Of a DNA stretch of 64,000 bases, positions 1-64,000 are shown piece by piece (the first letter of the stretch is position 1; each line of letters opens with the position of its first letter). The translations under genes were made by a program, and so were the position numbers. The stretch comes from Ferroacidibacillus organovorans (GTDB taxonomy: Bacteria; Bacillota; Bacilli; Alicyclobacillales; SLC66), in assembly GCF_001642725.1 (NCBI RefSeq), contig NZ_LSUQ01000011.1, forward strand, positions 1-64,000, in the 5' to 3' direction. The notes under the pieces were generated by a model. It did not search any database. It was not told where the DNA came from and saw nothing but the letters and a program-made list of their open reading frames with translations.

Positions 1-1046
1 ATCTGCGCGAGTGCCCATGCACTCATCGCGCGCAGTTCCGGTCGCGCGTGCGCGAGATAGGTGACGAGCACAGGAATCGCCTCGACACTTCGCGCATTTC
101 CGAGCGCCACGATTGCGTTTCTGCGCCAGATCGCAGGACCTCGCCACGCAGCCGCCGTATGTCCGATGCGCTTCATCAGCGCGCGGTTTGAGAGTGTGAG
201 GATTTCAAGCAGATCGGGATAGGCAAGCGGTGTAACGGGTGGACCAAACGTCGACGGCGCAGCACGATCTTCGTTTCGTGGACATACGGTCTGACACGTG
301 TCACACCCCCAGACTCGACGGCCGAGGGACGCACGAAACTCCGGCGGGACAATCCCGTGTTCCTGTGTGATGTAAGAGAGGCAGCGCTTCGCGTCAAGTG
401 TGTATGGCGCAATCAAGGCGCCTGTGGGGCACGCTGTCAGACAGAGATCACATGTGCCACACACCTCTGTCCCCCACGGAAGGGCTCCATGCAGCGCATC
501 CGCTCCCTCAACGCGCAGATCGGTCAACAGCACACCCAAAAACACATACGTTCCATACGTTTTCGTAATCAGCATTCCGCTTTTTCCAATGGCGCCAAGC
601 CCTGCGGCGGTCGCGTACGCGCGATCGACCAGCGGCGATGTGTCGACACAGGGAAGAAATTGTGCAGGCCTCGCTGCGCACGTTTCCAATAGCGCAGAAA
701 ACCGCGACAATACATCCTTGAGCACGCGATGGTAGTCTGTGCGTTGCGCATAGACCGAAACGGCGCCGTGACGACGTCCGGTCGGATGCCGTAAAGACTC
801 GGATGCGGTGTGATACGGAAGCGCGATTGCAATCGCCGTTTGCACGGCCGGCATCAGTGCGCGCGGATCGAGGCGCAGTTCCGAGAAAGGGTGCTCAAAC
901 CCCGAATCCCGCTGTTCATCATAGTATCGCCTTAAAACAGGTTCGAGTTCGTCGAGGCGGCGCGCTGACACAACACCGACAAGGTCTAGTCCGAGTGCAG
1001 CAGCCGCTAGATCGAGTTGTTCTTTCGTCACATCATAGTGATCCAT
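1..1046 (-). CDS. queG: Epoxyqueuosine reductase QueG (3' end beyond window)
   Basis: Iron-sulfur and cobalamin-dependent enzyme that reduces epoxyqueuosine to queuosine in tRNA, the last step of queuosine synthesis. The protein begins MDHYDVTKEQL; an AGGTG ribosome site precedes the ATG. Two ferredoxin-like cysteine clusters are visible in the middle (CGTCDLCLTACPTGA and, about 50 residues later, CDTCQTVCP), as in the family. The part after them (ALGNARSVEAIPVL) looks like the HEAT-like C-terminal domain. The stop codon lies to the left of position 1, so only about 348 residues are seen. The next upstream gene on the same strand is rnhA, 25 bases away, so the two are probably co-transcribed. 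Confidence 0.93.
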   Translation of the reverse strand, partial: MDHYDVTKEQLDLAAAALGLDLVGVVSARRLDELEPVLRRYYDEQRDSGFEHPFSELRLDPRALMPAVQTAIAIALPYHTASESLRHPTGRRHGAVSVYAQRTDYHRVLKDVLSRFSALLETCAARPAQFLPCVDTSPLVDRAYATAAGLGAIGKSGMLITKTYGTYVFLGVLLTDLRVEGADALHGALPWGTEVCGTCDLCLTACPTGALIAPYTLDAKRCLSYITQEHGIVPPEFRASLGRRVWGCDTCQTVCPRNEDRAAPSTFGPPVTPLAYPDLLEILTLSNRALMKRIGHTAAAWRGPAIWRRNAIVALGNARSVEAIPVLVTYLAHARPELRAMSAWALAQ

Positions 1047-1071
1047 CGCTCGCTCACCTAATTGCACGCCG

Positions 1072-1524
1072 TCACTCCGCGCGCTTTTTTCCGCCTACCG
1101 CCGCGCGCGCAAGTGCGTCACACCGCTCGTTGTATGCGTGGCCACTGTGCCCTTTGACTTTGACGAACGTAACGTGGTGTACATCAAGCAAAGGCAGCAA
1201 CTGTTCCCACAAGTCACGGTTTTTGACGGCCTCCTTCTTGCTGTTCACCCAACCATTTTTTCGCCACTTTACATACCACTTCTCGTTGATGCAGTTGATA
1301 AGATAAGCTGAATCGCTGTGCAGCGCAACCTCGCACGGTTTTTTAAGCGCCTTTAGCCCTTCCACGGCGGCGAGAATCTCCATGCGCTGATTCGTCGTCT
1401 CAGCCTCCCCGCCAGATAACTCTCTCTCTTTTGCGCCGTTTACCAAAATCGCTGACCAGCCACCTGGCCCGGGATTTCCGCTGCACGCCCCATCCGTATA
1501 AAGTTCAACGTGAACTTGTGACAT
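1072..1524 (-). CDS. rnhA: Ribonuclease HI
   Basis: Cleaves the RNA strand of RNA-DNA hybrids in the cytoplasm. The 150-residue product has the usual family length and order: [13 protein letters not shown] at the N-terminus (first catalytic Asp), the [10 protein letters not shown] helix (Glu), LHSDSAYL (second Asp), the basic [11 protein letters not shown] stretch, a KVKGHSG loop and ERCDALAR (last Asp). The frame is open further upstream (to 1620), but the MSQVHVELY start at 1524 has AAAGG nine bases before it and gives the normal N-terminus, so it is preferred. Lies directly upstream of queG. Confidence 0.93.
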
Positions 1525-1683
1525 CTCCATCATCCTTTTCATCCCAGTACGAAAGATCGAGCCCCAAGTGACGCATACTATCTTTGCTTTTAGCGTTTTA
1601 AACAAAGGAGCATTTCCCATGCGGCGATTCGACCAATACCCTATGTTTCTCTATTGTACCACCGCGCACTGTGGCGGTCGTCT

Positions 1684-2451
1684 ATGAATCCACTCGCGTC
1701 CCTCATAATCGCACTGTTACTCCCGTGCCTCTCTCAAATGGACACGTTAAAACCTGATATCTGGGGCGGTGGTGTCTCACGCATTCCCGCTTCCGGTCAA
1801 CAACTCTGGGAAGAGCGGGCTCCCCATCAAGTCTTTTTTCACGTGAAGACCACGAAGCGCATTGTAGCCCTCACCTTTGATGACGGCCCTCACCCATCCT
1901 ATACGCCAGCCATTCTCGCAGTCCTTCACGCTCATCACGCCCACGGGACCTTTTTCGTTGTCGGAAATGAGGTTAAACACTATCCGCACATCTTGCGCGA
2001 AATCATACGTGACGGAAATGAACTCGGCAATCACACATCCAATCACCCAAAACTCAGCCAGCTCACGGAAAAGGAAATTCGTTCATGTGACGAGTTGATT
2101 GAAGATGTGACAGGCTTTCGTCCTGTCTTATTGCGCCCCCCCGGCGGACACATCAGTGATCGTCTGCTCACACTCAGTCGAAAAACAGGCCATGTTTTGA
2201 TCATGTGGACATGGGATGTCGACGCCAAAGACTGGATGAAGCCAGGCATTCGGACAATCGTGCAAAAAATCGTGGATCACGTCGATCCAGGGGATATCAT
2301 CATTCTGCACGACGGCGGAGGTAAGCGCTCGCAGACGGTTGAGGCGTTGCCAATCATCCTGTCTGATTTGGCGCGCCGCGGCTACGCGTGCGTTTCTGTC
2401 AGTGAGTTGTTTCGCCAGACGCACATTCAACGCGAAGGTCCCCAAAAATAA
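1684..2451 (+). CDS. Polysaccharide deacetylase (NodB domain), exported
   Basis: Zn-dependent carbohydrate esterase family 4 enzyme that removes acetyl groups from N-acetylated glycans; in spore formers these act on peptidoglycan or cortex. Visible NodB motifs: TFDDGPHPSYTP (metal and base Asp), NHTSNHPKL (the H-x3-H metal ligands), RPPGG, WTWDVDAKDW and IILHDGGG. The N-terminus MNPLASLIIALLLPCLSQ looks like a signal peptide or anchor. The ATG at 1684 is chosen because it places this hydrophobic segment at the start; a TTG at 1654 would add ten residues. The ribosome site is weak. It stands alone, convergent with the germination operon. Whether it belongs to the PdaA, PdaB or YlxY type cannot be told by eye. 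Confidence 0.88.
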   Translation: MNPLASLIIALLLPCLSQMDTLKPDIWGGGVSRIPASGQQLWEERAPHQVFFHVKTTKRIVALTFDDGPHPSYTPAILAVLHAHHAHGTFFVVGNEVKHYPHILREIIRDGNELGNHTSNHPKLSQLTEKEIRSCDELIEDVTGFRPVLLRPPGGHISDRLLTLSRKTGHVLIMWTWDVDAKDWMKPGIRTIVQKIVDHVDPGDIIILHDGGGKRSQTVEALPIILSDLARRGYACVSVSELFRQTHIQREGPQK

Positions 2452-2489
2452 AGAAACCACCCCCTTTGCCAAGGTGGAAGTCCCGTGCG

Positions 2490-2672
2490 TTACAACAAAA
2501 CGCGCATCGTAAAGTAGCCGATGGAAAAACCCGCGCCAAGGAGCGCCAAAAGCCCACTCCCGACCGCGGCGAGTCGGTTTCGTCTCTTCCAATACCAAAT
2601 CGTCACATTCACGGTATAGATCGCAATAAGAATAGGAACCGCGATGGATAAAACAAATTCAAACACACTCAT
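2490..2672 (-). CDS. Small two-helix membrane protein of a germinant receptor operon (GerXD-like)
   Basis: A 60-residue protein starting MSVFEFVLSIAVPILIAIY, with two hydrophobic segments (about 5-25 and 34-57) separated by a basic loop WKRRNRL. It starts inside the last codons of the receptor B gene with an ATGA overlap, so the two are translationally coupled. Some gerA-type operons of Bacillus species carry a short D gene for a two-helix membrane protein that modulates receptor function; this gene has the right size, topology and place. Assignment rests on context and topology, not on sequence motifs. Confidence 0.7.
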   Translation of the reverse strand: MSVFEFVLSIAVPILIAIYTVNVTIWYWKRRNRLAAVGSGLLALLGAGFSIGYFTMRVLL

Positions 2673-3895
2673 CGCAAGACCCCCTTTCGAAAGCCAGAGC
2701 GTGCACGCGCTGTCCCAGATTCACGGCTCTCCTCATCACCTTTTCCACTTCCACGCTTTTTTTTCCGATGTCGGCGGGATTTGATCCACTGAATGAACCG
2801 CGCGATCAAGGCTAAGCCAACCGGAAGCGCGAGTGTCACGATCCAACTGTACTTCTCAAAATAATTTGCATAGAGCATCTGAACCGTGGGCAAGTCGGGC
2901 GGTAAAAACGCGAGAACATAAATCAAGACGATGAACATCGGAAGCAGCGGGCGGTAAAGCGGCATGCGAAACGCATGCGCATAGAGATACCCTGTAAGCC
3001 ATAACCCGAATCCCAATTTGATGACCGCGGCAGAGATCCATAAAAACACAAAAACAGACTCCAAACGTTGAACGTAGCGCCCCACGTAGATGACACGCGC
3101 GAGTTGGTACATGGGAAAGGGGACCGTTCCAGTCACTGCCGACGCAAACGTGCCGATAAAAACCAGGAGAACGACTGACATGATCACGGCCGAAAAGGAG
3201 ATACTCATGATGCCCACGCGCAACGTGTGCTTGTGATTGCGCAGCGTCGCCGCGAGAATCATTATAAGTAAAAGCTGCGGAAATTCCCCAGTGTTGCGAA
3301 AGCCGCTTTTCGCGAGTGCGAGCGGGCCGTTGCCAAGGATGGGAAAAAGCAGTTCGCGCCGAAACCACGTCATCGGCAAGAGCGTCAACACAATAAGCCC
3401 CACCAGCATGACACCGCCGAGCAAGATAGAGACGCGTGTAAGCCCTTCATAGCCCGCCATCGCATAGTAGAATACGGTCAGTAGCAACAAGAGAATAATG
3501 ATCGAAGTCGGCGTCGCCGGAAGCACGGTCGTAATGATTGTCTCTGAGAACTCGCGCGCATTCAGCGCCGTCTGTAGCAAGAAATAGCAGGATAGCGCCA
3601 GTGCGAGTGGCATCGTAAGATAAGGGGTCAGTGTTTCATCCAGCGATTCAAGCCAGTTCCGTTTTGCGACAGAACGCTGCAATAGAAACACGACGAAAAG
3701 CGCCGCAAGCATGAGAACTGCGCTTAAAAGTGGGGTAAAAAATGCGCCTTGTGCACTGTGTTCAGCCAACCGGGATGGAAAACTGAGGAAGATATCGGTT
3801 GATCCATACACAGTGAGCAGCGCGGCCAGTTCGACAGTACCCACCCGCCCCGTTCGCAACACGACCCCTTTTCCGTCGGTTGATTGATCGCTCAT
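2669..3895 (-). CDS. Spore germination receptor B subunit (GerAB/GerXB family)
   Basis: Polytopic inner spore membrane protein of the amino acid/polyamine/organocation superfamily; in GerA-type receptors the B subunit carries the germinant pocket. The 408-residue product has about ten hydrophobic segments, starting after a short polar N-terminus (MSDQSTDGKGVVLRTGRVG), and ends in a basic tail RRHRKKKRGSGKG. The ATG at 3895 overlaps the stop of the A gene (ATGA) and has a GGAGGGGG site 10-15 bases before it; a start nine codons further up is open but lacks this. Operon order A-B-D with no C lipoprotein gene. Confidence 0.9.
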   Translation of the reverse strand: MSDQSTDGKGVVLRTGRVGTVELAALLTVYGSTDIFLSFPSRLAEHSAQGAFFTPLLSAVLMLAALFVVFLLQRSVAKRNWLESLDETLTPYLTMPLALALSCYFLLQTALNAREFSETIITTVLPATPTSIIILLLLLTVFYYAMAGYEGLTRVSILLGGVMLVGLIVLTLLPMTWFRRELLFPILGNGPLALAKSGFRNTGEFPQLLLIMILAATLRNHKHTLRVGIMSISFSAVIMSVVLLVFIGTFASAVTGTVPFPMYQLARVIYVGRYVQRLESVFVFLWISAAVIKLGFGLWLTGYLYAHAFRMPLYRPLLPMFIVLIYVLAFLPPDLPTVQMLYANYFEKYSWIVTLALPVGLALIARFIQWIKSRRHRKKKRGSGKGDEESRESGTARARSGFRKGVLR

Positions 3896-5829
3896 TTCTT
3901 GACCCGCCCCCTCCGTCCCCACCCGCGGCGCGCACGCTTCGCTTCTTCTGAGTCGGCGACGCGCGGATCAAACCCGCGCGTAACCTCCGCCTCTTTTCTC
4001 GTGCGCAGTGGCCAGTACGCGTTCGGTCGCTGCTCCATCTTGAAGATTTTCCCGCGCAGCAGGCTGTCAGGAGATGAGGTGCGCCGCGGGGCAATCGGGC
4101 TCATGATGGGCACCCCCAGACTGCGAACCGTCACCATATGCATGAGCAGAATCATAAGCCCAAGCGCGATCCCATAGAATCCAAACGCGGCTCCGGCCAC
4201 GATGAATCCAAATCTCAGGAGTCGCACGCTAAAGGAGAGGTTGTAATTTGGCATGGTGAATGATGCGAGCGCGGTAACCGCCACCACGATGATCAGAAGT
4301 GGACTGATGATCCCCGCCGCGACGGCCGCTTGTCCGAGAATCAAGGCGCCGACAATGCCGATGGTTGGACCGATAATCGTGGGGATGCGAATCCCCGCCT
4401 CGCGAATCAGCTCGATCGAAAATTCCATAAGAACCACTTCTAGCACGACGGGAAATGGGACGCGTTCACGCGATGCGGCGATGGCCAGCATGAGGTCGGT
4501 CGGAATCATCTCTGGGTGAAAGTTTGTCACTGCGATGTAAAAGGATGGCAAGAGGAGCGCTATCGTGAGCGAAATCAGTCGGATGACCCGAATAAAGGAG
4601 CCGAATGGCCAGCGCAAATACGCGTCTTCCGATGTTTGCAAAAGCGTCCAAAAGAGTACAGGCGCGAGCAGCGCAAATGTGCTGTGTCCGACAAAGATCG
4701 CCACCTGACCCTCCGACAGGCCGTACGCAACGCGATCAGGTCGCTCTGTCGATAAAAACTTCGGAAAAAAACTGATCGGCCCATCTTCCAGGAACTGCTC
4801 CAACATCCCGCTGTCTGGAAGATAGTCGATCTCAATCCCCATGATCCGTTTTTTGATCTCGGTCACGAGTTTGGGATTCGTTACGCCATCCATATACATG
4901 ATCGCGACATCCGTGCTCGCAAGCGTCCCGATCTGCAACATCTCTGTGACGAGTCTTGGTGAGCGCAGTTTTGCGCGCACGAGTCCTGTATTCGCGCGAA
5001 AGCTCTCCGTAAACGCATCGTGCGGACCGCGCACCACTGCTTCTGATTGGGAGAGTCCAACGGTGCGATGCTCCCAGCCTTTGGTTTCTACCGAAAGCAC
5101 CGCGCTGATTCCGTCAAAAAAGAGGACCGTACTGCCTGCGAGAATGTTTTCGGATGCTTCTTTCCATGTCTTAAACGCGACCGCTTGATTTCCCGGCACG
5201 AGCGCCTGTTTGATATGGTCGAGCCACTGCCCTCTTGGCGTCTGGTGATCGAGATTGGTCAAATACATGAGCGGTTCGAGAATATGGGTATTGATGATCG
5301 TTTTATCTGCCAATCCATCGACAAAAACGGCGATCGCTCGAAACGGATGATCCCCGCCGATGGAAAAATCGCGAATGACAATATCCGCATTTCGCGGCAA
5401 GCGAAACAGTCGCGTGAGGATTCGTCGATTGGTCGCCAAATCGTATTGAATCGCTTTTGGAATTGGACCCTGAAACGAGAGTGTTTCTCCGGTCGTCCGA
5501 CGAATTGCGCGCGTCGCCAACTCTTCAAACGAGATGGGGCGAACCGCTGTCTGAAACGTTCGCTCGCTCGTGTACACATCGCGCGAAGTGAGCGCGCGAT
5601 CTTCCCGTTTGTCTGAGATCTCTACGTCGCTTTCATAGTTTGCAGACTGTTGCGATTCGCGAATGTTCACCTTTGCGCGGAGCAACCGCAGCCTTGAATA
5701 CGGTACGTCGCGGCGGTGGTTGCGGCGCTTTCCTGAAGTTTTTCGTTGATCTTCAGGTGTAAGTACAAACGCCTCGTCCATCACTGAGTCATCGACCGTG
5801 AGAAGTCGTGTAAAGCGGCTCCAATCCAT
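3892..5829 (-). CDS. Spore germination receptor A subunit (GerAA/GerXA family)
   Basis: GerA-family subunit of a nutrient germinant receptor in the inner spore membrane. The 645-residue protein has a basic hydrophilic N-terminal extension (RKTSGKRRNHRRDVP), the conserved soluble region with PFRAIAVFVDGLADKTIIN, VVRGPHDAFTESFRANTGLVRAKLRSP and DVAIMYMDGVTNPKLV, then five or so hydrophobic helices from about residue 380 (VAIFVGHSTFALLAPVLF) and a basic tail. It is longer than the usual 480-540 residues because of both tails. ATG 5829 is used; the TTG at 5868 would lie almost on the predicted sigma-G promoter. First gene of the A-B-D operon. Confidence 0.92.
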   Translation of the reverse strand: MDWSRFTRLLTVDDSVMDEAFVLTPEDQRKTSGKRRNHRRDVPYSRLRLLRAKVNIRESQQSANYESDVEISDKREDRALTSRDVYTSERTFQTAVRPISFEELATRAIRRTTGETLSFQGPIPKAIQYDLATNRRILTRLFRLPRNADIVIRDFSIGGDHPFRAIAVFVDGLADKTIINTHILEPLMYLTNLDHQTPRGQWLDHIKQALVPGNQAVAFKTWKEASENILAGSTVLFFDGISAVLSVETKGWEHRTVGLSQSEAVVRGPHDAFTESFRANTGLVRAKLRSPRLVTEMLQIGTLASTDVAIMYMDGVTNPKLVTEIKKRIMGIEIDYLPDSGMLEQFLEDGPISFFPKFLSTERPDRVAYGLSEGQVAIFVGHSTFALLAPVLFWTLLQTSEDAYLRWPFGSFIRVIRLISLTIALLLPSFYIAVTNFHPEMIPTDLMLAIAASRERVPFPVVLEVVLMEFSIELIREAGIRIPTIIGPTIGIVGALILGQAAVAAGIISPLLIIVVAVTALASFTMPNYNLSFSVRLLRFGFIVAGAAFGFYGIALGLMILLMHMVTVRSLGVPIMSPIAPRRTSSPDSLLRGKIFKMEQRPNAYWPLRTRKEAEVTRGFDPRVADSEEAKRARRGWGRRGRVKK

Positions 5830-5870
5830 GCGCGACCCCCCACCAGAAATCCTCGTGATCCTTCTCAACC

Positions 5871-5899
5871 GAGTATTTCCAAGTGGAGGTATCGTATGC
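5871..5899 (-). promoter_or_regulatory. Candidate sigma-G promoter of the germination receptor operon
   Basis: On the minus strand GCATA (5899-5895), a 17-base spacer and AATACTC (5877-5871) resemble the forespore sigma-G consensus (GHATR, CATACTA). The position about 40 bases before the ATG at 5829 fits; gerA-type operons are known sigma-G targets. Inferred from the match only. Confidence 0.45.
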
Positions 5900-5904
5900 G
5901 CCTG

Positions 5905-7242
5905 CTAGAAGAGGAGTTGCCCGAGCAGCGCCGCCGACAGCCCGATCAAGGCAAGCGCAATCGTCCACGAGATGGTCTTGCCAAACGTCCCGTTTCGATA
6001 CGCCCCCATCACCGCCTCATTGCTCGTCAGACGAATGAGGAAGATGAGCGTCGGCGCAATCAAGACGCCCCCTGCGACTTGCGCGAGCACCGCCGTGAAA
6101 TTGAGTGGAAGATGCGGGATCAAAATGGCGCCTGCCGCCAGCGCCAGGCTGCCGATGTACACAGCGTAAAACCGCGGGGCAGCCGCAAGTTTGTCGTTGA
6201 GACTGCGCGCCCAGCCAAGCGTCTCCGCGATCGTCCAGGAGGAGGACAGGGAGATCGTGATGGATGCGAGAAAGCCCGCATTAAAGAGGCCGAAGCCAAA
6301 GAGAATGGCGGAAAAGCGACCTGCGACGTGGGCGAGCGCTAGTATGAGAAGCGCGGGCGACGCGCTTGCGATCGATGTGACGTGCTGATAGAGCACTGCG
6401 CCGCAGATCATGATGGCCGCCGCGATGATGACCTGGATGATACTTCCAAGCGCTGTGTCGATGCGCGCCAGTTTCAGGTGACGGATCTCCACGCCTTTAT
6501 CGATGACTGCGCTGCCCTGAAAAAAGATCATCCAGGGCGCGAGCGCGTTGCCAACCGTCGCGATGACAAACCACAGCACACTTGCGTGGGGCACAGGCAT
6601 TGACCAGTGAAAGAGCGCATTGGCGAGCGTGGCGCCATTTGGATGGGTGAGGATGGCCACGATCAAAAACACGATGTTGAGCGCGCCAACGAGCAGAGCG
6701 AGTCGCTCTTTGGTGAAATAGCCGGTAAAGATAGCGATGGCTACGACGAGCAAAAAACTCACCCCATCCGCAAGCGTGAGTGGCCAGCCAAGCAGCGTGA
6801 GTCCCGCTGTCATTCCGATGAACTCGGTCATGAGCGTCAAGAGATTCAAAATGAGCAGTGTCACCATCTGAAACCGCCCGAACCCTTTTCCGAAGTGGAT
6901 GTATACGAGTTTCGCGAATCCCTGTTTTGTCACGGCGCCAAGCCGCACGGTCATCTCCTGAATGGTATACGTGACAATCGAGAGGCATAATACGAGTGGA
7001 ATAAAAAAGCTCAGTCCAAACGTGGCTCCCGTTACGGCGTAGGATACGACACCGCCCGCGTCATTGTCGCCAATCATGGCGAGAAGCCCCGGGCCCATCA
7101 AAAGCCAAAAGGCCATCGACCATGCGCGCAACCTCCGCGTCCACGTCTTGCTCTCACAAAGTGTCACTGGGTCATTTGCGATTTCTTGTTCGACGGAGGC
7201 GGAACGTGTGCGATTGTTCAAGCCGTGTTCCCCCTTCTCCAT
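5905..7242 (-). CDS. Nramp-related divalent metal transporter with non-canonical metal-site motifs
   Basis: Inner membrane transporter of the SLC11/Nramp superfamily with about eleven hydrophobic helices. The first helix reads GPGLLAMIGDNDAGG, where manganese/iron Nramps have DPGN, so the Asp is kept but the Pro and Asn are changed. In helix six the canonical MPHN is replaced by APWM, so the metal-binding Met is missing. Loss of this Met is known from Nramp-related magnesium transporters, which makes Mg2+ a better guess than Mn2+, but that is inference. ATG 7242 lacks a good ribosome site; a TTG at 7221 has GGAGAAGGGGGAA in front and may be the true start. Confidence 0.82.
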   Translation of the reverse strand: MEKGEHGLNNRTRSASVEQEIANDPVTLCESKTWTRRLRAWSMAFWLLMGPGLLAMIGDNDAGGVVSYAVTGATFGLSFFIPLVLCLSIVTYTIQEMTVRLGAVTKQGFAKLVYIHFGKGFGRFQMVTLLILNLLTLMTEFIGMTAGLTLLGWPLTLADGVSFLLVVAIAIFTGYFTKERLALLVGALNIVFLIVAILTHPNGATLANALFHWSMPVPHASVLWFVIATVGNALAPWMIFFQGSAVIDKGVEIRHLKLARIDTALGSIIQVIIAAAIMICGAVLYQHVTSIASASPALLILALAHVAGRFSAILFGFGLFNAGFLASITISLSSSWTIAETLGWARSLNDKLAAAPRFYAVYIGSLALAAGAILIPHLPLNFTAVLAQVAGGVLIAPTLIFLIRLTSNEAVMGAYRNGTFGKTISWTIALALIGLSAALLGQLLF

Positions 7243-7386
7243 ACGCAACTCAGCATATGAACAGGGGCGAGGCTTTGTGCACAGCGAACATGTGGTGACG
7301 CAGAAGGATTTTCAGGAGAACACTTGGGCAATCCTCAATGCTCGAAATGGTGTGTCGCGCACTGCAAGCTGTGATTCTGTGGTGTT

Positions 7387-8028
7387 CTACGTGATTGCTC
7401 CACGTTCAGTTACAGGTGAGCGTATGGACGAGATGTCAAAGACAACTTCCTCACCTGTCGGATCACCGTCTGGGCTGTTCAACTTCTTAAACACAAAACG
7501 CTGCGAAGCTAGATCGTCTGGGAGTGCAGGGGAAACCGCAAATGCGAAACTGTAGTGGTGTGCAGATCCACCGCCACCCGAATTCACGGCGGCATACGGT
7601 GCACCCACTTCCAATTCGAAGAAAGGATGGGGCAGGCGTTTATGAATTTCTACATTTGGCATCGATTCGTAGTCAAGGAGGAGTTGTACCACGCTGGCAT
7701 TTTGATATTGACGGATGAATGAGAGCGTATACATCACCCCGTCGCGCTCAAGCGAGCGGAGAATGGGGATATACTTGCGGAAGTTTTCCGGCTGGATTCG
7801 CGGACGGAAACTCGACGGACGGCGCGCAACTGCAAAAATAGAGTGCAAGTAATCCTCATACAGATCGTATTTCTCGGACCACGCGGTAATCTTTTCCGGT
7901 GACGGCAACAACGCCGGTTCACCTGACAGCTCTTTTCTCTGCTTGAGCAGCGCACAGATCTGCTCGTCAATTGACGCCATGCGCTCATCATCGTAGCTTG
8001 GCCAGCGCTCGCTCGGCATGCGGTTCAT
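7387..8028 (-). CDS. Conserved protein of unknown function after nth
   Basis: A 213-residue soluble protein, not recognised. The N-terminus (DDERMASIDEQICALLKQRKEL) is a short helix rich in charge and looks like the first helix of chorismate-mutase-like folds, but the rest (FRPRIQPENFRKYIPILRS, VQLLLDYESMPNVEIH, HHYSFAFAVSPALPDDLA) does not fit that family. A glycine run NSGGGGSAHH lies before the last strand region. Its ATG overlaps the nth stop (ATGA), so it is the last gene of an HD - nucleotidase - nth - orf run. The function is not known. Confidence 0.8.
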   Translation of the reverse strand: MNRMPSERWPSYDDERMASIDEQICALLKQRKELSGEPALLPSPEKITAWSEKYDLYEDYLHSIFAVARRPSSFRPRIQPENFRKYIPILRSLERDGVMYTLSFIRQYQNASVVQLLLDYESMPNVEIHKRLPHPFFELEVGAPYAAVNSGGGGSAHHYSFAFAVSPALPDDLASQRFVFKKLNSPDGDPTGEEVVFDISSIRSPVTERGAIT

Positions 8029-8747
8029 CCTAAATCATCCCCCAATCCTTTGCGACTGTCACGCACCGTGCTCTGCTCACGCGCGCGTTTGCGCTTCTGT
8101 CGCTTTGCACTCTCACGAAAGGTCCTGCACGATACTGCGAGTTCGCAGCGACTGCACTGCGGTTGCCGGGCGTTGCACACGCGCCTGCCGTGGAAAATCA
8201 GCCAGTGGTGCGCTTGCGTCCACTGCGCCTTCGGAATCCGCCGCATCAGTTGCTGCTCTGTCTCATGCACATCGTCGCTGTCTGCGAGCCCCAATCGATT
8301 CGAGACGCGCTGTACGTGCGTATCAACCGCGATCGCCGGGACCCCGAAGGCGTTTGACAGCACAACATTCGCTGTTTTGCGCCCAACGCCCGGAAGTGCG
8401 ACCAGCGTCTCCATCGTGTTGGGAACCTCGCCTCCGTGCTCGTCGCTGATACGCCTGCTCGTCTCGACGATGTTTTTCGCCTTCATCTTGTAGAGTCCAC
8501 ACTGCGCGATCAAGCGCTCCACATCTTCGAGCGACGCTTTTGCCATCGCCCCAGGTGTCGGATAGTGTTCGAACAACTCCGGCGTGATCATGTTTACGCG
8601 CTTATCCGTGCACTGCGCAGAGAGAATCGTCGCAATCAAGAGCTCGTAAGGATTGCGGTGATCGAGTTCACAATGCGCATCCGGGTAAAGATCCTCGAGT
8701 GTACGCAAGATCGTCCCCACCGGCACGCGCGGCAGCGTATTCGCCAT
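8025..8747 (-). CDS. nth: Endonuclease III (DNA glycosylase/AP lyase)
   Basis: Base excision repair enzyme removing oxidised pyrimidines and nicking AP sites. The 240-residue product shows the helix-hairpin-helix LPGVGRKTANVVL with the catalytic Lys, the catalytic Asp in AVDTHVQRVSNRLGL, and the C-terminal iron-sulfur loop C-x6-C-x2-C-x5-C (CNARQPQCSRCELAVSC). A basic tail (RQKRKRAREQ) extends beyond the usual end. The ATG at 8747 overlaps the stop of the upstream nucleotidase by one base (TAATG) and has AAAGGAGG nine bases before it, so an earlier in-frame start (8774) is rejected. Confidence 0.95.
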   Translation of the reverse strand: MANTLPRVPVGTILRTLEDLYPDAHCELDHRNPYELLIATILSAQCTDKRVNMITPELFEHYPTPGAMAKASLEDVERLIAQCGLYKMKAKNIVETSRRISDEHGGEVPNTMETLVALPGVGRKTANVVLSNAFGVPAIAVDTHVQRVSNRLGLADSDDVHETEQQLMRRIPKAQWTQAHHWLIFHGRRVCNARQPQCSRCELAVSCRTFRESAKRQKRKRAREQSTVRDSRKGLGDDLG

Positions 8748-10189
8748 TACACGTCCTCCTTTCCTGTCGCGCAATCAACATACACGCGGGGTACGCGCGC
8801 GGCTTCAACCGCGCTTTCTTGCGCGAATGCCCGTTCGAGGAGTTCCCGCATCATTGGACGCGTATAAACGTATCGCGCAGGATTCAGGTGCGTATAGACA
8901 GGAGAGAGCGCCAAGTACTCACAGATCGCCGCCGTTATGGTTTCATCCATTTGCAGTGCGCGGCCGTCTTTTCTTATTTCGAGAATGCGCACCCGACCAC
9001 CTTCGACCGACCCATCGGATTCCGCCAAAACCTCCACACCTGACACGTGGATTCTCCCAATGTAGTAACCGCGAAACCCGAATCCGAATCCGCGTTTCGA
9101 GATCGTTTCCATTGCTAATCCCGCTTCAATGAAGGTGCACAATGTAGCGACATCCATCTCTAAAAGCACCGCGCGCATCGGCGTCCCGCAAATCGCCAGG
9201 AGATCGCGGCGCGCAATCTCGCCATCGCGCAGACTGGCCGAGATCACTCCGCCATTTAACAACGCCACATCTGTCACAAACTCGCGACGCATTTGATCAC
9301 ACAGCAAATTGACGATGTGGGACTCACCGAACTGGGCGTGGCATAGCGGCTCTCGCAGATACCCGACGACTTTGTCCAACTCGCGACGCGCCTCTTTTGC
9401 AAATAAAGCAGTCTCGCGAACGATTCGCGGATCTTGCAGCGTCCGACGATCCGTATAGATAAGCTGTGAGGTGACATTCACCACACGTTTGCCTTCTAGA
9501 CAAACTACCGTGTGCCCATACGCGATCCCCTGTTTCCCCGCCTGGACAATCCACGTATCGCCACGCTTGACGCTCGCCTGAAGAAAATGGTGCGTGTGCC
9601 CCCCCACGATCAAATCAACGGGTAATCCTTTGTCGGCCAGAGACTGATCAACCGCCAGGCCCAAATGGGAAAGCATAATGACCACGTCAGCGCCGCGTTG
9701 ACGCAATGAGGCACTGACGCGCCAGGCCGTTTCGTATGCGTCAAACGCATCCACACCAAGCGCTTCCATGATCGCGCGATAAAAAACGGTAACCCCAAAA
9801 ACGCCAAATTTCATCCCATTCACGTCATACAATCGACCTTGGGGAAACGAAACGATACGGTCCGGGAATGTCATGTTTGAACAAAAAACGGGCGTCTTCG
9901 CCGCGCGCAAATACGCGTGAAGATGCTCCTTCTCAAGTGTCAGCGTCTCATTGTTCCCAAGCACCATGCCGTCATACTGAACAGCGCGCAAGATCGCCGC
10001 ATTCACGCGCCCGCGTGTCGCGTCACTCAGCGGGTGGATGCGGTCGAGATGATCCCCTATCTCAAACGTGAGAACGGCGTCTCCCTGGGCGCGCAGCGCC
10101 CGGCGAAGTGACGTGAGCGATGCAGTCAAACGCGCGTACATTGCGAGATCGCTGTGCACATCGTTCGTATGAAGCACATGCAGATTCAT
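8747..10189 (-). CDS. Bifunctional 5'-nucleotidase/cyclic phosphodiesterase-like metallophosphatase (YunD type)
   Basis: Two-domain UshA-like enzyme that splits phosphate from nucleotides or related sugars phosphates. The N-terminal calcineurin-like domain has the metal ligands in LHTNDVHSD, EIGDHLDR, VLGNNE and IVGGHTHHF; the C-terminal domain has the substrate region (LLNGGVISASLRDGEI, ISKRGFGFGFRGYYIG). There is no signal peptide, so it should be cytoplasmic like Bacillus YunD rather than exported like UshA. 480 residues, normal for the group. GAGG lies before the ATG. Follows the HD gene after six bases and overlaps nth by one base, so all are one operon. Confidence 0.88.
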   Translation of the reverse strand: MNLHVLHTNDVHSDLAMYARLTASLTSLRRALRAQGDAVLTFEIGDHLDRIHPLSDATRGRVNAAILRAVQYDGMVLGNNETLTLEKEHLHAYLRAAKTPVFCSNMTFPDRIVSFPQGRLYDVNGMKFGVFGVTVFYRAIMEALGVDAFDAYETAWRVSASLRQRGADVVIMLSHLGLAVDQSLADKGLPVDLIVGGHTHHFLQASVKRGDTWIVQAGKQGIAYGHTVVCLEGKRVVNVTSQLIYTDRRTLQDPRIVRETALFAKEARRELDKVVGYLREPLCHAQFGESHIVNLLCDQMRREFVTDVALLNGGVISASLRDGEIARRDLLAICGTPMRAVLLEMDVATLCTFIEAGLAMETISKRGFGFGFRGYYIGRIHVSGVEVLAESDGSVEGGRVRILEIRKDGRALQMDETITAAICEYLALSPVYTHLNPARYVYTRPMMRELLERAFAQESAVEAARVPRVYVDCATGKEDV

Positions 10190-10195
10190 CGCGCC

Positions 10196-10774
10196 TCACA
10201 CCGAAACGCCACGCAGCTCCAATTCATCTGCGGCTGCTTGCAACGCGTGAATGACAAACTCGATGTGCTCATCAAGCGATCGACCAAGTTCCTCCGCCCC
10301 CTGGTACACATCCTCACGCGATACACCTTTAGCAAACGCCTTATCTTTCAGCTTCTTCTTCACACTCGCCACATCGACATCCATTACGCTCTTCGTCGGT
10401 CGAACAAGCGCGACGGCTGTCACAAATCCGGAAATCTCGTCACACGCAAAAAGCGCGTGATCAAGACGCGTCTTTCTTCGCTCGCCCGTACGATCCGCGT
10501 GACCAGCGATCGCTTCGATCACATGCTCGGGATACAAAAGCTCGCGAAGAATGGCGCCACCGACTACCGTGTGTTCCTCCAGGCTAGGATACCGCTCATA
10601 GTCAAAATCATGGAGCAGACCGACGACGCCCCACTCCTCTTCGTCTTCACCGTAGAATTTTGCGTATGCACGCATCGATGCTTCCACCGCCAACGCGTGT
10701 TTGATAAGCCCTTTATTTTCTGTATACTCACGCAACAAAGCGTATGCTTTTTCTCGATTCCGATAATCCAACAC
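10196..10774 (-). CDS. HD-domain (HDIG-type) phosphohydrolase
   Basis: A 192-residue protein with the HD metal-dependent phosphohydrolase fold: NKGLIKHALAVEASM (first His), VVGLLHDFDYERYP (the HD pair), EEHTVVGGAILREL and AIAGHADR. Such small HDIG proteins act on nucleotides or on unknown phosphoesters; the substrate cannot be read from the sequence. It starts with GTG at 10774 after AAAGGGAG. It is six bases upstream of the nucleotidase gene, which hints at a shared role in nucleotide housekeeping (inference). Confidence 0.85.
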   Translation of the reverse strand: MLDYRNREKAYALLREYTENKGLIKHALAVEASMRAYAKFYGEDEEEWGVVGLLHDFDYERYPSLEEHTVVGGAILRELLYPEHVIEAIAGHADRTGERRKTRLDHALFACDEISGFVTAVALVRPTKSVMDVDVASVKKKLKDKAFAKGVSREDVYQGAEELGRSLDEHIEFVIHALQAAADELELRGVSV

Positions 10775-10794
10775 TGTGACTCCCTTTCCGTCAT

Positions 10795-11502
10795 TTATAC
10801 GCTGCCTGTGGCCGCAACAGAAGATCCCGCACGCCTTAAACTGAGATCTGCCAGTGGGTACAATCGGCAGAGTTTCTGCAGCGTCTCGTCAAACTCATCG
10901 AGAAGCGCGCTTGCCGAGAGCGATTGGACATACGCTTTCGACCATTCCCGACCGAACAGGAGATCCCCGCGTTTCACCGAAGCCGAACGCGCCACCAACT
11001 GCTCATACGCATCGTCTGTCAGCGTCTCAAGAGCAACTCCCGACGGAGTCATGTGGTCCTTATACACAAGGAAATCGGGAGGAAGAAGTGTGCGCGTCAT
11101 TTCCAAGTTTTCGAGGACAAGGTTCGCAAATGCCGCCTTATATGGTGACTCATAGATAAAGCCGAATTGCAGGAAAACGTGAGATGACCACATCCCGAGC
11201 ATGAAGGTCGGCCATTTTTTGTATCCGCGTCGATCTTGCGAGAAGGCAACCCACGAGTCTTTGGGTGGGTTGGTCTTTCGGCGCGCGTGCTTGGCGACAT
11301 GCACAAACACGGAACGCTCAAGTTGTGTGGCTAAACGATTGGAAAAGTGTTCACCGAGTTGTTCCAGTTTCGGACGCAACTGCGTGCGCAGCGCATCCAT
11401 GCGCGGTTCGAGACCCGGAATCGTAAAGACTGCAAAATCAGCCTCTTCAAACCCAAGGAACCCTACATTTTGAATATGGACGTCCTTGAATTGCGTCGCC
11501 AT
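10795..11502 (-). CDS. DUF1054 family protein (YktB-like)
   Basis: Conserved Bacilli protein of unknown function, related to B. subtilis YktB. The 235-residue product has family-typical stretches: FKDVHIQNVGFLGFEEADFAVFTIPGLEPRM near the N-terminus (given here in parts: GLEPRMDALR), VFVHVAKHARRKTNPP, WPTFMLGMWSSHVFLQFG and DFLVYKDHM. The ATG at 11502 overlaps the stop of the upstream pseudo-receiver gene (TAATG) and has GGAGTGGG 11 bases before it, so a start five codons up is rejected. A short gap of 20 bases separates it from the HD gene downstream. Confidence 0.88.
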   Translation of the reverse strand: MATQFKDVHIQNVGFLGFEEADFAVFTIPGLEPRMDALRTQLRPKLEQLGEHFSNRLATQLERSVFVHVAKHARRKTNPPKDSWVAFSQDRRGYKKWPTFMLGMWSSHVFLQFGFIYESPYKAAFANLVLENLEMTRTLLPPDFLVYKDHMTPSGVALETLTDDAYEQLVARSASVKRGDLLFGREWSKAYVQSLSASALLDEFDETLQKLCRLYPLADLSLRRAGSSVAATGSV

Positions 11503-11861
11503 TACGCGTTGACCCACTCCTGCAAAATGGATTCCGTGTCCATCTTGAATTTTGAATTCGGAAACACCGCGTCACATCCGGCCGTCTTCGCGCGCGCCAG
11601 CAAATCTTTTTGAACGTGCGGTCCAAACGCCACAACATGTGCGCCGCTTCTTTTGGCGAGACTCACCATGTGTTCAAGCTCTCCCCCAACCGACGAAAGA
11701 TCAAGTACGACCAACGCTGGCGCCACTTGCGTCAATTTCTGCTCATAATCTTCTTGTTGCTTCACAACTGTTACCACATCATCGTCGCGGCCTGCCGCTT
11801 CACGCAACTGCACGGAGAACATCAAGTCAGGAACAAACGCCAAAATCGCTTTTCCCGCCAT
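11502..11861 (-). CDS. Stand-alone receiver-like protein lacking the usual acidic pocket
   Basis: A 119-residue protein with the alternating beta/alpha pattern of CheY-like receivers and no output domain. The strand-3 Asp is present (PALVVLDLSS), but the acidic pair normally following strand 1 is absent (AILAFVPDLMFS), the Thr/Ser after strand 4 is replaced (VVAFGPHV), and a Lys lies near the strand-5 position (VFPNSKFKM). It may therefore be a pseudo-receiver that does not take part in phosphotransfer. ATG 11861 has GAGGAGGG ten bases before it, better than the upstream start at 11933. Coupled to the YktB-like gene by one-base overlap. Confidence 0.7.
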   Translation of the reverse strand: MAGKAILAFVPDLMFSVQLREAAGRDDDVVTVVKQQEDYEQKLTQVAPALVVLDLSSVGGELEHMVSLAKRSGAHVVAFGPHVQKDLLARAKTAGCDAVFPNSKFKMDTESILQEWVNA

Positions 11862-11965
11862 CAGCCGTCCCTCCTCATCTCTACCTGTCTTCGACGAGAG
11901 ATAGGGGCACGCGTTCATGCGCCCCCTATCCACCTACCATTTTCAGTAGTGTATCACACTCCTCT

Positions 11966-12964
11966 TTAAAGTGCGCACTCCTCAATCTCAAAACCCAAAT
12001 CCTCAATCATCTTCCAATCGGCGACAGGCTCTTGGCCTCCCGTCGTCAGATAATCCCCCACAAAGATCGAGTTTGCCGCATACAAGGAAAGCGGCTGTAG
12101 GCTGCGCAGGTTGATTTCGCGACCACCCGACACGCGAATTTCTTTAGTGGGATTGACAAAGCGAAACATCGCCAGCACCTTCAGACAGTAGCGCGGATCG
12201 AGAACGCGCATTCCTTCAAGCGGTGTTCCGTCAATCGGGTTGAGGAAATTGACCGGAATGGAATCGACATCGAGATCCTGCAGTTCAAAAGCGACATCAA
12301 CCACATCCTCCTCCGTTTCCCCCATGCCGACAATGATGCCAGAACACGGCGACATGCCAGCCGTCTTCACGTGTTCGATCGTATCGACACGATCCTCATA
12401 CGCATGGGTCGAACAAATGCGATCGTAGTGACCTTCGCTCGTGTTCAGATTGTGGTTGAAGCGGTGCACACCCGCGTCTGCCAGCGTGTCTGCGTCTTCT
12501 TGAGTGATCAGACCCATGCAGCAGCAAATCTTCAGTTGCGTATGCGACGTAATCTCGCGAACGGCATCTGCGACTTCATTTACTTCGCGCTTTGACGGGC
12601 GGCGTCCGGACATGACAATGCAGTAGGTCCCTGCTTTGCGTCTCGCCGCTTCCTTTGCACCGTTTAGAATTTGTTCGCGATCGAGCAGCGAATACTTTTC
12701 GACAGGCGCAGAAGACACGATTGACTGCGAACAATAGCCACAGTCTTCCGGGCACATCCCGCTCTTGGCGTTGATGATCATGTTCAACTTGACTTTGTTT
12801 CCAAAGTGGTGGCGGCGAATCTCATAGGCAGCCGAGAGCAGTTCGAGCAATTGCGCGTCAGGCGTTTGCAAAAGCGTGAGCGCCTCTTCCTTGCCAATCG
12901 CCTTCCCTGCGACGACCTGCTTTGCCAAACTATGGAAATTGCGGGTCATTTCTTGAATCGACAT
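11966..12964 (-). CDS. bioB: Biotin synthase
   Basis: Radical SAM enzyme inserting sulfur into dethiobiotin. The cluster motif is CPEDCGYCSQS near residue 60; further family blocks are MNTSEGHYD-like NLNTSEGHYDRICSTH, GIIVGMGETEEDV, PVNFLNPIDGTPLEG and the C-terminal AANSIFVGDYLTTGGQ. 332 residues, full length. A consensus site AGGAGG lies eight bases before the ATG. Third gene of the bioA-bioD-bioB cluster, after a gap of 86 bases. No BioF, BioH or BioC gene is in the window, so this cluster covers only the last three steps. Confidence 0.97.
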   Translation of the reverse strand: MSIQEMTRNFHSLAKQVVAGKAIGKEEALTLLQTPDAQLLELLSAAYEIRRHHFGNKVKLNMIINAKSGMCPEDCGYCSQSIVSSAPVEKYSLLDREQILNGAKEAARRKAGTYCIVMSGRRPSKREVNEVADAVREITSHTQLKICCCMGLITQEDADTLADAGVHRFNHNLNTSEGHYDRICSTHAYEDRVDTIEHVKTAGMSPCSGIIVGMGETEEDVVDVAFELQDLDVDSIPVNFLNPIDGTPLEGMRVLDPRYCLKVLAMFRFVNPTKEIRVSGGREINLRSLQPLSLYAANSIFVGDYLTTGGQEPVADWKMIEDLGFEIEECAL

Positions 12965-13050
12965 CCTTATTACCTCCTAAAAATCGATTGGGATGGCCTA
13001 GCACGGCTGCGTGTCACACTTCTTGATTTCAAAATGAAGAGCGGTTCACG

Positions 13051-13734
13051 TCACGCAAAGGCGATTGCCGGATTCCACTGGCGCCGAACCATGTCGGTCG
13101 CACGCGCGAGATCCAACGGTTCAAGGCGGGGAAGCACCGCGACGACCGGGCATTTTGCATACTGTTCAATCATGGGGAGGTTTGCCCAGGCGAGATCCGC
13201 TTCATCTTCTGGCATGCCAGAAACGATAACGCCTACCACATCAATCCCCCGCGCGCGCGCGTGCGCGACCGTTAGCGCCGTGTGATTGACCGTTCCTAGC
13301 CCCGCGCGCGCCACCACCAGCGCACGCGCGTGAAGTTCGCACGCCAGATCGCAAACGGTAAACCCGTCAAGAAGCGGAGCCAAGAGTCCGCCCGCCCCTT
13401 CCACGATTGTATTCGCGTGCGTCGCAAGATAGGTTCTCGCGTGCGCCAAAAGTTCCGCTCGACTCAACTCTATACCCGCCCTTGCAAGAGCCAGTCCAGG
13501 CGCCAGAGGTTCTTCAATGGCGCGACAGCACATCACTTCAGGCAAATCGAAAACACCCGCAACCGTGCGCAGACGCATGACATCGCCTTCCGGATGCATG
13601 AGCGCGTGACCGCTTTGCAGCGGTTTGTAGAGACCAATGTCCATACCCTCTTCGCGCAGGATCCGCCCGAGGATGCCTGTTACTACCGTCTTTCCGACTT
13701 CGGTATCGGTCGCCGTCACGAGAAGAACACTCAC
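13051..13734 (-). CDS. bioD: ATP-dependent dethiobiotin synthetase
   Basis: Closes the ureido ring of dethiobiotin from diaminopelargonate, CO2 and ATP. The product (227 residues) starts with a P-loop variant TATDTEVGKTVVTG, has the substrate Lys/Ser stretch YKPLQSG, the EGAGGLLAPL block, and GTVNHTALTVAHARARG. The GTG start overlaps the stop of bioA (GTGA), so the two genes are coupled. Normal length for the family. Confidence 0.95.
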   Translation of the reverse strand: MSVLLVTATDTEVGKTVVTGILGRILREEGMDIGLYKPLQSGHALMHPEGDVMRLRTVAGVFDLPEVMCCRAIEEPLAPGLALARAGIELSRAELLAHARTYLATHANTIVEGAGGLLAPLLDGFTVCDLACELHARALVVARAGLGTVNHTALTVAHARARGIDVVGVIVSGMPEDEADLAWANLPMIEQYAKCPVVAVLPRLEPLDLARATDMVRRQWNPAIAFA

Positions 13735-15107
13735 CGCAAATGCCCTCCCATGCGCTCGCGCGTTTCCTCTTTAATCGAGCGGTACAGGATGTCGAGCATC
13801 GCGCCCGCCTGTTCCTTTGTGACAATGAGCGGTGGAATGAACAGACACACCGATCCGAGCGGTCGCATGATCATGCCATTTTCACGACAGCGATTACCCA
13901 CGTGCCAGCCAATCCGCTCTTCAAACGCAAACGGCTCGCGCGTTGCGCGATCGCGAACGAGCTCGATCCCTACAAACAGACCCTTTTGGCGAATGTCTCC
14001 GACAGCTGGCAGATCCCAAAACTGCTGTAAACGCCCTGCGACATACGAGGCGACATCCTGAACGTGCTCAATCACCCGCTCTTCTTTAAACAAGCGCAAG
14101 TTTTCGAGTGCAACCGCGCATCCAAGCTGATTACCCGTAAACGTGTGCCCGTGATAGAACGTCTTGTTCGAGTCATACGTACCGAGAAACGCTTCATAGA
14201 TTTCATCTGTCGCTAAAGCAGCCGCTACCGGAAGATACCCACCTGTCAGTCCTTTTCCAATCGTCATCAGATCCGGTTCCACACCATCGTGGTCGCTCGC
14301 AAACATCTCGCCTGTGCGGCCAAACCCTGTCGCGACCTCATCAACGATCAAGAGAACGTCGTTTTTCTTACACAGCGCCTCAATCTCGCGCAGATAGTCG
14401 TCAGGCATTGGAATGATCCCGCTGCTACCCTGCACTGGCTCAAGAATGACGCCTGCAATCCTATCCGCCTTTTCGGCGAGCAACGTCTTCAGTTCTTCCA
14501 TGCACGCGTGTGCACAGGTCAATGGCGAGAGGCCGAGCGGACAGCGATAACAGTACGGGTACGGCACTTCGAACGTTTCAAAAAGCATGTCACGGTACGT
14601 CTCGTGAAAGCGTTCCATCGCGCCTACACTGACCGCACCGATCGTATCGCCGTGATACGCCTCGACAAACTTGACGAATCGTTTTTTCTCCGGACGTCCT
14701 TTTAATTGCCAGTACTGGTAGGCCATCTTGAGTGCGATCTCAACAGCCTCAGCGCCACTGTCGCAAAAAAAGACGTGAGAAAGCCCATCCGGTGCGATGT
14801 CAACAATTTGTTCCGCCAAAAGAATCGACGGCACATTCGCATGCCCGAGCAGAGTTGAATGCGAGACCAGCTGAGCCTGTTTGATGATCGCGTCGGTGAG
14901 CGCGGGATGCGCGTGTCCGAGCGTGTTCGTCCAGATCGACGCGACACTATCGTAATACGCACGGCCATCGACGTCGTACAGCATAACGCCCTCTCCACGC
15001 TCAACGATCAAAGGCTCGTGTTCCTGATAGTCCTGCATCTGTGTAAATGGGTGCCAAACATAGCGAAAATCTTTGTCCATTAAGGTTTGATATCGTTCTG
15101 AACGCAA
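13731..15107 (-). CDS. bioA: Adenosylmethionine-8-amino-7-oxononanoate aminotransferase
   Basis: PLP-dependent class III aminotransferase making 7,8-diaminopelargonate with SAM as amino donor. Landmarks: YVWHPFTQMQ near the start (typical of BioA), FFCDSGAEAVEIALKMAYQYW, AYHGDTIGAVSVGAM, LIVDEVATGFGRTG with the PLP-binding Asp, and the Schiff-base Lys in MTIGKGLTGG. The start is uncertain: the TTG at 15107 has GGGGGAT ten bases ahead, whereas the ATG at 15080 has none. First gene of the bio cluster. No clear BirA-type palindrome is seen upstream. Confidence 0.95.
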   Translation of the reverse strand: MRSERYQTLMDKDFRYVWHPFTQMQDYQEHEPLIVERGEGVMLYDVDGRAYYDSVASIWTNTLGHAHPALTDAIIKQAQLVSHSTLLGHANVPSILLAEQIVDIAPDGLSHVFFCDSGAEAVEIALKMAYQYWQLKGRPEKKRFVKFVEAYHGDTIGAVSVGAMERFHETYRDMLFETFEVPYPYCYRCPLGLSPLTCAHACMEELKTLLAEKADRIAGVILEPVQGSSGIIPMPDDYLREIEALCKKNDVLLIVDEVATGFGRTGEMFASDHDGVEPDLMTIGKGLTGGYLPVAAALATDEIYEAFLGTYDSNKTFYHGHTFTGNQLGCAVALENLRLFKEERVIEHVQDVASYVAGRLQQFWDLPAVGDIRQKGLFVGIELVRDRATREPFAFEERIGWHVGNRCRENGMIMRPLGSVCLFIPPLIVTKEQAGAMLDILYRSIKEETRERMGGHLR

Positions 15108-15200
15108 CGTGCAAGATCCCCCGTTTCTCCCAGTCTCACCCTATCATAGCATGCTTTGGTCTATAATTAGGACATGTTCTGCAAAGAAAGGAGCATTACG

Positions 15201-15500
15201 ATGATCGAGCACATTGTTCTTCTCGCGTGGAAAGAAGGTACACCGCACGCTGAACAGGAGCGACTCTTACGCGAATTGTTAGCTTTGAAAGAGCAGATTC
15301 CAGGGATTGTATCTGTATCCGGCGGTGAAAATTTTTCCGCGCGCAGCCAAGGGTACCACCACGGATTTCTCGTCACATTCAAAGATCGCGCTAGCCTTGA
15401 CGCATATGGCCCACACAAGGCGCATCAACGCGTCGTCGCGCAACTACAACCTGTACTTCAAAGCATCCTCGTCCTCGATTTTGAGCGTGCAACCGAGTAA
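15201..15500 (+). CDS. Dabb-domain (stress-responsive alpha/beta barrel) protein
   Basis: Small dimeric ferredoxin-like barrel of 99 residues. Family signs are the start MIEHIVLLAWKEG, the IPGIVSVSGGENF block, HHGFLVTFKDRASLDAYGPHKAHQRV and the final LDFE. Members range from plant stress proteins to polyketide cyclases; the bacterial stand-alone ones have no settled role. ATG 15201 follows GAAAGGAG at good spacing; nine extra codons upstream are rejected. A TATAAT at 15162-15167 may be its -10 box. A strong terminator follows. Confidence 0.85.
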   Translation: MIEHIVLLAWKEGTPHAEQERLLRELLALKEQIPGIVSVSGGENFSARSQGYHHGFLVTFKDRASLDAYGPHKAHQRVVAQLQPVLQSILVLDFERATE

Positions 15501-15527
15501 TTTGCCTCACACGCATCCTCTCACTCA

Positions 15528-15567
15528 AAAGCGACTCTCTTTTGCCTGCCAAAAAGAGAGTCGCTTT
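15528..15567. terminator. Intrinsic terminator after the Dabb gene
   Basis: A 16-base perfect stem (15528-15543 with 15552-15567), flanked by A and T runs, loop of eight bases. It can end transcription from the left. Confidence 0.85.
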
Positions 15568-15668
15568 GACGTCTAGCAACATACCATATCCCATCTGATT
15601 CACACTCCATGTATCTTTCTTCCAGAATCAGGACATAAAGAGAATATCAAGCTTTGGAGGGATTCTGA

Positions 15669-16304
15669 ATGGAATTGATGGAGAGATGGGCGTCGCGCTC
15701 CGACGCGTGGACTCCAGAGGATGATGTGACACTGGCTGAATTGGTGTTGAAGCATATCCGCGAGGGAAGTACACAACTCGTAGCGTTTGATGAAGCTGCA
15801 TCACTGCTCGGTCGCACATCGGCCGCCTGTGGCTATCGCTGGAACGGCGTCGTGCGAAGACACTATGAAGACGCCATACGCGAGGCGAAACACATTCGTC
15901 GTCGCGCGCTTGAAGAGCGGCGCACGCGGAGGCCGAATCGAACGCAGATCACGCTTGGCGATGAGCACGAGTTCACGCTCGATCTTTTGATTCGCGGGTT
16001 GCGCGATTTTGAGCGACGCTACCATGAATTGCACGATGAGATCGAAAAACTCACGCGCGAAAAACAAATGCTCGAAGATCGTTTTTTAATGCAGCAACCT
16101 GTGCGCGCCGTAGAGCTTGATCGCGCGCGCGCCACACCGGAGCAAATCGAAGAAGACAGCCGCGCATTGCTTGCCATCATGGAGCGAGCGCGCCGCATAC
16201 TCGACGCAGAGAGCGATGAAGCAAAACCGCGCTTTCGACTCGATTCGTTTGGCAATGTAGAGCGCATCGAAATGCAAGATTCGTTGCGCGAGGAGCATCC
16301 TTAA
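15669..16304 (+). CDS. rsfA: RsfA family prespore-specific transcription factor
   Basis: DNA-binding regulator of forespore (sigma-F) genes. The N-terminal Myb/SANT-like domain is seen in WASRSDAWTPEDDVTLAEL, EAASLLGRTSAACGYRWNGVVR; a basic region follows (HIRRRALEERRTRRPN), then a long coiled coil (RDFERRYHELHDEIEKLTREK, cut here). The product has 211 residues, close to the family. GGAGGG precedes the ATG by seven bases. It sits alone between a terminator and convergent genes. Together with YtvI and the germination genes it marks the host as a spore former. Confidence 0.9.
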   Translation: MELMERWASRSDAWTPEDDVTLAELVLKHIREGSTQLVAFDEAASLLGRTSAACGYRWNGVVRRHYEDAIREAKHIRRRALEERRTRRPNRTQITLGDEHEFTLDLLIRGLRDFERRYHELHDEIEKLTREKQMLEDRFLMQQPVRAVELDRARATPEQIEEDSRALLAIMERARRILDAESDEAKPRFRLDSFGNVERIEMQDSLREEHP

Positions 16305-16331
16305 CCACCACAACGCTTCGATGGTTCCGAG

Positions 16332-16919
16332 TCAGGTCAAAAGTGAAAATACGCCGCGTCGCTGCTTGACGTCCTTAATGGTTCGTTTGAGGTCGGTCTC
16401 TACTTGACGACACAATTCTAAAGGATACGAGTAGCGACGCGCATGTAGTGCAAACTCCCCACGGTCAAGTAGCTCGATGTTTCCTTCCCTATCGACAAAC
16501 ACGTCGAGATCCATGTCCACAAAGCTTACGATCCTAAGATCTGGGTTAATCTGCAAGTTCGTATACGCATTGCAATAGAATTGCGGTCCCTCTGGTTGCA
16601 GCAGCACCATACTTTGCACGAGTGAGCGCGTCTCAAAACAGGCGAGTACAGGGTATGGCCGCTTCCAGCTCTCTCCGTTACTCTCCACAACGCGTGTCTG
16701 CGCGGGAATAAGGAAAGTATGATCCGGCGCATCACGCACTGCACCATGCCACGGCCAGTGTGACACGCGCGACCATATCCGATGTACTGCGCCGTCATAC
16801 TTTTTGCTGACAAGTTGCCACGACCCACTACGTATGTCATCAGTTTCATCAGATCCTTCGCGCGACCATACGCATGTCTCATAGAGCTCTGCATACGCTC
16901 TGCCTACAGACACGTCCAT
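16332..16919 (-). CDS. DUF402 family protein (possible nucleoside phosphatase)
   Basis: The middle and C-terminal part shows the DUF402/FomD barrel: YCNAYTNLQINPDLRIVSFVD, then MDLDVFVDREGNIELLDRGEF with the paired acidic metal ligands (only parts quoted). Characterised relatives are metal-dependent nucleoside tri/diphosphatases; the exact substrate here is unknown. 195 residues. GGGGAGG precedes the ATG by five bases. It starts 23 bases after ytvI ends and is probably the last gene of the two-component - ytvI transcript. Confidence 0.8.
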   Translation of the reverse strand: MDVSVGRAYAELYETCVWSREGSDETDDIRSGSWQLVSKKYDGAVHRIWSRVSHWPWHGAVRDAPDHTFLIPAQTRVVESNGESWKRPYPVLACFETRSLVQSMVLLQPEGPQFYCNAYTNLQINPDLRIVSFVDMDLDVFVDREGNIELLDRGEFALHARRYSYPLELCRQVETDLKRTIKDVKQRRGVFSLLT

Positions 16920-16942
16920 CGTCCTCCCCTCGCAGCGATACG

Positions 16943-18046
16943 CTACGTCCGCTCCTTTTCGGCCTCTTCTCTTGGTAGAATGCTCGCCGGGAAGAAGTCG
17001 TCAAAAATTCGTTCGCGCAAGAGTGAGCGAATCGCAATCATCAAAAGCGGACCGAGCAAGAGTCCGAGGATGCCGAGGCTCGTCAGGCCGACATACATGC
17101 CAAACATCGTTGCAAACGTGCCAATTCCCATGTTAGACGCCAACAGTTTGGGTTCAATCGTATGCCGAACCACGGAGGCAACCGCTTGCAGCAGCAAGAT
17201 TTTGATCGCCAAAATCACTTTCCCCGTCACAAGCGCCCCGACTACCCAAGGAATCGTAATGATGCCTGAACCAACGATTGGAACCCACCCTGTAAGCCCG
17301 ATCCCGACACCGAGCAGAAGAGCGTATTGAACCCCCATGACAGCAAGACCAATGACACAAATCACGCTGGTTACGCCGATCAGCACCAATTGCGCGCGAA
17401 ACAGTCCGATGACTGCGCGCCACACATCACCTGCAATCTCTTCTACTTTCGGCCCCCACCCAGGCGGAAGCCATCTTCTCATCCCCTGCAACAGCATCTC
17501 GCGCTGCGCCAGGAAAAAATAGGCGGCGACGACGGAAATGACGATGATGACAATCAAATCGGGCAGAAGAGCCACCTCACCGACAAACCCGCTGAGAAGG
17601 GTTAACGCGAACTGGCGCGCCTGATCGACCATCGTGTTGACGGTCGTCTGTACAGCTTCCACCATCTTTAGGGGAAGGTGCGCGTATACGGCCATGCCCT
17701 GCTCAATCGCGTATTGAGAAACTTGCTTCCACATTCCGAAATAGCGGGGAATTGCAATGGCGAGACTGGTCGCTTCGCCTGCGCCCTGCACGAGCAGAAA
17801 AACGATCACGGCGAGCAAGCCGCCGAGCGAAACGACGAGCGCCCCGCTGATCGCGATAGCGCGCGGGAGGAAGGATTCAAAAAATGCCGCAACCGGAAGC
17901 AAGACGGCCGCGATGAGAAAGCCAATGACAAACGGCATGATGTAGTTGAGCACATGCGCAAAGACGGAAAGCGCAATGACGAGAAAGAGGAGGGACACGC
18001 CTACCTCTGTCAGCTTCATGACATACCTGCGCATCGGTTCTTTCAT
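16943..18046 (-). CDS. ytvI: Sporulation integral membrane protein YtvI-like (AI-2E transporter family)
   Basis: Polytopic membrane protein of PF01594 type with seven to eight helices, in the subgroup named YtvI in sporulating Firmicutes; its function is not known. Typical features are the double helices near the N-terminus, an amphipathic middle (VEAVQTTVNTMVDQARQF), the LPPGWGPKVEEIAGDVW turn, and the C-terminal TIEPKLLASNMGI and GLTSLGILGLLLGPLLMI blocks. Start uncertain: the frame is open to a GTG at 18112; ATG 18046 is chosen as it lies just before the first helix, without a strong ribosome site. Directly follows the histidine kinase gene. Confidence 0.82.
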   Translation of the reverse strand: MKEPMRRYVMKLTEVGVSLLFLVIALSVFAHVLNYIMPFVIGFLIAAVLLPVAAFFESFLPRAIAISGALVVSLGGLLAVIVFLLVQGAGEATSLAIAIPRYFGMWKQVSQYAIEQGMAVYAHLPLKMVEAVQTTVNTMVDQARQFALTLLSGFVGEVALLPDLIVIIVISVVAAYFFLAQREMLLQGMRRWLPPGWGPKVEEIAGDVWRAVIGLFRAQLVLIGVTSVICVIGLAVMGVQYALLLGVGIGLTGWVPIVGSGIITIPWVVGALVTGKVILAIKILLLQAVASVVRHTIEPKLLASNMGIGTFATMFGMYVGLTSLGILGLLLGPLLMIAIRSLLRERIFDDFFPASILPREEAEKERT

Positions 18047-18117
18047 TTCTTGCACAGCACACCCACTCGCTCTCTGTACAAATCCTATGCTTGTATACCG
18101 CATGAAGTCCACGCGAT

Positions 18118-19617
18118 CTATGGAAGCTCAATGGTAAATTTTGCGCCGCCCATACTGCCATTTTCAGCTGTGATCTTCCCGCGATGTTTTTCAACGATGG
18201 CGCGAACAATCGAGAGGCCAAGCCCCGTCTCGCCTTTATCTCCGTGAAAGAACCGCTCAAACACCCGTTCGACATCTTTAGTGACAAACCCTTCTCCGTC
18301 ATCCTCAACAACGATCTTCGCAAACTCTTCTTTGCGCAGTGTGACGATCACGCGCGAGTGCGCATGGCGAATCGCATTTCCGATCAGATTGAGCAGCGCC
18401 TGAACAATCTTGTCCGAATCGATGTACGCAAGCACGATGCCTTCTGGCAAGTCTGGAACAATCTGAATCTGTCGCTCGCGAGCGAGTGGATAGGCGCGCT
18501 CAATCGTTTTGGTAATGATTTTGGTGAGATTATCATGTGTGAACGTGTATACATCATCCAGTGTTTCCAATTTTGAGAGATAGATAAGCTCATCCACCAA
18601 CCGCTTCAAGCGCACGCTCTCTGCCGCAATGATATCGAGAATGTGCATCGATTCACTCGGTTCAAAGACGCCATCGCGCAACCCTTCTGCGTAGCCGCGA
18701 ATCCCTATGAGCGGCGTCTTCAATTCGTGTGACGCATTCTGGAGAAAACGCTTTTGCCCCTCATCAAACGCTTTAAGCGCGTCCACCATGTTATTAAACG
18801 CATAGGCAAAGTCCTCCCACTCGTCCCCTGTGTGCACCACTGGGACATGCGTAAAGTCACGCTCCTGAACGCGCATGATCGCTTGTTTCAAGAGGCCCGC
18901 TGGCTGCATCAGCGATCTCGCGAGCACGATGCCAACAATTGCCGTGATCAGTGTCGCAATCATCAACCCTTGGGCCACTGCCACCCAAATCTCATAGGTG
19001 ATCCGCTTCATATCACTGAGCTTCGTAAAAAGCACAAGCACTTTTGTGTTTCGATGTTCAATCGTAAGGTTTGGCATCATGATGCTTGGCGGGAAACCTG
19101 GGTGAAGCGACGTGACGGGGACGAGATACGCATAGGAAAATGGTATTGCCACAAACTCAAAGATTGGATTTTGTTGAGGATAAACGCCTGACGCCGTGTG
19201 ACGGCCCTTTAGCGCCATCGCGACGAGCGTGCTCACGTGTTGAAGCAGTGGGAGATCCGCTGCCGTGAACGTATTCCATACAATGTTCCCATTAGGATCG
19301 ACGATGATATACTCGCGCTGAACACTTTGAGCAGCGATCGTCACGAGCGCGCGGCTTGTAGGGGGGGTCGCGTGACGATCCTCAAGCGTTTGCCCATATG
19401 CGCGAAACTGCTTGATGATCACCTGTCCATCACCGATCAGGTTATTGCGCGTCGAATCGATCACATACTGGGAGATCGAACGATTCGTCAGATAACCTGC
19501 GAGCGCAAGAGAGATCATCACAATCACCAGATAGACGACCACCACTTTAATTGCAATCGGCATGCGCATTCGAAGGGAAAACCCGATGCTGCGTCGCCCG
19601 CTTAGCTTACCCTTCAA
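18118..19617 (-). CDS. Membrane sensor histidine kinase
   Basis: Partner of the response regulator encoded just upstream. Order: transmembrane helix at about 20-42, an extracytoplasmic sensor region of about 170 residues, a second helix near 215 (GLMIATLITAIVGIVLA), HAMP, the dimerisation box FLQNASHELKTPLIGIRG with the phosphorylated His near residue 295, and an ATPase domain with LIGNAIRHA, EDDGEGF and GLGLSIV. 499 residues. The TTG at 19617 overlaps the regulator gene by 11 bases; an ATG at 19569 is an alternative start. The signal is unknown. Confidence 0.9.
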   Translation of the reverse strand: MKGKLSGRRSIGFSLRMRMPIAIKVVVVYLVIVMISLALAGYLTNRSISQYVIDSTRNNLIGDGQVIIKQFRAYGQTLEDRHATPPTSRALVTIAAQSVQREYIIVDPNGNIVWNTFTAADLPLLQHVSTLVAMALKGRHTASGVYPQQNPIFEFVAIPFSYAYLVPVTSLHPGFPPSIMMPNLTIEHRNTKVLVLFTKLSDMKRITYEIWVAVAQGLMIATLITAIVGIVLARSLMQPAGLLKQAIMRVQERDFTHVPVVHTGDEWEDFAYAFNNMVDALKAFDEGQKRFLQNASHELKTPLIGIRGYAEGLRDGVFEPSESMHILDIIAAESVRLKRLVDELIYLSKLETLDDVYTFTHDNLTKIITKTIERAYPLARERQIQIVPDLPEGIVLAYIDSDKIVQALLNLIGNAIRHAHSRVIVTLRKEEFAKIVVEDDGEGFVTKDVERVFERFFHGDKGETGLGLSIVRAIVEKHRGKITAENGSMGGAKFTIELP

Positions 19618-20311
19618 GTTTGTAGCCGTACCCCCAGACCGTGACGATCTCAGCGATCGATTGCGCCTGCGTCAGTTTTCGCCGAAGACGTTTGACCAAA
19701 TCGTCGATGGCGCGCTCATCACCGATAAAATCGTAGCCCCAAACCTGTGTGAGCAACTGTTCGCGCGTAAATGCGCGGCTTTTATTTTTAATAAAGTAGG
19801 CGAGCAGTTCAAATTCTTTGGTAGTAAGGACGAGGTCGCTTCCCGCCGCGATAATACGACGTTCATCATCCCGCAGTTCGAGATCCGCACAAGCGGGATA
19901 CGTCGCCGTCGCACCGTCTTGCACAGATGCGGCGCGCGCTCCATTCAATCTGCGCAAGACGGTGCGGACGCGCGCGACGAGTTCTCGCGGCGAGAACGGT
20001 TTAGAAAGATAATCGTCGGAGCCAAGCTCAAGGCCAAGGACGCGATCCACCTCTTCATCCCGCGCGGAAACCATGATGATCGGAACTTCTGTGCGTGCGC
20101 GCAGCCACCGGCAGAGATCGTATCCGCTGGTGCCTGGAAGCATGATGTCAAGGATCACCATATCAGGGAGATTCTCAACAAGAGCTGGCATCGCCGAATC
20201 AGCGTTTGCAAAGCAGGTGACCGAAAACCCTTCGCGCAAAAGGTAGCGCTCCATCACGGTTCGCACACTCTCGTCATCGTCTATGACAAAAATTCGCTGT
20301 GCGGTCTCCAT
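19607..20311 (-). CDS. OmpR/PhoB-type response regulator
   Basis: Receiver domain with the acidic pair (FVIDDDES), phospho-Asp in MVILDIMLPG, Thr/Ser (IIMVSARDE) and Lys (YLSKPFSP), followed by a winged-helix DNA-binding domain (FELLAYFIKNKSRAFTREQL, ERAIDDLVKRLRRKL). 234 residues. GGAGGTGAG precedes the ATG by six bases. It is the first gene of a run regulator - kinase - ytvI - DUF402. Targets cannot be inferred from the sequence. Confidence 0.93.
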   Translation of the reverse strand: METAQRIFVIDDDESVRTVMERYLLREGFSVTCFANADSAMPALVENLPDMVILDIMLPGTSGYDLCRWLRARTEVPIIMVSARDEEVDRVLGLELGSDDYLSKPFSPRELVARVRTVLRRLNGARAASVQDGATATYPACADLELRDDERRIIAAGSDLVLTTKEFELLAYFIKNKSRAFTREQLLTQVWGYDFIGDERAIDDLVKRLRRKLTQAQSIAEIVTVWGYGYKLEG

Positions 20312-20369
20312 CGACGCTCACCTCCATAAATCGATCTGTTGCACCAACGGAATCTCTGCGCTTCGTCTT

Positions 20370-20555
20370 TTACAACAAGCCGCGCTTGCGAAACGCCGCT
20401 TTAAGTACAAACCCCATTGCCGCAACGGCAAGTCCAATTCCTAAAAGGACCATGGCCAGCGTAAAATGAGCGTCAATTTGAACAGAGCCCACAGCGAGCA
20501 ACGTCATCGCACACAGCGAGATGAAAAAAAAGAGAAGTTTTTTCGATTTTGTCAA
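20370..20555 (-). CDS. Small membrane protein, DUF5325 (YlaF) type
   Basis: A 61-residue protein beginning MTKSKKLLFFFISLCAM with two membrane helices (about 5-27 and 30-52) and a basic end FRKRGLL. Size, topology and start resemble B. subtilis YlaF. The TTG at 20555 is chosen because GGGTGATC lies about nine bases ahead; the frame is open much further but would run into the upstream regulator gene. The gap to that gene is 16 bases. Confidence 0.7.
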   Translation of the reverse strand: MTKSKKLLFFFISLCAMTLLAVGSVQIDAHFTLAMVLLGIGLAVAAMGFVLKAAFRKRGLL

Positions 20556-20571
20556 AATACAGATCACCCTT

Positions 20572-21264
20572 TCATTTCGCGTTGCGCATCGCATCCATGG
20601 CGCGCCTGCGATAAAGTTGAATATGACGTTTTGCCGACTCACCGTCTTGCACGGCGATCGAGTCATAGAGCGCGCGATGAAGCGTAATCATCTCATCGCG
20701 AAAGTCTTCATCCATCAACAAGAGGTTCATCACGCCTGTGAGCGGTTGGTAAAGGATGCGCAAAAGGTTCACCGCAACCTCATTTCCCGCACACTCCGAG
20801 AGCGTAACGTGAAACTGCCGCTCGCACTCCATCATTCTTCCTGCGTCTTCACGACTCGCCTCCATCATAAAAAGCGTCTCCGAAAGAAATTCGCAGTCTT
20901 GACGCCGTCTGCGCTGTGTCGCTTGTTCAACGATGCCGCCTTCAAGCCACATCCCTACTTCAAGCAGCGCGCGTGCGTCAGACGCAGCCAATAGAATTGC
21001 GGCGTGAATCGGTCGCAAAAAGGAATCCAGAGAAAACGATTTAACGTAGATTCCATCACCGTGCCGGACCTCGATCAACCCCGCGCCGACGAGGACACTG
21101 CACGCTTCGCGAACCACCGCACGCGACACCGCAAACATCGTCGCGAGTTCTTCGAGCGTCGGCAACCGCTGCCCCGGCTGCCACTCACCTCTCATGATCA
21201 TCGACTCGATCTGGTCTGCTACGCGTACATAGCGCGTTTTAGATAAATTTTGCACATTTGCCAT
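20572..21264 (-). CDS. GntR family transcriptional regulator, FadR/FCD type
   Basis: N-terminal winged helix (RVADQIESMIMRGEWQPGQRLPT, quoted in part; ELATMFAVSRAVVREA; GLIEVRHGDGIYV) followed by an all-helical FCD ligand domain (ARALLEVGMWLEGG, ECERQFHVTLSECAGN, LHRALYDSIAVQDGESAKRHI). FCD regulators usually bind carboxylic acids. 230 residues. No ribosome site precedes the ATG, which falls about where transcription should begin, so the message may be leaderless. A palindrome between the -35 and -10 positions suggests autorepression. The small YlaF-like gene follows. Confidence 0.9.
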   Translation of the reverse strand: MANVQNLSKTRYVRVADQIESMIMRGEWQPGQRLPTLEELATMFAVSRAVVREACSVLVGAGLIEVRHGDGIYVKSFSLDSFLRPIHAAILLAASDARALLEVGMWLEGGIVEQATQRRRRQDCEFLSETLFMMEASREDAGRMMECERQFHVTLSECAGNEVAVNLLRILYQPLTGVMNLLLMDEDFRDEMITLHRALYDSIAVQDGESAKRHIQLYRRRAMDAMRNAK

Positions 21265-21270
21265 ATGCGT

Positions 21271-21295
21271 ATTGTATCGCGTTTGTAGACAAACG
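21271..21295 (-). promoter_or_regulatory. Promoter and likely operator of the FadR-type regulator
   Basis: On the minus strand TACAAT (21276-21271) is a good -10 box; the 7-2-7 inverted repeat CGTTTGT-AG-ACAAACG (21280-21295) lies in the spacer just before it. A repressor bound there would block the polymerase. The -10 ends six bases before the ATG. Confidence 0.5.
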
Positions 21296-21327
21296 GGTAT
21301 GGTGAACTTTGCTTTGAATGCGCACGT

Positions 21328-21633
21328 TTAGCACAGATCTCCCTCATAACCGGTAAAGGCGACACGAAATGAATCCTCCACATCATCGTAATACACCGTA
21401 ATCGGTTCGCGAAGGAGTGCCGCAGTAAATGGATCAAACACAAATGGAATTCCTTTGACCTGAATCTCTTTGTCTCGTTTCATACGCTCATCCAGAGCGA
21501 TGCGAAGCCGCATCCCACCTCAGCCAGGCGACGCAGAAATGCGTACACACAAACCCTCTTCCTGCTCCTCTGCAAGCACGGATTGCAAACGCAAAGCACC
21601 CTGTTCAGATAGCTCAATCGAAAGTAAGCTCAA
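21328..21633 (-). CDS. HesB-like selenoprotein (in-frame TGA read as selenocysteine)
   Basis: A 101-residue protein of the HesB/IscA-like fold. The sequence runs MSLLSIELSEQGALRLQSVL, EGLCVRISASPG-U-GGMRLRIALDE, KGIPFVFDPFTAALL, VYYDDVEDSFRVAF. The TGA at 21522-21520 stands exactly where HesB-like proteins have a conserved Cys (or Sec), before GG and the IALDE block; both sides are in one frame with no other fault. HesB-like selenoproteins are a known prokaryotic family. Start TTG 21633 has GGAGGAG seven bases ahead and overlaps the mutY 3' end by 20 bases. A hairpin after the TGA is described separately. Alternative: a nonsense mutation, unlikely given position and the second case at 33.6 kb. 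Confidence 0.82.
21481..21519 (-). promoter_or_regulatory. Candidate bacterial SECIS element in the HesB-like gene
   Basis: Downstream of the TGA (minus strand) two hairpins can form: GATGCG-GCTT-CGCATC (21514-21499), and CAT-CGCTC / GAGCG-(U)-ATG with loop TGGAT (21502-21481). The second places its apical loop 26-30 nucleotides after the TGA, has G at the second loop position and a bulged U, all features of bacterial SECIS elements. The two share bases and exclude each other. Confidence 0.6.
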
Positions 21634-22723
21634 AACTGTTCTCCTCCAGATCGTGCAGCATACGTACAAAAAGGCGCGCAAAAGGGAGCGGCGCTCGATC
21701 TTCACTCGACATCATTCTACACGAAGTAACGCATTCATCCGATGAAATGTGAACCTCAATCAAGCGCGCGCGCCACTTTTGATGTGAAAAAACATGCTCG
21801 TATACGCCGCGATCGCGCAGTTCAAGCGGTTTTTTTACGCCCCGCGCGGACAGTGCGTCCTGAATCCACGCATCCTGCACAGCCACTTGTTCATAGGCAT
21901 GCTCAACTAGTGGGAGTTGCCACAGGTTGGCAAGCAATCCAATGGCTGGTCGTTTCTCGATGGCCAGGCGGCCACCTTGCCGAATGGCCAGCGCCACAAA
22001 CTCCCTTGTCGGGATCGCCCCTTTGGGACGTTTAATCGGCAATTTGAGGTGGATGCCCTCTCGCAGCCCTGCGCATTCAACCGCGATCGGACACGCGTCA
22101 CACTGTGGATTTTTCGGCAAGCAAAGGGTTGCGCCAAGCTCCATCAGCGCTTGATTGAACTCTCCTGGGTCTGCCAGATGGACAAGCGTTTGGGCACGCT
22201 CTTTCATATAATTTCTAGCTTGCGCCGTCGCGAGATCCTCCTGAAACCCATCAACCCGCGACAAGACACGCATCACGTTTCCATCAACCGCCGGAAGCGC
22301 CTGGCCATATGCAATAGACATCACTGCGCCTAGTGTGTACTCACCCACACCCGGGAGACTGGCAAACGTTTTTGCGTCGCGCGGAACGTGGTTTCCATAG
22401 TGTTCCTGAAGCTCGCGCGTTGCTGAGACGAGATGGCGTAGTCTGCGATAGTAACCAAGCCCCTCCCAATACTTGAGCGCTTCCTCATCTGGCGCTTGCG
22501 CAAGCGCCTCAACCGTCGGAAACCGCTCAATAAATCGATTGTAATAGGGAATGACCGTCTCCACGCGTGTTTGCTGTAACATTACTTCAGAAACCCAAAT
22601 GAGATACGGGTCCTTTGTCTTGCGCCACGGAAGATCGCGCGCCACACTCCGAAACCAGACTGAGAGGGCGTCCGCGATACGCTGATCGCGCATTGCATCT
22701 TCGTCGATTTGTTTCCCTTCCAT
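21614..22723 (-). CDS. mutY: A/G-specific adenine glycosylase
   Basis: Removes adenine mispaired with 8-oxoguanine. N-terminal HhH glycosylase domain: RDLPWRKTKDPYLIWVSEVM, then LQQTRVETVIPYY with the catalytic Glu, LPGVGEYTLGAV and VDGNVMRVLSR with the catalytic Asp; the iron-sulfur loop is C-x6-C-x2-C-x5-C (CLPKNPQCDACPIAVEC). A C-terminal NUDIX-like domain (AIRQGGRLAIEKRPAIGLLANLW) recognises 8-oxoG. 369 residues. AAGGATGG precedes the ATG. Its last 20 bases overlap the HesB-like selenoprotein gene. Confidence 0.95.
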   Translation of the reverse strand: MEGKQIDEDAMRDQRIADALSVWFRSVARDLPWRKTKDPYLIWVSEVMLQQTRVETVIPYYNRFIERFPTVEALAQAPDEEALKYWEGLGYYRRLRHLVSATRELQEHYGNHVPRDAKTFASLPGVGEYTLGAVMSIAYGQALPAVDGNVMRVLSRVDGFQEDLATAQARNYMKERAQTLVHLADPGEFNQALMELGATLCLPKNPQCDACPIAVECAGLREGIHLKLPIKRPKGAIPTREFVALAIRQGGRLAIEKRPAIGLLANLWQLPLVEHAYEQVAVQDAWIQDALSARGVKKPLELRDRGVYEHVFSHQKWRARLIEVHISSDECVTSCRMMSSEDRAPLPFARLFVRMLHDLEENSFELTFD

Positions 22724-22858
22724 CGTCTATGCCATCCTTCACAAAATCCATTCATGTCATGTACGTATGAACTCGTCTTTCCAACTTCATACTAGAAATA
22801 CGAATGCAAGCAAGATGTCGATCATGGAACGCATCACCCGACAGAAAGCAGGTTATCG

Positions 22859-23053
22859 ATGAGCGAATTTAAAGCAGCTCCACTTGAATCAAGTGATCTC
22901 TTTGCACTTCATCAAATGGAACAGGCATTAAGCGAAAAACTTGGAACCCCGATTGTGCTCGTCGCCTATTCCTCCAGCGAGGCAAAAGGAGACCGTTTCC
23001 ATCTCCAAGCAGACTACGTCAAGCAAAGCGCGTATGCGCAGCATGATTTGTAG
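22859..23053 (+). CDS. Small soluble protein of unknown function
   Basis: A 64-residue protein (MSEFKAAPLESSDLFALHQM...) with a helical, acidic first half (FALHQMEQALSEKLG) and a strand-like middle (TPIVLVAYSS), ending in TAG. AGCAGG lies before the ATG. No family recognised. It stands between mutY (divergent) and another small gene on the same strand. Confidence 0.6.
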   Translation: MSEFKAAPLESSDLFALHQMEQALSEKLGTPIVLVAYSSSEAKGDRFHLQADYVKQSAYAQHDL

Positions 23054-23187
23054 ACCATCTTATCGCTCAAGTTTACCATAGCTGCCCACACGCCGCGCAG
23101 TGTCTTCAAGGCAAACGGAGTGGCAAAAGATACCTCATTAACGCATGCCGGTTTTGGGAAACCTACGACCGACAGGAGGTGTTCGCC

Positions 23188-23382
23188 ATGTGGGGGATCG
23201 TAGATCGCGTTTACAATCCACGGCGTAACGTTCACAAGGGACTTGGCATGATGCCCACCCTTTTGTTGGGGGCAGGCGTCGGTATCGCTGCATGGGAGTT
23301 CGCCAAACGGCGTGCCACGCCCGAGATGACCACGACCAAAAGCATGATGAGCGCATCAAATGTCGACGAAGATCTGTTTTGA
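23188..23382 (+). CDS. Small protein with one membrane segment, unknown function
   Basis: A 64-residue protein beginning MWGIVDRVYNPRRNVHKG, then a hydrophobic glycine-rich stretch MMPTLLLGAGVGIAAWEFAK, and a polar Thr/Met/Ser tail. The shape recalls short YrzQ/DUF3918-type proteins of Bacilli, but the match is not firm. A consensus AGGAGGTG site lies eight bases before the ATG at 23188. A strong terminator follows at once. Confidence 0.6.
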   Translation: MWGIVDRVYNPRRNVHKGLGMMPTLLLGAGVGIAAWEFAKRRATPEMTTTKSMMSASNVDEDLF

Positions 23383-23396
23383 TGTGTTTACTTTGC

Positions 23397-23425
23397 AAAG
23401 GGGCCTTGCTGAGCAAGGCCCCTTT
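23397..23425 (+). terminator. Intrinsic terminator
   Basis: A 13-base perfect stem (23397-23409 with 23413-23425) with loop TGA, G+C-rich core and a T run at its end, 14 bases after the small membrane protein gene. Confidence 0.85.
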
Positions 23426-23490
23426 ACTCGAAAACAAAATTGGACTTCGCAGATTACCATTCAGCAGAAAAATGTGTATACTATCCTCAT

Positions 23491-23502
23491 ACATTATAAT
23501 GT
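23491..23502. promoter_or_regulatory. Palindrome over the -10 box of the GntR/UTRA gene
   Basis: ACATTATAATGT is a perfect 12-base palindrome; it contains TATAAT (23495-23500), 37 bases before the ATG of the regulator. It may be an autoregulatory operator. No good -35 box is seen. Confidence 0.35.
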
Positions 23503-23536
23503 TACTACAAATTCAATCGGATGCGAGGCGATCACG

Positions 23537-24265
23537 ATGCCATCCATGCGATCCGTCCACCCTCTCTACGTCCAACTGAAGGCGTCGCTGCTGGAGCGAA
23601 TCGAGTCAGGCGAATGGCCGTCTGGCCAAATGATTCCAACAGAGCAGGAGTTAACAACTCTTCACAATGTGTCGCGCACGACCGTGCGCCAAGCCATTCG
23701 CGATCTCGTTGATGCAGGTTATTTGATTCGCCAACAAGGCAGAGGCACCTTCGTTCAGCGAAAAGTGCACACGCAATCCACGCACTTATATGGTTTCATG
23801 GAAGAGTTGGAGCAGGCGAATCAGCCCATTTCCATACGCGAGTTTCAGGCCACCGTGATTCCGGTGAGCGAGCGCATCGCCTCTTTGCTGCGAATCACGC
23901 CACGGCAGAATGTGCTTTTCGTATCGCGGGTCATCTGTACGGATGGCGAGCCCCTCTTTTATGACGAGAGCTACCTCCCAGAAGACCTTCTGGCGCGAAT
24001 CCGCACACAAGGCGCCACGCGCTCTCTCTACAAACTGCTTGAGGCTGAAGGAATCTCCATCGCATCCGGTGAACAAACTGTAACCGCCGCCTTGGCAGGC
24101 CCCTTGCGCGCGACGCGGCTCGCGTGCCGGGCCGATGATCCTGTCCTGCACGTGGAGCGCATCACCGAAGATGGCGCGGGTCGCCCAGTCGAATACTCCT
24201 CCGTTTCTTATCGGGCCGACCGCTATGCGTTTGCGGTCAAGTTAACTCGCCAAGAGACGATTTAA
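23537..24265 (+). CDS. GntR family transcriptional regulator with UTRA domain
   Basis: Winged helix at the N-terminus (HPLYVQLKASLLERIESGEW, MIPTEQELTTLHNVSRTTVR, QQGRGTFVQRK) and a UTRA ligand domain (SLLRITPRQNVLFVSRVICTD, GEPLFYDESYLPEDLL, DDPVLHVERITEDGAGRPVEYS cut short, SYRADRYAF). HutC/FarR-type members sense sugars, amino acids or related acids. 242 residues from ATG 23537, which has GAGG nine bases ahead; the open frame upstream runs through the terminator and is not used. The next gene is an MFS exporter on the same strand, 89 bases on, likely its target. Confidence 0.9.
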   Translation: MPSMRSVHPLYVQLKASLLERIESGEWPSGQMIPTEQELTTLHNVSRTTVRQAIRDLVDAGYLIRQQGRGTFVQRKVHTQSTHLYGFMEELEQANQPISIREFQATVIPVSERIASLLRITPRQNVLFVSRVICTDGEPLFYDESYLPEDLLARIRTQGATRSLYKLLEAEGISIASGEQTVTAALAGPLRATRLACRADDPVLHVERITEDGAGRPVEYSSVSYRADRYAFAVKLTRQETI

Positions 24266-24340
24266 GTGAGCGTCAAAGAAAGAATGAGTAAAATTCGCAC
24301 ACCTATCCGATTCCAGCGTCACGCCGAAAGGAGACAGGGC

Positions 24341-24358
24341 ATGTCCCGCTCACGATGA
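24341..24358 (+). promoter_or_regulatory. Five-codon leader cistron overlapping the MFS start
   Basis: The only strong ribosome site before the MFS gene (AAAGGAGACAG) serves an ATG at 24341 that encodes MSRSR and stops at TGA 24356-24358. The TGA overlaps the MFS ATG (ATGA). The pump would thus be translated by re-initiation after a mini-peptide. Alternatively the same site serves the 24355 ATG directly at long spacing. Confidence 0.35.
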
Positions 24359-25839
24359 AAGTTCGAGAAAACATCACTGCCAATCTCCCCCTCGCTGGAA
24401 TCTGCGCGAAAACCAATTACCACTGGTATGTCGTTGCCACGGTCTGTATCGGGGCGTTTATGGCGGCGCTTGACGGCAGCATCATTACCGTTGCCCTGCC
24501 AACGATCACCCGACAGTTTCACGTCACCTTGAGTGCGACAGCGTGGGTTGCACTCGCCTATCTCTTAACCTTGACGGCGCTGCTCACCGTGTTTGGGCGG
24601 ATTGCCGATCTCGTCGGAAGAAGACCGCTTTATACGATGGGCTTTGGAATCTTTATCGTGGGCTCCGCGCTCTGTGGCGCCGCCCAATCCCTCCCGTTTC
24701 TCATTGGCGCGCGCGTCTTACAAGCCGTCGGCGCCGTAATGCTTCAGGCGAACAGCGTCGCGATCATCACAGCGGCAGTTCCCTCGTCAGTGCGCGGAAA
24801 AGCGATCGGCATTCAGGGGTCGGCACTTGCTGTCGGATTGTCACTGGGGCCTGCGATCGGAGGGCTTCTGATCAGTGCATTCGGCTGGCGCTCCATCTTC
24901 TACGTCAACGTTCCTGTCGGCTTGATCGGCACGACGCTCGCCGCGCTCATTCTCCCGCTCGACCAGGAAAAGGATCAAGCAACAAGAGGCGTTTCTTTTG
25001 ACTATCTCGGTTCGCTATTGCTCGCAGTCTCGATCGTGTCCGTGATTCTTGGACTCAACCAAGGAAATGAGAAGGGTTTCGGTTCTCCTTACATTCTCTC
25101 ACTCTTTGCGTGCGGCGTTTTGAGTAGCGCTCTCTTTATTTGGCAAGAAAAACGTCACCGCGCGCCGTTGGTGGATCTGTCCCTTTTTAAAATCCCGACG
25201 CTAACGTGGGGAAACGTAAGCGGCTCACTCTCCTACGCACTCATGTACGGTATTCTTTACATCATCCCGTTTTATTTTGAAGAAGTTCGAAAAAATCCAT
25301 CTTCACTCTCAGGACTTCTCACCACGCCGCTTCCGATCGGCATGATGCTGCTCGCGCCAATGGCCGGACGCATCGCCGATCGACTGGGCTCTCGCATTCC
25401 AACGGTGGCAGGCATGACACTCGCCACACTTGGCGGTCTCTCTTTATTACTGTTATCTTCAACTGAGCCACTCGTATGGATCATTATCGCACTGCTCATT
25501 ATCGGCATGGGCATGGGGGTCTTTACGCCACCCAATAACAGTTCCGTCATGGGCAGTTCGCCGCGCAACCGATTGGGCGTAACCTCTGGACTTCTCAATA
25601 TGTCGCGCTCCCTTGGTCAAAGCTTCGGAATTGCGTTTGCGTTCGCGCTGTATCAAGGTGTAGTTTTAGCGGAAGGTTACTCTCCATTGAGTGCGCCAGC
25701 GCGCATCCTTTTGCCCGGTTTTCACATCGCATTCGCCGGTGTCACGGCGCTCGGACTCATGGCGGCGCTAATTTCCATGTTTCGCGGCAAGGTTCAACCA
25801 CTTGCAGATGCGGATCGCGAACACACCATCGAACTCTGA
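24355..25839 (+). CDS. MFS multidrug exporter, DHA2 (EmrB/QacA) family
   Basis: Proton-driven drug efflux protein with about fourteen helices, 494 residues. DHA2 signs: FMAALDGSIITVALPTI (motif D1), WVALAYLLTLTALLTVFGR with the loop GRIADLVGRRPLY (motif A), GARVLQAVGAVMLQANS, and GSALAVGLSLGPAIGGLLI (motif C of antiporters), then NMSRSLGQSFGIAFA. It follows the GntR/UTRA regulator and is probably controlled by it. The start overlaps a five-codon leader. The substrate is unknown. Confidence 0.9.
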   Translation: MKVRENITANLPLAGICAKTNYHWYVVATVCIGAFMAALDGSIITVALPTITRQFHVTLSATAWVALAYLLTLTALLTVFGRIADLVGRRPLYTMGFGIFIVGSALCGAAQSLPFLIGARVLQAVGAVMLQANSVAIITAAVPSSVRGKAIGIQGSALAVGLSLGPAIGGLLISAFGWRSIFYVNVPVGLIGTTLAALILPLDQEKDQATRGVSFDYLGSLLLAVSIVSVILGLNQGNEKGFGSPYILSLFACGVLSSALFIWQEKRHRAPLVDLSLFKIPTLTWGNVSGSLSYALMYGILYIIPFYFEEVRKNPSSLSGLLTTPLPIGMMLLAPMAGRIADRLGSRIPTVAGMTLATLGGLSLLLLSSTEPLVWIIIALLIIGMGMGVFTPPNNSSVMGSSPRNRLGVTSGLLNMSRSLGQSFGIAFAFALYQGVVLAEGYSPLSAPARILLPGFHIAFAGVTALGLMAALISMFRGKVQPLADADREHTIEL

Positions 25840-25859
25840 TTGATGAAAAAAGCAATAAA

Positions 25860-25908
25860 CGTCGACCTGAGTATCCCCGCACAGGCGAGCATTCAGGCCG
25901 ACGCTTTT
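25860..25908. terminator. Terminator between convergent genes
   Basis: An 11-base stem with one mismatch (25860-25870 with 25893-25903) and TTTT at 25905-25908, between the MFS gene and the minus-strand gene that ends at 25931. Confidence 0.55.
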
Positions 25909-25930
25909 ATCATCGATTCATTGCGTGAGT

Positions 25931-26173
25931 TTATGCTTTGAGTGAAGAAAAGAAAACGTACGCGACGAGGGGAAGCGCGAGAAAGACATAAATGCGCAAT
26001 GCCCACATCAGGGTGAGCACGCCTCGACCCAACTTCTTTTTCCCATACGGCACGGCGCGATATTGGCTCAATTGAGAGGGTTCAAGCACAGCAGATAACT
26101 TCTTCAGTTCTGCCTGATCCTGACTTGATGGGTTTTGCACGCCAGACCCAAGCTCTTCTACCGTGAAAGACAT
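25931..26173 (-). CDS. Tail-anchored small protein, unknown function
   Basis: An 80-residue protein (MSFTVEELGSGVQNPSSQDQ...) with a polar first two thirds and a single C-terminal hydrophobic segment (RIYVFLALPLVAYVFFSS), preceded by basic residues (PYGKKKLGRG), as in tail-anchored membrane proteins. ATG 26173 follows GGTGAGG at four bases; a start three codons up is also open. No family recognised. Divergent from the cardiolipin synthase gene. Confidence 0.65.
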   Translation of the reverse strand: MSFTVEELGSGVQNPSSQDQAELKKLSAVLEPSQLSQYRAVPYGKKKLGRGVLTLMWALRIYVFLALPLVAYVFFSSLKA

Positions 26174-26282
26174 TTTCCTCACCCCACTGTTTCACCAATT
26201 TTGCTGTCTTTAGAATACCACCACTTTTAACTGAAGGCAAAACTTTTTCCTAAGCACAACATTGTTGTATGCAGGAAAGCGA

Positions 26283-26343
26283 CAAAATGTGTTGAATCTT
26301 CGATTCAACACATTTTGACACCTCACGTGCAATACGCTAGGAT
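26283..26343 (+). promoter_or_regulatory. Cardiolipin synthase promoter with a 16-bp inverted repeat
   Basis: TTGACA (26315-26320), 17 bases, TAGGAT (26338-26343) is a good sigma-A promoter 40 bases before the gene. A perfect 16-base inverted repeat (26283-26298 with 26302-26317, loop TTC) ends inside the -35 box. No T run follows, so it is more likely an operator than a terminator. Confidence 0.55.
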
Positions 26344-26383
26344 TTGTACGCACTACGATGCTTGAATGGAAGGGAGGCTTACT

Positions 26384-27604
26384 ATGAGTTATCGAGAACT
26401 CGAGGATGGTTTCCTTGTCACACTCGCGCTCATCGTTTCTTCACAGCTCCTCGTCATTCTCATTTCTCTGATCAGCAATCAGTTTCGCCGACAACGAAAG
26501 CTCTCCATTACGAATCAACCACCTGTCGAATCGGTGATTGACGGCAATCAGATCACAATCTACACATACGGAATGGACTTCTATCATGCCCTTCTACGTG
26601 ACATCACGCAGGCGAAGGATATTATTTGCATTGAATCCTTTATCTGGAAAGATGATGCGGTTGGACAACAAATCAAAGAACTTCTGGCCAAAAAAGCGCG
26701 CGAGGGCGTAACTGTTTATGTTGTTTTTGACGCGTTTGCAAACCTCGTCGTACCGCGTCCCTTTAAACAGTTTTCTGCTGACATTCACCTTTACCGCTAT
26801 CGCGCCTGGCAAAGATTTCTCGATCTGTTCGATCCACGCCGGCTCGCGCGCGACCACCGTAAACTCGCCATCATTGACCGCACAATCAGTTATGTCGGTG
26901 GTTTTAACATCGGCGAGTTGTATGGACGAAAGTGGCGCGATACGCATGTACGTATAGAGGGGAGCTCCTCTCACAACCTTTTTGCGGCATTCGCTGATTT
27001 TTGGAATGCGCAAGCGCATAAACTTCCGAAGCTGAAAACTGAGCGCGCATCCCTTTCGCCCTATATCCGTCCCTATGTAAATAATCCGCAACGCATCCTC
27101 TTTCCGATTCGTTCCATGTACATTGAAGCGATTGATCTGGCTAAAGAGCACATCTTTTTGACGACCCCTTATTTCGTGCCAGACCGCGTTGTTCTATCCG
27201 CACTTATCGATGCGGCTGATCGAGGCGTACAAGTCTCTCTGCTCGTCCCCGAACGCTCCAACCATCTTCTGGCGGATTGGCTGGCGCGAACGTATTTTAC
27301 TGATTGTCTGAAACGGGGCATTCGCATCTATTTGTACCAAGGGGCAATGATTCACGCCAAAACGGCGACCGTCGATGGAAAATGGACCACAATCGGAACG
27401 GCAAATCTTGATCGGTTGAGCCTCTTTGGAAATCACGAGATTAACGTGGAGTTTTTTAGTGAAGAGGTTGCGACGCACATGGAGGGGATGTTCGAATACG
27501 ATCTCAAGGCGTGCCGCGAATTGAGTCTCGATGAGTGGAACCGCCGACCAATGACTCAGAAACTCGGTGAACTCGTGCTATCCCCTCTCTGGCCCTTTCT
27601 ATAG
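26384..27604 (+). CDS. cls: Cardiolipin synthase (phospholipase D family)
   Basis: Membrane enzyme joining two phosphatidylglycerols to cardiolipin. One N-terminal membrane helix (LVTLALIVSSQLLVILISLI) is followed by two PLD domains with HKD motifs: DHRKLAIIDRTISYVGGFN and HAKTATVDGKWTTIGTANLD. Typical sites ESFIWKDDAVG and FLTTPYFVPD are present. 406 residues; the usual enzymes have two N-terminal helices and about 480 residues, so this is a short form. ATG 26384 has AAGGGAGG six bases ahead. Confidence 0.88.
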   Translation: MSYRELEDGFLVTLALIVSSQLLVILISLISNQFRRQRKLSITNQPPVESVIDGNQITIYTYGMDFYHALLRDITQAKDIICIESFIWKDDAVGQQIKELLAKKAREGVTVYVVFDAFANLVVPRPFKQFSADIHLYRYRAWQRFLDLFDPRRLARDHRKLAIIDRTISYVGGFNIGELYGRKWRDTHVRIEGSSSHNLFAAFADFWNAQAHKLPKLKTERASLSPYIRPYVNNPQRILFPIRSMYIEAIDLAKEHIFLTTPYFVPDRVVLSALIDAADRGVQVSLLVPERSNHLLADWLARTYFTDCLKRGIRIYLYQGAMIHAKTATVDGKWTTIGTANLDRLSLFGNHEINVEFFSEEVATHMEGMFEYDLKACRELSLDEWNRRPMTQKLGELVLSPLWPFL

Positions 27605-27710
27605 TCACAGGAATTTTAATTCTATTAAATGGAGTCTTGATGTCCAGATACTTTACAACTATACTTAACCCGAAATATACCCGTAAGGGTATAAGAAAGA
27701 GGTGTATGAA

Positions 27711-27929
27711 ATGTTTGTATGTAGCGGAAAAGGTTCTACAATTCGGTTACTAGCAGGAATTTTCTTTTGGGTCTCTATTTTACTGGGGTTATTTGTGAAT
27801 AAATATTTAATGATCATTGGAGGGCTACCCGCGACGATGCTAATTGTATCGTATTTAACTGGATGGTGTCCTACAGAAATGCTTCTAAAATTGTTTGGAG
27901 CAAAAGAACAAAAAAGAATCTTAAAATAA
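27711..27929 (+). CDS. DUF2892-type (YgaP-like) small membrane protein
   Basis: A 72-residue protein (MFVCSGKGSTIRLLAGIFFW...) with two hydrophobic helices and the C-terminal block SYLTGWCPTEMLLKLFG, like the TGFCP-x-LLG end of DUF2892 proteins, which often stand beside rhodanese or sulfur genes. ATG 27711 follows AAAGAGGTG. The coding sequence is clearly more AT-rich than its neighbours, so it may be a recent arrival. A long palindrome follows. Confidence 0.7.
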   Translation: MFVCSGKGSTIRLLAGIFFWVSILLGLFVNKYLMIIGGLPATMLIVSYLTGWCPTEMLLKLFGAKEQKRILK

Positions 27930-27935
27930 ACGAAA

Positions 27936-27979
27936 AGTAATACACGATGGAGTAGGTACCTACTCCATCGTGTATTACT
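27936..27979. repeat. 44-bp perfect loopless palindrome, possible bidirectional terminator
   Basis: Positions 27936-27957 are the exact reverse complement of 27958-27979, centred on GGTACC. It lies seven bases after the DUF2892 gene and 35 bases before the end of the convergent fumarase gene. Transcribed either way it gives a 20-base-pair hairpin, but no long T run follows. Confidence 0.85.
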
Positions 27980-28013
27980 CATCATTGAGTATGCTTTTGG
28001 CAACCATTGGTTG

Positions 28014-29534
28014 TTAATACACTGGGTCAGCGAATTCCTCGAGTTTCTTAAAGGAGTGATCATCCACGTCCGCATGCAGACTGTTGCCGTGACTGTCCAT
28101 CGTTACAATGGCCGGAAACCCATCCACCTGAAGGTGCCACATCGCCTCTGGAATTCCAAACTCTTCGAGATAATCCACACCGTCTACCGCCTCAACGCTT
28201 TTCGCGTAATACTGCGCCGCGCCGCCGATCGCATTGAGATAGACCGCGCCTGACGCTTTCAGTCCGGCGAGCGTTTTTGCACCCATGCCGCCTTTGCCCA
28301 TGACGACGCGCAGGCCAAATTTTTGGATGATCTCCGCTTGATATGGCTCTTCGCGCGCGCTAGTGGTGGGCCCTGCCGCCTTTACGTGCCACTTGCCTTC
28401 GTCATCCTTCATCATGACGGGTCCACAGTGGTAGAGCACACCGCCTTCAAGTGACACTGGCGCATCGTGATCCATCAAATACTTGTGGATTGCATCACGC
28501 CCCGTATGCATTTCTCCGCTGATCAAAACCACATCACCGACGTGGAGCGCGCGAATCTCTTCTTCTGAAATGGGCGCTCGCAACACCTTTACCTTATCTG
28601 AAAAACCCGCAAATTCTTTGCGTTTGAGGTCGGATGTGCCCTGTTTGTAAATCCAGTTGAGAATCTCTCCGGTGCGCGGGTCAATGCGCACGCCCTGCCG
28701 ACGAAAAGCCCAGCAGTTGTACGCAACGGAAACGAAGAAACTCGCAGGAAGTCGATTTTGAACGCCGATCTTACAACCGAGCAAAGAGATGCGGCCGCCG
28801 AATCCCATCGTTCCCACACCCAATTCATTGGCGTGTTCCATGATGTACGATTCGAGTTCAGCAAGCTCTTTAATCGGGTTATGATCGTCAAGATGGCGGA
28901 ATAACTGCTCTTTGGCGTGCTGATAACCGGACGTTCGATCGCCACCGATCGAGACCCCAATAAATCCTGCACTACAGCCTTGCCCCTGCGCCTGGTACAC
29001 CGCGTGCATGATGCATTTGCGGATGCCGTCGAGATCACGCCCCGTTTTTCCAAGTCCAGGAAGCTCCATCGGCAGACTGTACTGGATGTTCTTGTTTTCA
29101 CACCCACCGCCTTTGAGAATCAGTCGGACATCAATCTCATCGTTTTCCCATTGGTGAAAGTGGATGACCGGTGTCCCAGGGCCCAGATTATCACCCGTAT
29201 TTTTCCCCGTCAGAGAGTCAACCGAGTTTGTGCGCAGTTTGCCAAGGCGCGTCGCCTCGGCAACCGCCGCTTTGATCTGACGCTCCATCACGATCTGGTT
29301 CGCGCCGACTGGCGTATGCACTTCAAACGTAGGCATTCCTGTATCCTGACAGATTGGTCCCTGTTCCTCTTCGGCCAGTAAAACATTCTCAACGATCGTC
29401 TCTAAAGCAAGCGCCGCGCGCGACCCGATCTCTTCCCGAATCTGCGCCTGTTCAACCGCCCGGCGCACGTCAGGAGGAAGATTGGTCGACGTGTCAATAA
29501 TCAATTTCAGTAGGCTCTCTTCAAAATGTTCCAC
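28014..29534 (-). CDS. Fumarate hydratase, class I (iron-sulfur)
   Basis: Converts fumarate to malate with an oxygen-sensitive [4Fe-4S] cluster. Alpha and beta parts are fused in one 506-residue chain. The cluster cysteines appear in GPICQDTGMPTF, GQGCSAGFIGVSIGGDR and SVAYNCWAFRRQGV. Other blocks: GTPVIHFHQW, LILKGGGCENKN, NELGVGTMGFGGR and, in the beta domain, GDVVLISGEMHTGRDAIHKY and GMGAKTLAGLKASGAVYLN. No other TCA gene is adjacent. The PBP gene lies upstream at 36 bases, likely independent. Confidence 0.94.
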   Translation of the reverse strand: MEHFEESLLKLIIDTSTNLPPDVRRAVEQAQIREEIGSRAALALETIVENVLLAEEEQGPICQDTGMPTFEVHTPVGANQIVMERQIKAAVAEATRLGKLRTNSVDSLTGKNTGDNLGPGTPVIHFHQWENDEIDVRLILKGGGCENKNIQYSLPMELPGLGKTGRDLDGIRKCIMHAVYQAQGQGCSAGFIGVSIGGDRTSGYQHAKEQLFRHLDDHNPIKELAELESYIMEHANELGVGTMGFGGRISLLGCKIGVQNRLPASFFVSVAYNCWAFRRQGVRIDPRTGEILNWIYKQGTSDLKRKEFAGFSDKVKVLRAPISEEEIRALHVGDVVLISGEMHTGRDAIHKYLMDHDAPVSLEGGVLYHCGPVMMKDDEGKWHVKAAGPTTSAREEPYQAEIIQKFGLRVVMGKGGMGAKTLAGLKASGAVYLNAIGGAAQYYAKSVEAVDGVDYLEEFGIPEAMWHLQVDGFPAIVTMDSHGNSLHADVDDHSFKKLEEFADPVY

Positions 29535-29570
29535 GCTTATTCACTCGTTTCATAAGTGAGGTAGATACGT

Positions 29571-31439
29571 TTAACCAACGTGAACGGGTGTCGGAGGGAT
29601 CGGTTTTTTGCCAGCCAGCTCATTCAGGTAGGCGTCGATCAATTTGCGTGCGACCGATCCTGATGAGAGATAGCCTTCACCAGCACCTGGGACAATGACT
29701 GCAACGGCGATCTTTGGATTCTTGTACGGCGCCCAACCAATAAAGAGCGCGATATCGTGACCGACGACACCCGTTTGCGCCGTACCCGTTTTCCCCGCCA
29801 CAGAGTAAGGGTCGCCGAGAAATACGGACCACGATGTTCCCATTCGCTTCGTGGTCACCCAGTGCATGCCTTGACGAATCATACTCAAATTCGCAGGACT
29901 GACAGGCACTTTGTTGAGGACGACCGGCTGAATCGTTTTGATCACCTCGCCTGTCGGCGAAAGGATTTGATGCAGCACTTCTGGCTTCATGCGTTTACCT
30001 GTCGCAATGGCGCTCACGTACTGAGCAAGCCCGATCGCTGAGTACACCTGATCCTGTCCAATCGCCATATACGCGAGATCCGAGAGATAGCCATTATCGT
30101 GGAAATAGCCCACGCGCTCATTAGGCAGGTCGATCTGGGTCGGCGAAGTCAAGCCAAAGTACTTACCAAAACTGGCAAGTTGATTAAACGCTTTGACGCG
30201 CTCACCTGTCATCCACGTGTTGATATTATAAGACGGCGGATAATGTCCCATCCAAAGTCCGGTTTGATACAGAAAGACGTCAGATGAATACTCTAGCGCC
30301 TCTGGAACAGTGACCATTCCGAATCCGCCAGGCACCCACTCGTGCAGGACCGTATTGCCCACCAGCAGATAGCCTGGATCCCAAACGGTCGTCGTCGGTT
30401 TAATCGCGCCCAGATTCAAAGCATCCATAAGCGTCAGCGGTTTTTCCGTCGATCCTGGCATAAAGAGACCCGACACCGCCATATTGAGCGCTGCATTTTG
30501 ATACTGTGCATAGTGCTGATTCGAGATCCCGCCGACAAACCACTGCGGGTTATAATCCGGATAACTGCCCATTGCAAGCACCGCGCCCGTTTGCGGGTTC
30601 ATCGCAACCGCCACACCCGAGTCAACCCACGAATATCCCTGCGAGCGAAGGCTCGCCACTTGGGTTTGAAGCGCCTGTTGCAAAACATTCTGCAGATGTC
30701 CGTCAATGTTCAGGACAAGGTTGTCACCCGGCATCGGCGCGGGATACATGCCAAGCTCTTTCATCGGCACATTCGCCGCATTCACCTGCACACGCATGAC
30801 ACCCGGTACGCCTTGCAGGAGGGAATCGTATTGCTGCTCAATTCCGTCCAACCCAACCAGTGCATTGGCTGGGTACTTGCTATACTGAGGCATCGCGTTA
30901 TTCGGCGGAATAGGCCCGATATACCCAACCACGTGATCAGCGAGTGCGCCATACGGGTAGTAGCGAAGCGGCGTCGTGATCACCCGCACGCCGATCAGCG
31001 AGTTTTCGTGTTCCTCCACGTATGACACTGCGCGTGGAGAGGCATTCTGTAGAATAGTGACCTGTGGGTTCGCGTAATTGTATGCGTTCATCGCCTGTAA
31101 AAGATTTTTTACTGATTCACCAAACGCAGGCGCCAGACGCTTTGCGATCGCATTTGTATTTTGAAGCGGTGTCGCCAAACGCGTGTAGACAACCGTGAAC
31201 GTTGGTTTATCCGCGGCCAGCAATACGTGGTTTCGATCATAAATCCAGCCTCTTGGCGCAGGCACCGCATACGTATCGTACTCGTTCGTATGCTCTTGCG
31301 CGACAAACTGGGAACTCGTCTTGATCTGGAGATACCCCAGGCGAACGATAAGTAGGGACATCGACAAAAAAACCGTGGTAAACGCAAACGCGAGACGCGC
31401 CTCAACAGGGCGGCGCCGCGGTTTGTCTGCCTTTTTCAT
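29571..31439 (-). CDS. Class B penicillin-binding protein 2 (peptidoglycan D,D-transpeptidase)
   Basis: Cell-wall cross-linking enzyme anchored by one N-terminal helix (ARLAFAFTTVFLSMSLLIVRLGYL, shortened). The pedestal domain has PAPRGWIYDRNHVLLA. The transpeptidase domain has S-x-x-K (PGSTEKP, serine near residue 331), S-x-D (YSSDVF, near 385) and KTG (GKTGTAQ, near 550). S-S-D instead of S-x-N is normal for PBP2/MrdA types. 622 residues. Its PBP2 group acts in elongation or in spores; context does not decide. Confidence 0.92.
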   Translation of the reverse strand: MKKADKPRRRPVEARLAFAFTTVFLSMSLLIVRLGYLQIKTSSQFVAQEHTNEYDTYAVPAPRGWIYDRNHVLLAADKPTFTVVYTRLATPLQNTNAIAKRLAPAFGESVKNLLQAMNAYNYANPQVTILQNASPRAVSYVEEHENSLIGVRVITTPLRYYPYGALADHVVGYIGPIPPNNAMPQYSKYPANALVGLDGIEQQYDSLLQGVPGVMRVQVNAANVPMKELGMYPAPMPGDNLVLNIDGHLQNVLQQALQTQVASLRSQGYSWVDSGVAVAMNPQTGAVLAMGSYPDYNPQWFVGGISNQHYAQYQNAALNMAVSGLFMPGSTEKPLTLMDALNLGAIKPTTTVWDPGYLLVGNTVLHEWVPGGFGMVTVPEALEYSSDVFLYQTGLWMGHYPPSYNINTWMTGERVKAFNQLASFGKYFGLTSPTQIDLPNERVGYFHDNGYLSDLAYMAIGQDQVYSAIGLAQYVSAIATGKRMKPEVLHQILSPTGEVIKTIQPVVLNKVPVSPANLSMIRQGMHWVTTKRMGTSWSVFLGDPYSVAGKTGTAQTGVVGHDIALFIGWAPYKNPKIAVAVIVPGAGEGYLSSGSVARKLIDAYLNELAGKKPIPPTPVHVG

Positions 31440-31631
31440 AGATTCCTAAATCGCCCTCTTCTCCGTAACCGATTCGCAAAAGCCACCATCGTATTATAAA
31501 TCTATGAACCTACGAATAACAGGGAAAAACGAGACTAGACAGGAAATGTTTACACTTTTGCGCAGAGCATAAAGCAGGACGAATTGACTCACGCTAGTTC
31601 TGCAATGAATCCGTTCGAGAGGGGGATGGAC

Positions 31632-31835
31632 ATGACCAAACTGGCACTTGTCCTCGTGATCATCGGGGCGTTGAACTGGTTGCTCGTCGGTCTGTTCCAA
31701 TTTGATATCGTTGCCGCCATTTTCGGCGGTCACGGCACACTTCTTAGCCGCGTCGTCTATACACTGGTTGGCCTCGCCGGAATCTACACCATCGGCCTAC
31801 TGTTTCGCGATGCAGATCATCGCGACGTGGTCTAA
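31632..31835 (+). CDS. DUF378 family membrane protein (YuzA-like)
   Basis: A 67-residue protein with two helices: MTKLALVLVIIGALNWLLVG, then LFQFDIVAAIFGG, SRVVYTLVGLAGIYTI. The GALNWLLVG and VYxLVGLAG blocks define DUF378; function unknown. The ATG at 31632 is six bases from GAGGGGG; another ATG two codons up (31626) is too close to it. A terminator follows. Confidence 0.85.
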   Translation: MTKLALVLVIIGALNWLLVGLFQFDIVAAIFGGHGTLLSRVVYTLVGLAGIYTIGLLFRDADHRDVV

Positions 31836-31848
31836 TCGCAAGACAATA

Positions 31849-31895
31849 GACAGACCCGCGCATGAGCGATCTCTTCGCCTTTGCGTGGGTCTGTC
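31849..31895. terminator. Terminator-like hairpin between convergent genes
   Basis: Nine-base stem GACAGACCC (31849-31857) with GGGTCTGTC (31887-31895), extended by further pairs inside, followed by AGCTTTCATTT. It separates the DUF378 gene from the spoVAF-like gene. Confidence 0.65.
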
Positions 31896-31927
31896 AGCTT
31901 TCATTTGAGGCTAACGCCTTAAGACAA

Positions 31928-33430
31928 TCAACCTCTGCGAATGAGCGTTTTTGTCTTAAAAATACTCGGCCGTCCATCTTTTCGATACAAAGGTGCACGA
32001 ATCAATACGCCTTTGATGCCCTCCCAGTCAAACGGCAAGAAGGGCCACAGATAAGGAACACCAAACGACTTTGTCGTCGCTAGCAGCACGATAAGTCCGA
32101 TGATGCCAAGGATGAAGCCAATCCAACCACCGACCGATGTAACGATGATTAAGATGAAGCGAACGAAGCGATTGGCAGTAGACAGCTCATGTGAAGATGT
32201 GGCAAACTGCGCCACCATTGCAGAGCCCATGAAGACGAGCACCTCAGGCGAAACGAGGTTCATCGAGACGGCAAACGGTCCAAAGACGAGACCGGCAACG
32301 ATACCTGTCGCCGTGGCAAGCGCCGTCGGGGTATTGATCACCGCACGCTCAAAGAGGTCTACGGCAAGCTGCGCCAAGAGAAACTGAACGGCGAGCGGAA
32401 GTGAGAGCGGCGCCGGATCGACCAAACGCGCCAACCAGCGCGGCTCGACCTTTCCAAGTTGCGCCGCAACAATAAAAAAGGATGGCGAGAACACCGAAAT
32501 GAGCGCACCAAGAATCGACACCACGCGCATATACGTCCCATTCGTCGGGTATACGTGATAGTCTTCCGGGTGATGGATGTGATTAAACAGCGTGCTCGGC
32601 GCAATGATCACTTCTGGCGTCGTATCGACGACGATAACGATCTGTCCTTCCATCAGACATGTCGCCGCGACATCAGGCCGCTCCGTGTACCGAACGATCG
32701 GGTACGGATTCCACTTAACCTTTGCGATAAACTCCGTCACCGCTTGCTCACCCATCGCGACAACATCCGTATTGATGGATTTGAGTTCCTTTTTTACATT
32801 GTCGACGAGCGCGTCATTTGTCACATCTTGGAGATACATGACACTCACGTCCGTCTGTGAACGCGTCCCCACTTGAATGAGCTCAACGCGCAACCGTGGA
32901 TCGCGCAGTCGCCTGCGAATCAGCGCGACATTCATAAGCATCGTCTCGACAAACCCGTCACGCGGGCCGCGCACGACCCGCTCAACTTCCGGTTCAGCAA
33001 TGGAGCGCATCGGGTAGATCCGGGTGTCGATCATGAGCGTCTCGTTATACCCGTCGAGGAATATGACAAGCGGACCCGACAGGATGTAGCGAACTGCGTC
33101 TTTCATGTTGTTCACTTTTTGCACTTGAACAAAACTGATCGTGACATTCAAATAGTTTACAAGCTCATCAATCGTAAAATCGCGCGCAGGGTGGCGCGCT
33201 ACAAACTCTTTCAAGGACATCTCAACGTTTTCAAGGATCAGCACCATGTTCATCGTCAAGAAAAAGCCGTTTGCCGTGTATCCCGTCATGCTGATTTGTT
33301 CGTAGACAAACGGTTTGGCGATGAGATCCCAACTGACCCCTATTCCCAGCAGTTGCTTGAGAAATGCGTCATTCTGTTGAAGATTTGTTGAAATGGAAAC
33401 TTGTTCAAGCGACTCCATCTCCGTCGTCAA
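31928..33430 (-). CDS. GerA-family stage V sporulation protein AF-like
   Basis: A stand-alone GerA-family protein of 500 residues. It shares the GerA pattern (YILSGPLVIFLDGYNETLMID, given in part; RVVRGPRDGFVETMLMNVAL; DVSVMYLQDVTNDALV) and about five C-terminal helices, but lacks the hydrophilic N-terminal tail of the receptor at 3.9 kb. The first part (QLLGIGVSWDLIAKPF, GFFLTMNMVLILENVE) fits SpoVAF, which helps Ca-dipicolinate release during germination. No spoVA genes are adjacent. It starts with TTG after GGAGGAG and has a sigma-G-like promoter. Confidence 0.85.
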   Translation of the reverse strand: MTTEMESLEQVSISTNLQQNDAFLKQLLGIGVSWDLIAKPFVYEQISMTGYTANGFFLTMNMVLILENVEMSLKEFVARHPARDFTIDELVNYLNVTISFVQVQKVNNMKDAVRYILSGPLVIFLDGYNETLMIDTRIYPMRSIAEPEVERVVRGPRDGFVETMLMNVALIRRRLRDPRLRVELIQVGTRSQTDVSVMYLQDVTNDALVDNVKKELKSINTDVVAMGEQAVTEFIAKVKWNPYPIVRYTERPDVAATCLMEGQIVIVVDTTPEVIIAPSTLFNHIHHPEDYHVYPTNGTYMRVVSILGALISVFSPSFFIVAAQLGKVEPRWLARLVDPAPLSLPLAVQFLLAQLAVDLFERAVINTPTALATATGIVAGLVFGPFAVSMNLVSPEVLVFMGSAMVAQFATSSHELSTANRFVRFILIIVTSVGGWIGFILGIIGLIVLLATTKSFGVPYLWPFLPFDWEGIKGVLIRAPLYRKDGRPSIFKTKTLIRRG

Positions 33431-33451
33431 TGCGGCTCACTCCTCCACACC

Positions 33452-33481
33452 CAGTATGTGGAACGACGCATCTTCATATAC
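33452..33481 (-). promoter_or_regulatory. Sigma-G promoter of the spoVAF-like gene
   Basis: Minus strand GTATAT (33481-33476), 17 bases, CATACTG (33458-33452): a close match to the forespore sigma-G consensus, about 20 bases before the TTG start. Confidence 0.6.
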
Positions 33482-33620
33482 GTGAGTCTCGCAAACTCAC
33501 AAGCCACCCAGTTAGCATGTTTGATTATCACTGAAAGCTTAGGTACACTATATATAGGTAAGTCGACTTCTCATCCTAACTTCGCGATGAATCGACCGCA
33601 GCAAAGGGGGGGATACGCAT

Positions 33621-33929
33621 ATGATGAAGACGATACAAACGGCGGAATACGATAAACTTGTCGGATCCTCCACAAAACCCGTCATTCTTGACTTCTCAGC
33701 GGATTGGTGACCGGGCTGTCGAATGTTGAGACCGGTGGTCTCTAAAATTGCAGGAGAAGATGCAACCGTTGACTATTACTATGTGGATGTCGATCAGTCG
33801 CCTGAACTCGCCATGAAATTTGGCGTTCAGAGCATCCCGACCATGATCTTGATTAAAGACGGAAAAGAAGCGGGTCGCAAGATCGGCGCCGCGCGGGAAG
33901 CAGACGTCCTGAAATTCGCTCACTCTTAA
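33621..33929 (+). CDS. Thioredoxin-like selenoprotein (active site W-U-P-G-C, TGA as Sec)
   Basis: A complete thioredoxin fold of 102 residues if the TGA at 33708-33710 is read as selenocysteine. Before it: KPVILDFSADW; then U-PGCRMLRPVVSKIAGE; later YYYVDVDQSPELAMKFGVQS, IPTMILIKDGKEAGR with the cis-Pro. The TGA replaces the first, attacking Cys of the C-x-x-C motif. Both halves are in the same frame, with no other stop or gap. ATG 33621 follows AAGGGGGG at about ten bases. A gene caller would report only the 68-residue C-terminal piece (33723-33929). Single-gene unit with its own terminator. Role inferred: disulfide or peroxide reduction. Confidence 0.88.
33711..33742 (+). promoter_or_regulatory. 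Candidate bacterial SECIS element in the thioredoxin-like gene
   Basis: After the TGA, GAGACC (33728-33733) pairs perfectly with GGTCTC (33737-33742) around a GGT loop. The loop starts 24 nucleotides after the TGA and opens with G, as bacterial SECIS models require (loop about 16-37 nt from the UGA, G among its first two bases). It also lies within codons, as bacterial SECIS elements do. Confidence 0.65.
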
Positions 33930-33955
33930 TTCGCGTACACTCCGTAACCATTGCA

Positions 33956-33995
33956 AGGGCGCTCGCCTGGAGAAATCCGACGGGCGCTCTTTTTC
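33956..33995 (+). terminator. Intrinsic terminator after the thioredoxin-like selenoprotein
   Basis: A ten-base stem with wobble pairs (33956-33965 with 33981-33990) followed by TTTTT. Confidence 0.7.
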
Positions 33996-34052
33996 ATCAT
34001 CGTGTAAGCTAGAGGTACGTTCATATTTACACGTTTGGGAGGTATTCAATCG

Positions 34053-35033
34053 ATGATTCGAGTGGCTATGATGAGCAAGTGGCACGTTCACGCGACCGAT
34101 TATCTACGCGAGGCGAACGCCCATCCTGAAGTTGAAGTCGCCGCCGTGTGGGACGAAGACCCTGCCCGCGGGCGCGCCTTTGCGCGCGAGATCGGTGTAC
34201 CTTTTTATGATTCTACGTCTTCACTCTACCGCGAGGCAGCTATTGACGGAGTCATCGTCGATACGCCGACAAACATGCACCCTCAGATCATCGCGGAAGC
34301 GATCCAGAATAAGAAGCACGTTTTTAGCGAGAAGGTGCTCGCGCTCAACGCGAGTGACGCGATTCATTTGACTGACCTTGCCCATACGTCAGGTGTTCAT
34401 CTGATGCTTTCCCTGTCTCGTCTCTGCGCGCCATACACCGTGTATGCCGAGTCCCTACTGCAGGAAGAAGCGCTCGGACGCGTCACGTCGTTTCGCTGCC
34501 GCGTCGCGCATGATGGCTCTGTGCCAACCGATGAACATGCACAAGGCTGGCTGCCCGCCCACTTCTACGATCCGATCACGTGTGGAGGCGGCGCACTGAT
34601 TGACCTTGGCGCACATCCCATCTATCTCTCAAACCGCCTCGCAGGTCCTGTACGCGCACTCTCGGCGCGTCTTGAAGCGACGCTTGGTCACGAGGTCGAT
34701 GACAATGCGACCGTAATGATTGAGTACGCGTCAGGCGCGCTCGGTCTCCTTGAGAGCAGCTTCGTCTCGGGAGGCAGCCCCTTTCTTATGGAAATTCACG
34801 GGACGAAGGGTTCCCTGCTGATCGAGAATGAGTCAGCGCGCGTGCGCTTTGGGCGTGGGCCACTTGTTGCAGTGAACCTTCCTCCTGAGCGACGCAGCGC
34901 GATGACGCAGTGGGTGGATGCGATTCTGCGCGACACGGCTCCCGAGATCACGCCAGACGACATGATCGAACTGACACGTGTCAATGAACTGGCGCAGCAA
35001 GCGCATCGCGAAGGACGGCGTGTCACACGCTAA
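34053..35033 (+). CDS. Gfo/Idh/MocA family NAD(P)-dependent oxidoreductase
   Basis: Dehydrogenase for sugars, inositols or related compounds. Rossmann part: MIRVAMMSKWHVHATDYL (the glycine loop is atypical), VAAVWDEDPARGRAFA, DGVIVDTPTNMHPQI, and the catalytic Lys in HVFSEKVLALN (usual form EKP). C-terminal domain: GGGALIDLGAHPIYLSNRLAG with the catalytic His region. 326 residues. GGGAGG lies 11 bases before the ATG at 34053. It is alone; the substrate cannot be told. Confidence 0.85.
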   Translation: MIRVAMMSKWHVHATDYLREANAHPEVEVAAVWDEDPARGRAFAREIGVPFYDSTSSLYREAAIDGVIVDTPTNMHPQIIAEAIQNKKHVFSEKVLALNASDAIHLTDLAHTSGVHLMLSLSRLCAPYTVYAESLLQEEALGRVTSFRCRVAHDGSVPTDEHAQGWLPAHFYDPITCGGGALIDLGAHPIYLSNRLAGPVRALSARLEATLGHEVDDNATVMIEYASGALGLLESSFVSGGSPFLMEIHGTKGSLLIENESARVRFGRGPLVAVNLPPERRSAMTQWVDAILRDTAPEITPDDMIELTRVNELAQQAHREGRRVTR

Positions 35034-35137
35034 ATCGGTGCCCGCGGTGTCATTAAGTTGTCATCTTTTAATGTAACACTCAAGGTATAGTAGACACTTT
35101 TTGTCTATGTACCGTATCGACGGGAAGGTGTTCGTAG

Positions 35138-35809
35138 ATGAAGATCCTCATTGTCGAAGATGATCTTCGCATTGCAGCCCTCTTACAACGCGGACTGGAG
35201 CGAAAAGCACACGTTGTGGACGTTACGCACACGATGCACACCGGTTATCAGGCGGCAATTGACGGTCTTTTTGATGTGTTAATCCTTGACATCAAACTTC
35301 CTGACGGCGACGGGATGTCCCTTTGCGAAAAACTACGAAATGTAGGCGTTACGATTCCTATCCTCATGCTGACCGCAAGGGACAGCACCGAAGACAAAAT
35401 TGCAGGGTTTCATCACGGCGCGGATGACTACCTCACGAAACCATTCTCTTTTGAGGAACTCCACGTGAGGTTGATCGCGTTGGCGCGACGTCCTGCTGCG
35501 TACGTTGAAAATCAGGTCTTGCGCTGTGGCCCTCTTGAATTGAACACAGGGAGTGCTGAAGTGCGCAAAGATGGCGTGTTACTTGAACTATCACGAAAAG
35601 AATTTTCACTTTTGGAACTCCTCATGCGAAACGCGGGACAAGTCATGAGCCGCCAACTCATCCTCGAAAAACTCTGGGGATCCGATTTTGAACCGGAGGC
35701 CAATGTCGTGGAGGCCATCGTCGCGCGTTTGCGCGCAAAGTTGGATGCGCCAAAGTCCGCACCGCTCATACGCACTGTGCGCGGGATCGGTTATAAAGTC
35801 GATCGATGA
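35138..35809 (+). CDS. OmpR-type response regulator
   Basis: Receiver domain: acidic pair in ILIVEDDLRI, phospho-Asp in VLILDIKLPDGDG, Thr in ILMLTARDS, Lys in YLTKPFSFEE. Winged-helix output domain: LSRKEFSLLELLMRNAGQV, EANVVEAIVARLRAKLD, IRTVRGIGYKV. 223 residues, close to the QseB/CusR-type subgroup. The stop overlaps the kinase ATG (ATGA). Two genes on, a secreted PepSY-like protein is encoded and may be a target or signal partner (inference). Confidence 0.93.
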   Translation: MKILIVEDDLRIAALLQRGLERKAHVVDVTHTMHTGYQAAIDGLFDVLILDIKLPDGDGMSLCEKLRNVGVTIPILMLTARDSTEDKIAGFHHGADDYLTKPFSFEELHVRLIALARRPAAYVENQVLRCGPLELNTGSAEVRKDGVLLELSRKEFSLLELLMRNAGQVMSRQLILEKLWGSDFEPEANVVEAIVARLRAKLDAPKSAPLIRTVRGIGYKVDR

Positions 35810-37125
35810 AAAATCAATTTACACAGTCTGAGCGTCGCATCTTGTCCCGCATTCTATTCAATGTTTCAGCCTGGCATCTCGTCGCGTTTCTTGTCTTTGA
35901 ATTCGTTTTGATCATTGGAACCTATTACTATGTACAAAATCGAACGATGTCCTACGCGTACCAAGCGGTGCGTGAAGAATGGGAACAAAAGTTACACGGA
36001 ATGGTCGAAACGGCAAACGCTTCGACTCCTTCCTTTCGCAACGCAAAAGTGGACATCGAGCCCGAACCTGTCGCAACGTGGATTTTTTCTAAAGAAGGGT
36101 TTCCTTTATCTGAAGACCTTACCTTGATTGGCGTCACGGGAAACATTGCGCCGCTCATGGAGGTTTATGCGCGCGCCTACACACCGCACACCTTCACACA
36201 GTGGAGCACCACAACGCTGAATAAGCAGCCCCTGCTCATTGGCACGCGCGACATAGGGAAAGCAGGCGCATTTCTCGTCAGCGCATACTCCCTCTCAGAA
36301 ATTGTGCACACCCTTCACGCCCTCGTCGCAGTCGATTTTACACTCGCGCTCGCCAGTTTGTTGATCATCCTGCCGATCACGTACGGTTTGGCAACGCATT
36401 CCCTCAAACCGATTCGCCTCGCCATGCTGCGCCAACGCCATTTCGTCAATGACGCGGCGCATGAACTGAGGACTCCAATGACGCTATTACGCGGTATCCT
36501 CGAACTTGAAAAAGAGAGCAACGATCCCGAAGCGATGCGCACCGCGATTGAAGAAGGATTGCGCGAAGTCGACTATCTCTCACGAATCATCGGCGATCTC
36601 TCCACACTCGCGCGCGTTGGTTCAAATCAACCGACACTAAAATTCGAACCGTTGGAGCTTGGTAAACTTGTTGACGAAGTCGTCTACGCATTGAGCGTTT
36701 TTGCCGAAGAGAATCACGTCAGCGTTTTGGTCGACGCCGGAGGGGAGGCGTGGACGCTCTATAGCGACCGCGTCCAGTTGCGACAACTGCTTACCATTTT
36801 GATTGAAAATGCGATTAAATACAGCCGTCACGATGGTCGCGTCAAGATTCGAATCGGAAGAAAGCGAAATGATCTCTTCATCGACGTGATGGACGACGGC
36901 ATCGGTATCCCTAAAGAAGACTTGCCCCGCGTGTTCGACCGATTCTACCGTTCAAAAGGCGCGGAACAGCACGCAATCGGAAGCGGCATCGGCCTCTCCA
37001 TCGCAGCGTGGATCGTCAGCCTTCTAAAAGGAACCATTGCGGTTTCTAGCATTGAGGGAAAAGGTACAACGTTTCATGTCACACTTCCCTGGCGGTCGAT
37101 TCGGCGCGGCTTTCACTCTACCTGA
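35806..37125 (+). CDS. Membrane sensor histidine kinase
   Basis: 439 residues: first helix near 24-43 (LVAFLVFEFVLIIGTYYYV), an external sensor region of about 125 residues, second helix near 178-198 (FTLALASLLIILPITYGLA), then HFVNDAAHELRTPMTLLRG with the phospho-His, and an ATPase domain with LIENAIKYSRHDG, MDDGIGIPKED and GIGLSIAAWIV. No HAMP domain is obvious; the second helix is followed almost directly by the H box. Coupled to the response regulator by ATGA. Confidence 0.92.
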   Translation: MKNQFTQSERRILSRILFNVSAWHLVAFLVFEFVLIIGTYYYVQNRTMSYAYQAVREEWEQKLHGMVETANASTPSFRNAKVDIEPEPVATWIFSKEGFPLSEDLTLIGVTGNIAPLMEVYARAYTPHTFTQWSTTTLNKQPLLIGTRDIGKAGAFLVSAYSLSEIVHTLHALVAVDFTLALASLLIILPITYGLATHSLKPIRLAMLRQRHFVNDAAHELRTPMTLLRGILELEKESNDPEAMRTAIEEGLREVDYLSRIIGDLSTLARVGSNQPTLKFEPLELGKLVDEVVYALSVFAEENHVSVLVDAGGEAWTLYSDRVQLRQLLTILIENAIKYSRHDGRVKIRIGRKRNDLFIDVMDDGIGIPKEDLPRVFDRFYRSKGAEQHAIGSGIGLSIAAWIVSLLKGTIAVSSIEGKGTTFHVTLPWRSIRRGFHST

Positions 37126-37256
37126 ACGACGTGGAGTGTCGCTGCTCCGCGATTCGACGTGTATAGAATGTGAAAAAGTGGACCATCCTGTCATGATATG
37201 ATCATAGAAACCCTCTACGATACAGCTATACCAAGATTCAAGGAGGAACATGAACC

Positions 37257-37664
37257 ATGACAAACATGATGACACGCATGAATCGCGGCATGATCGCCTT
37301 GCTGATTGCTATTCTATCGTTTGTAGCTGGACAGCAATTCACTTCGTCACACGCAGCCTATCAATATGAAGCACGCGAAGTTTCCACCACAGGATCGAGC
37401 ACGTCAACCGCACCGAGCACGCCGGTCCCCGTGATTACGACAAAAACGTCAACCTACAAACCGCCTTTGGCGGAGCGCATCAATCTCGCTGACACCGCCG
37501 CTCTTGACGCAGTACCAGGCGCAAAAGTCCACTCGATCACAGCGACTACGCTGAATGGTCAGCCTGTGTGGCAAGTCGTTCTCACAAAGGCAAAGACACA
37601 GCAGGTCGAAGTGACATTGACACGTCCTGGCAATCACATTTTGCAGATCAAACCGATTGCGTAG
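37257..37664 (+). CDS. Exported PepSY-like protein
   Basis: 135 residues: a signal peptide or anchor (MNRGMIALLIAILSFVAGQQ), a Ser/Thr/Pro-rich linker (STTGSSTSTAPSTPVPV), and a C-terminal domain with the PepSY pattern (AALDAVPGAKVHSITATTLN, GQPVWQVVLTK, GNHILQIKPIA). PepSY domains are thought to inhibit proteases or sit beside two-component systems. AAGGAGG lies upstream of the ATG at 37257 at long spacing; another ATG seven bases up is out of frame. Follows the two-component pair. Confidence 0.75.
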   Translation: MTNMMTRMNRGMIALLIAILSFVAGQQFTSSHAAYQYEAREVSTTGSSTSTAPSTPVPVITTKTSTYKPPLAERINLADTAALDAVPGAKVHSITATTLNGQPVWQVVLTKAKTQQVEVTLTRPGNHILQIKPIA

Positions 37665-37702
37665 TACCCTATAGAGCCCGCCCATGTCGGGTGCACCACC
37701 CC

Positions 37703-37733
37703 AAGAGCCCCTATTCTAGAATAGGGGCTCTTT
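37703..37733. terminator. Bidirectional intrinsic terminator
   Basis: A 30-base perfect palindrome (37703-37717 with 37718-37732), with an A pair on the left and TTT on the right, between convergent genes. Confidence 0.85.
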
Positions 37734-37749
37734 CATTCGTCTCAGCAGA

Positions 37750-38751
37750 TTAAATTTGTTCAATCAGCGCGGCTGCCAGCAGCTCAAACGAGCGCACCCG
37801 GTGTTCGAACTCTGCCGTTGTCGTCACGGCCATCACCTCATCGACGCCATAGTCCGCCGCGAGTTGATGGAACTGCTGTTTCACTGTGGCCTGACTCCCC
37901 ACGATCATGCGTTTACGGTTCTCACGAAGCAGCGCTTGTTCGTACATCGTATAAGGATACGCCAGTGCATCTTTGACCGCTGGCGTCGCGTCCGCCCGCT
38001 TGCCACTCGCGAGCAACACGAGCGCAAGATCAAGGCTCGCCGCAATCCGCTCTGCCTCTGCGTCTGTATCCGCGCATACCGTGAAAATCGCCACTCCTGC
38101 TCTTGGCGTGAGGAGCGCGGCGGAAGGTTTGAATTCAGCCCGATACGCCTGAACTGCCTCCACGCCCCCCTCACCGTTTATGAAGTGGGCAAACATAAAC
38201 GCCGTTCCTTTCGCAGCGGCCGTGCGCGCGCTCACGTCGCTTGAACCGAGTAGCCACATCTCAGGCGCCGTTTTGATTCGCGGTGTCGCGCGAAGTCCCG
38301 CAAAGCGATGTCCCTCTGGCAGAGCGTCGGTCAGATACGCGCGCAGGTCATCCACTTGCTGGCTATACGAGGGTTCTCGTGTCCGCCCCTCTTGGAGCGC
38401 CCGTGTAGAGATTGGCATGCCACCTGGCGCACGCCCGAGTCCGATGTCGATGCGTTCTGGATAGAGCGCCTCAAGCATGCGGAAATTTTCCGCTACCTTA
38501 TACGCACTGTAGTGAGGAAGCATGACACCACCAGAGCCGAGCCGGATCGTCGATGTTCTTGCACCGAGATGAGCGAGAAGAACCTCCGGCGTTGAGCCTG
38601 CCAAGGATGACGCGTCGTGGTGCTCCGACACCCAGAATCGAGTGTATCCGAGCCGCTCTGCCAACTCAGCGATCTTCGCAGTTTGCGCGAGCGCAGTGTG
38701 CGCGTCACTTCCTTGCGCGATCGGCGATTGATCCAGGATGCTAAGCCGCAC
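37750..38751 (-). CDS. LLM-class flavin-dependent monooxygenase
   Basis: Bacterial luciferase-like TIM barrel using reduced FMN. Typical blocks: RLSILDQSPIAQG at the start, AERLGYTRFWVSEHHDASSLAGS, RLGSGGVMLPHYSAYKVAE, LYPERIDIGLGRAPGG, ELWLLGSS-type EMWLLGSSDVSAR and FAHFINGEGG. This pattern is that of the MsnO8/YvbT-type subgroup; the substrate is unknown. Start GTG 38751 follows AGGAGTG at eight bases; longer starts to 38787 are open but not supported. 333 residues. Confidence 0.88.
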   Translation of the reverse strand: MRLSILDQSPIAQGSDAHTALAQTAKIAELAERLGYTRFWVSEHHDASSLAGSTPEVLLAHLGARTSTIRLGSGGVMLPHYSAYKVAENFRMLEALYPERIDIGLGRAPGGMPISTRALQEGRTREPSYSQQVDDLRAYLTDALPEGHRFAGLRATPRIKTAPEMWLLGSSDVSARTAAAKGTAFMFAHFINGEGGVEAVQAYRAEFKPSAALLTPRAGVAIFTVCADTDAEAERIAASLDLALVLLASGKRADATPAVKDALAYPYTMYEQALLRENRKRMIVGSQATVKQQFHQLAADYGVDEVMAVTTTAEFEHRVRSFELLAAALIEQI

Positions 38752-38805
38752 TTCAATCACTCCTAAAAATCTTAGCCAATGCGCCACCTAGGCGCATCAT
38801 GACAC

Positions 38806-39198
38806 CTATTTGGCCTGTTCAATCGCTTGAATCAGCGTGCTTTCCACACCCTGCGCGATTTCGTTCAAGGACGCCACTCCGACAACATCCATCAATGCAG
38901 TCGGTTTAGGCAATCCGATCTGCGTTTTTCCATCCACTTCATAAACAACAATTTTACACGGAAGAAAATAACCTACAAGCGGCGTTTCAGAAAGCACTTT
39001 CTTCGCTTCGTGCGGGTTGCATACCTCAAGCACTCGATACGGCATGTCAAGCGGAACGCCTTTTTCTTCAAGCTTCGCGCGAAGGTCGAGCTTCCAGAGC
39101 ACGCCAAATTTATGTTCCTTTAAAGCGGCTTCCAATGCTTCAACCGCTTCGTCCACCGACTTATTCGTGGTTACAGAATAGTGAAATGACGTCATCAT
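38806..39198 (-). CDS. DUF302 family protein
   Basis: 130 residues with the DUF302 fold: FHYSVTTNKSVDEAVEALEA, LRAKLEEKGVPLDMPYRVLEV (in part), CNPHEAKKVLSETPLVGYFLPCKIVVYE. The family is found near sulfur and thiol stress genes; the neighbour at 39.3 kb is a rhodanese/metallo-beta-lactamase protein, in line with this. Two cysteines (VCNP, LPCK) are in the usual places. GGGGGAAGA precedes the ATG pair at 39198/39195. Confidence 0.85.
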   Translation of the reverse strand: MMTSFHYSVTTNKSVDEAVEALEAALKEHKFGVLWKLDLRAKLEEKGVPLDMPYRVLEVCNPHEAKKVLSETPLVGYFLPCKIVVYEVDGKTQIGLPKPTALMDVVGVASLNEIAQGVESTLIQAIEQAK

Positions 39199-39244
39199 TC
39201 TTCCCCCTATCGTAGATACCGCCTGCTAACCTCTACATTTTACC

Positions 39245-39302
39245 AAAAACCCGTACGCGTGATACGTCTTTTGATAGACGCGTCACGAGCACGGGTTTTT
39301 TT
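39245..39302. terminator. Intrinsic terminator between the rhodanese-MBL and DUF302 genes
   Basis: AAAAACCCGT near 39245 pairs with ACGGGTTTTTTT near 39291-39302, with inner complementarity (acgcgtgatacgtc region). It works on both strands. Confidence 0.75.
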
Positions 39303-39317
39303 ACCCCTGTACGTGTA

Positions 39318-40472
39318 TTATCCGTGAACAGCGCAGCGGTTTGGACCAATCTCCATCTCACGCTGCTCATCTTCACCTGGCTGCAATTTGCCCATGTTTG
39401 TCAGCCGAATTTCTTGATAGGCATTCGGTTGCGGTGGAAGATTTTCCGTCACCAGTTTATGGAAAATTTTCTCATCCGACACGAGAAGTCCCGAGTTTGT
39501 CGCGTACAATTGTCCAAGATTGGCGCAGACGCATCCATTCTCATTCATTTCATCACCGTGTGCATAATGCGCCGGAAGCAACGTCAAGTTTGCAGATAGC
39601 CCTTGGTACGTTTCATAGAGGGATTTCCGCAAATCGGCTGCCCAATCACCCGCCGCACCCGCGAGATCCGGTCTGCCAATCGATTGGACAAACAGGATAT
39701 CCCCGGAGAGTAGATAAGCGTCGTCAACGATCAGCGATGTACTGCCGATCGTGTGTCCTGGCGAATAAAGTGCAGAAATTTTAACTTCTGTCAAACCGAC
39801 GGTGATGACCTCGCCATCTTCCAGCGGATGATAAGAAAATTGTGCATCCGTCGCATCTTTTGGAGGAAGCCAATACGTCGCGCCGAGTTTCTCAGCGAGC
39901 ACTCTGCCGCCAGAAATGTGATCCGCGTGCAAGTGAGTGTCGAGCGTATGCTTGATCGTGACGCCGAGTTCTTTTGCAAACGACTCATACACATCGGTCA
40001 TGCGTGCTGTGTCCACAATCGCCGCTTCCCCATCCGATACGATCATGTAAGAGAGGCAGCCTTTGCCAACGCGCACGAATTGGTACAAAGCGCCATTTTC
40101 CGCGAGATTCCCAACTTTTACGGGGCGCAGATACTCGCTCCACGTTTTCATACCGCCCGCGAGGTATGTGACATTGTCACGCCCTGCCTCAATAAGTTGT
40201 TCTGCCACAAATTGAGAAGAACCCTCTTTGGCACAAACGACGAGAACAGGTTGGTCGCTTGGCAGTTGCTCAAGCGCAGCCTCGACACCGTCGAGCAGAT
40301 CAAAATATGGAATGTTGACGCTCGTCACGGCTGGACCTTCAATCTTCCAATCCGCGAATGCATCTTCGTTGCGAACGTCCAGAATCCATAGCGGCTCTTT
40401 GCGAAGCACTTTTTCAAATACTTCAGCCGAGGTCTGTGTTGACGCGTTCGTCTCTACTGTCATTTCCGACAC
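39318..40472 (-). CDS. Rhodanese - metallo-beta-lactamase fusion (YrkH-like persulfide/sulfur hydrolase)
   Basis: 384 residues. N-terminal rhodanese domain: [19 protein letters not shown] and the active-site loop [12 protein letters not shown] with the persulfide Cys. C-terminal metallo-beta-lactamase domain: [48 protein letters not shown] and [11 protein letters not shown]. This order matches B. subtilis YrkH and relates to ETHE1/CstB persulfide dioxygenases of the sulfide stress response. GTG 40472 is used, since GGGGGGAACAGT lies just before it; ATG 40463 is possible. The long open frame further upstream overlaps the MFS pseudogene and is not coding. Confidence 0.88.
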
Positions 40473-40552
40473 ACTGTTCCCCCCTATCATATACGGTATG
40501 GGGTATATATTAATCGGAAGGAGTCGTCGAGTCAATACCCTTAGGCGTATCT

Positions 40553-41799
40553 CTAAATCGATGCGCGATGCGGATTCATCGCCGTATCCTTCATCATAAC
40601 CAGTGCAAAACCGGTGACTAATGAGGTAAATGCCATGAAAGAACCTGCCCAAAATCCGATCGTTCGCGCCGGAACTACGACGAGCAAAAATCCGGTCGCC
40701 AGCATGGAAAGAGAAATCACGACACTCGAGATTGTCCCGAGCAGCGAAAAAATTCTCCCGTGAAACACAGTCGGCGCCTCTCTCATCAAAAGCGTGGTCG
40801 TCACGGCGTTGCCAATCCCTGCGCTCATCGTCGCAAAAGACAAAAAGAGGGCTGCTCCCCACAGCACAGGCGACAGACTAACCGCGACATGGCAAATTCC
40901 CTCGAAGAGATACGCTGCGGCCGTGATGATCCGAAGCCTCTTTACAAGGCGCGATGCGATGAACCCACTTGCCAAAAACCCTATACCGAGCGCGCCATAG
41001 AGAACTCCGACACCCCAGTTTCCACTGCGAAAACCTGATATCCGTAGACACTGAGAAGCGTATTGACGGCACCCCCGCCAATTGCCCAGAGAATCGCTTG
41101 CACGCTGACGAGTTGAATGAGCCTCGACTGACGAAAGACAAACCAAAACGAGTGCGAGGATGCTTGAGAATGGGTTCGCTGCCGTTTTTTCTCTAGCCCC
41201 TCAAAACTACCGCGACCACGGTTGGGTGAGCTTGGCAGGTTGATAGACCCGCAGATGAATCCTGATGCTAAAAACGAAACAGCGTTGATGGCAAACGCCG
41301 TGTCAAAACCGAAGCGCGCGCTGATGAGTCCGCCGAGTCCCGCACCGAACGCCATGACAAGGCCGCCGAGCGATTGTTCGAGCGCATTGGCGACTGCGAG
41401 ATGCTGCGGGTGTACCAGTTGTGGAATCACGGCGGTTCGCGCTGGAGAAAAAAGCGCCGAGAAGACGACGAGACCCGCGGTCGCCACATAGGCGATCCAG
41501 ACTTGTGACACAGAGTTTACAAGTAGCAAGGACAGCGCAATAAAAAAACGGGAAAAGTCTGCGAATACAAGGATCGTTTTACGATGCAACCGGTCAGCCA
41601 AAATTCCGCCAAGTGGTCCCATGACAAGGTATGGAAACGTGCGCACTGCCAAAGCAACGCCAACGGACAGACTCGATCCTGTAAGATGAAGGAGGAGGCT
41701 GAGAAGTGCCACACTGTTGAACCAGTCACCGATTCCGCTCAACAGACTCGCAAAAAGCAACCGCCGATATGCAGGCTCGGCGCGAAGGAGGTTCATCAT
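40553..41799 (-). pseudogene. MFS transporter broken by one frameshift
   Basis: The first part (41799 to about 41030) encodes the N-terminal half of an EntS-like MFS exporter (LLFASLLSGIGDWFNSVALL, GGILADRLHRKTILVFAD). The reading frame then continues as VETGVSEFSMARSV to a stop at 40981, whereas the neighbouring frame carries the true continuation (GNWGVGVLYGALGIGFLASG to the end at 40553). The junction is at about 41022-41032, consistent with loss of one base. No slippery heptamer is present, so it is read as a mutation or sequencing error, not programmed frameshifting. Confidence 0.8.
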
Positions 41800-41905
41800 C
41801 TTCCTTATGATCCATCACACCCTCAAGTCGATTCGAGCCGACACACATCATTTCTATATTGCGTGAAATATTAGTATAATAGTGGTTGTCGAGGAGGGAA
41901 GAAGT

Positions 41906-42220
41906 GTGAGCAAGCCTGTGTACTGCAACCGATGCACCAACACCATTGAGTACCGAGAGGATTTAATCATTTGCTTCAACTTCATTAAGTTGTCCGTGTA
42001 TCACAATGAATGCTATTCTGAAGAGCTAAAAGGCGTATCAGGATTGTTTTTAAACAATCCCATAAACTCGCTTTCATGGACGCTTGCCGCTTTTATCTTG
42101 TTGCCTCTCACCCTATTCTTCAGCTTCATATCTCATCAATGGATTTTAATGGCACTCCCTCTCATCGTACTCTTTATCAGGTATCTTTCATGGTACCTAT
42201 TTGAAAAAAACCTTTCATAG
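41906..42220 (+). CDS. Small protein with zinc-ribbon-like start and two membrane helices
   Basis: 104 residues: MSKPVYCNRCTNTIEYREDLI with a C-x2-C pair, followed by YHNECYSEELKG which could complete a zinc site (His and Cys), then two hydrophobic helices (LAAFILLPLTLFFSF and WILMALPLIVLFIRYLSWY). Start GTG 41906 has GAGGAGGGAA close ahead. No family recognised; AT-richer than its neighbours. It precedes the ABC exporter operon on the same strand. Confidence 0.65.
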   Translation: MSKPVYCNRCTNTIEYREDLIICFNFIKLSVYHNECYSEELKGVSGLFLNNPINSLSWTLAAFILLPLTLFFSFISHQWILMALPLIVLFIRYLSWYLFEKNLS

Positions 42221-42278
42221 TTTGTCATATCCATACGCACACGCACGCCTCGAAAGATCGCGCAGATTGCAGTAGAAT

Positions 42279-42303
42279 GGTTGAAGGATCCATTCCTTTA
42301 ACC
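42279..42303 (+). promoter_or_regulatory. Leader hairpin before the ABC exporter operon
   Basis: GGTTGAAGGA (42279-42288) pairs with TTCCTTTAACC (42293-42303) with one wobble. It ends a few bases before the ribosome site CAGGAG, so it may limit translation of the first ABC gene. No T run. Confidence 0.35.
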
Positions 42304-42319
42304 CGGCAGGAGACGCGCA

Positions 42320-44062
42320 ATGAAAAAACTTTTTCGTTTTTTGCGGCCATACAGGGTGTCGATTCTCGGCATTCTGGTGCTGATTTTTCTGCAATCCCTA
42401 TCCAGCTTATATCTGCCAAACCTAATGTCAAAGATCGTTGATATCGGCGTCATGACGGGCAACGTGGGCTACATCCTGAAAATTGGGTTGCTCATGCTCT
42501 TGGTCGCGCTCGCGGGTGTCTTTTGTTCTGTCTTTGCAGGACTGCTTTCGGCGATTGCCTCCGCCGGTTTTGGAAGGAACTTGCGGCAGGCAATGTTTGC
42601 CCACATCGAGGAGTTCATGCTTCACGAGTTTGACGAGATCGGTACCTCCTCCCTGACCGTGCGCGCTACAAACGACATCATGCAAGTCCAGCAATTTATC
42701 AATATGCTGCTGCGCATGATGGTGATGGCGCCACTCATGGCGATCGGCGGCATCTTGATGGCCGTCTATACGAATGCGCAACTCTCCTTGATCCTCGTTT
42801 TCATCATGCCTGCGCTGGCCCTTGCGATCTATCTCATTCTGCGAAGAGGGTTCTTCCTTTTTGGCGAAATTCAAGACAAGGTGGATCAGCTCAACCGCGT
42901 GGTGCGCGAAAACCTAATCGGCGTTCGCGTCGTGCGCGCCTTTGACCGAACGGCAGACGAGTTAAAACGCTTCCAGCTTGCGAACCTCGACCTAACCGAT
43001 GTTTCCGCGCGGGCCTTTCAAGTCATGTCTACACTGATGCCTCTCTTGATGCTAATCATCAATCTCTCCACGATCGCCATCCTCTGGTTTGGCGGCATCC
43101 GCGTCAACAACGGCAGCCTGCAGATCGGAAGCCTGATGGCGTTCATCCAATACGTTACACAGATCATGTTCTCCGTCATGATGGTTTCGGCCATGCTGTT
43201 CATGGTTCCACGCGCGCAGGCTTCCGCCAAGCGCATTCAAGAGGTTTTCGACATTCAGCCGCGAATCGGCGACCCGGTGTCCCCGAACCCCACACCTCTG
43301 CCGCCTGCGTCGACGCCAAAAGGGCTTGTGTCGTTTGAGGGCGTCCGCTTTCGCTATCCTGGCGCGGAGAAAGACGTGCTCGAAGACCTGAGCTTCCAGG
43401 CATTCCCGGGGGAGATCACTGCCATTATCGGCGGAACTGGTGCGGGAAAGTCCACGCTTCTCAGTTTGATTCCACGCTTCTTTGATGTGACAGACGGTTG
43501 CATCCGAGTCGATGGCATCGATCTGAGAGAGATGAGCCAGCAGGCCTTGCGTAAAAAGATCGGCATGGTGCCGCAAAAGGCGGTTTTGTTCTCTGGAACG
43601 ATCGCCGAGAACCTGCGCTTTGGACGTGAGGATGCGACAGATGAGGAGATCCGCCACGCGGCAAACGTCGCGCAGGCCAGCGCGTTTATTGACAGCCTCG
43701 AGAGCGGTTACGAAACCATTCTCGCCCAAGGCGGCGCAAACCTGTCGGGCGGTCAAAAGCAGCGGCTCACCATCGCCCGTGCGCTTGTGCGAAGCCCGGA
43801 GATCTACCTTTTTGACGACAGTTTCTCGGCGCTTGACTTCAAGACAGACCTCATGCTGCAAAGGGCGCTGCGCACGGAAGCCAGGCATGCGACGGTCATT
43901 CTAGTCGCCCAACGCGTGATGTCTGTCAAAGACGCCGACCGCATCCTCGTGCTTGATGAGGGGCGCAAGGTAGGCGAAGGAACGCATCGCGAGCTCATGG
44001 AGACGTGCACCGTGTATCAGGAGATTGTCCATTCGCAACTGGCTGAGGGGGAAATTGCGTGA
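42320..44062 (+). CDS. Heterodimeric ABC multidrug exporter, subunit 1 (degenerate ATP site; BmrC-like)
   Basis: Half-transporter of 580 residues: six helices (first MKKLFRFLRPYRVSILGILV), then a nucleotide-binding domain with Walker A GGTGAGKST (about 371), signature LSGGQ (about 474) and Walker B IYLFDDSFSALD. The catalytic Glu after Walker B is Asp (FDD), the mark of the degenerate site in BmrC/BmrD-type heterodimers. Ends with GTGA overlap into subunit 2. Ribosome site CAGGAG before the ATG. Confidence 0.92.
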   Translation: MKKLFRFLRPYRVSILGILVLIFLQSLSSLYLPNLMSKIVDIGVMTGNVGYILKIGLLMLLVALAGVFCSVFAGLLSAIASAGFGRNLRQAMFAHIEEFMLHEFDEIGTSSLTVRATNDIMQVQQFINMLLRMMVMAPLMAIGGILMAVYTNAQLSLILVFIMPALALAIYLILRRGFFLFGEIQDKVDQLNRVVRENLIGVRVVRAFDRTADELKRFQLANLDLTDVSARAFQVMSTLMPLLMLIINLSTIAILWFGGIRVNNGSLQIGSLMAFIQYVTQIMFSVMMVSAMLFMVPRAQASAKRIQEVFDIQPRIGDPVSPNPTPLPPASTPKGLVSFEGVRFRYPGAEKDVLEDLSFQAFPGEITAIIGGTGAGKSTLLSLIPRFFDVTDGCIRVDGIDLREMSQQALRKKIGMVPQKAVLFSGTIAENLRFGREDATDEEIRHAANVAQASAFIDSLESGYETILAQGGANLSGGQKQRLTIARALVRSPEIYLFDDSFSALDFKTDLMLQRALRTEARHATVILVAQRVMSVKDADRILVLDEGRKVGEGTHRELMETCTVYQEIVHSQLAEGEIA

Positions 44063-46065
44063 ATCAGCGTGTCGGCAATCACCAGGAGGCGCGACCTGGA
44101 CCGGGCAACGGCTTCGGCGGTCCAGCAGGCATGCTTATGCCTGTGCAAAAGCCCAAAGACATGAAAGGGACGCTATCGCGCCTGATCCGCTATTTTCGTC
44201 CGTATACCCTGCGTCTTCTGCTCGTCGTGTCAGCCACCCTCTTTGGCACCGCATTCAGCATCTTCAGCCCAAAAATCATGGGCAACGTGACGACCGACCT
44301 CTTTGCGGGTGTTGTCCAAAAGTTCAGAGGCGTGCCGGGCGGAGGCGTCGATTTTCAACAGATCGCAAAGTTGCTTTTGCTTTTGGGTGGACTGTACATC
44401 TTCAGTTCGCTGCTCAGTTATGTCCAGCAGTATGTCATGGCGGGCGTCGCACAAAAGGCGGTCTCCGACCTGCGCGGCCAAGTCAACGAGAAATTGTCCC
44501 GACTGCCGATCAGCTACTTTGACGCACATCCGCACGGCGAAATCCTCAGCCGATTCATCAACGACTTTGACAACATCAGCAGCACGCTCCAACAAAGCCT
44601 CACCCAGGTCATCTCTGCCGTGGTCACGTTTATCGGAGTTTTTGTCATGATGCTGACCATCAGCCCACTCATGACGCTGGCGGTGGTTTTGACTCTGCCG
44701 CTCAGTTTCGTCGTCACCAAGGCCATCGCAAAGCGTTCGCAAAACCAGTTCAAGCTCCGTCAGCGCTCACTCGGCGCATTAAATGGACACATTGAGGAAA
44801 TGTTCGCGGGCCACCAGGTGGTCAAAGCGTTTGGCTATGAGACAATCGCCAAAGAGAAGCTTGCCACGATCAATGAAGCGTATTACGAGGCGGCATGGAA
44901 GGCGCAGTTTGTGACAGGGATCATCATGCCGATCATGAATTTTATCGGCAACCTCAGCTATGTCTTGGTCTGTGTCATCGGCGGGATACTCGTCACTTAC
45001 AAGCGCCTGCAAATCGGCGACATTCTCGCGTTCATTCAGTACTCCCGGCAATTCTCCCAACCGATCAACCAATTGTCGAGCATCTCAAACGTCATTCAAT
45101 CCACACTGGCGTCTTCCGAGCGCGTGTTTGAGATGCTCGACGAACAGGATGAGGAGGATCCGCGCGAACAAACTGCAAAAAACGCGGCACGGGCCCGTGA
45201 TGATCACGGTCAAGGGCACGATGAACCTGGGCGATCCGAGGAAGCGGTGCGGTTCGAAGGTACGGATCAGGTTTTCGTCGCGGAGCGTTCGACGGAATCT
45301 GTCACAACAAAGCGCGGCAGGGTCGTGTTTGAGAACGTCTCGTTTCGCTATAAAGCGGGCGCACCGCTCATTGAAAATCTGAACCTGTGTGCCGAGCCGG
45401 GACAGATGATCGCGATTGTCGGTCCGACAGGCGCCGGAAAAACCACGCTGATCAATCTGCTGCTACGGTTTTACGAGCGGGATGCCGGGACCATTTTGCT
45501 CGATGGCGTGGATATAAAGACGATCCCCCGCGCGGCGCTGCGGCAAAAATTCGGCATGGTGTTACAGGATACCTGGCTGTTTCACGGCACGATCTTTGAA
45601 AATATCGCATACGGACGCAAAGGCGCGACCGAGGCGGAAGTGATTGCAGCGGCAAAAATGTCTTATGCCGACTCGTTTATTCGAAAACTTCCGGATGGCT
45701 ACGCCACACGCTTAAACGAGGAAACTTCCAATCTATCGCAGGGGCAAAAACAGTTGTTGACGATTGCCCGCGCATTCTTGGCCAATCCGACGATCCTCAT
45801 TCTTGATGAGGCCACAAGCAGTGTCGACACACGCACAGAGATCCACATCCAGCACGCGATGAAACGCCTGATGGACGGGCGCACTAGCTTTGTCATCGCT
45901 CACCGATTGTCCACCGTGCGCGACGCAGACTGCATTCTCGTGATGAATCACGGCCATGTCGTCGAGCAGGGATCTCACGACGCACTGATCGAGCGGGACG
46001 AATTCTACGCAGAGATCTATAAAAGCCAGTTTGCCAGCGCGTTGCCGGAATTCGCGGCACGTTAA
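44059..46065 (+). CDS. Heterodimeric ABC multidrug exporter, subunit 2 (BmrD-like, with charged linker)
   Basis: 668 residues with a Gly/Pro-rich start (PGNGFGGPAGMLMPVQKPKD), six helices, and a nucleotide-binding domain with Walker A GPTGAGKTT (about 454), signature LSQGQ in place of LSGGQ (about 559) and a canonical Walker B LILDEATSSVD. The changed signature matches the degenerate site formed with subunit 1. Between helices and ATPase domain (about 365-425) lies an unusual charged linker (DEQDEEDPREQTAKN, ARDDHGQGHDEPGR). The GTG start overlaps the previous stop. Confidence 0.92.
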   Translation: MNQRVGNHQEARPGPGNGFGGPAGMLMPVQKPKDMKGTLSRLIRYFRPYTLRLLLVVSATLFGTAFSIFSPKIMGNVTTDLFAGVVQKFRGVPGGGVDFQQIAKLLLLLGGLYIFSSLLSYVQQYVMAGVAQKAVSDLRGQVNEKLSRLPISYFDAHPHGEILSRFINDFDNISSTLQQSLTQVISAVVTFIGVFVMMLTISPLMTLAVVLTLPLSFVVTKAIAKRSQNQFKLRQRSLGALNGHIEEMFAGHQVVKAFGYETIAKEKLATINEAYYEAAWKAQFVTGIIMPIMNFIGNLSYVLVCVIGGILVTYKRLQIGDILAFIQYSRQFSQPINQLSSISNVIQSTLASSERVFEMLDEQDEEDPREQTAKNAARARDDHGQGHDEPGRSEEAVRFEGTDQVFVAERSTESVTTKRGRVVFENVSFRYKAGAPLIENLNLCAEPGQMIAIVGPTGAGKTTLINLLLRFYERDAGTILLDGVDIKTIPRAALRQKFGMVLQDTWLFHGTIFENIAYGRKGATEAEVIAAAKMSYADSFIRKLPDGYATRLNEETSNLSQGQKQLLTIARAFLANPTILILDEATSSVDTRTEIHIQHAMKRLMDGRTSFVIAHRLSTVRDADCILVMNHGHVVEQGSHDALIERDEFYAEIYKSQFASALPEFAAR

Positions 46066-46120
46066 CATTTGAACCGCACACCGTCTGTGAACCGACTCCA
46101 CATGAGAGAGGGCTTCTATC

Positions 46121-46999
46121 ATGAGACTTCGTTCTAAACTTGGATTGGCGGCCATCGTGGCGGTCGCCGCCCTTTTTTTTGCCGAGATAAACCAGCAAAA
46201 GAAGCCGCCGACTCAAGTTACACCCGAACTTTTCATGCCTCAAAACAACGTGGTCATCAATACAGAGATGAACCGCGCTTCTTACCTTCAACTCCCTGTG
46301 TACATTGTGCCGAAGCAAAAAAACGGTGCGGGGAATATCTCCAGAATCTCTCTTGACAAGATGCCCGGCGTTCAGCTTAAGAACGCCTACTTTGGCTCTG
46401 GTACAAACGTTCAGGGGCAACTCACAAGTCTTCCACTCATTTTGGAAATGTCCACGACTCATCTCGTCCATTCGATCACGGCAAATCCTGCATTCACAAT
46501 TCATTTTTCAAACGGGCAGACCATTTCGCTCCAAGCAGGCCATTGGCAAATCAATATCTGGCCAGATCACACACCCGCATTTCGCGTTAACCGTCTAGCG
46601 ATCGGAAATGAATTTTTAAATCCCGTGAAACAAACCACGTATTCACTCACCGTGACGAATCAAACAAATTCCAAAGTTACGCTGACTGGGCTCACCACGG
46701 CGAGTCCACTCGCCACCTTCCGCGACGTCACGGTGCATGCGTCAGACTCACACGCCAAACCGGCTCGTTTGACACCAACCGCAGACGTGAACGTATACCC
46801 GAAGCAAACTGTGACACTGCGCGCCACACTGGACTTTGGAAACTCCTTTCGCGGATACGGTCTGTTTACACCGCTCCTTGAATACGTCGATTCAAACGGC
46901 AAGGCAGTACAGCCACTCATGCCCGCCATCTTTCAACTTACACCCAATCTCTCGCGCATTCAAAAAACCATTCCAGGCGTACGCTATTCTATAAATTAG
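46121..46999 (+). CDS. Exported or membrane-anchored protein of unknown function
   Basis: 292 residues. A short N-terminal hydrophobic segment (LGLAAIVAVAALFFAEI) works as signal or anchor; the rest is rich in Thr, Asn and beta-strand patterns (TTYSLTVTNQTNSKVTLTGL, TVTLRATLDFGNSFRGYG), like beta-sandwich extracellular domains. No family recognised. GAGAGAGG stands before the ATG. It follows the ABC exporter after 55 bases and could be in the same transcript. Confidence 0.75.
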   Translation: MRLRSKLGLAAIVAVAALFFAEINQQKKPPTQVTPELFMPQNNVVINTEMNRASYLQLPVYIVPKQKNGAGNISRISLDKMPGVQLKNAYFGSGTNVQGQLTSLPLILEMSTTHLVHSITANPAFTIHFSNGQTISLQAGHWQINIWPDHTPAFRVNRLAIGNEFLNPVKQTTYSLTVTNQTNSKVTLTGLTTASPLATFRDVTVHASDSHAKPARLTPTADVNVYPKQTVTLRATLDFGNSFRGYGLFTPLLEYVDSNGKAVQPLMPAIFQLTPNLSRIQKTIPGVRYSIN

Positions 47000-47038
47000 G
47001 ATCCATTTCAAAAAAGAAATGGGATCGCCGAGCGCCAC

Positions 47039-48118
47039 TCAAGTCTCTTCCACATACAGTCTGCTGACAGCCGTCCAAACGGCATTTGGCTCGAGAATCA
47101 CAATCCTTGTTTCATCACTTGAAAGATTCACATTCGGCGCATTGACCATGTTCGTTTGCGGCTCAGGACAAATGTATTCACCGCGTCCGAAATTGTTAAA
47201 GACCATCCAGTATCGATACTGCGTGTCAACTTCATACACCAACCGCACGCCAAGCCGCGTGTCTGTCAGCGTAGCGTAATTTCTCCCATCCTGAGGCAGC
47301 GCTTTGTAGTGATGATCAAGCGCCGCATAAAATGGCTGCACACCGCTTGTTTGAAGGCGCTCTTCCTCAGGTGTAAGCGGCTGAAGTCGCCCTGTCGGAA
47401 GCATGCGCGGCGATAGCTCAAAATGATCTCCGATCGTCGCCTTGATTCTGTAATCATCGACTTGACTGTCCTTGGCAAACGGAACACGCAGTGCCGTGTG
47501 AAACCCGAGCATGAGCGGCATCGCCGTAGTTCCGCAGTTTTCCACCCGCACATCTTGCTGTAAACCCTCTTTTGTCAGCGTATAGCGAAGAGCGATCGTA
47601 AATTCGTGAGGGAAGTAGCGATGCGCGGCATGTTGTTCATCCACGCGCTGTGTCAACTCGACGTAGGCCGCATCTTCCGTTTCACCCGTTTCCGATACAT
47701 CCCACGGTATGTCAGTCAAGAATCCGTGGATGTGATTGTGCGTTTTTGTCTCCGTGACGGGAAAATGGTACGCGTGACCGTTTACGGTGAACACGCCATC
47801 TTCGTATCGATTGGGTGGGAACAATACGGGGAATCCATAGAGAAGCGGTTTCTCAGCGATTGCGGCGAGACTTTCAGGCTTGCGCAAAAAACTCAACTGG
47901 CGTATATCATCTTCAAAAGAAACGAGGTTGCCGCCCTGCGCTGGCAACACCATCGCAGAATACGGCCCCGCCTTCAGAGTAATCGCATTCGCCCCGTCAA
48001 AAAGATGTCGCTTCACATTTGCCTGCACGTCGACCATCTCCATCCCGCCATGTCGTTGTAGCCCCATCAGGTATTGATGCACTATGCCATCCGAACCGCG
48101 AACCCTCGCCCGCCTCAC
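47039..48118 (-). CDS. galM: Aldose 1-epimerase-like protein (galactose mutarotase)
   Basis: Interconverts alpha and beta galactose anomers. Features: GGNLVSFEDDIRQLSFLRKP, YGFPVLFPPNRYEDGVF (Asn-Arg pair), a catalytic His in KTHNHIHGFL, LGFHTALRVPF, and YICPEPQTNMVNAPN with the Glu/Pro region. Last gene of the gal operon. The GTG start at 48118 overlaps the galE stop (GTGA), but the first 27 residues are not typical; MVDVQANVKRHLF at about residue 28 could be the real start. Confidence 0.85.
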   Translation of the reverse strand: MRRARVRGSDGIVHQYLMGLQRHGGMEMVDVQANVKRHLFDGANAITLKAGPYSAMVLPAQGGNLVSFEDDIRQLSFLRKPESLAAIAEKPLLYGFPVLFPPNRYEDGVFTVNGHAYHFPVTETKTHNHIHGFLTDIPWDVSETGETEDAAYVELTQRVDEQHAAHRYFPHEFTIALRYTLTKEGLQQDVRVENCGTTAMPLMLGFHTALRVPFAKDSQVDDYRIKATIGDHFELSPRMLPTGRLQPLTPEEERLQTSGVQPFYAALDHHYKALPQDGRNYATLTDTRLGVRLVYEVDTQYRYWMVFNNFGRGEYICPEPQTNMVNAPNVNLSSDETRIVILEPNAVWTAVSRLYVEET

Positions 48119-49125
48119 GAACGAACTGGGGAATCCTCATCCTCATACCCGTTCGGATGCGCCTGATGCCACGTCCAGGCACTCGCTACCATGGAAGAAA
48201 GGTCCGTATACTTCGGCTGCCACCCGAGCATCTCCCGCGCGTGCTTAGAAGACGCGACAAGCGCTGCCGGATCGCCCGCGCGGCGCGCCACCTTCACAGC
48301 CGGGATCGGATGCCCCGTCACCTTGCGCGCCACCTCAATGACTTGATTTACGGAAAAGCCCTGCGCATTGCCGAGATTGAAGGACTCCGCCCCGCCTTCG
48401 CGACTGCGCAACCGCAAAACAGCGAGTCGGTGGGCGCTCGCCAAATCCGACACGTGAATGTAGTCGCGGATGCACGTTCCGTCCGGCGTAGGATAGTCAT
48501 CGCCAAACACGGACACCGCCTCTCGCTGACCGAGCGCGACCTGCAGCACGAGCGGGATGAGATGCGACTCTGGACGATGGTCCTCGCCGATCGGAAGCGT
48601 CGCGTGGGCACCCGCCGCATTGAAGTAGCGCAGGCGGACAGACTTTAGCCCGTACGCCTGATAACACCAGTCCAGCATCTTTTCAATCGCCAGTTTCGTC
48701 TCGCCGTATGGATTCGTGGGCTCCTTCTTGGCAGACTCCTCAATCGGCATCCGCTCAGGCTCTCCGTACACGGCGGCGGTCGATGAGAACACGATCCGCG
48801 AAACGCCCGCCTCCACCATGGCAGAGAGCAGCTTGGCGGTCGCGGCAACGTTGTTTTCGTAGTATTTCAGCGGACTTTTTACACTCTCTCCGACGAGCGA
48901 ATAGGCGGCAAAATGAACGACGGCATCCACATTGTGCTTTTTTAGCACCGCGATCATCTGCTCCGAATCGCGCAAGTCCATCGCATAAAATGGCGTGTCA
49001 AGCACCGCGCCCCTGTGCCCTGTGGTGAGGTTGTCAACCACCACCACCTCTTCCCCGTGTTCCTTGAGTTCCGCCACCGTGTGACTGCCGATGTACCCGG
49101 CCCCGCCCGTCACTAAAATCGCCAT
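48115..49125 (-). CDS. galE: UDP-glucose 4-epimerase
   Basis: Short-chain dehydrogenase-type epimerase converting UDP-galactose to UDP-glucose. NAD motif TGGAGYIGSHT at the start, DNLTTGHRGAV, the catalytic Ser-Tyr-Lys (FSSTAAVYGEP and NPYGETKLAIE), RYFNAAGAH, and DGTCIRDYIHVSDLA. 336 residues, full length. It follows galK after 23 bases; GCGGGGGG precedes the ATG. Confidence 0.96.
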   Translation of the reverse strand: MAILVTGGAGYIGSHTVAELKEHGEEVVVVDNLTTGHRGAVLDTPFYAMDLRDSEQMIAVLKKHNVDAVVHFAAYSLVGESVKSPLKYYENNVAATAKLLSAMVEAGVSRIVFSSTAAVYGEPERMPIEESAKKEPTNPYGETKLAIEKMLDWCYQAYGLKSVRLRYFNAAGAHATLPIGEDHRPESHLIPLVLQVALGQREAVSVFGDDYPTPDGTCIRDYIHVSDLASAHRLAVLRLRSREGGAESFNLGNAQGFSVNQVIEVARKVTGHPIPAVKVARRAGDPAALVASSKHAREMLGWQPKYTDLSSMVASAWTWHQAHPNGYEDEDSPVRS

Positions 49126-49148
49126 CCTCTAACCCCCCGCCTCGACTT

Positions 49149-50414
49149 TTACTTGCCGCCGCACGAACCGTCACGCTCCATCTCGCGCGTGACCTCTTTG
49201 ACTCCATCGCCGAGATCCGTGATGTAAAACGACGGCTCGTAACCGATGATCCTTGTGTACTCTGCTCGCACTTCCGCGACAAACGCCTGCACGTAGTCAT
49301 CCTGCACGAGATTCACGGTGCATCCACCAAACCCCGCGCCTGTCATGCGCGCACCCATACAGCCCGGCGCGCGCCACGCGACCTCAGCCAAAGTGTCAAG
49401 CTCAAACCCCGTCACCTCATAATCATCCCGCAAAGAAACGTGCGACGCATTCATCATCTGGCCAAACCATGCGATCTCGTTGCGGCGCAATACGTCCACC
49501 GCCTGCTTTGCCCGCTGGTTCTCCGTCACCACGTGGCGGGCGCGCTTGCGCAAAACCTCGCTTTCAAGTGTCGCCTCGAGCGTGGCATATTCCGCCTCGT
49601 CAAGATCAGCCAGATAGCGAATCCCTGGGCGCACGCGCTGCAGTTGACGAAGCGCCTGCTCGCACTCGCCTCTGCGCTCGTTGTACTTCGAATCGGTCAA
49701 GCCGCGGCGCTTGTTTGTGTTGATGATCACTAAACGCACGCCCGCAATCTGCATCGGAACTCGCTGGTAATCAAGCGTGTCACAATTCAGCGAGATGGCG
49801 TGGTCCGCCTTGCCAAGCGCCACCGCAAACTGGTCCATGATGCCACAGTTGACCCCGACAAACTGGTTCTCAGCCGCCTGCGACATAAGCGCGAGGCGTT
49901 CCGGCGCAAGATCGGCCCCGAGCATTTCATTCAACATGAAAGCTGTGACAACCTCGATCGAGGCGGAACTCGAAAGACCCGCGCCACTCGGCAGGTTGCC
50001 AACGTAGAGCAGGTCAAGACCCGGAATGTCAAAACCTAGCTTCTGGAACTCACGGAGCACCCCTTTGGGGTAATTCGCATAGTCATCCTGCGCGCTGTAG
50101 TGAATCTCATCACTTGCGACCTCCACGACTTGCGAAAAGGAGGTCGACGCGATGCGCACCAGCTTGTCACGGCGTACCCGAACGAAGACCCATGTGCCTA
50201 GATCAAGGGCTGCGGGCAAAACGTGACCGCCGTTGTAGTCCGTATGCTCACCAATCAGATTCACGCGCCCCGGCGCAAAGAACACGCGAACAGGCGCATC
50301 GCCTGTAATGTCTGGCTCAGGCGAAAAATCGAGAAACGTTTGCATAGCCTGCGCCAACTCATTTTGCAGCACTTCACTTGCTGTCTGACCCGCGAGACCG
50401 TTAGCATCCGTCAT
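49149..50414 (-). CDS. galK: Galactokinase
   Basis: GHMP kinase phosphorylating galactose at C1. Signature FFAPGRVNLIGEHTDYNGG, ATP loop NLPSGAGLSSSASIEV, GVNCGIMDQFAVALGK with the catalytic Asp, and the C-terminal GARMTGAGFGGCTVNLV. 421 residues, slightly longer than usual at the N-terminus. GGGGAGG precedes the ATG; the gene overlaps galT by 14 bases. Confidence 0.96.
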   Translation of the reverse strand: MTDANGLAGQTASEVLQNELAQAMQTFLDFSPEPDITGDAPVRVFFAPGRVNLIGEHTDYNGGHVLPAALDLGTWVFVRVRRDKLVRIASTSFSQVVEVASDEIHYSAQDDYANYPKGVLREFQKLGFDIPGLDLLYVGNLPSGAGLSSSASIEVVTAFMLNEMLGADLAPERLALMSQAAENQFVGVNCGIMDQFAVALGKADHAISLNCDTLDYQRVPMQIAGVRLVIINTNKRRGLTDSKYNERRGECEQALRQLQRVRPGIRYLADLDEAEYATLEATLESEVLRKRARHVVTENQRAKQAVDVLRRNEIAWFGQMMNASHVSLRDDYEVTGFELDTLAEVAWRAPGCMGARMTGAGFGGCTVNLVQDDYVQAFVAEVRAEYTRIIGYEPSFYITDLGDGVKEVTREMERDGSCGGK

Positions 50415-51423
50415 GGTCGAATTCCTCCCCTCGTTTGAGAATGGCTGCGCGAAGCTGTGGCGCAGTGTCTTCCACTGCGAGCGGGTTGCATGGCGCCCAC
50501 GCTCCAGACTCGGATGAGGCGAGATACTTTACCCTGTCTTTTGAACGCAGCGGCGGGTAAAACTCGATGTGAAAATGATAGAATTCACGAGCATCCGGGA
50601 AATGCCCCGTCGGCGCGGTCGCGTTTGCCACATCCTGGTTCACAGGGCTTTGATGCAGCACCATCATGTAGGGGAATTCGCGGTCGAACAGCGCATCCAT
50701 GCCCGCCGTCACACGTTTTAACATCTTGGCGAGATCGTCCCGCTCTTCACTTGTGAATTGAAGGAGATTCGACGTGTGCGACTTGCTGGAGATGAACGCG
50801 CCATACGGATAATCCGTAAAAAAGGGGATATAGCTCACAAACGAATCCGTTTCCAAAAGCATTCTCTGCTGAAATGACGTCTCTTCTCGGTTGATATCGC
50901 AGATCAGGCAGGATCCTGTCGCAGTGTGATGGTCGCGGCAAGCTTCCAGCTCAACGCGAATCTTTTGCGGCACGTAAGGGTACGCATAGATTTGTCCGTG
51001 TGGGTGCGGCATGGTGACGCCAACCTCCGGCCCGCGATTCTCGAAAATCAGGATGTATTGATGAGCAGGATCTTGTGCTAATGCCGCAAACCGCTCCGCC
51101 CACAAATCGACCAGTTTGCGCAGATGGGAAACGGAAAGCTGTGCGAGCGACGCGTGATGATCTGGAGAATAGAGGATGACTTCACATTTCCCGTACGCCT
51201 CTGCCGTTTGATAAAGCCCTGTGGCTACATCGTCCGGTTGTGGCGGGTGCTGCGACAATGCGGGGAAGTCATTGTCATACTGGTAAACGTCATAGTCTTC
51301 TGGAACCTTGCCCGAGCCGGGACAAAACGGGCAATCGTCCTTTGGCATCTGCGGACGTCCCTGCCGATTGGATGCCACCATGGTCCAGTCTTTTAGCAAT
51401 GGATTGTAGCGCAGTTCGGCCAC
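50401..51423 (-). CDS. galT: Galactose-1-phosphate uridylyltransferase
   Basis: Exchanges UMP between UDP-glucose and galactose-1-phosphate. This is the GalT-1 type (HIT fold): ELRYNPLLKDWTMVASNRQ, zinc ligands in DDCPFCPGS, the active-site HPHGQIYAYPYVP (nucleophilic His), and HIEFYPPLRS. 340 residues. The GTG start follows GAAAGGAGGG at five bases. First enzyme of the operon after the DeoR regulator. Confidence 0.96.
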   Translation of the reverse strand: MAELRYNPLLKDWTMVASNRQGRPQMPKDDCPFCPGSGKVPEDYDVYQYDNDFPALSQHPPQPDDVATGLYQTAEAYGKCEVILYSPDHHASLAQLSVSHLRKLVDLWAERFAALAQDPAHQYILIFENRGPEVGVTMPHPHGQIYAYPYVPQKIRVELEACRDHHTATGSCLICDINREETSFQQRMLLETDSFVSYIPFFTDYPYGAFISSKSHTSNLLQFTSEERDDLAKMLKRVTAGMDALFDREFPYMMVLHQSPVNQDVANATAPTGHFPDAREFYHFHIEFYPPLRSKDRVKYLASSESGAWAPCNPLAVEDTAPQLRAAILKRGEEFDHDGC

Positions 51424-51483
51424 GGTAGCCCCTCCTTTCTAAATAACGTGGGAGAACCGATCCCCCCACCTCAGCGCGCAAAT

Positions 51484-52365
51484 TTACGTGTCATCCGTCT
51501 CTGCACGCGCGATGATGACTTCTGGCCCGCGTCGGCGAAGTTCCGCAATCTCCGCTGCGTGCGGATCTGAGTCCCCGTCTTTTTCAGCAGATGCGTCTGT
51601 AATCACCACATCCACCTCATCCAGCATGGCGAGATGGGCGAATCCGCGCACCCCCCACTTGGTGTGATCAAACAGCAATACGGACGTCTCCGCCCTCTCC
51701 ATTAAAACGCGATGGACAGACGCTTCTTGCAGATTGGGCGAACTAACGCCGAATTCCAGATCCACGCCGTGCGCGCCAAGAAAGAGCAGGTCTGCGTGCA
51801 ATTGGCGAGCGCTCTGCTCGGCAAGCGGCCCAACCAGCGCATCAGACGGCGTGCGAAATTGTCCCCCCGTCAAGTGAATGTCACGCCAGCCATTGGCCTG
51901 AAGCGCGATGGCGATGTTGGTCGAATTCGTCACGAACGTGAGGGACTCCCGTTTCATGCGCGCCTGGCTGCGACGTTCTTTCACCTCACGCTGTGCGACC
52001 GGTGTGCCCGAACCTGTCGCCAACGACTCGGGCTTGATCCACTTGGCGAGCGTCCAAGTCGTGGTTCCCGCCGACATGCTAATCGTCATGCCAGGCTCGA
52101 TCAAGGATAATGCCTGCTTGGCAATGGCGGTCTTTTCGGCTTGTTGGAGCACGCGCTTGTTCATAAACGCCAGCTCGCTCGTGCTTTTCGCGGCGCGTCC
52201 CCCACCCGCCACTTTTTCCACCATGCCTTGCCGCTGCAACATCGTGAGATCGCGGCGGATTGTGATCTCCGAGACGTTGAGTTGCGCCGCCAGATCCTGA
52301 ATCGATACAAAGCCTTTTTGACTCAACACGCGGAGAAGCGCGTCGTGACGCTCTGTCGGATACAT
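51484..52365 (-). CDS. DeoR family regulator of the gal operon
   Basis: Winged helix MYPTERHDALLRVLSQKGFV, IQDLAAQLNVSEITIRRDL, then a DeoR sensor domain (SAGTTTWTLAKWI, FVTNSTNIAIAL, HLTGGQFR, LFLGAHGVDLEFGVS). 293 residues, against about 250 in the family; the surplus is a charged insert of roughly 25 residues after AKWIKPE (VAQREVKERRSQARMKRE) between two core sensor strands. GGAGGGGG precedes ATG 52365. Its place before galT-K-E-M points to control by a galactose or phospho-sugar signal. Confidence 0.88.
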   Translation of the reverse strand: MYPTERHDALLRVLSQKGFVSIQDLAAQLNVSEITIRRDLTMLQRQGMVEKVAGGGRAAKSTSELAFMNKRVLQQAEKTAIAKQALSLIEPGMTISMSAGTTTWTLAKWIKPESLATGSGTPVAQREVKERRSQARMKRESLTFVTNSTNIAIALQANGWRDIHLTGGQFRTPSDALVGPLAEQSARQLHADLLFLGAHGVDLEFGVSSPNLQEASVHRVLMERAETSVLLFDHTKWGVRGFAHLAMLDEVDVVITDASAEKDGDSDPHAAEIAELRRRGPEVIIARAETDDT

Positions 52366-52534
52366 CGACGACCCCCTCCTCTCCATCTGCGCACGCTAAT
52401 CTATGGCGCACGACCAAACGGCGAACTCGGCGCGGCGTATGGCGAATCGGCGCAGCGTGGCCCCACGTTTCGCGAAAACAAACTTTGCGCTCGATGGCTC
52501 AATCATTGAATGATCTTATATTATCATTTTTTGA

Positions 52535-53263
52535 TCAACACATTCGATCGTTTTTGAAAATATTTTGCACGCTCCCTGCCAGTTCCCATTCCAGTCCCAG
52601 TTCTCTCTTGAAAGCCTCGAATCCTTTGCGTGTCACGCTTACAGCGCGCCCGCCTGGGACCCGTTCGATCCACAGAAGCTCAAACAACCGATGGGCCATC
52701 GCGGCTCCGAGCGCCCCCGCAATGTGGTGCCGCCGCTCACTCCAGTCCAGACACTGCCGGGCAAAATGGCGTCTGCCACTTCGAAGCTGCTCTGTGTCAA
52801 CGCCGAATGATTGAAACCACGTTTCACCTTCGGATGACACCGTGAAATCTCGATGATTCTCAAGCAAAAACCCCAGTTCCACCATCCGTTCAGTAAGCGC
52901 GACACCAACCTCCCCCGCCAGGTGGTCATAGCACGTGCGAGCAAAGTGCAGAGTCTTGGTTTGATCCGACTCGCGAAGCGAGCGGACAGGCTTGGACGGA
53001 GAGATCGCGCAAAGCGCCTCCAAGGCATGACCTATCTCTTGGTTTGCGAGTCGATAATAACGGTGGCGGCCATGTGATTCTTGAAGCAAAAGACCACCCT
53101 CTACCATTTTCGCGAGATGTGAACTCGCCGTTTGTGGTGTAATGCCTGCGGCGCGCGCCAGTTCACTGGCAGGCATCGCCTTGCCCCCGAGGAGGCGCAT
53201 CAACATCTCTGCCCTAGAGGCATCTCCGATCAAAGAGGCAATTTCAACGACGTTTGGGGTCAT
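52535..53263 (-). CDS. ArsR-type winged-helix regulator
   Basis: N-terminal ArsR domain: VVEIASLIGDASRAEMLMRL, ASELARAAGITPQTASSHLAK, GGLLLQESHGRHRYYRL. A C-terminal region of about 150 residues follows (TCYDHLAGEVGVALTERMVE; CLDWSERRHHIAGALGAAM), the CLDWSERR block being typical of one long ArsR subgroup. No metal cysteines in the usual alpha-3 site. It faces a flavin-reductase-like gene across a shared region with an inverted repeat. ATG 53263 preferred to a GTG four codons up. Confidence 0.85.
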   Translation of the reverse strand: MTPNVVEIASLIGDASRAEMLMRLLGGKAMPASELARAAGITPQTASSHLAKMVEGGLLLQESHGRHRYYRLANQEIGHALEALCAISPSKPVRSLRESDQTKTLHFARTCYDHLAGEVGVALTERMVELGFLLENHRDFTVSSEGETWFQSFGVDTEQLRSGRRHFARQCLDWSERRHHIAGALGAAMAHRLFELLWIERVPGGRAVSVTRKGFEAFKRELGLEWELAGSVQNIFKNDRMC

Positions 53264-53316
53264 CCCCGTTTGCACCCCTTCTTTTTATCTCATCCTATCC
53301 GAATCATACATCCACG

Positions 53317-53351
53317 ATTCGATGATAATCGAATGCTTATCGCTTTACAAT
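53317..53351. promoter_or_regulatory. Operator and promoter between the ArsR and flavin-reductase genes
   Basis: ATTCGAT-GATA-ATCGAAT (53317-53334) is a perfect 7-4-7 inverted repeat. TACAAT at 53346-53351 is a likely -10 box for the plus-strand gene, so the repeat covers its -35 to spacer region. Likely the ArsR-type binding site. Confidence 0.5.
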
Positions 53352-53389
53352 GAAGGGGACAGACAAACACGCACAGGAGGCGGACCGTT

Positions 53390-54007
53390 ATGCACGTTCA
53401 AGAAGAAATGACGAAGACGAGAACGATTCACCCAAAGATCTTGTATTTTGGGACACCTGTGGTGCTCCTCACGACCCTTCAAGAAGACGGGACAAGCAAC
53501 ATCACACCGATGTCCTCCGCGTGGGCGCTTGGCAATCGCATCATTCTGGGGCTCGGTGAAGGAGGCCAAGGGCTTGTCAATCTGCGACGGCATAAAGAGT
53601 GTGTCGTCAACATCCCCAGCCCCGATCTGTGGCCTCAAGTCGAGGTGTTGGCGCCCCTGACCGGGGCAAATCCAGTCCCCGCGCATAAAAAGGGGGTCTT
53701 TCGATATGAAAAGGACAAATTTGCGGCGTCCGGTCTGTCTGCCATCCCCTCCCATCGTGTGGCGCCCAGCCGAATCGCCGAATGTCCGCTGCAAATCGAG
53801 GCAAGCGTGGTGAATCTTCGCGTGACAGGAGAAGATACCCGATTTGCAATCATTGAAACAGAAGCGGTATTGATTCACGCGCACGAGCGCATCATCATCG
53901 ATGACACGCACATTGACCCATTAAAGTGGAGTCCACTGATCTACAATTTTCGTCACTATTTTGGTCTTGGCGAACAAAGAGGTAAGACGTTTCGCGCAGA
54001 GGTTTGA
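53390..54007 (+). CDS. Flavin reductase-like (FMN-binding split barrel) protein
   Basis: 205 residues with the split-barrel flavin reductase pattern: TPVVLLTTLQEDGTSNITPMS (in part), SSAWALGNRIILGLGEGGQGL, ECVVNIPSPDLWPQV and the C-terminal YNFRHYFGLGEQRGKTF. Members bind FMN and reduce it or protect against reactive compounds. A consensus AGGAGG lies before the ATG. Expressed divergently from the ArsR-type regulator, probably under its control. Confidence 0.85.
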   Translation: MHVQEEMTKTRTIHPKILYFGTPVVLLTTLQEDGTSNITPMSSAWALGNRIILGLGEGGQGLVNLRRHKECVVNIPSPDLWPQVEVLAPLTGANPVPAHKKGVFRYEKDKFAASGLSAIPSHRVAPSRIAECPLQIEASVVNLRVTGEDTRFAIIETEAVLIHAHERIIIDDTHIDPLKWSPLIYNFRHYFGLGEQRGKTFRAEV

Positions 54008-54055
54008 GAATGCAGCTTGCAAATCCATGGTTCCGCCATGGCGTCTCCTGCTGGC

Positions 54056-55396
54056 TCACGCTAACTGCTGAACCCAATTGCGTGTCCTTCGATACCACAG
54101 AAAGAGTCCTGCACGCAACGCGTTATCTGCAGCAATGCTGACCCACACGGCTGGCAAGCCAAAGCCGAGGCGCCAGGCAAAGAGGTACACACCCAGTGTC
54201 CGAACACCCCAAATGCCAATCATCGTAGTGATCATGGGAAACTTGCTGTTGCCTCCGGCTTGAATGGCGGATGTGTCTACCAAGACGGCCGCCAAAAAAG
54301 GCTGGGAAAAGACATCGATGGCAAGGATGATGAACAGCAGGTGTATGACATGTGGGTTGTGTGTGAATAAAAGGCCGATCCAAGGACTTAACACACACAA
54401 AAGAACGGCAACCGCTGTCATGGATACTGCCGACTCCATGTAGCTAAAGCGTCGATACATCCTCACATCAGATTCATTGCCGCTTCCAATGGCTTGTCCG
54501 ATCGTGGCTGTGGTTGCGACAGCAAATCCGTTTCCAATTGCCGATCCGAATGTCGTGATGGTTCCTGCAATATTGTGTGTTGCATACACATCAATACCCA
54601 TCCGCACGATGAGTCCAAAATATACGACTTGCCCAAGGCGCATGGAAAGGCGTTCCAATGCGGCAGGAATCGCAAATTGTGTCATACTCCAGCCGAGCGA
54701 GGTTGACAACTTCAAGTCTGAAACGCGCAAGGTGAGTGAGTCCACGCTACGGGATTTTTGCCAAAGGCGAATCAGAGCGTAAAGACGCGCGAGCACCATG
54801 GCGATGGCCGCGCCCTTGATGCCGAATCCGTGAAACGGTCCCACCCCGAAAATCAGCACATAATCAAATACAACGTGCAGACCGTTCATTTCAAGTCCCA
54901 CACGAAATGGGGTCTTGGTGTCGCCAATAGCCCGAAATGCCGCCGACTGCGCAGTAAACAACGCGATAAATGGAGAGATTCCAAGTACAACTGAAAAATA
55001 CGGGAGTGCCGTACTCTGCAGAGTCCCTTGAGCGCCCATGACATGCAGCAGCGGTACCGCGAAAAAGAGGGAGATAAGCGAAGCGAAGAGGCCGATGATG
55101 AATGCAATGACAAAACCATGCCAAATCACTGAATGACTTCGTTCTTTGTTTTTCGCGCCAACCGCGCGGGACAAAAAGACCGAAAGCGCCGCCGACACCG
55201 CCGTAAACACACCAATGTAGGTCATACTGTAGACATTGGTCACACCCACTGCATCAATCGCGATAAGTCCCAGCTTCGCAATAAAGAAGGTGTCAACAAC
55301 ACCCAATAAATTCTGCAGATACGCCTCTCCAATGGCAGGCAATGCAATATTGAACACCTGTTTAGCTTGAGTTGGGATTCGAGTGGCCAAACCCAT
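54056..55396 (-). CDS. MATE family multidrug efflux protein
   Basis: Twelve-helix cation-coupled exporter of 446 residues. Typical blocks: FNIALPAIGEAYLQNLLGVVD, two-fold repeated architecture, VGAKNKERSHSVIW, RAIGDTKTPFRVGLEMN and IQAGGNSKFPMITTMIG. ATG 55396 has AAAGGAAG seven bases ahead; the ATG two codons up is too close to that site. No regulator is adjacent. Confidence 0.9.
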   Translation of the reverse strand: MGLATRIPTQAKQVFNIALPAIGEAYLQNLLGVVDTFFIAKLGLIAIDAVGVTNVYSMTYIGVFTAVSAALSVFLSRAVGAKNKERSHSVIWHGFVIAFIIGLFASLISLFFAVPLLHVMGAQGTLQSTALPYFSVVLGISPFIALFTAQSAAFRAIGDTKTPFRVGLEMNGLHVVFDYVLIFGVGPFHGFGIKGAAIAMVLARLYALIRLWQKSRSVDSLTLRVSDLKLSTSLGWSMTQFAIPAALERLSMRLGQVVYFGLIVRMGIDVYATHNIAGTITTFGSAIGNGFAVATTATIGQAIGSGNESDVRMYRRFSYMESAVSMTAVAVLLCVLSPWIGLLFTHNPHVIHLLFIILAIDVFSQPFLAAVLVDTSAIQAGGNSKFPMITTMIGIWGVRTLGVYLFAWRLGFGLPAVWVSIAADNALRAGLFLWYRRTRNWVQQLA

Positions 55397-55453
55397 ACGC
55401 ATCTTCCTTTCCGCGCCCCTCTTGAACTAGTTCAAGACATTTTTCCACGTCTG

Positions 55454-55793
55454 TCACGGATGGATGATCCGAAGCCGCTGCCATTTTTCACACCAATCCT
55501 TTGTCGCTACCCGGTCATCATAAATCTTTTGTTTATTCCCCGATATGAAAAAAGGAGTTGGACGAACAATTAAGTTTACCAAATCATCAACTCCATACGG
55601 CGCAACCAACTCCACCTGACCATCGTTGTCCAAATAAGCTCCGATGTATAGTTCCCAGCACCACAAACCACATCTAAAACTTGATCTTGATTACGTACCT
55701 GTAGATGTTGTCTGAGCCTATGTACAATCTCTGAATCGGCTTTGCGCGGGTATCGTAGATCTTACCGATCTCGTCGAATAGCTCACTCAACAT
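55454..55793 (-). pseudogene. Mosaic remnant: methyltransferase start joined to nucleotidyltransferase end
   Basis: From ATG 55793 (GGGGGGAAGT ahead) the frame reads MLSELFDEIGKIYDTR, the start of a class I methyltransferase. After a frameshift the neighbouring frame gives ADSEIVHRLRQHLQV and VLDVVCGAGNYT (SAM motif I). Then, without further methyltransferase, follows YLDNDGQVELVAPYGVDDL and NLIVRPTPFF, the C-terminal part of a COG3575-type nucleotidyltransferase, ending at 55454. A deletion between two neighbouring genes plus a frameshift explains this. Confidence 0.65.
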
Positions 55794-55843
55794 ACTTCCC
55801 CCCAACTTCATAACCCTGCAACCCACTCAATGACCATCACATT

Positions 55844-56380
55844 CTAAGCGAGGTCAATGTCCTCAAATAGTATATACGTGTTCTTTTCGATTTCCTGAAA
55901 GACACGAATGAAATCAACTGAGAAAGTCGGGAATGGAAAAAGAGTTATCGACGCAAATGACCTCATTTCGCTGATTTCCTCTGAACTCATACCCCAATGG
56001 GTTTGTCCTAACGTTAGATGCGGGATGAATCGTTCCATCTCCATATACTGTTTCATAACTTCTGGTGGCGGTGAAACAGCTTCAACAAGCCGCTCGTGGA
56101 AGTCGTGAATTTCAGAGGATTCCACACTTAAATAGGCAACAGCCTCACCAAAAGTTTTAGGTTGATCAATCGATACTGTGAATCGCGGAAATGATGCACA
56201 GGTACGTTTAATTGACTCCAGCCAGCGCAAATCGTCACCCAATCCGCTCTGCGCTTTGACGGTAATGTGGGGTTCGGCGACTTCCCATGTCCGATTGCTT
56301 TGCCACCTCTTCTGAAACTCGACAATCCTTTCTTTATAATCCGTTGGTGGAACGATTCCGACAAAATACTGCACCGTCAT
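55844..56380 (-). CDS. 2H phosphoesterase (LigT/2'-5' RNA ligase-like)
   Basis: 178 residues with two H-x-T motifs about 90 residues apart, EPHITVKAQ and IPHLTLGQT, the catalytic pairs of the 2H superfamily (2'-5' RNA ligases, cyclic phosphodiesterases). It begins MTVQYFVGIVPP. Substrate unknown. ATG 56380 follows GGGGGT closely; the frame is open to 56449. It appears intact although it lies among broken genes. Confidence 0.75.
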   Translation of the reverse strand: MTVQYFVGIVPPTDYKERIVEFQKRWQSNRTWEVAEPHITVKAQSGLGDDLRWLESIKRTCASFPRFTVSIDQPKTFGEAVAYLSVESSEIHDFHERLVEAVSPPPEVMKQYMEMERFIPHLTLGQTHWGMSSEEISEMRSFASITLFPFPTFSVDFIRVFQEIEKNTYILFEDIDLA

Positions 56381-56456
56381 ACCCCCGTCTATTTTTAACC
56401 GCCGAATAGAAATCAAGGAGGGATGTGACGCCCTCCCCTCCTTGAGCAAATGGCAT

Positions 56457-56908
56457 TTACGACTTGCTGGCCACCATCATCATTTCAAAGTCGTCAATGG
56501 TAAGTGGCTTACGTTCAAATTTCCTTGTTGCGCAACCAAAACCAGCATCGACTTCAAAGCAAGAATGCTCCTTCACATAAACAAATTGCCGCATCGAACT
56601 CAGGCTCGAACTGCATCCGTTTGGCATCTTGAACATGAAATTCCGCACTGAGATTTTCCACGTCAGACGTTTTATTTGCAATGACGACAAAGCATTCCGA
56701 GATGTCTATGCAACGGTGCAAAATCCACGACGAGCCAATTCCAAACTGTGCCGTCCTGCACCACAGCCAACATCCAAAATTCTGGAACCGACGGGTAAGT
56801 TCAACAACTTCATCAGAAAATCAACTTCTTGAACGCTTCCCTTCGCAAACCCATACTCAAGATAGTTTCCGCCTAAAAAATCTCCTATCGAACGGTAAAA
56901 TGTGCCAT
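56457..56908 (-). pseudogene. Class I SAM methyltransferase, broken
   Basis: One frame gives FYRSIGDFLGGNYLEYGF, KGSVQEVDFLMKLLNLPVGS and RILDVGCGAGRHSLELARRG (motif I), then meets TAG. The next frame continues IDISECFVVIANKTSD, AEFHVQDAKRMQF, FDAAICLCEGAFLL and a TGA; the last part (GFGCATRKFERKPLTIDDFE, MMMVASKS) is the usual C-terminus. About half of the catalytic domain's second part is missing. At least two frame changes and one deletion. Confidence 0.7.
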
Positions 56909-56914
56909 ATACCC

Positions 56915-57784
56915 CTAATCATAGTGATCTATACCGGAATATACATCAACACATCGGATTACTTCCTGACGAACACGATCCCAGTTGAGATCATTGTTAT
57001 CTATGACTTTCTTTCGTAACGGAAGTTGTCTCAAAACTTTTCGCTCTATATGGGTACGCACTACGAGAAATTCCACAAGCCCATCAAAACCTGTCAGCCC
57101 GTGACTTAACCCGTAACCCTGTTTTGTAAAATACTGAGTTACACCCTCTTTCCACTCCGATGAACGTTTCTCAAACGCCCTGTTTAGCGTGACGCGTACA
57201 TCGCCAGGATGGAAATAGATGAGCTGAGGAAACAGCGGTTTAATGACGTTTGCCAACTCTAACACATAATTGATAATCGCTTCTTCTGGTGCATCATAGC
57301 GACCGAGCATCGCTGTGAGGGGGTTCTGAATGAAACAACATTCAAAAATGGTTATTTCGTCCCTTTGCAGTTGCGTCTGTACGAACTCACGCCATCTAGT
57401 CAGATGCACTTCGCAGTATCGCTCTAACGGCAATATGCCATCGTAAATGTCATGCTGCATAACGTCTGCCAAAAGCTCGTCTGGAAGTACATCACCCATT
57501 TCACGTCTACACTTACCATATGGAATAAACTTATAAGCGCCCCTGTCCTCAGTCATCGACCGAATCAACGCTATAGATGCGGAGTGTTTCTGCAAAATCC
57601 TGTTGTATTCCTGAACAGTGAAACAGGCGACTTTATCGTAATCAGCAGGATGATCCAAATCTCCTTCAAGAAAGAGGCTTACCTTCACCCCTGATTCTAT
57701 TAAATGATCATAGATAAACTGAGCCGTGGTGGTCTTTCCTAATCCCCATACGCCTTCAACGACGATCAGTTTACACTTTGTCAT
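56915..57784 (-). CDS. P-loop nucleoside/nucleotide kinase-like protein
   Basis: 289 residues. Walker A at the N-terminus (LIVVEGVWGLGKTTTAQFIY), FLEGDLDHPADYD and FECCFIQNPLTAML suggest a thymidylate-kinase-like or uridine-kinase-like phosphotransferase; the residues around residue 70-120 are long and not typical. Substrate unknown. ATG 57784 follows GGAGGAA at eight bases. It is intact and lies inside the decaying stretch; AT-richer than the core genes. Confidence 0.7.
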   Translation of the reverse strand: MTKCKLIVVEGVWGLGKTTTAQFIYDHLIESGVKVSLFLEGDLDHPADYDKVACFTVQEYNRILQKHSASIALIRSMTEDRGAYKFIPYGKCRREMGDVLPDELLADVMQHDIYDGILPLERYCEVHLTRWREFVQTQLQRDEITIFECCFIQNPLTAMLGRYDAPEEAIINYVLELANVIKPLFPQLIYFHPGDVRVTLNRAFEKRSSEWKEGVTQYFTKQGYGLSHGLTGFDGLVEFLVVRTHIERKVLRQLPLRKKVIDNNDLNWDRVRQEVIRCVDVYSGIDHYD

Positions 57785-58303
57785 TGGAATTGTTCCTCCG
57801 ATTCGCATAAGGAAGCGTTTGGGGATCTGTATTTTTTCCTCATTATAATTTTAAAATTAAAAAATTACTAGTCATGCATTTCTAAACATGTTGCTAAAAA
57901 TTATAGTCCTGCCCGTTTTCTCGTTTGAAACAGATGTCTATTTGTGTTGAAGCAAGTGATTATTGTTTAGAACTGAGGAATTTATGGGGCTATAACTCGC
58001 GCTCCAACCTCGCCACGCACTCCACATGTGTCGAGTGCTTAATATTGACATGAAAAGAGCCATCATTCGGCCCCCGAAGACAATTGGGTTTCAAATCGGT
58101 CATGGATAACAATTTCATTGTAGTCCTTAACTTCAACACACTCAATCAAGCGGTGCAGTACGTCACAAAGCAATGATGGACTACCAGTTTCCATCGCGGA
58201 CTAATTTAAATCCCTGTTGTAGATCCCTTTGCTATTGTGGGTGATGTCTAACAAAAAAGTCTACTTCAATACCAATGAAGGGTGTCAGACACCCATGGTG
58301 CCT
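57785..58303. other. Gene-poor stretch with short coding remnants
   Basis: No intact gene. Two short minus-strand pieces stand out: 58194-58063 (44 codons, RLIECVEVKDYNEIVIHDRF) could be the end of a serine recombinase or similar, and about 58050-57990 reads HSTHVECVARLEREL, like the last residues of an RlmD-type methyltransferase. Both assignments are weak. A 15-base palindrome (GGGTGTC-A-GACACCC) lies at about 58280-58294. The first 100 bases are very AT-rich and may hold the promoter of the kinase-like gene. Confidence 0.3.
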
Positions 58304-59120
58304 TTACAGCAGCACACTCTCATTTAAAAATCGATTGTCCCTGACGATTTTTCTTATCTTTTTTATCGTGTTTGCGTGTTTTGGAACTCCGACGATCCGG
58401 TCGAGCAGTAGCAACCTTATGCAGGCAAGCGCATCAAAGATCTCCAACTCGTTTGTCGTTACGCGTATCTCATTTTGATAATTGTGCAAAAACGTCAGGC
58501 TTTTGCTCTCACTGGATCCCCAAATTGCCCATTCGTCCAGTCAATCACCGTGTATCGTCCATTTTCTTCTACGATATTACCTAAATTAAAATCGCCGTGA
58601 ATGATTCGGTCCATGTTCATATCTGCGGACGCAATGAGACGGATCAGTTCCTCTTTCATCGACGGAAACGCCTCAATCCCTGAATAGAAATACTCAACAA
58701 AATCACACCTAGCGAGCACATTACCTCCCAATTTCTCCGGATGCAGCCGATGAATGTCAGCTAGAAGAGAGGCGACTATCTTAAAATGTTCGGACTTACC
58801 TTCGTTAGTGCAGCGCCGTGATAACGGGTTAGCAGCACACTATCCCCGGTCCAGGTTCGCCCACAGGCAATCGGCACCGACACCTGAACTCTCTGAAGAT
58901 GTAGAGCTTCCAAAAGCCGATATTGGCGTAGAATGTCGGGTTTAGATCGTTTATTCCGCACCTTCAACACAAAATGCTCCTCCCCTTGCGTAATCTTAAC
59001 CACATCTGCCTCAAGCCCCGGTGAAAGAGGGTTAAGCGTAAGTTCAGCACACGAAGTAATCAGGTTATCCAAAATTGGATTTGTTTCATGCCATTCAATA
59101 CCCGCCAATGAGTGAGTCAC
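58304..59120 (-). pseudogene. Aminoglycoside phosphotransferase family, broken by two frameshifts
   Basis: GTG 59120 (after AAAGGAAAA) opens MTHSLAGIEWHETNPILDNL, EADVVKITQGEEHFVLKVRN (the kinase Lys strand). The frame stops at 58776, but from about 58800 the next frame goes on: EHFKIVASLLADIHRLHPEK, DRIIHGDFNLGNIVEENGRY (catalytic HGDxxxxN), VIDWTNGQFGDP (metal Asp). After a TGA at about 58495 a third frame carries the tail (FDALACIRLLLLDRI, NTIKKIRKIVRDN) to 58304. The order is right for a Bacilli APH/HTH-type kinase, now inactive. Confidence 0.75.
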
Positions 59121-59551
59121 GAGATTTTCCTTTCTCTTTTGCGTCTTGTTAAGTTTACTTGCCCACTAATGACATAATCCAAATAATTCCTTGATGTACA
59201 CTTATGTCACGTGGTCAACAATTAAGGTATCAAACATACATATGTTACAAATCTGTCAAAAACAATAATCTAGTAATCAGCACGACACAAAGGATGATGC
59301 TGAAATAAAAATTAATTCTCTGATGTATGAGCTAAAGCCCTGTTTTTCAAAAAAATCACCCAAACACTTGAGCAGCAATTGCAAAAAGCTGTCCGCTGTG
59401 TGGAGGTAGTTCATCTCCGTTTAAAAGCATGATTGGGGGTTGAGTAACCATCTCAAATCCGCACCGAACCGATATTGATATAAATTGTGTTCGCTTTTAA
59501 TGTGGTATCCTTTGGTCATAGACCGTGTCAATAAAGTGCGAGGAGATAGAG
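59121..59551. other. Intergenic, AT-rich, nothing recognised
   Basis: About 430 bases without a convincing gene on either strand. Short open frames exist but lack ribosome sites and family motifs. It probably contains the promoter of the broken phosphotransferase (minus) and of the small plus-strand ORF at 59552. Confidence 0.5.
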
Positions 59552-59698
59552 GTGACCACCCAACGAGAAGGACACACTACGAGTACGAGGCCTGCGTCCA
59601 GACCCATGATACCTTCTTCGTTTTCATTCATGGACTGGTCGTATTTGCTGGATGAACTGAACCGCTTGATGGAGGCCTTGCATATCAAAAGTTTTTAA
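59552..59698 (+). CDS. Small orphan ORF
   Basis: 48 residues from a GTG with AGGAGATAGAG just before it: MTTQREGHTTSTRPASRPMI, then FMDWSYLLDELNRLMEALHI. The second half is an amphipathic helix. No family recognised. Followed after 14 bases by another small ORF on the same strand. Confidence 0.4.
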   Translation: MTTQREGHTTSTRPASRPMIPSSFSFMDWSYLLDELNRLMEALHIKSF

Positions 59699-59712
59699 GT
59701 CGTTGCTCATAA

Positions 59713-59901
59713 ATGACGAAGGGAACGGGAAGAACAATCCGTTGCAGCGATGAACAAACAGGGATTTTGATACAAGATTACTCTGGGCTCGCCCGCATGC
59801 TGAGGAAGGAACAGCAGGATGCTCTCATTGACTGGCGCGAATACCAGAAGCGAATGGAGCAACATCGGCAAAACGGGATCAAACACGCTTCCTTATACTA
59901 A
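59713..59901 (+). CDS. Small orphan ORF
   Basis: 62 residues, MTKGTGRTIRCSDEQTGILI followed by a charged helix (RMLRKEQQDALIDWREYQKR). No clear ribosome site; it may be translated by coupling to the small ORF upstream. Function unknown. Confidence 0.4.
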   Translation: MTKGTGRTIRCSDEQTGILIQDYSGLARMLRKEQQDALIDWREYQKRMEQHRQNGIKHASLY

Positions 59902-60059
59902 TCGACAGAGTCACTAAACAAACGGGCAAGTCATTCCCGATCACAGTCGAAACTTGTCGAGAGGCTCGTGAATTGTGACTGAGTCAACGTATTCTTTGCT
60001 TTCGTAGAAGCTACGTTGTACTGCTAGTTTTTCGGAGCTTTCTTAAAAACCACCTGACC

Positions 60060-60473
60060 TTAGCCGATACTAAATGTGCCAATAACAGTCTTTCCATTAA
60101 CAGCATAAAGCGGGATTTTTCTAACGCTACCAGGTTTTCGGTCCATTGCCACAGCCTCTGCTGGCGTCTTGGGCATTGGCAAGAATTCGTCTTGTTTTAG
60201 CACATAACCAATAATGGGGTGTCCATTAGCATCTACCCCTTGTGTCAAAATCAAATCCGGCTCTGTGGCTAGAGATGTTGAATACATATCAGAGCCATAC
60301 GTTTGGCCATTCTGGTTTTTTGGAAAGTCGATCTTGTGTACTATGGGTAGGGAATTCGGATGAGGTATAAATAGAGATTTTGCAAAGCTGAAACCAGACA
60401 TACTCACCGTTATCCCTAGGATGAGAACACCGCCAATGACTGTCGTGCGCCCCGCAAACGGTTTAAACCACAT
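60060..60473 (-). CDS. Exported protein of unknown function
   Basis: 137 residues: signal peptide or anchor (TVIGGVLILGITVSMSGFSFA), then a polar domain (KSLFIPHPNSLPIVHKID, DLILTQGVDANGHPIIGYV, GKTVIGTFSIG). The start is close to AAGGGGGGAAG. No family recognised. It follows a 41-codon ORF on the same strand after 12 bases. Confidence 0.6.
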   Translation of the reverse strand: MWFKPFAGRTTVIGGVLILGITVSMSGFSFAKSLFIPHPNSLPIVHKIDFPKNQNGQTYGSDMYSTSLATEPDLILTQGVDANGHPIIGYVLKQDEFLPMPKTPAEAVAMDRKPGSVRKIPLYAVNGKTVIGTFSIG

Positions 60474-60485
60474 TTTCTTCCCCCC

Positions 60486-60611
60486 TTAGTAAGCTAGACT
60501 CGGGCTCTGATAAGTCTGGAAAGTTGTATACCCGTTGCCGTTATAAGCAGCGGTTGCTCGGATAGAGTAGTAAGTACCATTATTGTATTCGTAAGGCGTA
60601 TTCTGCCTCAT
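60486..60611 (-). CDS. Small Tyr/Asn-rich ORF
   Basis: 41 residues (MRQNTPYEYNNGTYYSIRAT, AAYNGNGYTTFQTYQSPSLA, Y), with eight tyrosines, no Lys and no hydrophobic segment. AGGAGG lies about 11 bases ahead of the ATG. A TAG stands in frame six codons before the ATG, so it is not simply an open extension. It could be a true short peptide or the tail of a lost exported protein. Upstream, 60612-60910 holds no gene. Confidence 0.35.
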   Translation of the reverse strand: MRQNTPYEYNNGTYYSIRATAAYNGNGYTTFQTYQSPSLAY

Positions 60612-60910
60612 TCCGCCGCACGCCTCCTATAAAAACTCCATTACTGTTACAGAAATTACTGCAGTGGCCTTATTACGTGTTTACTAGAATGTTCTGTCGA
60701 ATCACAGTGATAGCTTACCATAACATAATTATCTTTTCATGTCGGAATTTGTCGTTCGCCGAAATGTCATCATCGATCCTATCTCAGTTCACGAAAACTA
60801 GATCATTATACAATCAGTTTAATAGACATGTTAGCACTACAACATCACGTCGCTCCTACTTCAATTGTAGGTCAGACACTTTCTTGAAGACGCCTCTTCC
60901 GGTGTAAACG

Positions 60911-60939
60911 GAAGGCTCGATCCAATAGGTCGAGCCTTC
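60911..60939. terminator. Intrinsic terminator after rlmD
   Basis: Ten-base stem (60911-60920 with 60930-60939), loop of nine bases, about 33 bases beyond the rlmD stop on the minus strand. Confidence 0.7.
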
Positions 60940-60971
60940 TCCTCTGCGTCGGCAATTCCCATCTCCGAATT

Positions 60972-62519
60972 TTAGTCCACTCTGTATGTTGACACGACGC
61001 ACTCCACATGGCTCGTCTGCGGGAACATGTCCAACGGCTGTGCGACATCGACCGCATACCCGCGATCGGCGAGAATGCGCAGATCGCGCGCGAGTGTGGC
61101 CGGATTGCACGAGACATAGACGATCCGTGCGGGGGCCGCGTCACAGATCGCATCAAGCACCCGCTTCTCGCAACCCGCGCGCGGCGGGTCGAGAAACACC
61201 ACGTCCGGATGCTCATCCTCTGCCAAGCGTGACACGACATCTTGCGCATCGCCGAGCATCATCCTGACATGGTGCATGCCATTTCGCTCAATGTTCATCT
61301 GCGCGTCGCTCACCGCTTCCTCGACGATCTCAACACCAACCACCGAATCGGCCTGTCGACCCGCCATCAGCGTGAGCGTGCCAATGCCTGCGTAGATATC
61401 CCACACACGCTGCGTCCCCGTGAGACCCGCCAAAGCGAGCGCCTCCGCGTAGAGCCGCTCCGCCTGTGCCGGATTGACCTGCATGAACGAGCGCGACGAG
61501 ACGCCAAATGTCAGCCCCGCGATACGCTCTTCCATCTGCGGTTGCCCGAACATGACGCGCTCCGCCACACCGTCATCCGCAATCAAACCCACCACTTTGA
61601 CGCGCTGTGCCTCAAGTTCATTCCGAAACAAACGCACATCTTCAGGCGAAAATACCACACCTGTCTCTACGAGCAACGCAATCAGCACCTCCGCCGACCC
61701 ATTCGTGCGCACACGGACGTGGTGCACCCCTCGCCACGGCGAGAGCATGGCAGTCGACGTCCCCGCCCCCTGCCCCGGCGAAGCTGCCAACGTGTCATCA
61801 CCCCGCTCCGGCGAAGCTGCCAACGTGTCATCACCCCGCTCCGGCGAAGCTGCCGACAGATCAGCCCCGCGCACTGCCTCATCCACACGGCGCATCGCCC
61901 TAACGATGCGCAACACATGTTCCGGCACAATCGCACAATCATCCGTATCCACAGGATCGTGGCTGCCTTCTTCCACAAAGCCCACGGCGAATCGACCGTC
62001 CTCGACCGAAACCGTCCACGTCACCTTGTTGCGATACTGCCACACGTTTGGCGACGGAATCACGTCGCGCACCCACGCGCGAACATCTTCCTTAGGAAAC
62101 CTCCCGATTCGCTCAAGCGCATCCAAAACGGTCTGCTTCTTCATCCGCAGTTGCGCCTCTGCGCTCATGTGCTGCAGATTGCACCCGCCACACTCCGCGT
62201 ACACCGAACAGCGCGGCAAGACGCGCTCCGCCGCCGCTTCCACCACCTGCAACAGCACCGCCCGCGCAAACGACCGCTCCACACGCTCCATGCGTACTGT
62301 GACCCGCTCTCCGATCAGCGCGCCTGGCACAAACACCGTGAAGCCCTCGACACGCGCGACACCCTCACCCTGAAAGCCGAGTCGATCGATCACCACTTCA
62401 TAGGTCTGCCCCAGACGCACCGGAACAGCGCGCGCCGGCGTTCGCTCCCGGCGTCCATCCACACTCGCACCAGGCGTTCGCTCCCGGCGTCCACCCGCGC
62501 GCCCACTCTCCCGCTCCAT
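60972..62519 (-). CDS. rlmD: 23S rRNA (uracil-5-)-methyltransferase RlmD/RumA type with repeat insertions
   Basis: SAM-dependent m5U methyltransferase with a TRAM domain (TYEVVIDRLGFQGEGVARVE), an iron-sulfur site C-x5-C-x2-C (CSVYAECGGC) plus DDCAIVP, motif I DIYAGIGTLTLMAG, VFLDPPRAGCEKRV and the catalytic Cys in VYVSCNPATLARDL. 515 residues, longer than the usual 450-460. The surplus is an N-terminal stretch with two GRRERTP repeats and a middle insert with three 11-residue repeats (AASPERGDDTL). The N-terminal repeats may be untranslated, since no good ribosome site fits 62519. Exact target uridine not known. Confidence 0.9.
   Translation of the reverse strand: MERESGRAGGRRERTPGASVDGRRERTPARAVPVRLGQTYEVVIDRLGFQGEGVARVEGFTVFVPGALIGERVTVRMERVERSFARAVLLQVVEAAAERVLPRCSVYAECGGCNLQHMSAEAQLRMKKQTVLDALERIGRFPKEDVRAWVRDVIPSPNVWQYRNKVTWTVSVEDGRFAVGFVEEGSHDPVDTDDCAIVPEHVLRIVRAMRRVDEAVRGADLSAASPERGDDTLAASPERGDDTLAASPGQGAGTSTAMLSPWRGVHHVRVRTNGSAEVLIALLVETGVVFSPEDVRLFRNELEAQRVKVVGLIADDGVAERVMFGQPQMEERIAGLTFGVSSRSFMQVNPAQAERLYAEALALAGLTGTQRVWDIYAGIGTLTLMAGRQADSVVGVEIVEEAVSDAQMNIERNGMHHVRMMLGDAQDVVSRLAEDEHPDVVFLDPPRAGCEKRVLDAICDAAPARIVYVSCNPATLARDLRILADRGYAVDVAQPLDMFPQTSHVECVVSTYRVD
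61768..61866. repeat. Three 33-bp tandem repeats inside rlmD
   Basis: Copies at 61768-61800, 61801-61833 and 61834-61866; the first two differ at only two or three bases, the third diverges at its end. In frame, each encodes eleven residues (AASPERGDDTL or a variant). Confidence 0.9.
62437..62493. repeat. Two 21-bp direct repeats at the rlmD start
   Basis: Identical copies at 62437-62457 and 62473-62493, period 36 bases, giving two GRRERTP units twelve residues apart. Confidence 0.85.
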
Positions 62520-62534
62520 CCAAACGCACAGCCT

Positions 62535-63422
62535 TTACCCTGAGATGACCTGCAAGTGTCCCTCTTTAATCGTCACCTTGTGCGGCAATCGACCGCCGTA
62601 CTCCCCATCGATGTTGAGGTCGACTTCTTCCTGCGACGAAAGCTCGATTCGCTTCGCGTGAAAATAAACCACCCGCTCATCCTGCGTGTGATCGCCCATC
62701 AATGCGGTTGACACCAAGCGGATCAGATCTCCGAGGTTACTCTGTTTCACAATCAGCACATCAAGCCAGCCGTCACTCACCGACGCCCGCGGCGCCACGC
62801 GCTCAAACCCGCCCACCGCGCGCGAGTTCGTGACAAGGCAGAGCATCGCCGGTCCCTCAAACTGCTCCGTATCCGAAGTGATCTTCATCTCGATCGCACG
62901 CAACCCCGGCAGCCGCTCAAGCCCCTTCATGTAATACGCCAAGTGCCCGAGCATCGTCTTCATCTTGCTCGGCACCTCATAGGTAATCTCCGTCAATCGC
63001 CCAAACGCCGCGATGTTCACAAAGTAGCGGTCCTCTCCGACACAGCCGAGGTCAAGCGACCGAATCTGCCCCTGCGCAATGCACCGCGCCGCCTCTTCCA
63101 CATGGCGAGGAATCTCAAGCGCGCGCGCCAGATCATTCGCCGTCCCTGACGGGATGATCCCGAGAATCGGTCGTGTCTCACTCGCCGCGAGACCGTTTAC
63201 CACCTCATTGACCGTGCCGTCGCCACCGCACGCCACAACGACCTTAAACCCGTCATTGGCAGCGCGGAATGCCTCTTTCGTTGCGTCCCCTGGCCCTGTT
63301 GTGGCGTGACACGACGCCTCGTATCCCGCGCTCTCAAGGATCTGAAGGATCTGCGGGAGATGCTGACGAAACGCCTCTTTTCCTGCCGTCGGATTGTAGA
63401 TCAATCGAATGCGCGGTCGCAT
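62535..63422 (-). CDS. dagK: Diacylglycerol kinase (DagK/YerQ family lipid kinase)
   Basis: Soluble lipid kinase recycling diacylglycerol to phosphatidic acid. Start RPRIRLIYNPTAGKEAF, ATP loop VVACGGDGTVNEVVNGL, GIIPSGTANDLARAL with the catalytic-domain Asp, and a C-terminal beta-sandwich (VAPRASVSDGWLDVLIV, LNIDGEYGGRLP). 295 residues, full length. GGGAGG precedes the ATG by six bases. Fifteen bases before rlmD and 29 bases after gatB, so the three form one transcript, as in other Bacilli. Confidence 0.94.
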   Translation of the reverse strand: MRPRIRLIYNPTAGKEAFRQHLPQILQILESAGYEASCHATTGPGDATKEAFRAANDGFKVVVACGGDGTVNEVVNGLAASETRPILGIIPSGTANDLARALEIPRHVEEAARCIAQGQIRSLDLGCVGEDRYFVNIAAFGRLTEITYEVPSKMKTMLGHLAYYMKGLERLPGLRAIEMKITSDTEQFEGPAMLCLVTNSRAVGGFERVAPRASVSDGWLDVLIVKQSNLGDLIRLVSTALMGDHTQDERVVYFHAKRIELSSQEEVDLNIDGEYGGRLPHKVTIKEGHLQVISG

Positions 63423-63451
63423 GTCACACCTCCCACAAGATCAGCCTACGA

Positions 63452-64000
63452 CTAACGCGCCTCGCGAATCGCCTGAATCTGCTCGCCAATCAAGCGATTG
63501 ACCACCTGCGGGTTAGCCTTTCCCTTTGTCGCCTTCATCACTTGCCCCACGAGCGACGCGATCGCCTTGTCCTTTCCCGCGAGCAGATCCTCCACCGACT
63601 TTGGATTCGCCGCGATCACCTGCGTCACAATTCCCGCGAGCTCACCCTCGTCCGAAATCTGCGCGAGCCCCTGCGCTGCGATGATTTTGCTTGGCGACTC
63701 ACCGTACTCCATCACGTGTTTAAGCACATCTTTTGCGATCGCCGCAGAAATTCCGCCGCGTTTCAAGTTTTCGAGCAAATCCGCGAGAAGCGCACCTGTG
63801 AGTTTGGTGTCGCGCAGTTCAATCCCTTGCGCCTTCAAGTTTGCCAGCACATCGCCCATAATCCAATTGCTCACAAGCTTTGCGTCAAGCACCCGCTCCA
63901 CAGCCTGCTCAAACAGATCCGCAATGTCGCGTGACGATGTCAGCACGCCCGCGTCATACACCGGGAGCTGATAGTCCGCAATCCAGCGCGCCCGCCGGGC
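63452..64000 (-). CDS. gatB: Aspartyl/glutamyl-tRNA amidotransferase subunit B, C-terminal part
   Basis: C-terminal helical (YqeY-like) domain of GatB, which turns Glu-tRNA(Gln) or Asp-tRNA(Asn) into the amidated form. Visible: YDAGVLTSSRDIADLFEQAV, LVSNWIMGDVLANLKAQG, KLTGALLADLLENLKRGGIS, and LVGQVMKATKGKANPQVVN. The start lies beyond position 64000. The gene ends with TAG at 63452. Confidence 0.95.
   Translation of the reverse strand, partial: ARRARWIADYQLPVYDAGVLTSSRDIADLFEQAVERVLDAKLVSNWIMGDVLANLKAQGIELRDTKLTGALLADLLENLKRGGISAAIAKDVLKHVMEYGESPSKIIAAQGLAQISDEGELAGIVTQVIAANPKSVEDLLAGKDKAIASLVGQVMKATKGKANPQVVNRLIGEQIQAIREAR

Follow-up and report, generated by a model that had tools for sequence, protein, structure and literature searches.

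The window analyzed here, a stretch of 64,000 nucleotides of Ferroacidibacillus organovorans (contig NZ_LSUQ01000011.1, positions 1 to 64,000, forward strand), contains a thioredoxin frame interrupted by a TGA codon, and the question that it raises is whether this codon is a defect or the site where selenocysteine (Sec) is inserted. The original prediction held that the TGA is the sole fault of an otherwise complete frame and occupies the first place of the C-x-x-C motif. Positions 33621-33929 of the plus strand comprise 102 codons followed by a TAA stop, with a translation that reads MMKTIQ...DFSADW-U-PGCRMLRPVV...LKFAHS, and the TGA at 33708-33710 is the single internal stop. The features of the locus and its flanks are the following:

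31928-33430, minus strand: GerA-type spore germination protein, divergent upstream neighbor, outside the system.
33603-33612, plus strand: Shine-Dalgarno-like AAAGGGGGGG, 8 nt ahead of the ATG, from sequence reading.
33621-33929, plus strand: predicted Sec thioredoxin gene, ATG start at 33621 (or 33624), from frame reading, Pfam match, orthologues and structure model.
33708-33710, plus strand: TGA for the predicted Sec30, first position of W-U-P-G-C and putative attacking residue, with Cys33 as putative resolving residue.
33728-33742, plus strand: candidate SECIS hairpin GAGACC[GGT]GGTCTC, 6 bp stem with the triloop at 33734-33736, within the coding sequence.
33955-33994, plus strand: terminator-like hairpin and T run, 3' of the thioredoxin gene, from folding.
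34047-35033, plus strand: Gfo/Idh/MocA oxidoreductase, downstream neighbor beyond the terminator-like stem, outside the system.

The GerA-type gene indicates that the host is a spore former. The gene was also said to have its own ribosome site and terminator, and both signals were located. The terminator-like stem has 11 bp and a folding energy of -21.6 kcal/mol before the T run; it is absent from the mechanical terminator scan, which covered loops of 3-8 nt. As anticipated, the listing of open reading frames yields at this locus only a downstream fragment of 68 amino acids (33723-33929). A mechanical scan of the TGA codons lying outside the larger ORFs gave no obvious second selenoprotein in the window.

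With Cys replacing Sec, the protein matches the Pfam family Thioredoxin (PF00085) over its whole length (residues 3-99; 83.7 bits, E 1.1e-23; gathering score 23.5). The NCBIfam equivalog model TIGR01068 scores it at 91.4 bits, just below the cut-off of 96.8, and therefore the protein is not filed there. The structure model is that of a classical thioredoxin (pLDDT 93.9, pTM 0.87) and superimposes on E. coli Trx (2trx) with a TM of 0.92. Positions 30, 33 and 73 are invariant, the last one being the putative cis-Pro according to the sequence.

The components needed for Sec insertion are encoded in the same genome (G000; 3.03 Mb, 96.8% complete, 98 contigs), since selA (567 bits), a full-length selB (372 bits), selD (388 bits) and tRNA-Sec(UCA) were all found. 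The tRNA-Sec scores 63 bits versus a cut-off of 47, and ARAGORN assigns to it the anticodon TCA. The selA gene adjoins selD, which carries an in-frame TGA of its own (SGUGCK; L101:5790, contig C34) and is thus a selenoprotein gene itself, with the hairpin GGTCC[GGC]GGACC 12 nt past its TGA. The hairpin top CC[GGN]GG is common to selD and the thioredoxin gene, as predicted if a single SelB reads both of them. Formate dehydrogenase, the commonest bacterial selenoprotein, was ruled out as a further selenoprotein of this genome, because neither of the two strong matches to its alpha subunit (C84:3444-5450 and C3:21854-23860) contains an internal TGA; it appears to be made here without Sec.

These data bear on the possibility that the TGA is read as another amino acid, e.g., as Trp under code 4, or by a non-specific readthrough. 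The frame would be open under such a code too. However, TGA otherwise acts as a normal stop here, closing 19 of the 47 larger ORFs in the window, and the genome has the tRNA-Sec together with selA, selB and selD. In addition, the codon aligns with the catalytic Cys of thioredoxins, not with a Trp, and a conserved hairpin lies downstream of it. We consider this reading extremely improbable.

The comparison with relatives carries most of the weight in favor of Sec. The TGA occupies the identical codon in all the 26 Bacilli orthologues retrieved (19 genera, 12 families; the window genome and 25 others), down to 35-40% identity. When 151 related genomes were searched, each of the best 14 matches contained one in-frame TGA, the matches lacking TGA scored below these 14, and 18 genomes carried the TGA form in all. 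A sample of 399 Bacilli gave the TGA form in 21 genomes with E values from 1e-34 to 4e-44, followed by a gap and then by the Cys thioredoxins (best 2.5e-29).

An error in the sequence, with TGA standing for TGC or TGT, might be suspected from a single genome assembly in 98 contigs, but an independent genome of the same genus (86% DNA identity over 3.3 kb around the gene) has TGA at this position, and so do 24 other Bacilli genomes in separate assemblies. This agreement among independent assemblies refutes the error, whose probability we regard as negligible.

If a nonsense mutation had struck the active-site codon of an ordinary thioredoxin gene and inactivated it, one genome would show just what is seen here, i.e., a single TGA in a Cys-type motif. 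Such a pseudogene is refuted by the conservation, as a decaying gene would not retain a lone stop at the same position in 12 families. Moreover, there is purifying selection on both sides of the TGA: between G000 and genome G001, 15 codons differ synonymously and 1 non-synonymously downstream of it, and 3 and 2, respectively, upstream. The closest relatives were never seen with Cys at this position, and the gene occurs only alongside selA. What speaks for decay comes from two other genomes. The copy in G124 (L087, C3:97626-97898, minus strand) has a TAG directly before the Sec TGA (TAG-TGA for TGG-TGA), which could reflect a dead gene, a misassembly or suppression; that in G091 has a degenerate active site (D-S-U-F-S-C). 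A few copies with degenerate sites such as these two may be decaying, and for the window gene itself we judge a pseudogene very unlikely.

The real product could also be the 68-residue fragment, started at the internal ATG at 33723, with the TGA acting as a true stop. Automatic ORF calling gives this fragment, and it would also account for the selection downstream of the TGA. Nevertheless, the internal ATG is found in only 4 of the 26 genomes, the others having CAA, CGA, CGG, TAC, etc., at this codon, and the fragment would be devoid of the first strand and helix and would have no catalytic site. Conservation extends to the 29 codons that precede the TGA and have their own ribosome site, which makes the fragment as a true product hardly credible. 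The full-length Sec frame is the reading that we retain.

Among the orthologues, the usual motif is W-U-P-x-C, where x is G, S, A, H or Y. The exceptions, besides G091, are A-D-G-U-P-M-C in G051 and N-G-U-G-P-C in place of D-W-U-P-x-C in three genomes of one genus (G352, G359 and G375; L165, L166 and L167), which thus have the canonical dipeptide order and no Trp, and whose hairpin has the same shape as elsewhere (type I, see below). Outside the Bacilli, one genome from a different class of the phylum (G734; L169, C1:298324-298590, minus strand) also has TGA at this codon, and a related Sec thioredoxin with the motif APWUPHC is predicted there. Across about 800 genomes of the phylum, no Cys version of this branch was found. 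The Cys matches fetched from the genomes of the relatives are mostly WCGPC, and those with WCPxC were all distant thioredoxin-like proteins from other groups. The only intermediate candidate for a Cys orthologue (G235:C2) turned out to be an ordinary WCGPC thioredoxin. The family tree, which places two divergent Cys sequences among the Sec forms, is weakly supported because the protein is short.

The original prediction also described a perfect 6-bp hairpin with a G-first triloop 17 nt past the TGA, and this element is indeed present at 33728-33742, the first loop base being 23 nt from the TGA. In synonymous recodings that preserve the peptide, a G-first hairpin with at least 6 Watson-Crick pairs at an allowed distance appeared in 0.05% of the draws, and in 10% of them (p 0.10) when G-U pairs were allowed. 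The folding energy of the stretch is ordinary (z -0.66). Taken singly, the hairpin is suggestive as SECIS evidence, and hence the conclusion rests on the comparison with relatives.

In that comparison, a G-first-loop hairpin follows the TGA in 27 of 27 genes, i.e., the 26 from Bacilli and that from G734, and it adopts two shapes. The type I hairpin, G[A/G]G[A/G]CC[GGT]GGTCTC, starts 17 nt past the TGA, with 23 nt from the TGA to the loop, as in the window gene; in G091 its stem is GAGATC/GATCTC. The type II hairpin, C[A/G][A/G]CTG[GNNC]C[A/G]GT[C/T]G, places the loop at 18 nt from the TGA and is the one found in G734. Both distances are inside the range of 16-37 nt given for the apical loop of bacterial SECIS elements (PMC10778597). 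The six core pairs are formed in every sequence of both types. There are two-sided compensatory changes, CG to UA in G091 and GC to AU in the type II hairpins of G076, G080 and G411, as well as many G-U exchanges that keep the core pairing, and shifting the two partners against each other by 1-3 columns makes the pairing break down. Control (a) for the pairing was exceeded only moderately because the element is so conserved; the frozen codons are therefore the stronger sign. Of the 16 type I genomes, 15 retain the codons CCG GTG GTC under the hairpin, whereas most other conserved sites employ 3-6 codons and other conserved Pro and Val positions mostly three or four.

The distribution of the gene points in the same direction. 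All the sampled carriers have selA, in 18 of 18 cases versus 64 of 151 genomes overall in the first sample (p 4e-8) and in 21 of 21 versus 85 of 399 in the sample of the class Bacilli (p 9e-16); these p-values assume independence among the genomes, an assumption that related genomes violate, and the conclusion is safe despite this kinship because 12 families are involved. For selB, the search succeeded in all the carriers of the first sample but one (17 of 18), namely G009, a genome that is 73% complete. About a quarter of the sampled Bacilli that have selA (21 of 85) carry the Sec thioredoxin, and with 26 genomes and 12 families the suggestion that such a protein would be unusual in spore-forming Bacilli did not hold.

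The frame, the TGA, the hairpin, the machinery, the conservation and the co-occurrence with selA are all read directly from the genomes. Taken together, the machinery, the conservation, the covariation of the putative SECIS element and the co-occurrence support the central proposal of a thioredoxin with Sec in place of its attacking Cys, and we are highly confident in predicting that this locus is a functional thioredoxin selenoprotein gene.

In bacteria, Sec is inserted when SelB, sitting on the hairpin of the mRNA, brings the Sec-tRNA to the UGA, and in thioredoxins the first residue of the motif is the nucleophile that attacks and the second one resolves. From this established knowledge, we infer how decoding, redox cycle and regulation may proceed here. 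SelD would supply selenophosphate, with which SelA would convert Ser-tRNA(Sec) into Sec-tRNA(Sec). While attached to the hairpin at 33728-33742, SelB would deliver this tRNA to the UGA at 33708, so that the thioredoxin of 102 residues could be finished; with little selenium, translation would end after 29 residues. Sec30 would then attack disulfides, or other oxidized sulfur or selenium species, and Cys33 would resolve the mixed intermediate, leaving a Sec-Cys bond to be recycled by a reductase.

The genome also encodes an ordinary Cys thioredoxin, and the Sec form is thus a second thioredoxin, probably specialized or regulated by selenium. Peroxiredoxin, methionine sulfoxide reductase or sulfur intermediates are the ordinary candidates for its substrates. 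The Sec protein resembles this TrxA (WCGPC; C5:14268-14546) in the fold, the cis-Pro loop (SIPT) and the positions of the redox residues. In contrast, the identity is about 35%, and TrxA has a Cys codon (TGT), the C-G-P-C motif and no need of a SECIS hairpin. The dipeptide P-x in place of G-P suggests that the redox potential may be unlike that of TrxA.

Sec thioredoxins as such are known. Table 1 of PMC13188914 includes one (UxxC, PF00085) among the prokaryotic selenoproteins with experimental verification and refers for it to Kim et al. (2015), and Sec thioredoxins were identified bioinformatically in Geobacter, Anaeromyxobacter, Carboxydothermus and Treponema denticola in the 2006 survey, which credited Bacillales with only three selenoprotein families (PMC1794560). 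Our literature search found no paper on a Sec thioredoxin in Bacilli. When compared by motif and Pfam family, the window protein shares with the known ones the thioredoxin domain, the Sec at the first position of CxxC and the UGA codon; unlike them, it belongs to a branch in Bacilli that has W-U-P-x-C in nearly all its members and no Cys member seen. The families SaoT (NF040730), HUIPC (NF047660) and GOS_C (NF045500) likewise combine a thioredoxin-like fold with UxxC (Table 1 of PMC13188914) and have models of their own, none of which is among the families matched at E 0.001 by the window protein and its relatives.

By these sequence comparisons, the Bacilli form is possibly a new branch of the known kind of Sec thioredoxin, a distinct lineage that uses only Sec. 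Since the formate dehydrogenase matches of this genome lack a TGA, the thioredoxin may be a main reason for keeping Sec decoding here. We put forward, with more doubt than conviction, the wider idea that a Sec-only W-U-P-x-C branch that never reverts to Cys could be one of the main genes keeping the Sec machinery in many Bacilli, including the window genome. No specific NCBIfam model was found for this branch, so this selenoprotein common to 26 sampled Bacilli genomes has probably been entered in many genomes as a fragment or a pseudogene. A branch without a Cys counterpart makes it possible to test the advantage of Sec over Cys in a small disulfide reductase.

We also considered the neighborhood as a clue to partners of the Sec thioredoxin, and this was rejected because the neighbors differ among genomes (HAD hydrolase, NUDIX, lipoate ligase, symporter, DUF302, DsrE-like and cupredoxin proteins). 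The gene consequently seems to form a unit by itself. Within one genus (G142, G272, G352, G359 and G375), its distance from selA is about 6-10 kb or less. About 5 kb from the window gene there are a DUF302 protein (38806-39198; L100:5623-6015) and a rhodanese/metallo-beta-lactamase fusion (39318-40862), and in G107 a DUF302 gene is immediately upstream of the Sec thioredoxin. The DUF302 and rhodanese-fusion neighbors are possibly sulfur redox genes, or their presence may be due to chance.
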